From positions 1-42,081 of the forward strand of contig NZ_CABFUZ020000122.1 of the NCBI RefSeq assembly GCF_902143385.2: 42,081 nucleotides of DNA, read 5' to 3'. Every line of letters starts with the position of its first letter. Positions within the stretch are counted from its first letter, which is position 1. This DNA is from Methylacidimicrobium cyclopophantes (GTDB lineage: Bacteria > Verrucomicrobiota > Verrucomicrobiia > Methylacidiphilales > Methylacidiphilaceae). The translations under genes and the position numbers were made by a program. Under the pieces are notes generated by a model. The model searched no databases. It saw only the letters and a list, made by a program, of their open reading frames with translations, and was not told the origin of the DNA. This document shows positions 1-42,081 of the stretch, piece after piece.

Positions 1-121
1 GCGGCAGACCCCCCCGAGCAGTACGGCGCCGTCCGTTAGTGGTGCCGCTGCACCGGCGACTCCCGGTGAGAGTGCAGCGGGAGGAGGCCTTCTGCCGGGC
101 TTGGAAGGTTCGCCCGCCTGA
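1..121 (+). CDS. C-terminal tail of an unidentified protein (partial)
   Basis: An open frame (codons starting at base 2) enters from the left edge and stops at TGA 119-121. The 39 visible residues are rich in Pro, Ala, Ser, Thr and Gly, like the disordered tails of exported proteins such as the LysM protein at 14339. A second forward frame is also open here, so the frame choice rests on composition and on the tidy convergent stop 34 bases before the next gene's stop. No domain is visible and no function can be given. Confidence 0.35.
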   Translation, partial: RQTPPSSTAPSVSGAAAPATPGESAAGGGLLPGLEGSPA

Positions 122-154
122 TTGGGGTTGCGGCGAATCGAAAATGTGGAGCCG

Positions 155-2311
155 CTAGCCATTGGCCGAGGCGCTGGCCACGTTCCCGGCTTCATCCTCG
201 GCCCGGATAAATAAGGTTTCTCCCTTCGAGAGAGGGGTGTGGAATTCCTCCTCCTCCGAATCCAGGATTCCGTCGACCGGCGGAATCGGCAAGAACTCGC
301 GTCCATCTCGAGAGATCTGCACCGAACGAATTCCGCTTGCGTCTTCCGTGACTCGGAAGCGGAGTTTCCCTTCGCTCGTCGAAAGGATGCGAATATGTGG
401 TGGTGTGTTGTCCACGAGGAAAGGGCGACTGTTCAAGGAGCCGGTGAGCCCCTCTCCCGGTGCATTGTCTCTGGCGTCGGAGGCTTCGATCTTCAGAAGG
501 TAACGGCCATCCGGCCATCCCGAAGTGTCCCAGCTGAAGAGCTCATCCTCCAAGTCTTTTACGAGCAGATGCCAAGCCGTCTCCTTCTCGGTGCGATAGA
601 AAACCGAGTAGCGGAGCTCATCCCCATCGGGATCGTCCGCTTTCCAGACCACCGTGCGCAGTCCCCGCGCTTCCTTCGCTTGATAGCGAGGCGGCAAGGG
701 CGGGAAGATGTCGGCCGGCTCCGGCTTTCCTTCCTGCGAGAGGAGTTGATCGAGAGTGCGGGCTTGCATGGGTGATGGAGGCGGAGGCAATTCGGAATAG
801 GCGACTCCGGGGGGAAGGATCTGGAGCTTCGCGATCTTCGGAGGGAGGTTGTAAGGCAAGAAGACGGCCTGGACGCGATTGACCGAACTGCCCTGGCCGA
901 GCCGGAGCTCGAATTGAAAATAGCGGGCGGGCGGGTTTTGACACCGACCGTCGGGAGCCGGCATCCAGTCATACCAGGACCCGTCGGGCTTAGCTGTGTT
1001 CCCGGTACGAGAGCGGACTTCTACGGGACCGGACCTTTCGACGAGTAACCGGCCCCACCTAGCGAAGTTTCCGGCATCCAAAGGGGCGGAGCGATAGATC
1101 CCCTCCGATCGCCGTGCGCTTCCCGCCAGAAAGACCCGAGCCGGATTGCTGGTCCCCAGGAGAAGTTGTTGAGAAGGGGTCGGAACCGCGATTTGCACGG
1201 CGGGAGCATCGATCTTGAGCAAAAGATCGCTCCGTCCTTCGGAGCTAATGCGGTAGAGGTAACCCTCTCCGCCCGTGCCGGCTAAAAGACCCATCGGACT
1301 TTGCAGGAGGGCATAAAGAACATCCCGACTTCCCCAGATCGAGCGGGGAACGAAGGAGCGGTCGATCGACCAGAGCTGAGAGAGAGGAGCCGGGGAGGAT
1401 ACTTTGATCATGCCGAGAGAGAGTCCCTTGGATTCCCGGGATGTCTCTTCGAATTCGGAGGCTTCCGGTGCGGATGCTCCTCCGGTTTCGATCGGCAAGG
1501 AGCCCGGTTCCGATGAGGATCCCGGCGCTCGAGGTGCATGACGGGATCCGACAGCGGAAAAAAAGATCGACCCGTCCGGGGAGACGACGATTTGGTTGAC
1601 CTCTTCTCTTTCGCTATCGGCCAGAGAGACCGAGCGGCCTCCCGGGAGGATACGAAGGAGCAGTCCACGCGGCGCACTCCCCGCGAGGAGCGAACCCGGT
1701 TTCTCCCAAGCTAAGCACCGCACGTGGGTTTCCCCGGTCGAGCAGAGGACGTTGCCCTTTTGTGGACCTTCGATTCGAAAGATTTTCCCTCCGACCCCGG
1801 TCCCGGCGTAAAGGGTGCCAGCGGAGTCAAAAAGGAGGGACCAGATATACTTTTCCTTCGGATCGAAATAGAGGACCGGCTCGCCTTTCTCGGGGACCTG
1901 ATAGATCTTTCCATTGGGAGAGGTCGCTACAAAAAGCTCGCCTTTCGGGCTGCGAGCCATCGCGTAAATTTGATGCTCGCGGAAGGAAGCCCGGAGAGTG
2001 ACTTCCCGATGCGGTCCGATGCGGAAGATCTTGGCCTCCGGCGAGGCAGCTACCAGGATGCTCCCGTCAGTTTCCGGCAGGATTGCCCAGAGTTGATCGG
2101 CAGGAAGTCGCGCTACCAGCTCCACCGGGGGAGCGGGTTGAAGCAATCCCGCATCACAGACGGTGACGCTCTCCGCCGTTCCCTGCAAAAAGTCGGAATA
2201 GGTATCCAGAACGATTCGCTGAGGATGGATGGCGAAAGCGTCTACGCTGCATCCAAGCCACGCCAAGCATGCGGCGAGCGCAGATACGGTCGAACGGGAG
2301 GGAGGCGGCAA
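155..2311 (-). CDS. Exported beta-propeller protein with C-terminal Ig/FN3-like region
   Basis: A 718-residue protein with an N-terminal hydrophobic segment (about residues 8-27) that looks like a signal peptide. Residues about 65-400 hold repeated blades with motifs of the type GSILVAASPEAKIFRI, GELFVATSPNGKIYQV and GTLYAGTGVGGKIFRI, the pattern of NHL/SMP-30-like propellers. An acidic, Ser/Pro-rich insert lies near residues 255-300. The last 170 residues contain DDPDGDELRYSVFYR and VTEDASGIRSV, typical of fibronectin/Ig-like extracellular domains. It follows the di-haem peroxidase gene with a 9-base gap, so the two are probably co-transcribed. Substrate or ligand is unknown; periplasmic or surface location is inferred. 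Large propellers of this kind occur as uncharacterised proteins in several bacterial phyla. Confidence 0.7.
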   Translation of the reverse strand: MPPPSRSTVSALAACLAWLGCSVDAFAIHPQRIVLDTYSDFLQGTAESVTVCDAGLLQPAPPVELVARLPADQLWAILPETDGSILVAASPEAKIFRIGPHREVTLRASFREHQIYAMARSPKGELFVATSPNGKIYQVPEKGEPVLYFDPKEKYIWSLLFDSAGTLYAGTGVGGKIFRIEGPQKGNVLCSTGETHVRCLAWEKPGSLLAGSAPRGLLLRILPGGRSVSLADSEREEVNQIVVSPDGSIFFSAVGSRHAPRAPGSSSEPGSLPIETGGASAPEASEFEETSRESKGLSLGMIKVSSPAPLSQLWSIDRSFVPRSIWGSRDVLYALLQSPMGLLAGTGGEGYLYRISSEGRSDLLLKIDAPAVQIAVPTPSQQLLLGTSNPARVFLAGSARRSEGIYRSAPLDAGNFARWGRLLVERSGPVEVRSRTGNTAKPDGSWYDWMPAPDGRCQNPPARYFQFELRLGQGSSVNRVQAVFLPYNLPPKIAKLQILPPGVAYSELPPPPSPMQARTLDQLLSQEGKPEPADIFPPLPPRYQAKEARGLRTVVWKADDPDGDELRYSVFYRTEKETAWHLLVKDLEDELFSWDTSGWPDGRYLLKIEASDARDNAPGEGLTGSLNSRPFLVDNTPPHIRILSTSEGKLRFRVTEDASGIRSVQISRDGREFLPIPPVDGILDSEEEEFHTPLSKGETLFIRAEDEAGNVASASANG

Positions 2312-2320
2312 AAGAGTCCC

Positions 2321-3352
2321 TTAGGGCATCGGCTTGGGAGTCGACAAGGAGGAGGCCGGCAAAATCGGCGGAGAGACGACGAGTCCCGGATCCGCCGAGA
2401 GCGTATGCAAGAAAGTTACGATGCTCTTGGCCTCGGAGTCCGAAAGCTTTCGGCCGAGTTGGGCGAACGCCATGGTCTTGACGGCCTCCTCCAGACTCCA
2501 GACGGAACCGTCGTTGAAGTAGGGTGCGGTCAGGGCGACATTCCGGAGCGACGGTACTTTGAAGACATATTTGTCTGCATCGTTCTTAGTCACCTCATAG
2601 CGGCCCAAATCCTTCAGCCAATCCGGCTTGTGAATCACGCCAAATTTTTGAAAGCTTCCGCCTCCGACGCCCACTCCGTTATGGCAGGTGGTGCAACCGA
2701 CGCTCACGAAGGTATTGAGTCCTTGCTTTTCCTGCTCCGTGAGAATCCCGGAGTTCCCGGCAATGTACTGATCGAAGCGAGAAGGAGTCAGAAGGGTTCG
2801 CTCGAAAGCGGCAATGGCGTTTGCCACGTTGTCAAAGGAGACCGGATCCTTATCTCCCGGAAACGCCTTGTGGAAGGCCTCTACATATTCAGGAATGCTT
2901 TTGAGCCGTTGTACGACAAGCTCTTTGGTAGCCGCCATCTCCTTCGGGTTCACGATAGGGCCTTTGGCTTGCTCTTCCACATCCTTGGCGCGGCCATCCC
3001 AGAATTGAGCGAATTCGAGGGCCGCATTGAGCACGGTGGGTGCGTTCCGAGGGCCGAGCTGCCAACGGTAGCCGAGAGAGGTAGAGAGGCCATCGGCACC
3101 GGCCATGGTCAAATCATGGCAGCTGTTGCAGCTGATCGAGCTGCTCTTGGAGAGCCGCCGTTCGAAGTAGAGCGATTTGCCAAGAGCCACCTTTTCCGGA
3201 GTCACGGGATTCTGCGGATTTTCGGCAACCTGGGGCAAAATGCCGAAGATCTGTTTGGCTTGATCCGGATCGATCGTTTGCCCGAATCCCGAACGAAGGA
3301 AGCAGCCATTTGCCAAAACAAGAACGCAAAGAAGCAGACGCCTGACGATCAT
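2321..3352 (-). CDS. MauG/CcpA-type di-haem cytochrome c peroxidase
   Basis: A 343-residue exported protein with a signal peptide ending near residue 25. Two c-type haem motifs are visible: CNSCH (75-79) and CTTCH (220-224), in the arrangement of bacterial di-haem peroxidases (CCP_MauG family). The segments GPRNAPTVLNAALEFAQFWD and VPSLRNVALTAPYFNDGS are hallmark family sequences. The family reduces H2O2 in the periplasm with electrons from cytochrome c, or, as in MauG, oxidises protein residues; sequence alone does not tell which. The start ATG at 3352 has a strong Shine-Dalgarno (AGGGAGGA). It lies between the S55 gene and the propeller gene, all on the same strand. MauG homologues are reported near mtoX genes in other bacteria, but here mtoX is about 12 kb away. 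Confidence 0.9.
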   Translation of the reverse strand: MIVRRLLLCVLVLANGCFLRSGFGQTIDPDQAKQIFGILPQVAENPQNPVTPEKVALGKSLYFERRLSKSSSISCNSCHDLTMAGADGLSTSLGYRWQLGPRNAPTVLNAALEFAQFWDGRAKDVEEQAKGPIVNPKEMAATKELVVQRLKSIPEYVEAFHKAFPGDKDPVSFDNVANAIAAFERTLLTPSRFDQYIAGNSGILTEQEKQGLNTFVSVGCTTCHNGVGVGGGSFQKFGVIHKPDWLKDLGRYEVTKNDADKYVFKVPSLRNVALTAPYFNDGSVWSLEEAVKTMAFAQLGRKLSDSEAKSIVTFLHTLSADPGLVVSPPILPASSLSTPKPMP

Positions 3353-3478
3353 CTTGTCCTCCCTATCGACTGTGACCTAGTGAAGCCTCCGCCGGCGGAC
3401 CGTACGAGTCCGTCATCATTCGTAACCAGTCGTTCCGAATGTTTACCGACTTGCGGAGAAGGCCGTCAAGCCAGCCCT

Positions 3479-5242
3479 TTAGCGTACGTCGATGCGAACG
3501 AGCTGCTCGCCGTTGATGACACCCGGAACCGAAAGGGAGACTTCCGTCCAGATTAGATCGTTCCAGGGGTCAGATTTCTTCGAAGAGGTAGGTGGGGAGA
3601 GGGTAGAGCGTACCGTCGGAGGAAGAGCCGGCAGATCGGTTGCTTCCGATACCAGTCCGGAGCTTTCGGTAACTGCCTGGACATAGAGCATGTCATTCGG
3701 ATGCTGTTCGTTCAGCAGGGCGATAAGATCTTCGGCGCTTTCCGCCGAAGGGGCCTTGCGCAGCAAGGCCCGCGTATCGAGGGAGCGTCCGGAAGCGATA
3801 CGGATCGCTACCGGCTGATCGTGGAGCCCCGCAGGAAGAACCAGCGGAATCCTGCGGCGGAGCCGGCGGCCGTGGCGTTCCTGAAGCACGACTTCGACCG
3901 AAATCGTGCTTCCCGGGCGGCACCGTGGGTTGTCGACCGAGGCCTGTTCGATGATCCAGTTCTCTTCTTCCTCGGCGGACTCGGTTTTCAATTCGAGCGA
4001 TTCGACGAGAGGCTCCTTCCAAGGTTGCTGAAAGAGCATCTGGAGGGGCTGTACCATTTCGGAAATAGCCGCCACCAGATCGCCGTCTTCCCCGGAATAG
4101 ATCCCTCTCAAATGAAGCGGCGGGAGGTTGCGGAAGTGCACGACCCCATCGATGGAAAGGGTAAAGGAGCGTCCGAAGCTATCCGTGGCTGAAAAGATTT
4201 GGCCGATGGCCAGATCCACGAGAAGCGGCGTCAAAAGCGGATGAGAGACGAACTCTCCGCGCAAGGTGGGGAGGGTCCGGCCCCGATGGAGGCGCTCGAT
4301 CCGATAGGAGGCGAGCTTCGGCATTTGGCCGACTTCTCCCCCGATCGCCGAAAGCCGGTCTTCCAAGATGGTTCCGATGACTTTCCCCACGTTCGTGAGC
4401 TTGTACGGCATTTCATAGCTCGGGACCGTCGTCACCACCTCTGCCGCAGCCATGGGCAGGTCGCTCTTGCCGAAGCCGAACATCGGGTGACCGAAGGCGA
4501 GGACTCGATTTCCGTTGCGCCAAGTGAGCGTTCCCGTTCCCGAAATATTGATGTCTCCAGTCATCATCACCGCCGCCAGAGGGGCACCCGGCTCCAGGGC
4601 GGAGCCATCGCCGACCATCGCCGTGGTCCCGCCTCCGGGTACGGCCATCACCGGCGACCCTCGGAGTCCGAGCGCTTCCAAAAAGCGGGCCGCCGCTTGC
4701 GGGTTGAGCCCTCCGACCGACAAGGGGATGCTCAAATAATCCGCTCGAAGCATCGCCCCCCGCAGAGGCAGCCGGCCCGCCAAATGCCAAGTCTCGCGCA
4801 GTTGGGTCGGGAAAGGCCGGCCGAGCTCCGGTGCCGGCTCTCTCTCCACGCGCAGCATGTCCTCAATAGGGGTGAAGCCGCAATGGCCGTCCTTTTCGAA
4901 GGAGGCGATCCGTCGCGAAAGCGCGCCGACGAGCTTCCCGTCGATATAGAGGGGGCTCCCGCTCATTCCGTGGACCGCACCGGTCGTCACCGTCTTGGCA
5001 TCGATCAGCTTCGCGATGATCAAATCGAGTCCCGGGCCGACGTAATCCTTGGCGATTCCCAGAATTTCGGTTTGGAGAGGCTCGATCTTACTTCCTTGCA
5101 GGACGGTGTAGGTTAGGCCATGCATCCCCGGCCGCAATTGACTTTTGGGAAAGATCGGCTCTTGGGTAGCCGCCGGCATCTCCGTCGGAAGAGAGAAGGC
5201 ACCGAGGCAGAGGAGAAAAGCGGCGAGAAGCCGATACCTCAT
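3479..5242 (-). CDS. Exported S55 (SpoIVB-like) serine peptidase domain protein
   Basis: A 587-residue protein. I start it at ATG 5242 although the frame is open further upstream: this ATG gives a clean signal peptide (MRYRLLAAFLLCLGAF), has GGAGGAA upstream, and overlaps the hemL stop as ATGA. Residues 36-60 (LRPGMHGLTYTVLQG) and 92-108 (GMSGSPLYIDGKLVGAL) match the SpoIVB/S55 domain; Ser96 is the likely nucleophile. AFGHPMF at 249-255 supplies a candidate catalytic His252. The remaining 300 residues have no motif I recognise. In endospore formers SpoIVB is a signalling protease; homologues in non-sporulating bacteria are mostly uncharacterised. Periplasmic location is inferred. Peptidase activity is likely but not certain, since the His motif follows the Ser motif in the chain. 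Confidence 0.75.
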   Translation of the reverse strand: MRYRLLAAFLLCLGAFSLPTEMPAATQEPIFPKSQLRPGMHGLTYTVLQGSKIEPLQTEILGIAKDYVGPGLDLIIAKLIDAKTVTTGAVHGMSGSPLYIDGKLVGALSRRIASFEKDGHCGFTPIEDMLRVEREPAPELGRPFPTQLRETWHLAGRLPLRGAMLRADYLSIPLSVGGLNPQAAARFLEALGLRGSPVMAVPGGGTTAMVGDGSALEPGAPLAAVMMTGDINISGTGTLTWRNGNRVLAFGHPMFGFGKSDLPMAAAEVVTTVPSYEMPYKLTNVGKVIGTILEDRLSAIGGEVGQMPKLASYRIERLHRGRTLPTLRGEFVSHPLLTPLLVDLAIGQIFSATDSFGRSFTLSIDGVVHFRNLPPLHLRGIYSGEDGDLVAAISEMVQPLQMLFQQPWKEPLVESLELKTESAEEEENWIIEQASVDNPRCRPGSTISVEVVLQERHGRRLRRRIPLVLPAGLHDQPVAIRIASGRSLDTRALLRKAPSAESAEDLIALLNEQHPNDMLYVQAVTESSGLVSEATDLPALPPTVRSTLSPPTSSKKSDPWNDLIWTEVSLSVPGVINGEQLVRIDVR

Positions 5243-6528
5243 TGGGATTCCTCCAAGGCTCGGGCGATGGCTGCGACCGTCTTTTCGAGATCCTGTTCCG
5301 AATGCGCCGTAGAAAGAAAGCAGGTCTCGAAAGGGGAGGGCGGAAAAAAGATCCCCTGCTGCAGCAACGAATGGAAAAAGCGGGCGAAGCGCTTTCGATC
5401 GCTCTCGAGCGCTTCCTGAAGCGAAATAACCGGACGATCGGTAAAGAAGAGGCAAAAGAGCGAGGAAACCCGCTGAACCTGCACCTTCTTCTCTCCCCGA
5501 CGGGATAAAAGCATCCGGATTTCCGATTCCAAAAACGCTCCCAACTGCTCGAGCCGCTTGTGCGCGTCGGTGCGCTCCATCTCTTCGATCTGCGCCAGCC
5601 CAGCGGCCATCGCGAGCGGGTTTCCGCTGAGCGTTCCGGCATGGTAGACATCTCCGTCTGGAGCCAACCGATCCAAAATCTCGGCTCGACCCCCGAGCGC
5701 GGCCGCCGGCAAGCCTCCGCCCACGATCTTCCCCAAAATCGTGAGATCGGGTCGAATCCCAAAACGTTCCTGCGCGCCACCCATGCCCAGGCGGAAGCCT
5801 GTGATCACCTCATCGAAGATGAGTAGCGCCTCGTGCTCCGTGCAGAGCTCACGGACTTCTTCGAGAAAACCGGGTCGCGGGGGGAGAAGCCCCGCGTTGG
5901 CGGGAACCGGCTCCAAGATGACAGCGGCAATCCGTTCCCCTTCTCTGGCAAAGAGCTCTCTTGCGGCGAAAGGATCGTTCCATGGCAGGACCAAGGTGAG
6001 CTCCGCCACCGCCCGGGGCACGCCTGCGCTGTCGGGCTCTCCATGCGTAAGCGCTCCCGAACCCGCTTTCACCAGGAGAGAATCGCTGTGTCCATGGTAG
6101 CAGCCGGCAAACTTGAGGATCTTCTCCCTGCCGGTGAAGCCGCGTGCCAAGCGGATCGCTGTCATGCAAGCCTCGGTGCCGCTCGATGTCATCCGCAGCT
6201 TTTCGATCGACGGGAAGGCGGAGCGAATTCTCTCACCCAGCCCAACTTCCCGAGGGTTAGGAACGCCGAAGCTCGTTCCTTCCCCTACCGCCTCTCGCAA
6301 GGCCGCCTCGACGCGCGGGTGCGCATGGCCGAGGGGGAGAGCCCCCCACGAACAGACATAATCGATGTAGGGGCGACCGTCCGCGTCCCAGAGCGTGGCT
6401 CCCGCCGCTCGCCGGGCGAAAAAGGGCTCCCCTCCGACGGCACGAAAGGATCGAACCGGAGAATTCACCCCTCCGGGGAAAAGCGTCCTTGCTTCCTTCC
6501 AGAGGCTTGCGGATGAGCGGCAATCCAC
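5239..6528 (-). CDS. hemL: Glutamate-1-semialdehyde 2,1-aminomutase
   Basis: A 429-residue PLP enzyme that converts glutamate-1-semialdehyde to 5-aminolevulinate in the C5 route to haem, cobalamin precursors and other tetrapyrroles. The length is standard. FPGGVNSPVRSF near the N-terminus, MTSSGTEACMTAIRLARG (113-130), the Asp of FDEVITGFR (239) and the PLP lysine K267 in LGKIVGGGLP are all present. The start appears to be GTG at 6528, with no convincing Shine-Dalgarno, so it is the least certain part. It is the first gene of a minus-strand run and its stop overlaps the S55 gene as ATGA. Supplying tetrapyrrole upstream of a di-haem peroxidase gene two places on is suggestive but may be coincidental. 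Confidence 0.95.
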   Translation of the reverse strand: MDCRSSASLWKEARTLFPGGVNSPVRSFRAVGGEPFFARRAAGATLWDADGRPYIDYVCSWGALPLGHAHPRVEAALREAVGEGTSFGVPNPREVGLGERIRSAFPSIEKLRMTSSGTEACMTAIRLARGFTGREKILKFAGCYHGHSDSLLVKAGSGALTHGEPDSAGVPRAVAELTLVLPWNDPFAARELFAREGERIAAVILEPVPANAGLLPPRPGFLEEVRELCTEHEALLIFDEVITGFRLGMGGAQERFGIRPDLTILGKIVGGGLPAAALGGRAEILDRLAPDGDVYHAGTLSGNPLAMAAGLAQIEEMERTDAHKRLEQLGAFLESEIRMLLSRRGEKKVQVQRVSSLFCLFFTDRPVISLQEALESDRKRFARFFHSLLQQGIFFPPSPFETCFLSTAHSEQDLEKTVAAIARALEESQ

Positions 6529-6624
6529 CTCGAAGAGAGTCTACCGGAGAGGCTTGTCCTGCGCAACGGGCGGATGATCCGATTGGCCGAATCGGCTCGA
6601 CGCCGAGTCGGGATCGGGCCCCGC

Positions 6625-6653
6625 TTGGCGAAAGTCTTTCGAGGAGATATGCT
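6625..6653 (+). promoter_or_regulatory. Candidate sigma70-type promoter for polX
   Basis: TTGGCG (6625-6630), a 17-base spacer and TATGCT (6648-6653). Each box matches the consensus at four of six positions. Transcription would start near 6660, ten bases before ATG 6670, which argues against starting polX at the earlier ATG inside the -10 box. Confidence 0.45.
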
Positions 6654-6669
6654 CCTTTCGGGAGCTCGG

Positions 6670-8454
6670 ATGACAAAAGACGAGGCGGTTGCCAAGCTCG
6701 AGCAGATTGCGACCCTGCTCGACTTGCGGGGAGAGAATCCTTTCAAGTCGCGTGCCTATCGGACCGCGGCGCGGGCGCTCGAATCCCTCTCCGAGGATTT
6801 CGAATCGGTCGTCCGGGAAGGAAAGCTGGATCAGGTGAAGGGCATTGGGGAGGGGATCCGGGCAAAACTCCAGGAACTGGTTGCCACCGGTCGCTTAACC
6901 TATCTCGAAGAGCTCGAGCGTTCTTTCCCGGCTGGAGTGGTGGCGCTCTTGGAGATCCCGGGACTCGGACCGAAGAAGGTGAAAATCCTCTGGGAACAGT
7001 TGGGAATCCGGGATCTGGAAGAACTCGAAGCCGCCTGCCGAAGCCATCGGGTAGGCAAGCTTTCCGGATTCGGATCGAAGACCGAAGAGAACATCCTTGC
7101 GGGGATCGAACAGCGACGCTCCTATGCCGCCTACCATCGGTATGGCGATGTGATCGGGCTGGCCGAGCATCTCGTCGAGCAGCTTCGGGCCCATCCCGAC
7201 GTCGTGCGCGTGAGCATGGCCGGCAGTTTCCGGAGGGGGAAGGAGATCGTTCGGGATCTCGATCTGGTTTGCTCTTCCGCGAAGCCGGCCGCAGTGATGG
7301 CGGCTTTCATTTCTTCCTCCGGCGTCCAGCGTGTCGTGAACCATGGGGAGACGAAATCGAGCGTGATCTTGGAAGGTGGGCTCGCATGCGATCTCCGGGT
7401 CGTGCCCGACGAAGACTACCCTTATGCGCTTCTTCATTTCACGGGGAGCAAAGAGCACAACATCGCCTTGCGACAGCGAGCGATTGCGCAAGGGAAAAAA
7501 CTCTCCGAATGGGGGCTCTTCCGTGAGGCTCGAAGCCGCTTTTCCGCGGGATCGGAGGATACCGCCTCCGAGCGGGAGTCCGAGGGGGAACGAATCCGGT
7601 GCCGAGACGAAGCGGAGATCTACGCCAAGCTCGGGCTGGCATATATTCCTCCCGAGCTTCGGGAGAACCTAGGGGAAGTCGAAGCCGCCGAGAGAAACGA
7701 GATTCCACGGCTGGTGGAGTGGACCGATCTGCGAGGCACCTTTCACTGCCACACCACGGCGAGCGACGGCCACAGTACTTTGAAAGCGATGGCCGAAGCG
7801 GCGCAGGAATCGGGGTTGGAATATCTCGGGATCGCCGATCATTCGAAGTCATCCTTTCAAGCCAACGGCTTGGACGAGGAGAGGGTCGCGCTCCAGCAGG
7901 AGGAGATTCGAAAGCGGAACAAGGAGTTTCGGGGCTTTCGGCTTCTTTCCGGAACCGAGTGCGACATCCTGCGCGACGGCCGCCTCGATTTTTCCGATTC
8001 GGTACTTGCCAGCTTCGATTATGTGGTCGCTTCGGTCCATGCCGGATTTTCCACGAGCGAGGAGGAGATGACTCGCCGGATCATTCGGGCGATGGAGAAT
8101 CCCTATGTTACCATGCTCGGGCATCCGACCGGCCGGCTTCTCTTGATGCGCAAACCCTATCCAGTCAATTTGGAGAAGATCATTGACTGCGCGGCGGAGA
8201 CCGGGACTTGGATCGAGCTGAACGCACAGCCGCTCCGCCTCGATCTCGATTGGAGATGGTGGCATGCGGCTAGAGAGAAAGGCGTGCGTTGTGTCATCAA
8301 TCCGGACGCGCACCATGTTCGGGAGCTGGGATTCGTTCGGATCGGCGTAAACATCGCGAGGAAGGGTTGGCTTCGTCGGGAAGACGTGATAAATACACTC
8401 CCGCTCAAGCTAGTAGAAAAAGCATTGAGGAAAAAGCGGGGAGGCGGCGGCTGA
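6670..8454 (+). CDS. polX: Family X DNA polymerase with PHP nuclease domain (PolX)
   Basis: A 594-residue bacterial PolX involved in gap filling and base-excision repair. Domain order: N-terminal 8-kDa-like/HhH region (KLEQIATLLDLRGENPFKSRAY, then HhH signatures GIGEGIRAKLQEL and IPGLGPKKVKILWEQLG), palm with the catalytic Asp pair in RRGKEIVRDLDLV (about 196 and 198), and a C-terminal PHP domain (FHCHTTASDGHST from about 358, IADHSKSS, GTECDI, SVHAG, NPDAHH) that in characterised homologues gives Mn-dependent 3'-5' exonuclease and AP-endonuclease activity. I chose ATG 6670 because MTKDEAVAKLEQ is the usual beginning and a promoter sits just upstream. It is divergent from hemL. folP begins five bases after its stop, so the two are likely co-transcribed. 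Confidence 0.93.
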   Translation: MTKDEAVAKLEQIATLLDLRGENPFKSRAYRTAARALESLSEDFESVVREGKLDQVKGIGEGIRAKLQELVATGRLTYLEELERSFPAGVVALLEIPGLGPKKVKILWEQLGIRDLEELEAACRSHRVGKLSGFGSKTEENILAGIEQRRSYAAYHRYGDVIGLAEHLVEQLRAHPDVVRVSMAGSFRRGKEIVRDLDLVCSSAKPAAVMAAFISSSGVQRVVNHGETKSSVILEGGLACDLRVVPDEDYPYALLHFTGSKEHNIALRQRAIAQGKKLSEWGLFREARSRFSAGSEDTASERESEGERIRCRDEAEIYAKLGLAYIPPELRENLGEVEAAERNEIPRLVEWTDLRGTFHCHTTASDGHSTLKAMAEAAQESGLEYLGIADHSKSSFQANGLDEERVALQQEEIRKRNKEFRGFRLLSGTECDILRDGRLDFSDSVLASFDYVVASVHAGFSTSEEEMTRRIIRAMENPYVTMLGHPTGRLLLMRKPYPVNLEKIIDCAAETGTWIELNAQPLRLDLDWRWWHAAREKGVRCVINPDAHHVRELGFVRIGVNIARKGWLRREDVINTLPLKLVEKALRKKRGGGG

Positions 8455-8458
8455 CCGA

Positions 8459-9454
8459 GTGGAGATCTTCGCTTCCAAAAAAACGTCTCCTTCCGCACCC
8501 GGGAAGCGGGTGGAAGCCAATCACCGATCGGCTCAATCGGAGGCATCTATTGCCGATTCGCCTCCGTCGGAGCGGGGGACGGCTCAAAGCAGAAGGGACG
8601 TAGGGGAGGCTGCTCCTGCAAAATGGAGGACTTCGGCTCGATCGATCGAGCTCTCGCCGGATCGGCCGCTCATCATGGGCATCCTCAATCTCACTCCCGA
8701 TTCCTTTTCCGATCGTGGGCGACGGCGTTCAGCAGAGGAGGCGGCGGAGGAAGCGCAGCGCATGGAGGAGATCGGAGTTGACCTGGTGGACTTCGGAGCG
8801 GAGTCGACGCGGCCTGGGGCGGACCCGGTTTCGGAAGAGGAGGAGTTACGCAGGCTGCTCCCGGCCTTGGAACGAGCCGCTGGAAGGCTTACCGTCCCGA
8901 TCTCGGTCGATACGTACAAGGGAAGCGTAGCCCGAGCCGCTCTTAGAGAGGGGGCGGAGATCGTCAACGACGTCTCTGGAGGGAAGTGGGATACGGGTGT
9001 GTGGGAGGCGGTGAGGGAGTTCGGGGCGGGTTATGTCTTGGTCCATTCCCGAGGTCGGCCGAAAACCATGCATGCGGATGCCGTCTATCGGGACGTCGTC
9101 CGGGAAGTAAAGGAGGAGATGCGGGCTCGTCTGGCGCACTGCGTGGAATCCGGCATTCCCCTTGAGGGAATCCTGTGCGACGTGGGGTTTGGATTTGCGA
9201 AGACGGTGGAGCAGAACTGGACGCTGCTTCGAAACCTGCCCGTTTTTGCCGAAATGGGGCGACCACTCCTGGTGGGCGTTTCGCGGAAGAGTTTTCTTCG
9301 GGAGCTCGTCGGAGAAAGGGACCAAGATACGGCGAGTGTGGTAGCGGAAATCCTGGCTTCGACCAAAGGCGCGGCGGTCTGGAGGGTCCATGACGTGGAC
9401 GGGGCGATCGCCGCCCGGAAGGTCTTTTCCGCCCTGCAGGGAGGTTTCCGGTGA
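8459..9454 (+). CDS. folP: Dihydropteroate synthase
   Basis: Condenses 6-hydroxymethyl-dihydropterin pyrophosphate with p-aminobenzoate to make dihydropteroate in folate synthesis; the sulfonamide target. Family signatures are clear: MGILNLTPDSFSD, DFGAESTRPGA, ISVDTYKGSVARAALREGA with VNDVSGG, and LVGVSRKSFL near the end. The usual DPGxGFGK reads DVGFGFAK here, a mild divergence. From the first GTG (8459) the protein is 331 residues, about 60 longer than typical; the extra N-terminus is low-complexity and may not be translated. An in-frame GTG at 8510 is an alternative start. The stop overlaps the cdaA start as GTGA. folP next to glmM is known from proteobacteria, and folP next to diadenylate cyclase genes occurs in other phyla. 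Confidence 0.92.
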   Translation: MEIFASKKTSPSAPGKRVEANHRSAQSEASIADSPPSERGTAQSRRDVGEAAPAKWRTSARSIELSPDRPLIMGILNLTPDSFSDRGRRRSAEEAAEEAQRMEEIGVDLVDFGAESTRPGADPVSEEEELRRLLPALERAAGRLTVPISVDTYKGSVARAALREGAEIVNDVSGGKWDTGVWEAVREFGAGYVLVHSRGRPKTMHADAVYRDVVREVKEEMRARLAHCVESGIPLEGILCDVGFGFAKTVEQNWTLLRNLPVFAEMGRPLLVGVSRKSFLRELVGERDQDTASVVAEILASTKGAAVWRVHDVDGAIAARKVFSALQGGFR

Positions 9455-10194
9455 AGGCTTACGGGTTGCCTCTCTCCTGGGTGGCGGAGATCCTCATCAT
9501 CGCCGTCGTCATTTATCAGGTCTGGAAGCTTTTGCAGGGGACGCGCGGGGTGCAGGTATTGACCGGACTCTTGATCGTCCTCGTGGTGCTCACCCTCTTT
9601 TCCACGGTTCTCCACTTGCGGGTCGTCACTGAATTGATTCGCCTCTTTTCTCCCTCCTTTTTCGTCGCGCTCGTGGTTCTCTTTCAGCCCGAACTGCGGC
9701 AGGTGCTCGCCGAAGTGGGACGCCGGAGTGTCACAAGTTCGGGTCGGCAGCAGCAGGCGGAAGTGATCGAGCATATCGTTAATGCGGCGGAAATTTGCCA
9801 GCGGGAGCGTTTCGGAGCCCTGATCTCCTTGGAACGGGAAGATCTCTACCGACCGGCTCGAGATACGGGGACCATCCTGGACGCGAAGTTAAGCGCGGAT
9901 CTCCTGGTAACGACCTTCTATCCGCGGACTCCTCTCCATGACGGCGGCGTGGTCATTCGGGAGAATCGCCTCGTCGTCGCGGCTGCGGTTTTCCCGTTGA
10001 GCGAAACCGAGAGGCTCGAGCGTCCTCTGGGGCTGCGTCATCGAGCGGCGTTGGGTTTAAGCGAGATGACCGACGCCGTCGTGATCGTGGTATCCGAGGA
10101 GACGGGCGTCATTTCCATTGCCTTGGAGGGCAAGCTGGAACGTCACTTCGATCCGGATCGGCTGCGCGCACGATTGACGGAGATCCTTGTTTAG
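9451..10194 (+). CDS. cdaA: Membrane diadenylate cyclase (c-di-AMP synthase)
   Basis: A 247-residue CdaA/DacA-type enzyme that makes cyclic di-AMP from two ATP. Three hydrophobic helices (about 10-26, 35-54, 64-80) are followed by the DAC domain. The catalytic-site motifs are DGG at 164-166 (in LHDGGVVIR; the usual text is DGA) and RHR at 196-198 (GLRHRAALGLSE). FQPELRQVLAEVGR is the standard linker. The GTG start lies in a GTGA overlap with folP. Downstream come a CdaR-like stub and glmM, the same order as the cdaA-cdaR-glmM operon of Firmicutes. In those systems c-di-AMP controls potassium and turgor, and CdaR and GlmM modulate CdaA. A similar role here is inference. Confidence 0.93.
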   Translation: MKAYGLPLSWVAEILIIAVVIYQVWKLLQGTRGVQVLTGLLIVLVVLTLFSTVLHLRVVTELIRLFSPSFFVALVVLFQPELRQVLAEVGRRSVTSSGRQQQAEVIEHIVNAAEICQRERFGALISLEREDLYRPARDTGTILDAKLSADLLVTTFYPRTPLHDGGVVIRENRLVVAAAVFPLSETERLERPLGLRHRAALGLSEMTDAVVIVVSEETGVISIALEGKLERHFDPDRLRARLTEILV

Positions 10195-10226
10195 TCGAAC
10201 AATGCGCTCCGAAACGCAAAGAGAGG

Positions 10227-10364
10227 ATGGGCGTGCTGCTGCATAACTGGAAACAGAAGCTCATTTCCCTGATCCTCGCGATCGCTGTTTGGGCGATCCT
10301 CCGCGAGTCGATTGAGCCGGGGTCGATCGACCAGATTCTCTCTTCGCTTGGGCTCGCCAAGTGA
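10227..10364 (+). CDS. 45-residue CdaR/YbbR-like membrane anchor, lacking YbbR domains
   Basis: A short open frame: ATG 10227 (preceded by GAGAGG) to TGA 10362-10364. It reads MGVLLHNWKQKLISLILAIA, then VWAILRESIEPGSIDQILSS and GLAK. The pattern N-W-K-x-K-L-x-S-L-x-L-A-x-x-x-W is the N-terminal membrane anchor of YbbR/CdaR proteins. It sits between cdaA and glmM, exactly where cdaR is found in other genomes, and its stop overlaps a GTG of glmM as GTGA. CdaR normally continues with three or four extracytoplasmic YbbR repeats; none follow here, and the stop leads directly into glmM. It is either a reduced CdaR that still anchors or regulates CdaA, or the remnant of a decayed gene. Coding status is supported by position, spacing and motif, not by length. 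Confidence 0.7.
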   Translation: MGVLLHNWKQKLISLILAIAVWAILRESIEPGSIDQILSSLGLAK

Positions 10365-10378
10365 TCCAGGGTGAGGGC

Positions 10379-11749
10379 ATGAGAGAATCCGCACGACGAC
10401 TTTTCGGAACCGATGGCATTCGGGGTACGGCGAATCGGCATCCGCTCACCCCGACGGTTGCCGTCGCCGTGGGCGCAATCGCCGCTGATACTCTGGCGGC
10501 GGGGAAAAAGAGGAAGATCGTTGTGGGACGCGATCCTCGCATTTCGAGCGAGCTGCTGGAATCGGCGTTGGTCGCGGGGATTCTTTCCGCCGGCGTAGAT
10601 GCGGTGCGTCTCGGTGTGCTGCCGACACCAGCGGTGGGCGAGCTGGCAAGACAGACCGGCGCTGCGGGGGGAGTGATGATCAGCGCCTCGCACAATCCAT
10701 TTCCGGACAACGGCATCAAGCTTTTCGGAGAGGACGGGGCGAAGGTTTCGGAGGAGACCGAAGAAGAGATTGCCCGGCGTCTTGGTGATTATCCGTGGAC
10801 CTCTTCGGAAGGGCCCGTCGGTGCACTGGTCGGGCGCCTCCAGCCGCTTCCGCGGGCGCGAGAGCTTTATCTGGAATTGCTCCGGAGCCGATGGCCGGCA
10901 GGGGCGGATCTCTCCCGGCTGCGGATCGTGGTGGATGCGGCGAACGGAGCGGTCTCGGAACTCGTGAGTCCGCTTTTTGCTTCTCTGGGAGGGGACCCGT
11001 ATATCTTTTCGGCCAGTCCCAACGGCCTCAATATCAACCTTGGTTGTGGCAGCATGCATCCGGAGAGGCTTGCCGAGCTCGTCCGGCTTGCGAATGCCGA
11101 CGTCGGCTTGGCCCTCGACGGGGACGGGGATCGTCTTCTCTGTTGCGACCATCGGGGAGAGGTCTTGGACGGGGATGATCTTCTGGCAATCTTGACTCTT
11201 GACTATCAACGTCGCGAGGTTCTTGCCAATCGGACCGTAGCGACCACCGTGATGAGCAATCTTGGACTCGATCGGATGTTGCAGGAGGCAGGAGTCCGAG
11301 TCGTTCGAACCCCGGTCGGCGATCGGCACGTAGCGGCAGCCATGCGTGCCCAGGGGCTCAACCTCGGCGGTGAGCAATCGGGGCATCTTTTGCTCTTGGA
11401 TCAGGCGGCGAGCGCCGACGGATTGCGTGCGGGATTGGAAATTCTCCGCATCATCCTCACCACAGGGCGGCCTCTCGCGGAGCTCCGCCAATGCCTGCGC
11501 AAATATCCGCAGCAGCAAATCAGCTTGGCCGTGCGGGAAAAGAAGCCTCTGGAGTCGATGCCGAACGTAGAGTCGGCGATCGCCGAAGCGGAACGGGGAT
11601 TGGGGACCGAAGGGCGCATCCTTCTCCGCTATTCTGGAACCGAACCGAAAATCCGCTTGCTGATCGAAGGTCCCGATCCTGAGGCGTTGGAGAAGTGGAA
11701 AGAGCGGCTGCTTCTCGCACTCCGACACGAGGAAATTTTGCTCTCCTAA
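10379..11749 (+). CDS. glmM: Phosphoglucosamine mutase
   Basis: A 456-residue enzyme that interconverts glucosamine-6-phosphate and glucosamine-1-phosphate, feeding UDP-GlcNAc for peptidoglycan and LPS. FGTDGIRG opens the protein, the phosphoserine loop ISASHNPFPDNGIK places the active Ser at 104, a DGDGDR metal-binding loop is present, and the C-terminal phosphate-binding RYSGTEPKIR is intact. I prefer ATG 10379 because GGGTGAGG lies just upstream; GTG 10361, which overlaps the preceding stub as GTGA, would add six residues. In Firmicutes GlmM binds and inhibits CdaA, so its place downstream of cdaA may be functional. Its 3' end overlaps the convergent LolA-like gene by four bases. Confidence 0.96.
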   Translation: MRESARRLFGTDGIRGTANRHPLTPTVAVAVGAIAADTLAAGKKRKIVVGRDPRISSELLESALVAGILSAGVDAVRLGVLPTPAVGELARQTGAAGGVMISASHNPFPDNGIKLFGEDGAKVSEETEEEIARRLGDYPWTSSEGPVGALVGRLQPLPRARELYLELLRSRWPAGADLSRLRIVVDAANGAVSELVSPLFASLGGDPYIFSASPNGLNINLGCGSMHPERLAELVRLANADVGLALDGDGDRLLCCDHRGEVLDGDDLLAILTLDYQRREVLANRTVATTVMSNLGLDRMLQEAGVRVVRTPVGDRHVAAAMRAQGLNLGGEQSGHLLLLDQAASADGLRAGLEILRIILTTGRPLAELRQCLRKYPQQQISLAVREKKPLESMPNVESAIAEAERGLGTEGRILLRYSGTEPKIRLLIEGPDPEALEKWKERLLLALRHEEILLS

Positions 11750-12594
11750 TGAGGAAGCCGTTGGGTGACGCTCGGTGAGCCGACCCAGGATCCTCTCTCA
11801 GCCCCATGTCCGCTCGTCTCGGGAGGCAGCGGTTCCCCGCGGCGGATATTGATGAAAGTACGGGAGGAGCCCTCTTTTTTCGGATCGAAGGACGAAACTT
11901 GCATTTCCTTGATCACGTAGGCCTCCCCGATCCGTTGGACGCCGTTTACTTCCAGCCTCTTGATCAATTCCCCGGCTCCGTTGAAACCGTCGGCGCGCAA
12001 AAGGGCGTAATACTCGGCGGCGATCCAATACCGCACCTTGGCATAGGCGCTGGTTCCGCGAGGCGGAACGGCGTCGAAGGCCCAGGCCGTCAGAGTCTTC
12101 ACGTGGTCGGTCCCCAGAGATTGGACATGATCCCACCGCATAAAATCGAGGCAAAGATCCTCGTAGGTGATGTCCGTGTCCAAGATCGGACTCAGCCGGG
12201 CTCGACCGGAAACCGGCTGCCACGGCTCTCTCTTTTGTCTGCGTCGCTCGATCAAGCTCCGCTCCGGTTGGATCTCGACTCGAATTTGAAACGGTAGGTT
12301 TTCGAATTCGTAAATCATTTTGCGATCATGAAGAATGAGTTGGATCGGGTAACTCTCCCGCTCCGACTCGATCACCCCATGCAAGGCGAAATCCTGGAGT
12401 CGGAAATTTCTCCAAAAGCGGCCTTGCAGAAATTCGAGCGGGGGACAGGGCTTGGCGGGATCGGGCGTCGCGAAGGTGGACTGCGTCAATCCTGACATCG
12501 AGAGGAGACTTATCACCAGAACGAACGCGGGTTTGGCGAGCGGCCTTAGAGGAGAGAACCGGCGCTTCCAAGCGGCTACTTCTTTCATACGCAC
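11746..12594 (-). CDS. Exported LolA-like (outer-membrane lipoprotein-sorting type) protein
   Basis: A 282-residue protein; the GTG at 12594 or the ATG at 12588 could start it, both without a clear Shine-Dalgarno. Residues about 18-42 form a signal peptide. The rest resembles the LolA-like beta-barrel fold of proteins annotated outer membrane lipoprotein-sorting protein: LRPL-type N-terminus, a lipid-sheet pattern MIYEFENLPFQIRVEI, SPILDTDITYEDLCLDFMRW, then WIAAEYYALLRADGFNGAGELIKRLEV and a final IKEMQVSSFDP with RTFINIR. Such proteins are presumed to bind acyl chains or lipoproteins in the periplasm; no partner gene is visible here. The tail is polar and unremarkable. Its stop overlaps that of glmM on the other strand. 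Confidence 0.65.
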   Translation of the reverse strand: MRMKEVAAWKRRFSPLRPLAKPAFVLVISLLSMSGLTQSTFATPDPAKPCPPLEFLQGRFWRNFRLQDFALHGVIESERESYPIQLILHDRKMIYEFENLPFQIRVEIQPERSLIERRRQKREPWQPVSGRARLSPILDTDITYEDLCLDFMRWDHVQSLGTDHVKTLTAWAFDAVPPRGTSAYAKVRYWIAAEYYALLRADGFNGAGELIKRLEVNGVQRIGEAYVIKEMQVSSFDPKKEGSSRTFINIRRGEPLPPETSGHGAERGSWVGSPSVTQRLPH

Positions 12595-12723
12595 ACTGGT
12601 GATGAATCTACCCTCGATCTCTTCTCGTTTCCAAAGGGAATGCGGTTTGGCCTGAATGGAGACTGGCTGCCGGTCCGATTCTCACGATCGTTGCGTTACG
12701 GGATGCGGGCAACGGACTCTCGG

Positions 12724-14256
12724 TTACTCTCCCCATATCCGCCGATCGAGCGAGCGAAAACCGATCGCCTCCGCCAGATCTTCTTCCCGTAGCTCTTCGC
12801 GACCAGCGAGATCGGCGATCGTCCGGGCGACCTTGAGGACGCGGTGAAAAGCACGAGCCGAAAGACCGAGATCCGAAAGCGCGGCGGAGAGGAAGCTTGC
12901 GCACGTCGGGGAGAGGACACAGAAGCGCGCGATTTCCCGAGGGCCCATGCGAGCATTGTTGTGGATTTTTCGACGGCCCGAGAGTCTTTGAGCCTGGATC
13001 GCCCGAGCCCGTTCGACGCGGTCTCGAATCGAAGCCGAGCTCTCTGCGAATTCCTCTCGAAGCAGAATCTTCTGATCGACGGCGGGAACCTCCACGTGCA
13101 GGTCGATTCGGTCGAGAAGCGGGCCCGAGATTCGATGCAGATAGCGGCGCATGGCGGCGGGGGAGCATTTCCCGCGGGCGGCATCGTCGAAACCTCCGGT
13201 GGGTGAGGGATTCATCGCGGCGACCAGCATGAAACCCGCAGGGAACGTCACGGTTCCCACGGCCCGGGAAATCGTGAGCTTGCCGTCCTCCAATGGCTGT
13301 CGGAGCGCCTCGAGGGCATTCCTGCTGAATTCGGGAAGCTCGTCGAGAAAAAGAACGCCATGGTGGGCCAAACTCACCTCGCCGGGCAAGAGGCGGGGAC
13401 CTCCCCCGACCAGCCCGGCATCGGAAGTGGAGTGATGGGGAGCACGAAACGGCCGGTAACGGAGCAGACCCTCCCCATTGGGAAGCAGGCCGGCGACGCT
13501 GTGGATGCGGGTCGCTTCGATCGATTCATCCAAGGTCATAGGCGGGAAGATCGACGGGATTCGTTGGGCGAGCATCGATTTTCCGCTTCCCGGGGGACCG
13601 ATGAGCAGCACATTGTGCCCACCGGCAACGGCGATCTCCAGGGCTCGTTTCGCGGCGAGCTGGCCCTTGACGTCAGCGAAATCGAGCTCGGGAGAAGGCT
13701 CGGGGGGCGAAGGAGGAGTCCATCCGCCCCACTGAGGCGAGGCTTCCGGATCTCGGAGAACGGCGGCGGCCTCCGCCAGAGAAGTTGCTGCGTGAACCCG
13801 GATGCCTTCCACGACCGCGGCTTCGGGCGCGTTGGCCGCTGGAAGCAGGACATGCTTCGCCCGCCGCCGCTTGGCCTCCATAACGGCCGGCAGAACCCCG
13901 CGGACGGGCCGAAGCTCGCCGGAGAGAGCGAGTTCCCCGAGGGCCCAAAAATCCCCGATCTGCGGGCTCACCAATTGATCGGTGGCACCGAGCACCGCGA
14001 GAGCGATGGGGAGGTCGAAGCTGGGCCCTTCCTTCCGGAGATCGGCTGGCGCCAAGTTGATCGTCGTGCGACCGGCCGGGGATCGGAATCCGGCATTTTG
14101 GAGCGCTGTGGAGACCCGGTGGAGGCTTTCCCGCACAGCCGCATCCGGCAGTCCGACCACCCGCGTCAAGAACGCACCGGGAGAGTTGTCGACCTCCACT
14201 TCGACGCGCAAAGCCTCCACCCCCCAAAGCGCCGCGGAAAAAATTCGAGCGAGCAT
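12724..14256 (-). CDS. comM: ComM/YifB family Mg-chelatase-like AAA+ ATPase
   Basis: A 510-residue ComM homologue. In naturally competent bacteria ComM is a hexameric helicase that extends branch migration of incoming DNA. I start at ATG 14256 (MLARIFSAALWGVEA), the usual first residues; the open frame reaches further but without homology. The N-terminal Lon-like fold carries VVGLPDAAVRES and NLAPADLRKEG; the AAA+ core has Walker A LLIGPPGSGKSML and Walker B FLDELPEF, and GPLLDRIDLHVEVP is typical. The zinc-ribbon stretch that usually reads NPCPCGY has become NPSPTGG, with only one Cys left in KCSP. It is divergent from the LysM gene. Confidence 0.92.
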   Translation of the reverse strand: MLARIFSAALWGVEALRVEVEVDNSPGAFLTRVVGLPDAAVRESLHRVSTALQNAGFRSPAGRTTINLAPADLRKEGPSFDLPIALAVLGATDQLVSPQIGDFWALGELALSGELRPVRGVLPAVMEAKRRRAKHVLLPAANAPEAAVVEGIRVHAATSLAEAAAVLRDPEASPQWGGWTPPSPPEPSPELDFADVKGQLAAKRALEIAVAGGHNVLLIGPPGSGKSMLAQRIPSIFPPMTLDESIEATRIHSVAGLLPNGEGLLRYRPFRAPHHSTSDAGLVGGGPRLLPGEVSLAHHGVLFLDELPEFSRNALEALRQPLEDGKLTISRAVGTVTFPAGFMLVAAMNPSPTGGFDDAARGKCSPAAMRRYLHRISGPLLDRIDLHVEVPAVDQKILLREEFAESSASIRDRVERARAIQAQRLSGRRKIHNNARMGPREIARFCVLSPTCASFLSAALSDLGLSARAFHRVLKVARTIADLAGREELREEDLAEAIGFRSLDRRIWGE

Positions 14257-14326
14257 GCGGGCGCGGATTTTGCCATTTTTTCGAGAAATCGGGAAGGTTC
14301 CGTCTTCTCTTGTCGTCAAAGCAATT

Positions 14327-14332
14327 TATTAT
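14327..14332 (+). promoter_or_regulatory. Candidate -10 element giving a leaderless LysM mRNA
   Basis: TATTAT (five of six matches to TATAAT) ends six bases before the ATG at 14339, and no Shine-Dalgarno is present. No good -35 box is seen at the standard distance, so this is tentative. Confidence 0.35.
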
Positions 14333-14338
14333 GGGCTC

Positions 14339-14746
14339 ATGCGTATCAAGGTTTTTCGCGTCTTTGCGTGTTTGGGATCGATCGCCCTGCTTTTCGGCGG
14401 AGCAATGGCTCGCTCTGCTCATGCCCAGGAGGCAGCTTCCCCTCCCTCGGCTTCTGCCACGGAGGCTGCCGCGTCTTCCGAGGCTCCGGCAGAGCCCCCT
14501 CCTCCGGGGTCGACGAAGTACACCGTGAAGCAGGGAGATTCCCTTTGGAAGATCGGCCGGAAGTTCAAGGTGACCGTCGACGAGCTTCGCAAGGTGAACG
14601 GCTTGAAGAGCGATCGCCTGCAAATTGGTCAGGAGCTGATCGTCCCCCCTTCTCCGGCGGGGAAGAAAAAGAAGGAGGAAGCGGGGCTTCCCTCCGGGAC
14701 TCCTATGCCTCCTTCCACGCCGAATCCGCCCGCCGAGAAGCAATAG
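14339..14746 (+). CDS. Exported LysM-domain protein
   Basis: A 135-residue protein with a signal peptide (about 1-29, ending AHAQ), an Ala/Ser/Pro-rich linker, one LysM domain at about 60-103 (YTVKQGDSLWKIGRKFKVTV to LQIGQELIVP) and a Lys- then Pro-rich tail. LysM binds N-acetylglucosamine in peptidoglycan. No catalytic domain is attached, so it is likely a cell-wall binding or structural protein of the periplasm. The start at 14339 gives the signal peptide directly; the codons upstream in the same frame are antisense to comM and unlikely to be used. Monocistronic: the next gene begins 290 bases downstream. Confidence 0.85.
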   Translation: MRIKVFRVFACLGSIALLFGGAMARSAHAQEAASPPSASATEAAASSEAPAEPPPPGSTKYTVKQGDSLWKIGRKFKVTVDELRKVNGLKSDRLQIGQELIVPPSPAGKKKKEEAGLPSGTPMPPSTPNPPAEKQ

Positions 14747-15035
14747 GACGAAAGCTGGCGGAAGAGCCGCTCTCTCCAAGGGGTCGGTGGCCATTGGTCG
14801 AGCGTGGGGATCGAAGCGGTTCGGACATTGAATCCGAGCTTGCGGCGGGCATTGGTCCACTCTGGCTGTGTCCTGGGGCTACGCGGACTTTCCTTCGCAA
14901 CATCCGTAGACGATCGCCCGAGCGGATTTCCGGAAGCAGCCTCTCGGAGGGATTGCGTGGTGAATTTCTGCGAGCGGGGCAATTCGAAGGTGTTCTTGTC
15001 GATCCATTCATGTAATCTAAACAAGAGAGGTCTTC
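14747..15035. other. 289-base intergenic region upstream of mtoX
   Basis: No gene, tRNA or convincing terminator is visible. Weak open frames on both strands have no recognisable protein features. GAGAGG six bases before ATG 15036 is the mtoX ribosome binding site, and TAATCT at 15013-15018 is a possible -10, without a matching -35. Confidence 0.5.
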
Positions 15036-16439
15036 ATGAAGTTTACGAGCCCCGATCCGACGTTCTATCCCTCCGCCCGTCTGGCAATGGAGGGGCCGAG
15101 GGAAGAGCTGGCTTATGTCGTAGCGCTCGCTGCGGATGGAGGCGGCCCAAGCGGAATTCCCGATGGGCTCGCCGTGGTCGATCTTGATCCGACGTCGGCC
15201 GGATACGGAACGATCGTCCACTGGCTCTCCGCTCCCACGGCCGGCGACGAGTTGCACCACTTCGGCTGGAATGCGTGCAGTTCCGCCCTCTGCCCCTACG
15301 CCCCTCATCCCCACTTGGAGCGACGGTATCTGATCATTCCGGGGATTCGATCATCTCGGATCTACGTTATCGATACGAAGGCGGATCCTCGTCGACCCGA
15401 GATCGTAAAGCGGATCGAGCCGGAGCAGCTGATCCGCAGAACCGGATACACCCGGCCGCATACCGTTCATTGCGGACCGGACGGCATCTACATCAGCGCC
15501 TTAGGCGATGGCAAGGGAGACGGACCGGGCGGCATTTTTCTTTTGGATCATTACTCGTTCGAGCCGCTTGGCCGCTGGGAGATCGATCGCGGGCCGCAAT
15601 TTTTTGCCTACGACTTCTGGTGGCATATCAATCAGGACATTTTGATCAGCAGCGAGTGGGGAGTGCCCTGGATGCTGGAAGACGGAGTATTGCCCGAGCA
15701 GCTCATGAAAGGCGCGTATGGGCGCGCGCTTCATGTTTGGGACATCCGGAAACGGCGGCACCTGCAAAAGCTCGATTTGGGTGAGGACCAGCAGATGGTG
15801 TTGGAGGTTCGGCCCGCCCACGATCCGCGGAAAACCTATGGCTTCACCGGAGTCGTTCTTTCTCTGAAGGATCTGTCGAGCTCCGTCTGGCTCTGGCACC
15901 GTGACGGCGACCGATGGGCGATCCAGAAGGTAATCGAGATTCCGGCGGAGCCTGCTCCGGAAGAGGAGCTACCCCCTCTTTTGAAGAGCTTTCGGGCGGT
16001 GCCGCCCTTGTTAACGGATCTCGATCTCTCGCTCGACGATCGTTTTCTCTACCTATCGTGTTGGGGAACGGGGGAACTCCTGCAATACGACGTAACAGAT
16101 CCTTTCCACCCGAAGCGAGTCAGCGGCCTTCGGTTGGGCGGAATTCGGCGAAGCGCCGCTCATCCGAGCTCACCCGAAAAGCCCCTCAACGGAGGTTGTC
16201 AAATGGTGGAGGTGAGCCGTGATGGGAAGCGTGTCTACTTGACGAACTCCCTTTACCGTGCCTGGGATGAGCAATTCTATCCGGCGGGCATTCGCGGTTG
16301 GATGGCTCTCGCCCATGCGGAGGAGGAAGGTCTTCGGTGGGATGAAAAGTTCTTTGTGGAGTTCCCCGCCACCCATCGACCGCATCAAATTCGGCTTCAG
16401 GGTGGAGACTGCTCCACCGACTCCTTTTGCTTCCCATGA
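15036..16439 (+). CDS. mtoX: Methanethiol oxidase (selenium-binding protein SBP56 family)
   Basis: A 467-residue SBP56-family protein. Characterised bacterial members oxidise methanethiol to formaldehyde, hydrogen sulfide and H2O2, with copper involved. Diagnostic segments are DELHHFGWNACSSALCPYAP (71-90, with the conserved Cys81), RYLIIPGIRSSRIYVIDTK, RPHTVHCGPDGIYISALGD, FFAYDFWWHINQDILISSEW, LLTDLDLSLDDRFLYLSCWG and RPHQIRLQGGDCSTDSFCFP. The many His/Cys/Asp residues fit the metal-binding propeller core. No signal peptide is seen; bacterial members are often reported as periplasmic, so location is open. The stop overlaps the downstream membrane-protein gene as ATGA. The products link to two neighbours: H2O2 to oxyR nearby, and methanethiol to sulfur metabolism. 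That link is inference. Confidence 0.93.
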   Translation: MKFTSPDPTFYPSARLAMEGPREELAYVVALAADGGGPSGIPDGLAVVDLDPTSAGYGTIVHWLSAPTAGDELHHFGWNACSSALCPYAPHPHLERRYLIIPGIRSSRIYVIDTKADPRRPEIVKRIEPEQLIRRTGYTRPHTVHCGPDGIYISALGDGKGDGPGGIFLLDHYSFEPLGRWEIDRGPQFFAYDFWWHINQDILISSEWGVPWMLEDGVLPEQLMKGAYGRALHVWDIRKRRHLQKLDLGEDQQMVLEVRPAHDPRKTYGFTGVVLSLKDLSSSVWLWHRDGDRWAIQKVIEIPAEPAPEEELPPLLKSFRAVPPLLTDLDLSLDDRFLYLSCWGTGELLQYDVTDPFHPKRVSGLRLGGIRRSAAHPSSPEKPLNGGCQMVEVSRDGKRVYLTNSLYRAWDEQFYPAGIRGWMALAHAEEEGLRWDEKFFVEFPATHRPHQIRLQGGDCSTDSFCFP

Positions 16440-17053
16440 CCCGTGCGCTCCCTTGGGCGATGGCATTCGGGCTTGGCGCCTTTCACGGACTAAATCCGGC
16501 TATGGGCTGGCTTTTTGCCGTGGCGCTCGGATACCAGGAGGAGAAGAGAAGGGCGATCTTTGAAGCCATCGGCGCTCTGGCCACCGGGCATTGTCTTGCC
16601 GTGGGGGCCGCGGTGATACTCTTTTGGGCGGCGGGTGCCTGGCTTCCCTCGCATTGGATCGCCGTGGGGTCGGCAGGGCTTCTCGTGGGCTTCGGACTCT
16701 ATTGGCTTTTGCGGCCGAGGCACCCGCGTTGGGTGGGGATGCATGTACGCCTTCGGGAATTGGTTCTATGGGCGTTCCTCATGGCCACGGCCCATGGAGC
16801 CGGGCTGATGCTCTTCCCCGCGCTCGGCGCGGCGAGCCTCTGCGGCCAAGGGGGGAGCAGGTTGCCGGTCGGGAGCGCTCTTGGCATGGCGGCCATTCAT
16901 ACGATCGGCTACTGGGCGGTAGCCTTGGGAATGGCTCTGATCGTTTTCGAGAAGGTCGGCCTCTCCTTCCTCCGAAAAGCTTGGTGGAATCTGGACGTAC
17001 TCTGGGGAACCGCTTTGCTCCTTGCCGCCGGCACGCTGTTGCTCTATCCGTGA
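16436..17053 (+). CDS. Polytopic membrane protein coupled to mtoX, with intramembrane histidines
   Basis: A 205-residue, very hydrophobic protein with about six membrane helices. It starts at ATG 16436 in an ATGA overlap with mtoX; a TTG nine bases earlier is less likely. Helix 1 contains GAFHGLNPAMGWLFAVALG; further histidines sit inside hydrophobic stretches: ATGHCLAVGAAV (H52), MATAHGAGLMLFP (H120) and MAAIHTIGYWAVA (H155). The pattern of one buried His near a Gly or Pro in several helices resembles transition-metal transporters (NicO/HupE-like), but I cannot assign it to them. I do not know a named family. Tight coupling to a copper-dependent enzyme makes metal delivery, or transport of a substrate or product, plausible. 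Confidence 0.8.
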   Translation: MTRALPWAMAFGLGAFHGLNPAMGWLFAVALGYQEEKRRAIFEAIGALATGHCLAVGAAVILFWAAGAWLPSHWIAVGSAGLLVGFGLYWLLRPRHPRWVGMHVRLRELVLWAFLMATAHGAGLMLFPALGAASLCGQGGSRLPVGSALGMAAIHTIGYWAVALGMALIVFEKVGLSFLRKAWWNLDVLWGTALLLAAGTLLLYP

Positions 17054-17074
17054 CGGATGAGGCCCTGCTGCCTT

Positions 17075-18061
17075 TCACACGCAAGCGGAGGGAGACTTTT
17101 GGGGCGCCGGCGCATCGGATTGCCCGTTTCCCAAGGGGATCGCCGTTTCGGGAGAGAGAAAGTGATCGCCGAGCAGCGTGCGGATTCGGAGCCGAAGCTC
17201 CTCCAGAAAAAGTCGCGTTGCGGCTCCCGGAGTCCGGCGGCCGTGCCGGACGGCGGCAATCGTTCGAGTAGGGAGCTCGTCCGCCGGCTTCAGGAAGGAG
17301 AGAGAGGGCTTCCGGTCCTGCAAAAACGCCATGGCGGGAAGCAGAGAAATACCTTGGCCGGTTGCGATGAGTCTCTCGATCGTGTAGAGCTGGGCGCTGC
17401 GACAATTGACCCGAGAACTCAAACCGTGACGGCGACAAAAGTCGGCGAGCTGCTTGCCCAAGCAATGCATTTCGTCGAGAAGAATCAGCGGCTCGTTTGC
17501 TAGATCTTGCGACCGGACGCTCTGCTTGCCTCGGGCAAGCGGATGTGTCGAGGGAAAAGCAAAAAAAAGGGGCTCGACTGCCAACTTTTCGACAATGAAT
17601 CGCGGATCGTCTACGGGCAGGGCGAGCACTCCGAGTTCCGTTTCGCCGGCGAGGATAGAGGTGAGAATGTGCTCGGTAAGTTCCTCTTTGAGGAGAATTT
17701 CTACATCGGGGTGACGTTGGCGGAAAGATCGAATCGTTTCCGGTAAGAGATAGGGGGCGATCGTCGGGATAGCCCCGACGATGATTTTTCCACGGAAAGG
17801 CCCAGCCGAAGTAGCGATCTCTCGCCGCGCCGCCTCCAGCTGGTTCACCGCTTCCCAAGCGTGACGAAAGAGAGTTTCTCCGGCCTGCGTCAGCAAGACT
17901 TTGCGGCCCAAGCGGTGGAAGAGCTTTTGCTCGAGCTCCTCTTCCAGCTTCTGGATCTGTTGGCTGAGCGATGGTTGACTGACGTGGCAACGTTCCGCGG
18001 CCCGAGTAAAACTCTGGGCTTCCGCGACCGCGAGGAAATAGCGCAATTGAAAGAATTCCAT
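17075..18061 (-). CDS. oxyR: OxyR-type LysR-family peroxide-sensing regulator
   Basis: A 328-residue LysR regulator (from ATG 18061; GTG 18067 would add two residues). The N-terminal winged helix reads MEFFQLRYFLAVAEAQSF with QPSLSQQIQKLEEEL as recognition helix. The effector domain contains LLDEMHCLGKQLADFC, with two Cys eight residues apart, the spacing of the redox pair Cys199/Cys208 of E. coli OxyR. This makes H2O2 sensing by disulfide formation likely. It is divergent from an aquaporin-like gene and follows (convergently) the mtoX operon, whose product generates H2O2. A CTAT-N6-ATAG inverted repeat lies just upstream and may be its operator. General LysR function is certain; peroxide sensing rests on the Cys pair. 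Confidence 0.87.
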   Translation of the reverse strand: MEFFQLRYFLAVAEAQSFTRAAERCHVSQPSLSQQIQKLEEELEQKLFHRLGRKVLLTQAGETLFRHAWEAVNQLEAARREIATSAGPFRGKIIVGAIPTIAPYLLPETIRSFRQRHPDVEILLKEELTEHILTSILAGETELGVLALPVDDPRFIVEKLAVEPLFFAFPSTHPLARGKQSVRSQDLANEPLILLDEMHCLGKQLADFCRRHGLSSRVNCRSAQLYTIERLIATGQGISLLPAMAFLQDRKPSLSFLKPADELPTRTIAAVRHGRRTPGAATRLFLEELRLRIRTLLGDHFLSPETAIPLGNGQSDAPAPQKSPSACV

Positions 18062-18408
18062 TGGCACGGCCTATGGCTCAATAGGGAAAGCAGTTTTTTC
18101 TCTCGCGCAAGGAGAGAATGGGATGTTTTCTCGGGCTGCAAACGTTGCGGGATCTGTCATTGCCGATAAGGTGCGCTCGTTCGCAAAGCGAAAGAACCGA
18201 TAGTCTCAAAAAAGAGCGGTAGCGTTTCGTAGCGGAGCCGCATTTCGTAAGATGTTCCTAACTGAGCAGCGTGCCGATTTTCCGCCGCAGCCGTAGGAAG
18301 ACATACTGCGAGGATGGAAAACCAGCCCCGCGAAGGAGGCGGCTTCGGTTGGAGGCGGCAAGAGAGCGCTTAGGAAACATGCAGAGGAACAGCCAGGAGG
18401 GGAGAACC
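18062..18408. promoter_or_regulatory. Divergent regulatory region between oxyR and the aquaporin-like gene
   Basis: 347 bases without a gene. It contains CTATGGCTCAATAG (18071-18084), a dyad with CTAT/ATAG arms close to the oxyR start; a short hairpin TTCGCAAAGCGAA (18180-18192); and two near-identical direct repeats, GCGTTTCGTA (18222-18231) and GCATTTCGTA (18240-18249), spaced 18 bases start to start. LysR regulators commonly bind between divergent genes, so the dyad is a reasonable operator candidate. Transcription start sites cannot be assigned. Confidence 0.45.
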
Positions 18409-19035
18409 ATGCGAAAGTACGTTTGTGAATGGATCGGAACGTTTTTCCTCATGCTGACGGTGGGCTGCTGTGTGATCGCACCACCGCCCGGAGTCGTTGC
18501 GCCTCTCGCCATCGGATCCGCGCTCATGGTGATGGTCTTTGCCGGAGGCCATCTCTCCGGCGGTCATTACAACCCCGCGGTGACGCTCGGAGTCTGGTTG
18601 CGGGGCCGATGCTCAATCCAAGATCTCGTCCCTTATTGGATTGCCCAGGGGGCGGGAGCGATCCTAGCCTCCGTCGCCGCGCAGGCGATCAAGGGAAACG
18701 TACCGGTTGTACGGATGACTCTCTCCGTCGGGCCGGCTCTCCTAGCGGAATTTCTCTTCACGTTTGCTCTCGTCTACGTAGTTCTCAACACGGCAACGGC
18801 CAAGGGAACGACCGGTAATTCCTTCTACGGGCTTGCGATCGGCATGACGGTGATGGTGGGCGCCTTTGCCGCAGGCTCGGTCTCCGGAGGCGCTTTCAAC
18901 CCGGCGGTCGCCATTGGGCTCGGCTGGATCGGGCTAATCGCTTGGCCGAATCTGGCGCTCTATTGGATCACGGAACTCTTGGCGGGCGCCTTTGCCGCAT
19001 GGATCTTCCTCGGGCTCAATCCCAAAGACCGTTAA
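18409..19035 (+). CDS. MIP-family channel (aquaporin-like) lacking the selectivity-filter arginine
   Basis: A 208-residue major intrinsic protein with six helices and both half-helix motifs: NPA at 55-57 (GGHYNPAVTLG) and 164-166 (GGAFNPAVAIG). In nearly all aquaporins and glyceroporins the second NPA is followed by Arg, which forms the narrow filter; here it is Val. Water channels allow H2O and often H2O2; without the Arg the pore may be wider or less selective, so the substrate is open. The start ATG 18409 is preceded by AGGAGGGGAG; the frame upstream is unrelated. It is divergent from oxyR. Its stop lies nine bases from the convergent gltB stop. Confidence 0.9.
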   Translation: MRKYVCEWIGTFFLMLTVGCCVIAPPPGVVAPLAIGSALMVMVFAGGHLSGGHYNPAVTLGVWLRGRCSIQDLVPYWIAQGAGAILASVAAQAIKGNVPVVRMTLSVGPALLAEFLFTFALVYVVLNTATAKGTTGNSFYGLAIGMTVMVGAFAAGSVSGGAFNPAVAIGLGWIGLIAWPNLALYWITELLAGAFAAWIFLGLNPKDR

Positions 19036-19044
19036 CTCGGTCGA

Positions 19045-22000
19045 TCACCTGCGGGCATCGATCGTGTCGGCCTGCACGCGCATCTCCTCCGGTTTCGGAG
19101 CCTCCGCTGGTTTTCCCGCGGGCGGGAAGGGAACGACCTTCCAAAAGAGAGGTCGGAAGCGTTCCCACTCTCGGAGGGTCTTCTCTGCGGGCGAGCTGCC
19201 GGTCCGCTCCAAGTGTCCATAGAGGAGTGCCTGGAGCTGCTTCTGGTCTTCATCCTGCGAAACTCGTTCCAGACGCACCAGTTCCGGATTATACCGCTCC
19301 TTGAAGGAATCGGTTTCATCGAAGACGTACGCGATCCCGCCCGACATCCCGGCTCCGAAATTCTTCCCGGTCGGACCTAAGACGACCACGATACCGCCGG
19401 TCATATATTCGCAGCCGTGGTCTCCGATGCCTTCGACGACCGCCTGCGCGCCGCTGTTGCGGACGGCGAAGCGCTCGCCGGCCTTTCCTCTCACGAAAAG
19501 GACGCCGCCCGTGGCGCCGTAAAGGACGGTATTGCCGCAAATGACGCTTTCCTCCGGCCGATAGTGGCATCCGGAAGGGGGAACCAAGACGATCTCTCCG
19601 CCCGACATTCCCTTACCGACATAATCGTTCGCCTCGCCCTCCAGAAAGATGCTTACTCCTTTGACGAGGAAAGCTCCCAGGCTTTGGCCGGCGCTTCCCG
19701 TGAGAAGCAGCCGAATCGTTCCATCCGGCAGTCCCTCGTCGCCGAAATGATAGGCGATCTCCCCGGAGAGTCGGGCTCCGATCGAACGATGAACGTTTCG
19801 GACCCGATGGCGCAACTCGATCGGTTCCTTCGAATGAATGGCGCTCTTCGCCTCCTGCAGGAGAATGTCGTCCAGCGGGCGATCGCCCTGCGGATCGTTC
19901 CTCTCCCATGTGTGGAATCGGGGCTCCGTCTCTCCTGCTCCGGGGAAGGCGAGGAGGGATCCGAGATTGAGCAGGTTCGCCTTCCTGTGATCGGGAAGTT
20001 CTTTCGGTTCGAGCAGCTCGGCGCGGCCGATGATCTCGTTGAAGGTGCGGGCGCCGAGGCTCGCGAGAATTTCGCGTACTTCGTGGCTTACCGCGTCGAA
20101 ATAGGCGATCAATCCTTCCGGCTTGCCGCGAAACTTGCCTCGAAGCCGTTCCTCTTGCGTCGCAATCCCCGTGGGGCAGGTGTTCAAATGGCATTGCCGA
20201 ACGTAAACGCAGCCCAAAGCGATCAAGGCCATCGTTCCGAAGTTGAACTCTTCGGCGCCCAAGAGCCCTCCGATGACGATATCTCGGCCGGTGCGCATCC
20301 CTCCGTCCGCCCGGAGAGTCACTCGGCTTCTCAAGCCATTGGCGAGGAGCACTTGTTGGGTCTCCGCCAAGCCGATCTCCCATGGACTGCCGGCATACTT
20401 GATCGACGAGAGTGGAGAAGCTCCGGTGCCTCCATCATGGCCGCTGATCAGGACCACGTCGGCGTGGGCTTTTACGACGCCTGCGGCAATCGCGCCCACC
20501 CCCGCCTCGGACACCAACTTCACGCAGACCCGGGCACGGGGATTGACCTGTTTTAAGTCATAGATGAGCTGGGCGAGATCCTCGATGCTGTAAATGTCAT
20601 GATGGGGAGGAGGCGAAATGAGCATCACGCCGGGCGTGCTCCGCCGCAACCGAGCAATCAAAGCGGTGACCTTGTGCCCGGGAAGCTGGCCTCCCTCTCC
20701 CGGTTTGGAACCCTGTGCCATCTTGATCTCGATTTCCGATGCGCTTGCCAAGTATTCCGCTGTAACGCCGAATCGTCCCGACGCCACCTGCTTGATAGCG
20801 CTGTTCAGGGAGTCTCCGTTCGGCAACCGAACGAAGCGCGTTCGGTCTTCTCCTCCTTCCCCGGTGTTCGACTTCCCTCCGATGCGGTTGAGCGCCAAGG
20901 CCAATGTCTCATGAGCCTCCGGCGAGAGGGCTCCCAAGGACATGCCCGCCGTCGTGAAGCGGCGTCGGATCTCCTCCACCGGCTCGACTTCCGAAAGGGG
21001 GATCGCTTCCCCCTTACGGAAACGGAGACAATCTCGAATCGCGAGCGGCTGGCTCGTCGCAAGCGACTCCCCGATCTTCCGGTAATCCTCATGCCGGCCG
21101 GCCTTGTCCTGCCCCTTGAGGCCGACGAAGGTGTGGATGCTTTGGATGAGAGGAGGGGTCACGGCGTGGCTCTCCCCTTCCCTTCTGAATCGGTAACGAC
21201 CGCGATCGGTGAGTTTCGGGTCCTGGACGAAGGCGGCCGCATGTCGGGCCAGGGCCTCATCCGCCAACTCGCGATATCCGATCCCTCCCAAATGGGAGAC
21301 AACCCCTTCGAAACATTCTTGGATCACCTCAGAGCCGAGGCCCAAAGCCTCGAAGACTTGCGCGCCGTGATAGCTCCAAAGGGTGGAAATCCCCATTTTC
21401 GAAAGAATCTTCAGGAGCCCTTTTTCGACGGCCTTCCGGTAATTCCCTTCGGCAATCGCCGGATCGGCTGTCTTGATTTCGTTGCGGGAGACGAGATCGG
21501 CATAGAGCCGAAGCGCAAGATAGGGATTCACGCCGGCGGCGCCGAATCCGATCAGGCAGGCGAAGTGGTGGACATCGCGACACTCCCCGGTCTCACAGAG
21601 GATCGTGGCGCGCATGCGACTCCCCGAACGAATCAGGTGGTGATGTACCGCCCCGACCGCGAGGAGCATCGGTAATGCCGCCTCGCTCCGCGAAACGCCC
21701 CGATCGCTCAACACGAGGATCGACGCTCCGCTTGCCACCGCCGCTTCGGCTTCCTGCCGAATCTCCGTGAGTCGTCGAAGAAAGCCCTGCTCTCCTTCTC
21801 CCACAGGGAAAAGGCAGGAAATCGTTCGGCTTTGAAGGCTCGGCTCCGGCCGATTGCGGAGCTCGGCGAGCTGCCCATCGGTCAAGAACGGAGTGGAGAG
21901 GCGGATTACTTCTCCTTCGGGGAGATGGTGCGACAACGGATTCGGCCGTCGCCCTACCCACATTTCCAAGGACATCACCAACCGCTCCCGTAGAGGATCG

Positions 22001-23604
22001 ATGGGAGGATTGGTGACTTGGGCAAAAAGCTGTCGGAAATACCAGTAGAGAATCCGCGGCTCCCGGGAGAGAGCTGCGGGCGGGGCGTCGTCGCCCATCG
22101 ACCCGACGGATTCCTCGCCCCTTTCCGCCATCGGCTTGAGGACCTGCTTGATCTCCTCCTCATCGTATCCGAAGGCCAGAAGCTCCGACAGAGGCAGCGG
22201 CTCCGCGGGCAAAGTCGTTGCGGTGGGGCCCGAAGCGAGACGGTAGGAGTGAGAAGCGAGCCACTCTCGATAGGGAAGCCTCTCGAGAAAACGCTTTTTT
22301 ATTTCCTCGCTGCGGAGGAGACGGCGGGAGACGGTGTCGAGCGCCAGAATCTCTCCGGGCCCCAGCCGTCCCTTTTCTACGACAGTCCGCTCGTCGAGGC
22401 TCCCGATGCCTACCTCAGAGCCGAGGACGACAGTTCCGTCCTCGGTAATTTTGTAGCGGACCGGACGCAACCCGTTTCGATCCAGGCATGCGCCTACGGT
22501 CCTTCCGTCCGAAAAGACGAGCGCGGCCGGGCCGTCCCAGGGCTCGCTCAGCAGCTCGTGATATTCGTAGAAGGCCCGCTCCTCGGCGGTCAGGCGAGGT
22601 TCCGCCTGCCAAGCGGCCGGCACCAGCATGAGCATGGCGTGGAGCAGGTCGTAGCCCGAATGCAGAAGAAGTTCGACCGCATTGTCGAGGTTGGCGGAAT
22701 CGCTCGCTCCGGGAAGCAGTACGGGTGTCAAGCAACCGGCCTCTCCGCCCCACGAGGAATCCGCGAGATCCTTTTCCCGGGCCCGCATCCAGAGTCGATT
22801 TCCCAAGATCGTATTGATTTCGCCGTTATGGCCGAGCACGCGAAACGGTTGGGAGAGAGACCAGGCGGGAAAGGTGTTGGTGCTGTACCGCTGGTGATAG
22901 ACCGCCAGAGCCGTCTCGAAGGCGGGATCGTGCAGGTCGCAATAAAATTTCGCAAGTTGCGGAGAGACGAAGAGTCCTTTGTAGACGATCGTGCGGCTCG
23001 AGAAGGAGGGCAGATGGAACCTCTTGACCCCGTCTTGGGCGAGTCGCTGCTCGATCTTCTTGCGACAGAGGTAGAGAGTTCGCTCGTACTCGAGGGAGGA
23101 GAGAGAGCGATCTTCCGGCTTGCCGATCAGCACTTGCTCCATTTCCGGACAGGTACGCGCGGCCTTGTCGCCCAACGCATCCATGTGGACGGGAACCTTT
23201 CTCCAGCCGAATAGGAAGAGGCCATGCTCAGCGAGGGCTTCCTGCACGATTTTGCGACAATGCGCCTGTTCGTAGGAATCTTCCGGGGGGAGGAAGCAGA
23301 AGCCCACCGCCAAGTCATCGTCTCGGTAGAGCTTTGCTCCCCACTTTTCGATGTCCTTGCGGAAGAGTCCGACCGGAATTTGGGTCATCACTCCGGCTCC
23401 GTCTCCCGTTTTCATGTCGGCGTCGACCGCCCCTCGATGGGAGAGCGCGCATACAGAGGATAGGGCCATCTCCAGAATCTTGTGCGAAGGTGTCCCGGTT
23501 AGAGTGGAGACAAAGCCGACGCCGCAACTGGCCCGCTCCGTGTCGGAGTGCCACAGGGATGTCGGGACCGGTTGGGATTGTTTCCAGTGGTTCTCTGTGG
23601 ACAT
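19045..23604 (-). CDS. gltB: Glutamate synthase, large (alpha) subunit
   Basis: About 1519 residues. Transfers the glutamine amide to 2-oxoglutarate, giving two glutamates; with glutamine synthetase this is the main ammonium-assimilation route. The N-terminal amidotransferase nucleophile is the Cys of ASCGVGFVSTLTG, which follows a short leader removed in the mature enzyme. The synthase domain has QGSKPGEGGQLPG, SPPPHHDIYSIEDLAQLIYD and GHDGGTGASPLSSIKYAG; the 3Fe-4S ligands are in CVYVRQCHLNTCPTG. The C-terminal Gly-rich beta-helix (GDEGLPDGTIRLLLTGSAGQ) is complete. ATG 23604 or ATG 23616 may start it; neither has a good Shine-Dalgarno. No gltD lies beside it, so the small subunit is encoded elsewhere or ferredoxin is the donor. 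Confidence 0.97.
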   Translation of the reverse strand: MSTENHWKQSQPVPTSLWHSDTERASCGVGFVSTLTGTPSHKILEMALSSVCALSHRGAVDADMKTGDGAGVMTQIPVGLFRKDIEKWGAKLYRDDDLAVGFCFLPPEDSYEQAHCRKIVQEALAEHGLFLFGWRKVPVHMDALGDKAARTCPEMEQVLIGKPEDRSLSSLEYERTLYLCRKKIEQRLAQDGVKRFHLPSFSSRTIVYKGLFVSPQLAKFYCDLHDPAFETALAVYHQRYSTNTFPAWSLSQPFRVLGHNGEINTILGNRLWMRAREKDLADSSWGGEAGCLTPVLLPGASDSANLDNAVELLLHSGYDLLHAMLMLVPAAWQAEPRLTAEERAFYEYHELLSEPWDGPAALVFSDGRTVGACLDRNGLRPVRYKITEDGTVVLGSEVGIGSLDERTVVEKGRLGPGEILALDTVSRRLLRSEEIKKRFLERLPYREWLASHSYRLASGPTATTLPAEPLPLSELLAFGYDEEEIKQVLKPMAERGEESVGSMGDDAPPAALSREPRILYWYFRQLFAQVTNPPIDPLRERLVMSLEMWVGRRPNPLSHHLPEGEVIRLSTPFLTDGQLAELRNRPEPSLQSRTISCLFPVGEGEQGFLRRLTEIRQEAEAAVASGASILVLSDRGVSRSEAALPMLLAVGAVHHHLIRSGSRMRATILCETGECRDVHHFACLIGFGAAGVNPYLALRLYADLVSRNEIKTADPAIAEGNYRKAVEKGLLKILSKMGISTLWSYHGAQVFEALGLGSEVIQECFEGVVSHLGGIGYRELADEALARHAAAFVQDPKLTDRGRYRFRREGESHAVTPPLIQSIHTFVGLKGQDKAGRHEDYRKIGESLATSQPLAIRDCLRFRKGEAIPLSEVEPVEEIRRRFTTAGMSLGALSPEAHETLALALNRIGGKSNTGEGGEDRTRFVRLPNGDSLNSAIKQVASGRFGVTAEYLASASEIEIKMAQGSKPGEGGQLPGHKVTALIARLRRSTPGVMLISPPPHHDIYSIEDLAQLIYDLKQVNPRARVCVKLVSEAGVGAIAAGVVKAHADVVLISGHDGGTGASPLSSIKYAGSPWEIGLAETQQVLLANGLRSRVTLRADGGMRTGRDIVIGGLLGAEEFNFGTMALIALGCVYVRQCHLNTCPTGIATQEERLRGKFRGKPEGLIAYFDAVSHEVREILASLGARTFNEIIGRAELLEPKELPDHRKANLLNLGSLLAFPGAGETEPRFHTWERNDPQGDRPLDDILLQEAKSAIHSKEPIELRHRVRNVHRSIGARLSGEIAYHFGDEGLPDGTIRLLLTGSAGQSLGAFLVKGVSIFLEGEANDYVGKGMSGGEIVLVPPSGCHYRPEESVICGNTVLYGATGGVLFVRGKAGERFAVRNSGAQAVVEGIGDHGCEYMTGGIVVVLGPTGKNFGAGMSGGIAYVFDETDSFKERYNPELVRLERVSQDEDQKQLQALLYGHLERTGSSPAEKTLREWERFRPLFWKVVPFPPAGKPAEAPKPEEMRVQADTIDARR

Positions 23605-23819
23605 TCGGGTAATCATAGGGAAATCCCGCTGGCGAAGCAAGGCTCTGGTGCGTACGCGGGCGTCAAAAACGGGCCCAGCGGTGATCGATTGCGGGAATGG
23701 GAAAATGCTGGAGCGGCGAGGGGGGAAGGTCTAGCTTATGGCGCGGGCTTTCCGCTCTTGGTGGAAAAGATCCCCGATTGCACGTTTGGAGCGGAGATGA
23801 GGAAAGTAGGCACCCTCTT

Positions 23820-24692
23820 GTGAACGGTCGGATCTCAGAGAAGTTTCGCTCCCTCTCTCTGGAGGGGAAACGAGCATTCATTCCGTACATCACGGCAGGG
23901 GACCCGGCGCTTTCGGCAACATGCGACCTGGTTTTCTCGTTGGAGCGTGCGGGGGCGGATCTCGTCGAGTTGGGCATTCCTTTCTCGGATCCCCTTGCCG
24001 ACGGGGAAGTCAATCAGGCGGCCTCCTACCGAGCGCTTCGAGCGGGGGCTTCGGTCGAGGGGGTCCTCGAGACGGTCGCGCAGATTCGAAGGATTTCGCA
24101 GATTCCCCTTGTTCTTTTCAGCTATCTCAACCCACTGCTGCGCAGGGGCTTGGATCGTTTTGCCTCCGAGGCGAGTCAAGCGGGGGCCGATGGGATATTG
24201 CTGGTAGACTTGCCTTTGGAGGAGCGGCTGCCCGGACTCGAATGCCTGGAGTCCTCGCTCACCAGGATTCACCTGGTGGCTCCGACCACCGATCTCGGCC
24301 GGCGGCGGGCCATTGCCGAGGCGGCGCAAGGATTTCTTTACTGCGTGGCTCGTCTTGGCACGACCGGCGTACGCCGCGAAGCGCCTGCCGAAGCGGAGGA
24401 GCTCGTTCGGTCGATGCGGAGGCTTTGCACGGTGCCGGCCTGCGTCGGCTTTGGTATTTCGAGTCCGGAGCAAGCCGCCGCCGTGGCGGCCTACGCGGAT
24501 GGGGTGGTGATCGGCAGCGCCCTTGTCGAGCGGATCGGCGCGTGGGGATCGGAGCCGGACCTCTGCGAAAGGGTCGAACGTTTTGCGCTCCGACTGGCTG
24601 ACAGCGTGCATCGGACGTCAGGGAAGAGCGGGCTCGGAGAGAGCCGGAGATTGACCGGGGAGAGAGGAAAAGTTGGGGATTCTTGCGCTTGA
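23820..24692 (+). CDS. trpA: Tryptophan synthase alpha subunit
   Basis: Cleaves indole-3-glycerol phosphate to indole and glyceraldehyde-3-phosphate. Starting at GTG 23820 gives 290 residues with RFSxL-like FRSLSLEGKRAFIPYITAGDP at the N-terminus, the usual beginning. Catalytic Glu50 lies in LVELGIPFSDPLADG, and Asp61 is in the same loop. The next residues read EVNQ where most homologues have PxIQ. LVDLPLEE, GFLYCVARLGTTGVR and VGFGISSPEQA complete the barrel. The last 30 residues beyond ADSVHR are extra and overlap ruvX by 20 bases. No trpB is adjacent. The upstream bases ATGAGGAAAG encode an eight-codon frame that ends in a GTGA overlap with the trpA start, but I see no sign that it is used. 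Confidence 0.93.
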   Translation: MNGRISEKFRSLSLEGKRAFIPYITAGDPALSATCDLVFSLERAGADLVELGIPFSDPLADGEVNQAASYRALRAGASVEGVLETVAQIRRISQIPLVLFSYLNPLLRRGLDRFASEASQAGADGILLVDLPLEERLPGLECLESSLTRIHLVAPTTDLGRRRAIAEAAQGFLYCVARLGTTGVRREAPAEAEELVRSMRRLCTVPACVGFGISSPEQAAAVAAYADGVVIGSALVERIGAWGSEPDLCERVERFALRLADSVHRTSGKSGLGESRRLTGERGKVGDSCA

Positions 24693-25095
24693 TTACGGGA
24701 CCAAGAGGATCGGCGTCGCCGTGAACGACCCGACGCTGAGTCTGGCCCTGCCGTTGGGATATCTCCCGGCGGAGCCTTTTGCCGAATTCGTCCGACAGCT
24801 CAAGGATTTCATTCGGCGATACGAGGTAAGCCTTCTCCTCGTCGGTCTCCCGAGGAACATGGACGGATCCTACGGGCCGGCGGCGGAACGCGTCCGGGAG
24901 TTTGCACGGAAATGCAAGCAGTTGGTGCCGATCCCCGTGGAGTTGCGGGATGAGCGGCTCACGACCAAGCTAGCGGCCCACTATCTTCGGGAATCGGGAC
25001 GGAAGGAGAAAGAGAGTCGGAAAAAAATCGACGGAGTCGCCGCTGCCGTCCTCCTCCAGTCCTATCTGGACGAGTTGTTGCTTCGGGAGACATGA
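24673..25095 (+). CDS. ruvX: Putative Holliday junction resolvase / pre-16S rRNA nuclease (YqgF)
   Basis: A 140-residue YqgF/RuvX protein of the RNase H fold. E. coli YqgF completes the 5' end of 16S rRNA; relatives have been proposed as Holliday-junction resolvases. The first strand LALDYGTKRIGVAV carries the catalytic Asp (Asp7), LLLVGLPRNMDGSYGP is the conserved middle loop, and VELRDERLTTKLA supplies the next acidic residue. A DGVAAAVLLQSYLD segment ends the domain. The start is TTG 24673, supported by GAGAGGAAAAG upstream and by the family's usual first residues. It overlaps trpA by 20 bases, so the two are co-transcribed. Confidence 0.92.
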   Translation: MGILALDYGTKRIGVAVNDPTLSLALPLGYLPAEPFAEFVRQLKDFIRRYEVSLLLVGLPRNMDGSYGPAAERVREFARKCKQLVPIPVELRDERLTTKLAAHYLRESGRKEKESRKKIDGVAAAVLLQSYLDELLLRET

Positions 25096-25173
25096 GGAGG
25101 CTTTCCCGACAGGTGGGAAAAAGAAAAAAATGCTGGCTTTCATGGCGTTGCGGCTGCTAACCAGAATAGGTCT

Positions 25174-25872
25174 ATGAGGAGGACATTGTCGGTGGCGTTG
25201 GCCCTTGGGCTGCTTGGCTCGTGGGGAATAGCGAGAGCCGCATCCAACCCTTCGTATGCGGCTTCGACTTCTTCCGAGAGCACCGATGCGAAGGGTGGGG
25301 CTACGCTCGACACGGAGAGCATTCCGGAGCTTGCCCTTTTCCGGGAGGGCACGAATGAAATTCAGGTTATGTCCGGCGCCCTCTTTTCCCTGGGGAGTGG
25401 GGGAGGCAGATATACCTTCGATGAGGCACCGACCATTCTGAGCTGGGGCTGGATGTTAACGACGCCGAAGGGAAATGGGATCTTTCGCGGTAACGTCGAG
25501 GTCCTCGTCGATCTCTACGCGAGCGGAATCTTCGCCGGTCCCATGAGCGGCAACGTGGTGGTGGGTCCGAACGTCTTCGTCCGGTATAACTTCGTCCAGC
25601 CGAACTGGCGGATCGTACCCTATGTCGAAGGTGGATTAGGTTTTGTTTTCACGGACGCCTATACCGTTTCCGGGCAATCGATGGTCGGCCAAGCGATCGA
25701 GTTCACTCCGCAAGCTGGAGCCGGTTTCCGCTACATGCTTACCAAGCACTGGTCGGTGAACGCCGAAGCTCTCTTCCATCACATGTCTAACGCAGATATG
25801 GCTGCGCGCAATATCGGCGTGAACGAAGTGGGCGGGCTGGTCGGATTTTCCTATCTGCTCGGACCGGAGTAG
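25174..25872 (+). CDS. pagL: PagL-type outer-membrane lipid A 3-O-deacylase
   Basis: A 232-residue acyloxyacyl hydrolase family protein with a signal peptide (about 1-22). After a Ser/Ala-rich linker, alternating hydrophobic strands (ILSWGWMLTTP, IFRGNVEVLVDLYASG, NWRIVPYVEGGLGFVF, TPQAGAGFRYMLTKHWSVNAEA) form the eight-stranded barrel, ending GGLVGFSYLLGPE. The catalytic HxS motif is His203-Met204-Ser205 in FHHMSNADMA, and Glu218 in GVNEVG lies about where the third catalytic residue of PagL is. The enzyme removes the 3-O acyl chain from lipid A, remodelling the outer leaflet. The gene is followed by 158 bases and truA. No Shine-Dalgarno is clear; CAGAAT (25162-25167) ends six bases before ATG. 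Confidence 0.85.
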   Translation: MRRTLSVALALGLLGSWGIARAASNPSYAASTSSESTDAKGGATLDTESIPELALFREGTNEIQVMSGALFSLGSGGGRYTFDEAPTILSWGWMLTTPKGNGIFRGNVEVLVDLYASGIFAGPMSGNVVVGPNVFVRYNFVQPNWRIVPYVEGGLGFVFTDAYTVSGQSMVGQAIEFTPQAGAGFRYMLTKHWSVNAEALFHHMSNADMAARNIGVNEVGGLVGFSYLLGPE

Positions 25873-26030
25873 GTCCGCCCCGCTCGCTTCCCGTTCGGGC
25901 CGTTCGGGAGTCGACCCCTCCGTTCCCTTGCGAAAAGACGGGCTTTCCCGATGCAAGAACGGGGAGCTTTCTTACAAGAGCTTCGTGCGACTTCCTTGAG
26001 ATGCGGAGAGCTGCAGGGTAGGAAGTTCCT

Positions 26031-26837
26031 ATGTGGGATGGCCGGAGAGCAATCGCGCGGGAGAGCCGGTCTGAGCGCCCCCTTTCCGAGGTTGCTCTGG
26101 TCGGACATCGCCTCGAACTTTCTTATGACGGCACGGGCTTTTCCGGTTGGCAGCGTCAAAGAGGAAAGCCGTCGATCCAAGAAGCGCTCGAATGCGCCGT
26201 AGAGCGGATCTGGGGCAGGAGGGTCGAGGTCGCCGGAGCCAGTCGGACGGATGCTGGAGTCCACGCCCTCCGACAGACGGCTTCCTTCGTCGCACCGCAA
26301 AAGTTGAGCTGCGCCGAGTTGGAGAGAGCCTTGAATTACTTTTTGCCGCGGGCGATTCGGGTTCGCAAGGTCAAGATCGTCGATCCGGGATTTCACGCTC
26401 GCTTTTCCGCGCGAGCCAAAAGCTATGAGTACCGGCTTTGGAACCATGCCTTCCTCGATCCCTTTCTTGTCGATCGCGTCTGGCACGTTCCTCTCCCGCT
26501 GGCGGAGTCGGCGATGCGAGAGGCCGGAGAGCTTTTCGTTGGAACCAAGGATTTCGCGGCCTTTGCGAGCAATCCCGGTCGAATCTACAAAACGACCGTG
26601 CGAACGATATCCGATTTGACATTCCGCCGTGAGGGAGCTTTGGTGCGGATCCGGATTACGGGCGACGGCTTTCTCTATCACATGGTCCGGAATATCGTCG
26701 GCGGCCTGGTGCGAGTGGGAAAGGGAAGGTTGACCGTGGCGGATCTCGAAGCAATCCTCGCGAGCAAGGACCGGAAGTGCGCTCCCCCGCCGCGCCCCCG
26801 TGGGGGCTCTACCTTCTCCGGGTCTATTACTCGGTGA
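26031..26837 (+). CDS. truA: tRNA pseudouridine(38-40) synthase, 3' end frameshifted
   Basis: A 268-residue TruA; it makes pseudouridine in the anticodon arm of tRNAs. Start ATG 26031 follows AGGAAG. ELSYDGTGFSGWQRQ, the catalytic Asp74 in GASRTDAGVHALRQ, SYEYRLWNH and FLYHMVRNIVGGLV are intact. After about residue 255 (SKDRKCAPP) the frame runs into an unrelated PRPRGGSTFSGSITR and stops at 26837. The normal C-terminus, APPWGLYLLRVYY, is present in the -1 frame from 26792 to 26830. One base appears to be missing between about 26781 and 26800, within runs of C. In the corrected frame the gene would end at TGA 26912-26914, overlapping trmL by GTGA. A sequencing error, a true mutation or a programmed shift are all possible; see findings. 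Confidence 0.88.
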   Translation: MWDGRRAIARESRSERPLSEVALVGHRLELSYDGTGFSGWQRQRGKPSIQEALECAVERIWGRRVEVAGASRTDAGVHALRQTASFVAPQKLSCAELERALNYFLPRAIRVRKVKIVDPGFHARFSARAKSYEYRLWNHAFLDPFLVDRVWHVPLPLAESAMREAGELFVGTKDFAAFASNPGRIYKTTVRTISDLTFRREGALVRIRITGDGFLYHMVRNIVGGLVRVGKGRLTVADLEAILASKDRKCAPPPRPRGGSTFSGSITR

Positions 26838-26910
26838 AGAGCGGAACGGACGCCGGGCAAGGCTCGGGGAGAACGGGGAAGGCCTCTTACTCCGCACGAG
26901 GAACGGGGTT

Positions 26911-27432
26911 GTGACACGAAGGAACGGCGACGCTCTTTTAGAGATTGGGCTGATTGCTCCCCAGATCCCTCCCAATACGGGGAACATCGCGCGACTCTGT
27001 GCCGCTACCCGTTCGACGCTCCACCTGATCGGACCGCTTCCATTCTCGGTGAGCGATCGCGCGGCGCGGCGGGCGGGGCTCGATTATTGGTCGGAGGTCA
27101 TTCTCCGACGATGGGAGGACTGGGAGGGATTTCAAAGCGCGATGGGAAGACGAAGGCTGCTCTTTTTCGAAACCGGCCCGTATCGCAGCTACACGGAGGC
27201 GGTCTATCGGAGCGGCGATGTGCTTCTCTTCGGGCAGGAGAGCCGCGGCTTACCGCAAAGGATCCTGTCCGAATACGGGGCGCATCTTTTTACGATCCCG
27301 ATCTACAACCCAAAAGTGCGAAGCCTGAACCTGGCCAACGCCGTGTCGATCGTCCTCTACGAAGCGCTTCGCCAGATCGAAGCCGCGGAGAACGCAGCCG
27401 CAGACCAAAAGGAGATGCCGAATGCTTGCTAA
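26911..27432 (+). CDS. trmL: tRNA (cytidine/uridine-34 2'-O)-methyltransferase
   Basis: A 173-residue SPOUT-superfamily methyltransferase, which methylates the wobble nucleotide of certain tRNA-Leu species in E. coli. LIAPQIPPNTGNIARLCAAT at the N-terminus, LLFGQESRGLP and IPIYNPKVRSLNLANAVSIV near the C-terminus are the trefoil-knot SAM-binding motifs. I chose GTG 26911, giving a near-standard length; an open frame continues upstream but is not homologous. It sits immediately after truA, both acting on the tRNA anticodon loop, and overlaps hisF by 11 bases. The last 15 residues are Ala-rich and acidic. Confidence 0.92.
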   Translation: MTRRNGDALLEIGLIAPQIPPNTGNIARLCAATRSTLHLIGPLPFSVSDRAARRAGLDYWSEVILRRWEDWEGFQSAMGRRRLLFFETGPYRSYTEAVYRSGDVLLFGQESRGLPQRILSEYGAHLFTIPIYNPKVRSLNLANAVSIVLYEALRQIEAAENAAADQKEMPNAC

Positions 27433-28195
27433 GCGGATCATCCCTTGCCTGGATGTACATGCGGGGCGCGTAACCCGCGGAGAGCAGTTCGGGAGAGCCG
27501 AGGAGGGCGGATTGCGGGACGTTGGAGATCCGGTCGGTCTGGCCGCTCGTTATAATGACGAAGGAGCGGATGAGCTCGTTTTTTACGACATTACGGCGAG
27601 CGTGGAGGGAAGAAAGTCGCTTCTCGATGTCTTACGCGCGGTTTCGGACCGCTGCTTTATCCCTCTGACGGCGGGTGGCGGGGTCCGAACGATAGAGGAT
27701 ATTCGAGAGATGCTGCTCGCCGGTGCGGACAAGGTCAGCGTGAATACGGCGGCCCTGGCGGATCCCGAGCTGATTCGTGCGGGAGCGGAACGCTTCGGCT
27801 CTCAATGCATCGTCCTTTCGGTCGACGTCCGGCGGACAGGGCCCGGGTCGTGGCGCGTCTTCAGCCACGGGGGGCGACGTCCGACCGAATGGGAGGCTCT
27901 CGATTGGGCGCGAAGAGGGGTCGAGTTGGGTGCCGGAGAAATCGTTTGCAATAGCATCGACTGCGACGGAATGAAGAGCGGATACGATTGGCCCTTGATC
28001 CATCTGCTGTCCGGAGAGCTCTCCGTGCCCGTCGTGGCTAGCGGCGGCGCCGGGAAGATCGAGGATTTCGCCGAGGTCTTTTGCTTAGGTCAGGCGGATG
28101 CGGCTTTGGCTGCGGGAATCTTCCATTCGGGAGAAGTTTCGATTCCTTCAGTGAAAGCATACCTTAGGTCCCAAGCTATCCTTGTGCGGTGCTAG
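27422..28195 (+). CDS. hisF: Imidazole glycerol phosphate synthase, cyclase subunit
   Basis: A 257-residue HisF barrel. Uses ammonia from HisH and PRFAR to make imidazole glycerol phosphate (histidine synthesis) and AICAR. The two catalytic Asp are Asp11 in IPCLDVHAGRV and Asp135 in VLSVDVRR. The phosphate loops LTAGGGVRT and VASGGAGKIEDF, and NSIDCDGMKSGYD, are conserved. Loop 1 (QFGRAEEGGLRDVGDPV) is a few residues longer than in the Thermotoga enzyme. No other his gene is adjacent, so HisH is encoded elsewhere. It overlaps trmL and ends right before the TPR/retropepsin gene. Confidence 0.95.
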   Translation: MLAKRIIPCLDVHAGRVTRGEQFGRAEEGGLRDVGDPVGLAARYNDEGADELVFYDITASVEGRKSLLDVLRAVSDRCFIPLTAGGGVRTIEDIREMLLAGADKVSVNTAALADPELIRAGAERFGSQCIVLSVDVRRTGPGSWRVFSHGGRRPTEWEALDWARRGVELGAGEIVCNSIDCDGMKSGYDWPLIHLLSGELSVPVVASGGAGKIEDFAEVFCLGQADAALAAGIFHSGEVSIPSVKAYLRSQAILVRC

Positions 28196-29509
28196 GTGCG
28201 TATGAGCGAGAGCCGGCGATCGGGAATGTCGCTCTGCTCAGGCATTTTCCTTCTGCTGCTCTTCTTGCCCGCCGCAGCGGCCCCTGCCCGGAGCGGAAAC
28301 GGAGACGCGGGGCCTGCACAGGTGCGCTGTTATTTAGCCCAAGGGAATTTCGAAGAGGCGGCCCGGAGGGCTCAGAAGGAGGTCCTGCTTCATCCGGAAA
28401 AGGGGGAATCGTGGAGATTGCTCGGGGCGATTGCGCTGCAGCAGGGCAAGATGGAGCAAGCCGAGCAGGCGCTCGAGCGGGCGCTGCGTGTCGGCGACCC
28501 CGATCCGGAAGCGGCGTCCCTACTCGCGGTGCTCTGGAGACGGGAAGGGAGATTTCCCGATGCAGTGGGTCTTTTGCGCAGGCTCGGCGGGGAAGCAGAA
28601 GCGGAGCAGCTTGCCGCCTTCGGAAGCGAACCGCCCTTGTCGGTGCATGGACCGGATCAAGTCCGACTTGCTTGGGTGGGCTCAGGAGCGCGGCCCATCG
28701 TGCGCGTTCTGGTCGCCGGAAAACGGCGGGCCGATTTCCTGATCGATACGGGTGCATCTTGCGTCGTTTTGGACCGCCAGCTAGCCGAGGAGATTCGTCT
28801 CCTTCCTCTGGGAGCGGCGCAACTCCTCGGAGCGGGCGGGAGAAAGACGAACGGGAAGTTGGCACGCCTCGATTCTCTCCGGTTGGGCACCACGGAAGTC
28901 CGGAACATTCCGGTTGCAATCGTCAATCTTCCTCGGCCGGAAAGAGCGAGCGAGTCGTTCGAGGGAATCTTGGGTTCGGAGTTTCTCCGGCGATTCGTAG
29001 TGACATTGGATTATCCGAAGCGGTCTCTTTTTTTGCAAAGGGCGGGAACGGAGCGGAGCGCCGAAGGAGCATCGACGAGCGTCGATCGTGGGAGTGCCGA
29101 TCTGCCGCTGCGCTTGACCCCGGGAGGGCTTGTCGTGGTGCCGCTGGGGGTCGCCTCGGGGGAAAAGCTGCTAGTCTTTCTCGACACCGGAGCCGCGGAG
29201 ACCGTGCTGGCGCTGAGCCGGCGGGCGGCGATTCAGCTTGGAGTCTCCCTGCCGAAGCGCGCAGATCGCTATTCGGGAGTGGGAGGACGCTATCTTGCCT
29301 TGCCGATCCTTCTTCCCGAGGTGCGATTGGCAGGCTTCTCCGTTCACAATGTCGCGGGAATCATCGCCCCCTTCCCCTCTCGTATCGAAGAGGGGGAAGG
29401 GCTCCCGTTGGGGGGGTATGTGGGAAGCGGCTTTTGCCGGCTATTTCGAGTGACGCTCGATTTTCCCCGCATGCGACTTCGCCTGACGCTGGCGGAGAAC
29501 GAAACGTAG
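28196..29509 (+). CDS. Exported TPR protein with two retropepsin-like aspartic protease domains
   Basis: A 437-residue protein (GTG 28196; ATG 28202 also possible). Residues about 11-31 are a signal peptide. Residues 40-145 show TPR-like helix pairs (GNFEEAARRAQKEVLLHPEK, WRLLGAIALQQGKMEQAEQA). Two aspartic-protease-like domains follow: one with FLIDTGASCVVLD (catalytic motif 184-187) and GILGSEFLRRF, and one with FLDTGAAETVLA (motif 330-333) and GYVGSGFCRLFRV. Bacterial retropepsin-like proteins usually have one such domain and dimerise; here the pair is in one chain, so an intramolecular active site is plausible. Location is inferred as periplasm or surface. The gene begins directly after the hisF stop, suggesting co-transcription. 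Substrate is unknown. Confidence 0.8.
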   Translation: MRMSESRRSGMSLCSGIFLLLLFLPAAAAPARSGNGDAGPAQVRCYLAQGNFEEAARRAQKEVLLHPEKGESWRLLGAIALQQGKMEQAEQALERALRVGDPDPEAASLLAVLWRREGRFPDAVGLLRRLGGEAEAEQLAAFGSEPPLSVHGPDQVRLAWVGSGARPIVRVLVAGKRRADFLIDTGASCVVLDRQLAEEIRLLPLGAAQLLGAGGRKTNGKLARLDSLRLGTTEVRNIPVAIVNLPRPERASESFEGILGSEFLRRFVVTLDYPKRSLFLQRAGTERSAEGASTSVDRGSADLPLRLTPGGLVVVPLGVASGEKLLVFLDTGAAETVLALSRRAAIQLGVSLPKRADRYSGVGGRYLALPILLPEVRLAGFSVHNVAGIIAPFPSRIEEGEGLPLGGYVGSGFCRLFRVTLDFPRMRLRLTLAENET

Positions 29510-29520
29510 CGGAGGAAAAC

Positions 29521-30684
29521 TTAGACGTTCGCCGGACCCGATGCGGGGAGAAGATCCCCCGAATCGGCATCGGGGAGAGGCCGGACGCAGCGGCGAATGA
29601 GATATCCTAGAAAGATCAAGGCAAGGAGGGGTTGCAGCCAGAGATTGGTCCAGCCGTGAACGGGCCCATAGCTGGACGAACCGAGACCGAGAGTGATTCC
29701 AAGGAGGGCCGCCCCGCTCTTGCGCCCGCCGAGCGAAAGCTCCCTTAGGGCGAAAGCGGCGATCGACGGGGCGAGAAGAACGTAGGAGTTGGCCTCCGTT
29801 CTCGGGTTGAAGAGCATCAGGTAGACGGCGGCGAGAGCGTCTAGCCAGAGAGCGGCGTGAAGGCGGTCGCGGCGAAGGGCGATCCCTGCGAGGAGCAGCG
29901 TCAAAGGCGCGGCGATCGCCCGGATCGCGAAGAGCCAGACCGGATCCACGGGGAGTCGTAGAACGCCCAAAAGACCGGAAATGTCCGAAAAGCTCGGTTC
30001 GTGGGGTTGGCCGGAGAGGAGAAACTTCTGCCAGAAGTGCAAATATTGGTCGCGTGCGAAGTCGACGGGGCCAAAGAGGAAAGGAAGTGCGAGAAAGAGA
30101 AGGGTCCAGAGGAGAAGGGATCCGCGGAGACGGGGATAGAGCGCTCCGGCCAGCAAATAGGGGACAATCGCGACGGGTTTGTAGACCAAGCCTAGGAGAA
30201 GCCAAAGGGACGCCCGGTTCCATCGTCCGTTCGAAGCTTCCAGAAACCCGTGAATCATCGCCCCGGCCAACGGCAGATTGGTTTGGCCGTTGCGGGCGGA
30301 AGCGAGAGATGCCGGGATCGTGAGCAGACTCAAGAGCACGAAGGATCCGGGGGATTTGGGAAGAAAGCGGGCCAGTCGGACCAAGGCGCCGGCGACGATA
30401 GCGAGATTGACGGCTCGCCAAAGAATCTCCCGCAAGACTGGGGGGAAAAGAGAAAAGGGCGTATAAAGGATCGCCGATTGCGGAAGGTAGAGAAATCCAT
30501 GCACGCTTCCCAGGTCATAAAGGCTGCGGTGCTGCCACCAGGCTTCACTTGCGGCGGCATAGGTGGGTGTTACCGCGTGCTCCGGTGCGTGAGCCACGAC
30601 CAGGGAGAGGACGACAAAATAGCCCAGCCAGAGAAGGATTCCGGTCCCGCAGAGCGGGCTTTCCTTCCCGCGCTTCGGTTTCAT
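29521..30684 (-). CDS. GT87-type (DUF2029) polyprenyl-sugar-dependent membrane glycosyltransferase
   Basis: A 387-residue polytopic membrane protein with about ten hydrophobic helices, starting at ATG 30684 in an ATGA overlap with the deacetylase gene. LLWLGYFVVLSLVVAHAPEH at the start is followed by an extracytoplasmic loop YAAASEAWWQHRSLYDLGS. The pattern LYLPQSAILYTPF and GLVYKPVAIVPYLLAGALYP is that of DUF2029/GT87 enzymes, which use lipid-linked sugars (polyprenyl-P-mannose in actinobacteria). NPRTEANSYVLLAPSIAAF is also typical. It is the last gene of a three-gene set with a GT2 that could make the polyprenyl-phosphate sugar donor. Sugar specificity cannot be read from the sequence. Confidence 0.75.
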   Translation of the reverse strand: MKPKRGKESPLCGTGILLWLGYFVVLSLVVAHAPEHAVTPTYAAASEAWWQHRSLYDLGSVHGFLYLPQSAILYTPFSLFPPVLREILWRAVNLAIVAGALVRLARFLPKSPGSFVLLSLLTIPASLASARNGQTNLPLAGAMIHGFLEASNGRWNRASLWLLLGLVYKPVAIVPYLLAGALYPRLRGSLLLWTLLFLALPFLFGPVDFARDQYLHFWQKFLLSGQPHEPSFSDISGLLGVLRLPVDPVWLFAIRAIAAPLTLLLAGIALRRDRLHAALWLDALAAVYLMLFNPRTEANSYVLLAPSIAAFALRELSLGGRKSGAALLGITLGLGSSSYGPVHGWTNLWLQPLLALIFLGYLIRRCVRPLPDADSGDLLPASGPANV

Positions 30685-31460
30685 CGCGTGAGGAAGGCCG
30701 CGGAGAAGTCGGCGAGAGTAGTGAAACGCGCTCGTAGGGCGAGCCAGTCGAGAAAGGAGGCGAGCCGTTCGAGCAGCTCGAAGCCGCATGGGGACGAGAC
30801 CCAGCGGGGGAGTCCGTAATCGCCCAGATCCGCAAACTCCCAAGGGTGAAAGACGAGGTGAAGATAACCCGATTCCGCCAAGGTCCAGCCGGCGATCGTT
30901 CGGAAGAGAGAGGGGGGAGTATTCTTGAAAGCCAGCCAAAAACAAGGGAAGCGGATCCACGGAGAGACAGAAACCGGTATCTGGAGCAGATCCCCCTTCC
31001 GGTAAGCCCTCCGCGGGGAGAGCAGACGGCAATAGCGTCCCGGCAGAAAGGTCGGATTTTCCGAAGAGTTGTAGGTGTAGCCCGCTTTCCGAAGGAGATG
31101 ATTGGCAACGGGCCGAAATCGGGGACTTCTGTATCCGAACACGCGCCGCCCCGTGATCTCCTCCAAGACCCGTTTCGAACGATCGGGATCGGAGGAAGAA
31201 AAGCCGGTATGGGCGTAACCGTGAGAGGCAATCTCGTGAGCATTTCCTAGCTCCCGTACCGCAACCGGGGCATTGGTGGCCAATATCGCAGTCGAGAAAA
31301 ACGTCGCGACGATCTTCCTATCGGCCAAAAGGGCCGTGAGACGCTGGAGTCCGACGAGGCTGACTGCAACCTGTTCGGATTCTGGGAGAGTCCGCCGAAA
31401 TTCGACGGGGAGATCGAACTCCTCTAGGTCGAAGCTAAGGAGTGCGCGTTTTTCCCTCAT
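30681..31460 (-). CDS. Polysaccharide deacetylase (NodB-like, carbohydrate esterase 4 family)
   Basis: A 259-residue NodB-fold protein. Motif 1 reads LLSFDLEEFD (Asp11 as base/metal ligand) and motif 2 HEIASHGYAH supplies metal-binding histidines; YRSPRFRP is motif 3 and LVFHPWEF a motif near the end. No signal peptide is seen, so it may act on a cytoplasmic lipid-linked sugar. It overlaps the upstream GT2 by 26 bases and the downstream GT87 by ATGA, which makes a tightly coupled glycan cassette. The exact substrate (for example a GlcNAc- or formyl-sugar lipid intermediate) is open. Confidence 0.85.
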   Translation of the reverse strand: MREKRALLSFDLEEFDLPVEFRRTLPESEQVAVSLVGLQRLTALLADRKIVATFFSTAILATNAPVAVRELGNAHEIASHGYAHTGFSSSDPDRSKRVLEEITGRRVFGYRSPRFRPVANHLLRKAGYTYNSSENPTFLPGRYCRLLSPRRAYRKGDLLQIPVSVSPWIRFPCFWLAFKNTPPSLFRTIAGWTLAESGYLHLVFHPWEFADLGDYGLPRWVSSPCGFELLERLASFLDWLALRARFTTLADFSAAFLTR

Positions 31461-32187
31461 CGTAAAGTCCTAGCCAATCCCGTATCCGGATCCGGCAAAG
31501 ATCGATCAGCATGGAAGCGGAGTCGCGCAAGAGTTTTACCTTCCCCGTCTTGTACGAGTGGTCCTTTGCCGGACAAACGGGGATTTCTCGAACCCGATAT
31601 CCCAATTTCTTGGCGAGGAAAAGGATCTCGACGTCAAAGGAGAAGCCGTTCGCTTGCAGAAGAGAGAAAAGTCTTTGAGCGGACGCTCGACGGAATCCTT
31701 TGAAGCCGGCTTGTGTGTCTGCGTAAGGCAGTCCCAGGATGAAATGGACGAGACGATTGTAGGCAAGGCCGAGGAATCGTCGCCGCAGATTGGGAGCCCC
31801 TTGGGAAGCGCGGCAGGGGGTGCGGGAGCCGATTGCGACATCGGATTCCTGCAATGCCACCGCAATCTGCTCCAGGTAGTCGAGCGGATAGGCGAGATCG
31901 CCGTCGGTAAAACAGAGATACTCCCCTTTCGTCTGTCGGAATCCAAAGAGAACGGCATGCCCTTTCCCACGATTGGGAGCATAGCGGAGCAATCGGACGT
32001 TGGGGAGAGAGCTCTTCGCGAGTGCTGTCGAAAGTATCTCCGGCGTGCCATCAACCGAACCATCGTCGACTAGGAGGAACTCGTAATCGGGGCGGCTTGC
32101 GGCGAAGTTCGTGATCCGGGCGGCGACCGCAGCGGCGATTCCCGCCTCATTGTAGATGGGCAGAACGACACTCAACGAGGGATGCAC
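31435..32187 (-). CDS. Family 2 glycosyltransferase, dolichyl-phosphate sugar synthase type
   Basis: A 250-residue GT2. LSVVLPIYNEAGIAAAVAAR opens the fold, LLVDDGSVDGTPEIL carries the nucleotide-binding Asp pair and FTDGDLAYPLDYLEQ includes the DxD-like motif. DTQAGFKGFRR and FDVEILFLAKKLGYRVREIP match Dpm1/Alg5-type enzymes, which make polyprenyl-phosphate-mannose or -glucose. No C-terminal membrane helices are present. First gene of the cassette GT2 - deacetylase - GT87; a likely scheme is that this enzyme loads a sugar on polyprenyl phosphate, the deacetylase edits it and the GT87 transfers it outside. That scheme is inference. Confidence 0.88.
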   Translation of the reverse strand: MHPSLSVVLPIYNEAGIAAAVAARITNFAASRPDYEFLLVDDGSVDGTPEILSTALAKSSLPNVRLLRYAPNRGKGHAVLFGFRQTKGEYLCFTDGDLAYPLDYLEQIAVALQESDVAIGSRTPCRASQGAPNLRRRFLGLAYNRLVHFILGLPYADTQAGFKGFRRASAQRLFSLLQANGFSFDVEILFLAKKLGYRVREIPVCPAKDHSYKTGKVKLLRDSASMLIDLCRIRIRDWLGLYDEGKTRTP

Positions 32188-32371
32188 GGTAGAGCTCGAA
32201 AAGGGCTAAGTTCTCGCGGAATCGGCCGCTGCCGCCTAGAAGCGTGCGCAACGTTGGCCCGCGCAGCCTCTCCAATCCTCGCGCCTTATGAAACGGAGGA
32301 AGCGGCCGCTCTGGCAAGACGCAATTGCAGGGAGAAATTCGCGGGATGCTCTCAAGCTGTGTCCCGTTCCC

Positions 32372-32980
32372 CTACTCGACCTTTCGGACGATGGCGACCA
32401 ATACCCCCTGAACCGTGAGATCCTGCACCGGCCGCAGATCGGCGAAGTCGGGATTTTCAGATCGAAGAACGTGACCGAGCCTTGAGTCCCAGATCAGCCT
32501 CTTGAGCGTGCACTCCCCGTCGATCAGCGCAGCGACGATCTGTCCTTCCCGCGGCTTCTTCTTTTCGAGGAGCGCCAAGTCACCGTCGAGGATTCCCGCT
32601 CCGATCATGCTCGATCCGCGTACGCGAACGGCGAAGCAGGCGGTCCGATTAGAAATGCCTAAGGACTCCGGAGTCAACCGCACCGTTTCGTCTGCTGGTT
32701 CCTCCGTTAACGCCGGTCTACCGGCGGGAATCGAGGGGAAAACCGGAATTGGAAAACCGTCCGCAACGTGTTTTCGGAGGAGGATTCCTCGGGAATTCTT
32801 CTGCCGGGAAATCGAGCCCATCTCCTCGAGTCGCTCGAGTTGATAAGAGACAGCTCGCGGGCTGCGGAAGCCACATCCCTGTTGAATTTCTCGAACCGTA
32901 GGAGGTCGATGGTGCCTCTGAAGGTAAGATTCGATGAACTGGAGGATCCTTGAGCGCGATCCTCGCTTATCCACGAGCAT
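32372..32980 (-). CDS. lexA: LexA SOS repressor
   Basis: A 202-residue LexA. The N-terminal winged helix contains SRILQFIESYLQRHHRPPTV and a recognition helix SPRAVSYQLERLEEMG. The self-cleavage site Ala86-Gly87 lies in SIPAGRPAL, and the catalytic pair is Ser124 (VRGSSMIGAGI) and Lys160 (CTLKRL). All needed residues for RecA-stimulated autocleavage are present. ATG 32980 has no clear Shine-Dalgarno. The DNA site it binds cannot be stated; I saw no perfect dyad upstream. It is divergent from the DCC-family gene. Confidence 0.95.
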   Translation of the reverse strand: MLVDKRGSRSRILQFIESYLQRHHRPPTVREIQQGCGFRSPRAVSYQLERLEEMGSISRQKNSRGILLRKHVADGFPIPVFPSIPAGRPALTEEPADETVRLTPESLGISNRTACFAVRVRGSSMIGAGILDGDLALLEKKKPREGQIVAALIDGECTLKRLIWDSRLGHVLRSENPDFADLRPVQDLTVQGVLVAIVRKVE

Positions 32981-33117
32981 AATTTATGAGTGAAAGGCTT
33001 CGGATAGCTTGTCAAATGTTTTGTGAAGAAGACCTCTCCGCATGGCTTTTCGCCGTCTCCGTAGAGTTTTCTCCTTTGTCGCGGCCGAGGCCTAATCGAG
33101 ATTGAGCGGGAGCTCGA

Positions 33118-33537
33118 ATGAGGCAAGACAATAGGGGGGTCATCTACTTCGATGGAGTTTGCGGTCTGTGCAACCGTTTTGTGCGGTTCGTATTGCGCCG
33201 GGATCGTCGGCACGTCTTCCGCTATGCGCCTCTTCAAGGAGCGAGCTTCCATAATCTGGTCGAAGAGTCAGGGATTCCGCCGCGGTCGGACTCCCTGGTG
33301 GTCGTTTGGTATACGGGAGAGGGGAGAGAGCAAATCTTTGTGCGCGGGCAAGCGGTCCTCGTCATATTGCGGCAGCTCCCGAGTTATCGTTGGCTGGCGG
33401 CCCTGCTCGGGATTCTCCCGTTACCTTGGCTGGATCGACTCTATGACCGGGTGGCCGCCGGCCGCTATCGCTTCTTTGGGAAAAGCGAGATTTGTCGAAA
33501 GCCGACTGAAGAAGAAGAGCGATATTTTCTCGATTGA
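33118..33537 (+). CDS. DCC-family (DUF393) thiol-disulfide oxidoreductase-like protein
   Basis: A 139-residue protein of the DCC family, named for its DxxCxxC signature: here VIYFDGVCGLCNRFVRFVL with Cys15 and Cys18. The family is predicted to have a thioredoxin-like redox function but is not well characterised. RYAPLQGASFHN and a hydrophobic stretch WLAALLGILPLPWLDRLYD are standard. The start at ATG 33118 follows GGGAGC. It precedes the dUTPase-like, trmB and pheT genes with an 84-base gap and could be the start of that run. Confidence 0.88.
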   Translation: MRQDNRGVIYFDGVCGLCNRFVRFVLRRDRRHVFRYAPLQGASFHNLVEESGIPPRSDSLVVVWYTGEGREQIFVRGQAVLVILRQLPSYRWLAALLGILPLPWLDRLYDRVAAGRYRFFGKSEICRKPTEEEERYFLD

Positions 33538-33621
33538 AAAAGCGGGGAGTGGTTCTTTGCTTTCCGGTCGTTGCTCCTCTCCTTAGCAAAGGGCAGGATC
33601 CGAACGGAGGAATAGGGGAAG

Positions 33622-34002
33622 GTGAAAAAGTCGGACAAGCTCGAGGCGATTTTTGCTTTGCAGGAAAGCCTCAACCGTCAGATCGGCATTGAAACCGCTT
33701 CTCTCGATGAGGAGGGGCGGGAGCGGTGGCTGCTCAACTATGCGCGAGCCATGAGTCAGGAGATTGCCGAGTTGACCGACAGCGTCCCATGGAAGTGGTG
33801 GGCCCGTTACCAGAAGCGCGATTTTCAAAATGCACGGGTCGAGCTCGTCGACCTTTTCCACTTCTTGGTATCCGCGGCTCAGGTCCTCGGAATGACCGCC
33901 GACGATCTCTTCCTCGCCTATCAAAAGAAGCATCGGGTCAATCAGGAGAGGATTGCGAGCGGCTATCGACAGAAGGATCCCGACGACAGCCGTCATGTGT
34001 GA
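33622..34002 (+). CDS. All-alpha dUTPase / NTP pyrophosphohydrolase-like protein
   Basis: A 126-residue helical protein similar to the dimeric dUTPase (dUTPase_2) group of the MazG superfamily. WLLNYARAMSQEIAELTDSV, PWKWWARYQKRDFQNARVELVDLFHFLV has the E-x-x-E and E-x-x-D metal-binding patterns; PWKWW with the following helix is characteristic. It is shorter than the usual dUTPase of this type, so activity on dUTP is inferred; another house-cleaning NTP is possible. Start is GTG 33622 after GGGGAAG. It overlaps trmB by 8 bases. Confidence 0.7.
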   Translation: MKKSDKLEAIFALQESLNRQIGIETASLDEEGRERWLLNYARAMSQEIAELTDSVPWKWWARYQKRDFQNARVELVDLFHFLVSAAQVLGMTADDLFLAYQKKHRVNQERIASGYRQKDPDDSRHV

Positions 34003-34639
34003 GTCGGTGGAGACAGCGCTGCCGGATGTGCGCGTGCCGAAGCCGGACAAGCCGGAGGGTTTTTCGCGGAGTTGGCAGGAGTTGTTTCCTCGTCCGGCTC
34101 CGATTGTCTGCGATCTTGGGGCCGGCAACGGTCGCTTCGCGGCCGCGTACGCCGAGCTCCATCCGGAATGGAATGTGTTGGCGGTGGAGCGAAAGTGGAG
34201 CAGAGTTCGCAAGATCGAGCGAGCCGCCGAGATCCGGCGGCTTCCCAATCTTCGGACTCTTTGGTTCCCATGGGATGATTTGTTGCTCTTTTGGTCGCGA
34301 GCTTCTTCCTGCCGGGAGATTCACGTCCTCTTTCCCGATCCATGGCCGAAGCGACGCCATCGGATTCGCCGGACGCTGACCGCCCGCGTATTGGCTGCTC
34401 TCTATCGTGCGTTGGAGCCGGGTGGCTGTTTCCGGCTTTTGACCGATGATTCCGATTATTACGGAGCCGTCGAGAGGATGGTTGCCGCCCTGCCCGGATT
34501 CGACCGGACCGAGCATCCCGTCGAATTCCCCTGGAGTCACTTCGAAACAATCTTTCGGAGCAAGGGCGACCCTCTCTACGGAGCCATCTGGCAAAAGGGG
34601 AATCGGGAGACCAAGGAGAAAAGGAGAGGTAGTCCATGA
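33995..34639 (+). CDS. trmB: tRNA (guanine-46 N7)-methyltransferase
   Basis: A 214-residue SAM-dependent TrmB. VCDLGAGNGRFAAAYAELHP is the SAM-binding loop, NVLAVERKWSRVRKIE the second strand, and VLFPDPWPKRRHRIRR is the diagnostic TrmB motif. The start at ATG 33995 (MCESVE) overlaps the dUTPase-like gene's end; the open frame begins 42 bases earlier but upstream codons are not homologous. The stop overlaps pheT as ATGA, so trmB and pheT are translationally coupled. Confidence 0.92.
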   Translation: MCESVETALPDVRVPKPDKPEGFSRSWQELFPRPAPIVCDLGAGNGRFAAAYAELHPEWNVLAVERKWSRVRKIERAAEIRRLPNLRTLWFPWDDLLLFWSRASSCREIHVLFPDPWPKRRHRIRRTLTARVLAALYRALEPGGCFRLLTDDSDYYGAVERMVAALPGFDRTEHPVEFPWSHFETIFRSKGDPLYGAIWQKGNRETKEKRRGSP

Positions 34640-36936
34640 AGATATCCTGGCAATGGCTGAGCCAATATTGCGAATGCACGGTGCCCGTCGAGGAAGCCGT
34701 CGACCGTTTGACGATGAGCGGTCTGGAAGTGACGCATTGGCGGAGACGGGGACCCGAAGATCCAAGAATCGTGGTTGCCGAGGTGGTCGATTGGAAGCCT
34801 CATCCCGGCGCGGATCGGCTCCGGCTCGTTCGGGTCCGGATCCCGGGACGAGAGGTGAACGTGGTCTGCGGAGCGGCGAATTTCGATCGAGGGGATCGAG
34901 TCGCCCTTGCTCTTGTCGGAGCCGTCCTCCCGGGAGGGTTGGAAATCGCGCGGAGGCGGATTCGAGGGGAAGATTCCGAAGGGATGCTCTGCTCGGCGGA
35001 GGAGCTGGGGCTGGAAGGGAAGACGTCGGATGGGATTCTGCTTCTCCCGGCCGACAGTGAGTTGGGAGCTTCCGTGGGAGCGGTTCTCCCGACGGACATC
35101 GAATGGATCGTCGAGGTTACCCCCAATCGTCCCGATCTGCTCTCCTACTTGGGAGTGGCGAGGGAGTTGGCCGCTTTGGGTTGCGGTCGGTTGCTTCCCT
35201 TTCCTTGGAGCGACTCTTTGTCCGTCGCCGAGCCTTTTCCCGGGAGAGTCCTCTTGGGCGCTCCCGACGTGGCTCCTTGGTACTCCGCGGCCCTACTCGA
35301 AGGAATCGAGGTAAAGCCCAGTCCTCCCTGGCTGCAAGAGCGGCTGCGCGGGTCGGGCGCGCGACCCATCAACATCGTCGTCGACGTGACGAACTTCGTG
35401 CTTTTCGAGCTGGGAGAGCCTCTCCATGCCTTTGATGCCGATGCGTTTCCGTCGTGGGACGTAACGGTGAGGCGCGCCATGGCCGGGGAGCGTTTGGTCA
35501 CCCTGGCGGACCAGGAGGTGGTTCTGGATCCGGCGGATTTGGTGATCGCGAGCAAGCGGGGACCCGAGGCATTGGCGGGAGTGATTGGGGGCAAGCGGTC
35601 GGCGGTGAGCGAGAAGACCGGACGGGTCCTCTTGGAGTGCGCTTGGTTTCGCCCAACCGAAATTCGGGCCACGGCGCGTCGGCATTCGCTTTCGACCGAA
35701 GCTTCCTATCGATTCGAGAGAAGGGTCGATCCCGGGATCGTTTGGCTGGCCCAGGAGAGGGCGATTCAACTGCTTTGCCAATGGGCGGGCGCCAAGCTCG
35801 TTGGAACCTCTGCCTTCGGAGCGTTACCCTTGGGTGCAACGCCGATCTGGCTGCAAGCTCGAACCGTGGAGCGGCTTTGCGGAGAGCTTCCCCCGGCTGA
35901 AGAGGTAGAGGGGATTTTAGAGCGGCTGGGGCTCCAGCTCGCCGAAAAGAACGAGAAAGGCTGGCTCTGGAATGTCCCCAGCTACAGAGGGGATCTCGAG
36001 GGGGAAGCGGACTTGGTGGAAGAGATCGTTCGGATGCGGGGTTTGGCGGCGCTCCCTTCCCGTGTTTCCGTCGGATGGGCGAGGAAGAGCCGAGACGACC
36101 ATCGGTGGGATCGGAGGGAAGCGGTGAGAAGTGCCCTTGCTGCCCGCGGATGGCAAGAGTGCATCAGCCTGCCGTTTGCCGCGACGGAGCCGGTGGAAAT
36201 CGGAGTCGAGCTGTCGAATCCGGCGAACGTCGATTTTCGCTTTCTGCGCTCTCAGCTTGGAGACGGGCTGATCGAGATTGCGAGAACCAACTGGGCGAAG
36301 GGCAACCGGAGCTTGCGACTTTTTGAGCTGGGGCGGGTCGTCCATCGACGCCGGGGGCGCGTGGAGGAGCGGGAGCGGCTTGCCATCCTCGCTGCAGGGA
36401 AGGCGCAGGAGGCTCACTGGCTGGCCGGAGAGCGAGACTTTGACTTTTACGACCTCAAGGGGCTGGCGGATTTTCTGGAAAACGTCTTTGCGATCCCGAG
36501 AGAGGCGCGCGTGCGATTGGAGAGTATTTCCCGGGAGGTATCCGCGAGACGAGAGATTGACGCAGAGCTCTTTCTCTTGGAGTACGATCTCGAATCGTGG
36601 CTTTCGCAGAAGGAGGGAAAGACCGTCTTTCGGCCGTTGCCGATCTATCCGCCGATTCGGAGGGACATTGCCGTCGTCGTCGACGAGGCCGTGACCCACG
36701 CCGAAATCTGCCGCGTCGTCGAGTCGATTCGGCTCTCGTGCCTGGAGGAATTCCGGCTCTTTGATTTGTTTCGCGATCCATCGGCCGCTCGCTTGCCGGC
36801 GGGCAAGAAGTCGCTGGCCTATGCCTTGACTTTCCGATCTCCCGACCGCACGCTAACGGACAAAGAGGTCAATGGGTGGCTGGCCGATGTTCGGACGGCC
36901 TTGCGATCGCAAGGTTGGTCCCTGCGGGAGGCTTGA
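34636..36936 (+). CDS. pheT: Phenylalanine-tRNA ligase, beta subunit
   Basis: A 766-residue PheT, slightly shorter than the usual 790-800. It begins MKISWQWLSQY; domain B2 (tRNA-binding OB fold) reads ADRLRLVRVRIPGREVNVVCG; the B3/B4 editing region includes TPNRPDLLSYLGVARELAAL; a B5 domain and core follow, with LSTEASYRFERRVDPG, and the C-terminal anticodon-binding FDX-ACB fold contains YPPIRRDIAVVVDE and SLAYALTFRSPDRTLTDKEV. The start is in an ATGA overlap with trmB. pheS is not upstream, so the subunit genes are separated here. The gene is followed by the largest gene-free stretch of the window. Confidence 0.96.
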   Translation: MKISWQWLSQYCECTVPVEEAVDRLTMSGLEVTHWRRRGPEDPRIVVAEVVDWKPHPGADRLRLVRVRIPGREVNVVCGAANFDRGDRVALALVGAVLPGGLEIARRRIRGEDSEGMLCSAEELGLEGKTSDGILLLPADSELGASVGAVLPTDIEWIVEVTPNRPDLLSYLGVARELAALGCGRLLPFPWSDSLSVAEPFPGRVLLGAPDVAPWYSAALLEGIEVKPSPPWLQERLRGSGARPINIVVDVTNFVLFELGEPLHAFDADAFPSWDVTVRRAMAGERLVTLADQEVVLDPADLVIASKRGPEALAGVIGGKRSAVSEKTGRVLLECAWFRPTEIRATARRHSLSTEASYRFERRVDPGIVWLAQERAIQLLCQWAGAKLVGTSAFGALPLGATPIWLQARTVERLCGELPPAEEVEGILERLGLQLAEKNEKGWLWNVPSYRGDLEGEADLVEEIVRMRGLAALPSRVSVGWARKSRDDHRWDRREAVRSALAARGWQECISLPFAATEPVEIGVELSNPANVDFRFLRSQLGDGLIEIARTNWAKGNRSLRLFELGRVVHRRRGRVEERERLAILAAGKAQEAHWLAGERDFDFYDLKGLADFLENVFAIPREARVRLESISREVSARREIDAELFLLEYDLESWLSQKEGKTVFRPLPIYPPIRRDIAVVVDEAVTHAEICRVVESIRLSCLEEFRLFDLFRDPSAARLPAGKKSLAYALTFRSPDRTLTDKEVNGWLADVRTALRSQGWSLREA

Positions 36937-37148
36937 ATCCGACGACCGGCGGGTTCTTTGACGAAAACCGGGAGTTCGGCGGTGGATCGACAAAAAAGTT
37001 TTTGAGCAGAGTTCGCGATGAATTTCCCTGTGCTGCGCGTGCTTGGAATGCATGCCTTTCCTCCGATACGTCCGATTACGGGAGCCGGCGTTGCTCGCGA
37101 TGCTGACGCCAGGCCTTCACTGGAAGACGGAGGCACGCGGCAAGGCTC

Positions 37149-37167
37149 CCACTTGCCTGCAAAGTGG
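37149..37167 (+). other. Intergenic stem-loop (CCACTT/AAGTGG)
   Basis: A perfect 6-bp stem with a 7-base loop; 30 bases upstream of a longer stem-loop. No U-run follows. Possibly part of a structured transcript. Confidence 0.4.
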
Positions 37168-37197
37168 TCGAAAGGCCCCATTTCCACACGGCAGCAT

Positions 37198-37225
37198 GGG
37201 GAACTTTTTTGAGAGGAAGTTCCCC
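37198..37225 (+). terminator. Candidate transcription terminator downstream of pheT
   Basis: GGGGAACTT (37198-37206), a 10-base loop and AAGTTCCCC (37217-37225) form a perfect 9-bp stem followed by TTTCGTTTCG. It lies 260 bases after the pheT stop. The T-run is interrupted, so rho-independence is uncertain. Confidence 0.45.
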
Positions 37226-37512
37226 TTTCGTTTCGGCTATGCCCGCGATTTCGCGAATCCTCCGGCCTTTTTGGTCTGGCCGTTTCCTCCATCCGCGGCC
37301 ATCGCGTGAGGCGGTGATCCGGGGAAATAGGAAGGAGTTTCCGGTGCCGGCAACCTATTGGGGCGGCTCGTACTAAGGAACGGTTACGGTTGCGTTGGTT
37401 TGAGATCGGTGGACTCGAGGCCGGCCTTTCCCCTACAGCGCCGCAGGGAAAGCGGAAAGCCGCTCCGTTTCCTCGCCCAAGAACGGTGCTTTCGGTAGGA
37501 ACTTTGCAGAGA

Positions 37513-37530
37513 AGGCGCGCTAGCGCGCCT
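37513..37530 (-). terminator. GC-rich perfect palindrome across the ilvD stop codon
   Basis: AGGCGCGCTAGCGCGCCT is an 18-base perfect inverted repeat that includes the ilvD stop (TAG). On the minus strand it is followed by TCTCTGC, a weak T-rich stretch. It may act as a terminator or as a 3'-end stabiliser. Confidence 0.4.
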
Positions 37531-39277
37531 CCTGCAACAAGCCTTCTCCGTCGGTTACCGCCCCTAAATGGGCGGATCCTACGAGTGCGCGGTACTTGGC
37601 GAGCACCCCTTTTGTGTATCGGGGCGCCGGTGGCGTCCACGCCGCCCGACGCCGCTCGATCTCTTCCTCGGGGAGCTCCAATCGGATCTCTTCCTTTTCG
37701 GCATCGATGGTGATTCTGTCTCCATCCTGAACGATCGCTAGAGGCCCGCCGACCGCCGCCTCCGGGCAGATGTGACCGACGAGGAAGCCGTGGCTTCCGC
37801 CGGAAAAGCGGCCATCAGTGATCAAGGCCACATCCTTCCCGAGGCCTCGGCCCATGACGGCCGAAGTGGGTGAGAGCATCTCCCTCATGCCGGGGCCTCC
37901 CTTCGGTCCTTCGTAGCGAATGACGATGACATTTCCCGGGACGACCGAACCGTTTAGGATGCCCTCCAAGGCCCCCTCTTCCGAGTCGAAGACACGGGCG
38001 CTCCCGGTAAAGCGGAGTCCTTCTTTCCCTGTCAGCTTCGCTACGGCACCCGCCGGCGCTAGGTTGCCGCGAAGGATGACGATATGGCCTTGCGGTTTGA
38101 TCGGTTTTTCGAAAGGCAAGATGATCTCCTGGTCGGTGGGATAATCGTCGATCCGGTCTAGATTTTGGGCAAGGGTGCTGCCGGTGACCGTCACGCAGTC
38201 CCCGTGAAGGAGACCCTTCTCCAAGAGTCGCCGTAAAAGCGGAGGGAGTCCGCCGATCTCCGTCCAATCGGCGACCGCGAAGCGGCCGCTCGGTTTTAGA
38301 TCGGCGAGGACGGGCACCCGCTTCCCGATCCGCCGGAAATCGTCCAGACTGAGCTCGATTTCGGCCGCATGGGCAATTGCCAAAAGATGGAGAACGGCGT
38401 TGGTCGATCCGCCGAGAGCCATGACGACGGTGATCGCATTCTCGAACGCCTTTCGGGTAAGAATGTCTCGCGGCCGAATGCCGGATTCGATCAGTCGAGC
38501 GACCGCCGCTCCCGCCGCACGGCAGCCGGTCCGCTTTTCCTTGGAGACGGCGAGTTCGGTCGAGCTTCCCGGAAGGCTCATCCCGAGCGCTTCGATGGCG
38601 CAGGCCATCGTGTTCGCCGTGTACATTCCCCCGCAAGAGCCCGGACCGGGAATCGCATGGCTTTCGATTCCGGCCAACTCCTCGAGGGAGAGATCGCCTT
38701 TGGCTTGGGCACCCACCGCCTCGAAAACCGAGACGATGTCGATTTTCTGCTGATGATAGCATCCTGGAAGAATGCTTCCGCCGTAAACGAAGATGCTCGG
38801 CCGGTTGAGCCGCGTCAGGGCGATCAAGCAGCCCGGCATGTTCTTGTCGCAACCGCCGATGGCCACAAGCCCGTCCATTCCTTCGGCTGCCGCTACCGTT
38901 TCCACCGAATCGGCGATTACTTCCCGGGAAACCAAGGAGTACTTCATCCCTTCTGTTCCCATCGAGATGCCGTCGGAAACCGTGATCGTGTTGAAAATGA
39001 GAGCCTTGGCTCCTGCCTCCTCCGCGCCCGCAGCGGCTTCTCGAGCCAATCCGTCGATGTGCATGTTGCACGGGGTCACCTGGCTCCAGGTCGAGGCGAT
39101 TCCGATCAAGTCCTTCTGCTCGAACTCCTCTCGCCGGAATCCGAGCGGATAGAGCATCGAGCGGTTCGGACTCCGCGCGATTCCGTCGAAGATTCGGCTC
39201 GAATAAGCTCGATGACATCCAATCGGTTTCTCTTCGTAGGTAGCTCGAGAAGGTGGATTTTCGGTCGTCTTGTCCAT
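37520..39277 (-). CDS. ilvD: Dihydroxy-acid dehydratase
   Basis: A 585-residue IlvD, an iron-sulfur enzyme that dehydrates dihydroxy-acids in isoleucine and valine synthesis (and toward leucine and pantothenate). Cys70 in TPCNMHIDGLA, Cys143 in GGCDKNMPGC and the Cys of GPGSCGGMYTANTMA are the expected cluster ligands. ALGGSTNAVLHLLA and TPPLLRRLLEKG-like GLPPLLRRLLEKGLLHGD are also typical. I start at ATG 39277 (MDKTTENPPS), which is the normal length; the open frame extends 360 bases upstream into tatD without homology. It is the third gene after a PhnP-like gene and tatD on the same strand, 35 bases after tatD, so is likely co-transcribed. Confidence 0.95.
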   Translation of the reverse strand: MDKTTENPPSRATYEEKPIGCHRAYSSRIFDGIARSPNRSMLYPLGFRREEFEQKDLIGIASTWSQVTPCNMHIDGLAREAAAGAEEAGAKALIFNTITVSDGISMGTEGMKYSLVSREVIADSVETVAAAEGMDGLVAIGGCDKNMPGCLIALTRLNRPSIFVYGGSILPGCYHQQKIDIVSVFEAVGAQAKGDLSLEELAGIESHAIPGPGSCGGMYTANTMACAIEALGMSLPGSSTELAVSKEKRTGCRAAGAAVARLIESGIRPRDILTRKAFENAITVVMALGGSTNAVLHLLAIAHAAEIELSLDDFRRIGKRVPVLADLKPSGRFAVADWTEIGGLPPLLRRLLEKGLLHGDCVTVTGSTLAQNLDRIDDYPTDQEIILPFEKPIKPQGHIVILRGNLAPAGAVAKLTGKEGLRFTGSARVFDSEEGALEGILNGSVVPGNVIVIRYEGPKGGPGMREMLSPTSAVMGRGLGKDVALITDGRFSGGSHGFLVGHICPEAAVGGPLAIVQDGDRITIDAEKEEIRLELPEEEIERRRAAWTPPAPRYTKGVLAKYRALVGSAHLGAVTDGEGLLQEAR

Positions 39278-39312
39278 GGGACTTCTTATCTGGAATGTTC
39301 CGAGGCTTGCTG

Positions 39313-40101
39313 TCAATCGGCGAATCGGAAGAAGGCACGGGCATTGCGTGAGCTGACTTCGCCGATTTCGGAAACGGGCTGCTTCCGCAACCGGGCGATC
39401 TCTTCCGCCACGAGGCGGACATGCCAGGGCTCGCAGCGTTTGCCTCGATAGGGGACCGGAGCGAGATAGGGACAGTCGGTCTCCAAGAAAAATTTGTCCA
39501 TGGGCACCGCTTGGGCACTGGCCCGCGACAAGGGGGCGTTGGAGAAAGTGACGATTCCTGTAAAGGAAACGAAATGGCCGCGCCGGAGCAGCTCCCGCAG
39601 TCGTTCCGGAGCTTCCCCGAAGCAATGGAAGACACACCGCACGACGTTGTCCGTTTCGTCAAGAATGGCAAGGGTGTCTTCCCACGACGACCTCTGGTGG
39701 ATTATTACCGGAAGACCTTTCTCTCGAGCGAAAGCGAGCTGGTCTCGGAAGATGCGCCGCTGAGAGGCTTTTTCCCTTTCCGCCTCTTCCGAATCGGGGG
39801 GCAGGCGGTAATAGTCGAGCCCGATTTCCCCGATCGCGACAACGGCAGGTTGCGCGGCGATTTCTTCCAGTTTCGCGAGCAGGTCTGGAGGTGCGGCATG
39901 GGCGTTCTTCGGGTGGATCCCGACCGCGCAAGCCAGACTCGGATGTTTCTGCGCCAACGCGAGAGCGGATCGACTGGAGTCGAGGTCGGTGGCGACGGTT
40001 ACGATTCGATCCACGCCCTCCGCTTTCGCGCGGGTGATGACCTCTTCCCGATCGTTGGAGAACTCCGAAAAATAGAGATGAGCATGGGTGTCGATCAACA
40101 T
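39313..40101 (-). CDS. tatD: TatD-family metal-dependent DNase
   Basis: A 262-residue TatD hydrolase, a Mg/Zn-dependent deoxyribonuclease of the amidohydrolase fold. Metal ligands: DTHAHLYF at the N-terminus, GEIGLDYYR, the histidine of VIIHQRSSWED, CVFHCFG and ETDCPYLAPVPYRGKRCEP near the C-terminus. The usual HxRDA after strand 4 reads HQRSS. The start overlaps the PhnP-like gene by 7 bases, so they are co-translated. Roles in DNA repair and in 3'-5' exonuclease trimming are known for the family. Confidence 0.92.
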   Translation of the reverse strand: MLIDTHAHLYFSEFSNDREEVITRAKAEGVDRIVTVATDLDSSRSALALAQKHPSLACAVGIHPKNAHAAPPDLLAKLEEIAAQPAVVAIGEIGLDYYRLPPDSEEAEREKASQRRIFRDQLAFAREKGLPVIIHQRSSWEDTLAILDETDNVVRCVFHCFGEAPERLRELLRRGHFVSFTGIVTFSNAPLSRASAQAVPMDKFFLETDCPYLAPVPYRGKRCEPWHVRLVAEEIARLRKQPVSEIGEVSSRNARAFFRFAD

Positions 40102-40904
40102 GGGGGATCCAAGACGATCGCTAAGCCGTCAAAAGCGACCCCGATACCGGCTGGAAGGTCGGCTTCGCGATCTCGGTGACTTTTATGATGGGTCAGATGC
40201 GTCAAGTAGGTCTGCCTTGCAGCCGCCAGCCTGGCGACCTTGACGGCTTGTTGTGCCGTCAAATGCGTAGGATGCGGTTCGTCCCGCAGCCCGTCGATGA
40301 TCAGAATTTCTACCGAATGGATCACCGAGAGAATGTTGTCCGGAACGGCCTCGCAATCGCTGAGGTAGGCCAAGAGCTTGCGTCCTTGGCGTTCGAGGAG
40401 ATAGCCGAAGGTGGTAACTCGGCCGTGCGGCACCGGCAGGGGGGTAACGGTAAGCGTGCCGAGAGGAAAGGCTTTTTGCACGGGACGAGGCGAGAGTCGA
40501 ACATAGGAGGCCGACTCCGTCCTGGGATCGAAGGCGTACGGGAACATACGACCGAGAATTTCGAGCGTCGCGGCGGGACCGTAGATAGGCAGCCGTTCCC
40601 GACGGAGCTCGCAGAAGCGGCGCAAGTCGTCGAGGCCCAGCACATGATCGGCGTGGTGATGGGTATAGAGGACGGCGCCGACATCCGAAATCCCCTCACG
40701 GAGGCATTGCAAGCGCAAATCGGGCGCCGTGTCGATCAGAAACGGGAGAGTCCCATCGTCGACGTAGAGCGAAGCCCGGGTCCGGGAGTCGCGCGGGTCT
40801 GAGGAGAGGCAAACCGGGCAGCGGCATCCGATCATCGGCACCCCCTGCGAGGTGCCCGATCCGAGCACGAGCGCCCGCAAAGGGGGAGGACTGGACCGAG
40901 CCAT
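40095..40904 (-). CDS. PhnP-type metallo-beta-lactamase-fold phosphodiesterase
   Basis: A 269-residue MBL-fold hydrolase. YTHHHADHVLGLDDLR supplies the Zn/Mn-binding HxHxDH motif, and three Cys (27, 29, 32 in GCRCPVC) match the structural zinc site of PhnP, the cyclic-phosphate phosphodiesterase of phosphonate breakdown. LVLGSGTSQGVPMIG opens the fold, and SDCEAVPDN and THLTHHKSHRD complete the sites. No phn genes are present, so a general phosphodiesterase or tRNA/lipoate-like role is possible; genes of this type next to tatD are frequent in bacteria. Starts at ATG 40904. Confidence 0.85.
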   Translation of the reverse strand: MARSSPPPLRALVLGSGTSQGVPMIGCRCPVCLSSDPRDSRTRASLYVDDGTLPFLIDTAPDLRLQCLREGISDVGAVLYTHHHADHVLGLDDLRRFCELRRERLPIYGPAATLEILGRMFPYAFDPRTESASYVRLSPRPVQKAFPLGTLTVTPLPVPHGRVTTFGYLLERQGRKLLAYLSDCEAVPDNILSVIHSVEILIIDGLRDEPHPTHLTAQQAVKVARLAAARQTYLTHLTHHKSHRDREADLPAGIGVAFDGLAIVLDPPC

Positions 40905-41025
40905 CGACGTACTCTTTTACCAGGAAGCGAAAGAATCGCCGAGGAATTCCTCGCTTCGCCATCCGGAATGCGTGTACGGTAAAACCTACCCGGCTCCCGG
41001 AAAGGGAGGAGAAAGCAAAGGCGAG

Positions 41026-41053
41026 TTGACTTAGGGCCGGGGATGCGTAGTGT
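41026..41053 (+). promoter_or_regulatory. Candidate promoter for the STAS gene, giving a leaderless mRNA
   Basis: TTGACT (41026-41031), a 16-base spacer and TAGTGT (41048-41053). The -35 matches five of six; the -10 is weak. The -10 ends six bases before GTG 41060, so transcription would begin at or near the start codon. No Shine-Dalgarno is visible. Confidence 0.4.
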
Positions 41054-41059
41054 GCTCGA

Positions 41060-41569
41060 GTGAGAACTGGTGTTGTATTGGCCGGAAATCTCAATGGCAT
41101 AGCCGTGCTCAAAGTTATAGGAGCGGGATCTTTCGAACATTCTTTCTCACTGCGCCAGCATTGCGATTATCTTATTCAATGCGGAACTAATCAATTCCTT
41201 GTAGATTTAACGGAGTGCACCTATCTCGACAGTACGTTTCTCGGAACGTTGGCGAGGCCGGCGCTGAAGTTGCGCAAAACGGGGGGAACCCTTCGGGTCG
41301 CTGGAAGCAGCCGCCGGGTTTTGGAATCCATTCGGACATTGGGATTGGATCGGCTTTTCGAGTGCGTGGAGAGTCTGGTCCCTTACGATGCCTCCGGGCT
41401 TCGCCCTTTAGAAGCGGGTGTGCCGCACAAGGAAACGACGGGAGAGCTGCTCCTTCGGGCTCATCAGACGCTCTTGGAATGTGATCCGAAAAATGCACCG
41501 AAGTTCCAAGATCTTGTCTCCTACTTGGAAGCGGAAGTCGCCCCTACGGATCGCGGGGATTCACGTTAG
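41060..41569 (+). CDS. STAS-domain anti-sigma factor antagonist
   Basis: A 169-residue protein starting at GTG 41060. Residues 8-112 form a STAS domain: IAVLKVIGAG, LRQHCDYLIQCGTNQFLVDL, and the phospho-acceptor loop TYLDSTFLGTL with Ser58. In such proteins the Ser is phosphorylated by an anti-sigma kinase and dephosphorylated by a PP2C phosphatase, thereby freeing a sigma factor. A C-terminal extension of about 55 residues (HKETTGELLLRAHQTLLE) is not part of the domain. The following gene begins like a GAF-containing regulator, consistent with a partner-switching module, but the kinase or phosphatase is not in the window. Confidence 0.87.
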   Translation: MRTGVVLAGNLNGIAVLKVIGAGSFEHSFSLRQHCDYLIQCGTNQFLVDLTECTYLDSTFLGTLARPALKLRKTGGTLRVAGSSRRVLESIRTLGLDRLFECVESLVPYDASGLRPLEAGVPHKETTGELLLRAHQTLLECDPKNAPKFQDLVSYLEAEVAPTDRGDSR

Positions 41570-41579
41570 TTCACGTTAG
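41560..41579 (+). repeat. Tandem 10-base repeat over the STAS stop codon
   Basis: TTCACGTTAG occurs twice back to back (41560-41569 and 41570-41579); the first copy includes the stop TAG. A small duplication, perhaps from slippage. Confidence 0.85.
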
Positions 41580-41681
41580 AAGAGAGGGGTTCCGTCGAAA
41601 GTCGGAGCCGTCGGCCTTGATTGGTCGCGCCCGTCATGAGCGGGCTATGTGAAAAAGATCACGTGACGAGTCTGGGATTTT

Positions 41682-42081
41682 GTGGAAACGAGTCGAGTGC
41701 ATCGCTTGGATCCGTTGGACGAATCTCTGCTTCTGATAACGGAGTTAGGTCGCGCGTCCGATGCGGACGACGATCCGGAATCGTCAATCTATAGCTTGTT
41801 AGAACGTTTGGGAGCGCTGCTCAAAGCTTCCGATATCGCTCTCATCGTGGGTGGGGAGCGAGGTTCGGCCGAGACGATTTTTGGCCGCGGAGATCGGTTG
41901 GACGAGCTGAGGGCGGTGGCGGAGCGTTTCTGGAAAGCGCGAAGAGAAGCGGGCGAGGAGGATCCGCCGCCGGTGCAGCGGCCTTGGACTCTGTTGGCAT
42001 TGACCGGGAAGGGAGGCCCCTCGGGTATTCTTGCGATCCGCCTTGGGGAGGGGGAGGGCCTCCGTCCGGCCGCGCAGAGCG
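41682..42081 (+). CDS. N-terminal part of a GAF-like regulatory protein (partial)
   Basis: An open frame begins at GTG 41682 (GTG 41697 is an alternative) and runs off the window end after 133 residues. It reads LDPLDESLLLITELGRASDA, IYSLLERLGALLKASDIALI, then PWTLLALTGKGGPSGILAIR, a pattern of a helix leading into a GAF-like sensor fold. It follows the STAS gene by 112 bases on the same strand. GAF domains often lead into a PP2C phosphatase (RsbU/SpoIIE), a kinase or a HATPase; which follows cannot be seen. Assignment is by shape and context, not by a decisive motif. Confidence 0.6.
   Translation, partial: METSRVHRLDPLDESLLLITELGRASDADDDPESSIYSLLERLGALLKASDIALIVGGERGSAETIFGRGDRLDELRAVAERFWKARREAGEEDPPPVQRPWTLLALTGKGGPSGILAIRLGEGEGLRPAAQS

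Follow-up and report, generated by a model that had tools for sequence, protein, structure and literature searches.

The cdaA locus

The window, by which we mean the whole stretch of 42,081 nucleotides from Methylacidimicrobium cyclopophantes that was analysed, carries cdaA, a frame of 45 codons and glmM, all three on the forward strand (Table 1). A folP-like frame lies upstream of cdaA and shares a 4-base overlap with its start. The CdaA protein exceeds the cut-off of the TIGR00159 model (209.6 against 188.8 bits), is composed of the CdaA_N transmembrane domain and the DAC domain as judged by Pfam, and displays the RHR motif as LRHRA. At the position of the DGA motif the window's cyclase has DGG; HDGG is found at 119 of the 139 cdaA loci of the class and HDGA at the remaining 20, and an Elusimicrobia cyclase (L309) has HDGA instead. 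Elsewhere in the window, positions 37022-37206 match 6S RNA (Rfam RF00013, 61.7 bits).

Table 1. Features of the cdaA locus, in positions of the window
Feature	Position	Strand	Basis
folP-like dihydropteroate synthase frame	8459..9454	+	ORF list; identity by sequence inspection only, without family search
cdaA, membrane diadenylate cyclase, 247 aa, GTG start	9451..10194	+	TIGR00159, PF19293, PF02457
Anchor-only CdaR-like gene, 45 aa	10227..10364 (ATG 10227 to TGA 10364)	+	ORF, conservation in congeners, dN/dS, profile match
Conserved anchor NWKQK-LISLILAIAVW-AIL, residues 7-25	10245..10301	+	Alignment, motif tally, hydropathy
Short tail RESIEPGSIDQILSSLGLAK	10302..10361	+	Alignment; EPGxxDQ in much of the order
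glmM, phosphoglucosamine mutase	10379..11749	+	TIGR01455 (491 bits, over cut-off); start from congeners

The product of the 45-codon frame, MGVLLHNWKQKLISLILAIAVWAILRESIEPGSIDQILSSLGLAK, contains a single hydrophobic stretch. Its ATG start is kept in the congeners, with GTG 10233 as a possible alternative in the window. The conserved anchor consists of a cytoplasmic NWxxK element and a transmembrane stretch, the hydropathy reaching its maximum of 2.48 at residues 11-25, and the tail is predicted to lie outside the membrane, as inferred from the positive-inside rule and the topology of CdaR.

The initial annotation also described a GTGA overlap between the small frame and glmM, a claim that probably does not hold. 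The open frame of glmM begins at GTG 10361; the glmM similarity in congeners, however, mostly starts at residue 7 of this long frame, equivalent to ATG 10379, and the small frames of the congeners end in TAG. The overlap thus probably comes from choosing the longest open frame as the gene, and glmM likely starts at ATG 10379, leaving 14 bases between the two genes.

The small frame is a gene under selection

The 138-bp frame that the initial annotation placed between cdaA and glmM is confirmed; the gene is conserved in all congeners and selected. A whole-genome search of 60 relatives with the small frame recovered matches at E <= 10 in 33, and the frame is present in each of the 13 genomes of the Methylacidiphilum family, the own genome included. 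Across the order the product spans 44-73 aa, encoded near cdaA, glmM or both, and W8, K11 and W22 are invariant over 23 aligned sequences. For congener pairs in two genera, Nei-Gojobori counts gave dN/dS values of mostly 0.03-0.12, and the variable columns fall on codon positions 1/2/3 in the proportions 9/2/30 and 7/1/29, respectively. The low dN/dS, together with the predominance of third-position variation, demonstrates purifying selection at the protein level, and hence a real gene; for translation itself there are no data.

The length is the same in seven species of the genus, single-contig genomes among them. A frameshift or assembly error was considered and rejected, given this identical length and the absence of room for a remnant before glmM. 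None of the models of Pfam, NCBIfam or PHROG matches the small frame, and the gene would consequently be annotated as a hypothetical protein at best. That it may be too short for routine gene callers is a suggestion of the initial annotation only.

Homology to the anchor of CdaR

A profile of the small frame was compared with the N-termini of full-length CdaR from other classes, yielding an hhalign probability of 94% and an E-value of 9e-8 over 33 columns. Profile comparison therefore establishes homology between the small gene and the CdaR anchor, and the proposed identity of its N-terminal pattern with the CdaR/YbbR anchor is upheld. In a phylum-wide scan of 289 genomes, the same profile picked up, outside the class, frames some 320-430 aa long in genomes (e.g. 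G104, G135 and G240) where PF07949 matches a frame of equal length close by; these other classes possess full-length CdaR.

The small protein itself has no YbbR domain detectable by Pfam, its chain stopping 23 residues past the last conserved tryptophan, and by definition it is no YbbR protein. Searches of the own genome returned zero matches to PF07949 and to a purpose-built profile of a single YbbR domain, the latter without a positive control. Two checks set beforehand were accordingly both survived: relatives carry the conserved frame under purifying selection, and the searches of the genome detected neither a full-length nor a single-domain CdaR. The 45-aa product is likely what remains of CdaR once the extracytoplasmic YbbR domains are removed.

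A search of the PDB with the stub profile gave no meaningful match, and in entry 9g69, a near full-length cyclase with GlmM, no CdaR chain was found by profile. An alignment mixing cyclases with stubs placed the latter on TM1 of CdaA, which we regard as a misplacement.

Distribution in the class and in Elusimicrobiota

CdaA-model matches were obtained in 183 of 189 genomes of the class, 134 of them over the cut-off, and 139 cdaA loci were surveyed. A separate, short anchor-only frame of 31-111 aa is present at 82 loci, while at 34 the anchor sits within a longer frame of 127-229 aa; six of these longer frames were tested in Pfam, with YbbR over the cut-off in five and just under it in the sixth. 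Another 6 loci were scored as fusions of CdaA and anchor, and 17 as having no anchor. The anchor profile exceeded 10 bits near the 3' end of cdaA at 112 of the 139 loci and at none when the opposite strand of these loci was scored, with the reservation that the profile was built partly from those same loci. An earlier conclusion that YbbR is absent throughout the class was rejected, since the sample behind it had missed the families with single-YbbR forms.

The 17 anchor-negative loci are of different kinds. At four the gene is found elsewhere (before glmM in three f3 cases, at a distance in L040), and six belong to f4, where an additional hydrophobic helix closes the CdaA chain. It is conceivable, on weak grounds, that this helix is a fused, diverged anchor. 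A C-terminal hydrophobic helix of CdaA was observed at f4 loci L127, L131, L136, L213-L215 and L223, e.g. RRLVRAAICLGLAVIAWGGLGVIVAGMR. The remaining seven, five f2 and two f22 loci, show no visible anchor alongside a canonical CdaA, which indicates that the anchor is not strictly required.

On a quick, unrooted CdaA tree the five anchor states need eight changes, and the short forms of f80 and f100 nest within the clade of single-YbbR forms, on a branch with good support. Reduction has thus probably occurred more than once. At a number of loci (L110, L111, L113, L115, L116, L118, L122, L150 and others; f13, f18, f22 and f92) the small gene and the 3' end of cdaA share roughly 104-152 bases in different reading frames; in these overlaps the CdaA tail is hydrophilic and variable and the anchor frame conserved.

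A similar arrangement exists in Elusimicrobiota. A genome scan recovered, in an Elusimicrobia MAG, a 31-aa frame, MNFRELFTRNWEIKILSLIIALLIWYFIVGG, overlapping the stop of cdaA. Anchor matches at E <= 1 were found in 67 of 120 genomes of this phylum, PF07949 in only 3 of the 120, and all 20 loci examined, the best by E-value among the 67 matching genomes, contain a frame of 24-43 aa immediately downstream of cdaA. The variable columns (14/4/23 by codon position) follow the same selection trend. The two phyla have the pattern N-W-x2-K-x6-A-x3-W in common, and K and W are present without exception in the sequences of the two sets, although the pattern search had required K/R and W/Y at those positions. 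For the loci examined, the reduction hence spans much of the class and, separately, Elusimicrobiota. The initial view that the lineage of the window has kept only the part of CdaR able to touch CdaA in the membrane is supported, but the reduction is wider than that lineage.

The anchor gene is tied to cdaA

Most anchor matches in Verrucomicrobiota lie directly after cdaA. Exceptions are f3, where the gene precedes glmM and cdaA is on another contig, and Methylacidiphilum, where up to 1.3 kb separate the small gene from cdaA while it still abuts glmM. Genome G167, which we take to be Akkermansia muciniphila ATCC BAA-835 (as we take G012 to be Methylacidiphilum infernorum V4), encodes a 50-aa stub at locus L147, followed by a bioD-like gene rather than glmM.

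The two genes also occur together. In a tally by hand of 70 class genomes scored for both, from which families with single-YbbR forms were left out, all 43 genomes with a stub match at E <= 0.01 have a CdaA below 1e-40, and none of the 27 with no stub match, or only one at E > 0.1, has a CdaA below 1e-10. G282 stands outside this tally: its match, within a long frame, is doubtful, and the genome received no CdaA score.

Moreover, CdaA and the anchor share one frame in G271 and Verrucomicrobium sp. BvORR106 (L282), both of 325 aa, and in G150. An indel error is unlikely for the former two, considering that two assemblies display the same fusion, and the topology is consistent, with the DAC end inside and the anchor N-in. 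In G277, G365 and G392 a divergent DAC paralogue comes with an anchor and an extracytoplasmic part. Divergent membrane DAC proteins of 400-546 aa with a C-terminal helix and an extracytoplasmic part were also noted at L194, L196, L209, L219 and L220, and such a protein sometimes shares its genome with a canonical CdaA. Neighbourhood, co-occurrence and fusion together establish the tie of the anchor gene to cdaA. Covariation between anchor and CdaA columns over 193 pairs (Neff 70, underpowered) revealed no enrichment in the CdaA membrane domain.

Proposed role of the small protein

In Firmicutes, CdaR and CdaA interact via their membrane domains (PMC8573169, PMC8316131, PMC10243994). CdaR has been reported both as an activator and as a repressor (same three references), and its mechanism on CdaA is called unclear (PMC8573169). 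We consider it likely, with a probability of approximately 0.66, that the small protein is a CdaR-derived subunit of a single helix, which associates with CdaA in its membrane domain and controls how the cyclase assembles or how active it is, with no sensing outside the membrane. Membrane insertion is inferred, and CdaA binding and an effect on c-di-AMP are inferred from the published CdaR work. According to this model, a lone N-in transmembrane helix, preceded on the cytoplasmic side by the short NWxxK segment, would insert beside the membrane bundle of CdaA (at TM1, by analogy) and remain as a constitutive, permanent subunit, determining how stable the cyclase is, its oligomeric state or its basal activity. 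The part kept would be exactly the membrane contact of CdaR with CdaA, and YbbR-mediated input from outside the membrane would have been given up in the anchor-only lineages. Whether the activity of CdaA is raised or lowered cannot be said, and regulation as such, including the proposal of a minimal regulator of diadenylate cyclase, is still inference.

The own genome encodes a PgpH-type 7TMR-HD protein (G000:C156:3888-4451, L230), likely a c-di-AMP phosphodiesterase, which suggests that the c-di-AMP pathway is probably live. No ydaO riboswitch was found in the genome.

Alternative explanations

According to the strongest rival, the helix does not act on CdaA but holds GlmM, or some other cytoplasmic partner, at the membrane close to CdaA, with NWxxK as the contact. 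The position of the gene in f3 and in Methylacidiphilum, where it stays with glmM despite its separation from cdaA, speaks in favor. On the other hand, in A. muciniphila and most of the Elusimicrobiota examined the gene follows cdaA with no glmM in the stretch fetched, the fusions are with CdaA and none with GlmM was seen, and GlmM is published to bind the catalytic domain of CdaA directly (PMC8573169). We find this explanation unlikely. Similarly improbable is that an unrelated small membrane protein took the place of cdaR, the likeness arising because short helices resemble each other. The homology does rest on only about 33 columns, and short hydrophobic segments are prone to convergence; however, the profile match involves specific N, K, A and W positions beyond hydrophobicity, and a graded series from full-length via single-YbbR to anchor-only forms occupies the same operon slot.

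Less plausible still is a role in cis, where translation of the frame couples cdaA to glmM expression and the peptide is unimportant. Tight spacing and the overlaps with cdaA and glmM would fit, but selection acts at the amino-acid level, K and W are kept over two phyla, and the gene is retained where no glmM lies downstream and where it is fused to CdaA. That the gene is the decaying remnant of a longer CdaR, or a CdaR cut short by a sequencing error, is supported merely by the analogy that truncated genes often are relics, and is all but ruled out by the dN/dS, the equal length in seven species and the lack of room for a remnant before glmM.

A bolder version of the single-helix subunit model can be entertained as a possibility only: the anchor helix alone would be the core regulator of CdaA, a microprotein that senses how tense or how thick the membrane itself is and switches the assembly of CdaA, while the YbbR domains would be a dispensable addition. 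Everything but this core would then have been lost repeatedly, in two phyla, and the helix of Akkermansia would govern the c-di-AMP implicated in host immunity.

Implications and relation to known systems

The anchor-only lineages represent a natural experiment, in which all of CdaR but the membrane anchor has been removed. That these lineages retained just the helix, and did so under strong selection, says that it functions in its own right. They moreover supply ready-made minimal constructs of 24-50 aa, and natural helix fusions, for the study of the CdaR helix. For the gut bacterium A. muciniphila, whose c-di-AMP reportedly acts as a key stimulus of the immune system (PMC10243994, citing Lam et al. 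2021), the stub is by inference a previously unrecognised, likely partner of the cyclase. We found no description of an anchor-only CdaR in the open-access literature searched.

The small gene resembles that of CdaR (YbbR) of Firmicutes in following cdaA and preceding glmM, and in an N-terminal anchor that is homologous by profile and predicted to form a single N-in helix. It differs in lacking any YbbR domain, of which CdaR has three or four (PMC10243994), and in its 45 aa as compared to roughly 300-450. Fusions of CdaA and CdaR also occur in some streptococci, and AlphaFold points to a pairing of the CdaR helix with the first TMD of CdaA (PMC10243994). The cyclases of BvORR106, G271 and G150 are likewise naturally fused to the regulator helix; these, however, include the helix only, without a YbbR domain, and in the window the two genes are separate. 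A further comparison is with the single-YbbR CdaR-like frames in other families of the class, which share the anchor and the slot after cdaA, yet, unlike the small gene, retain at least one YbbR domain.
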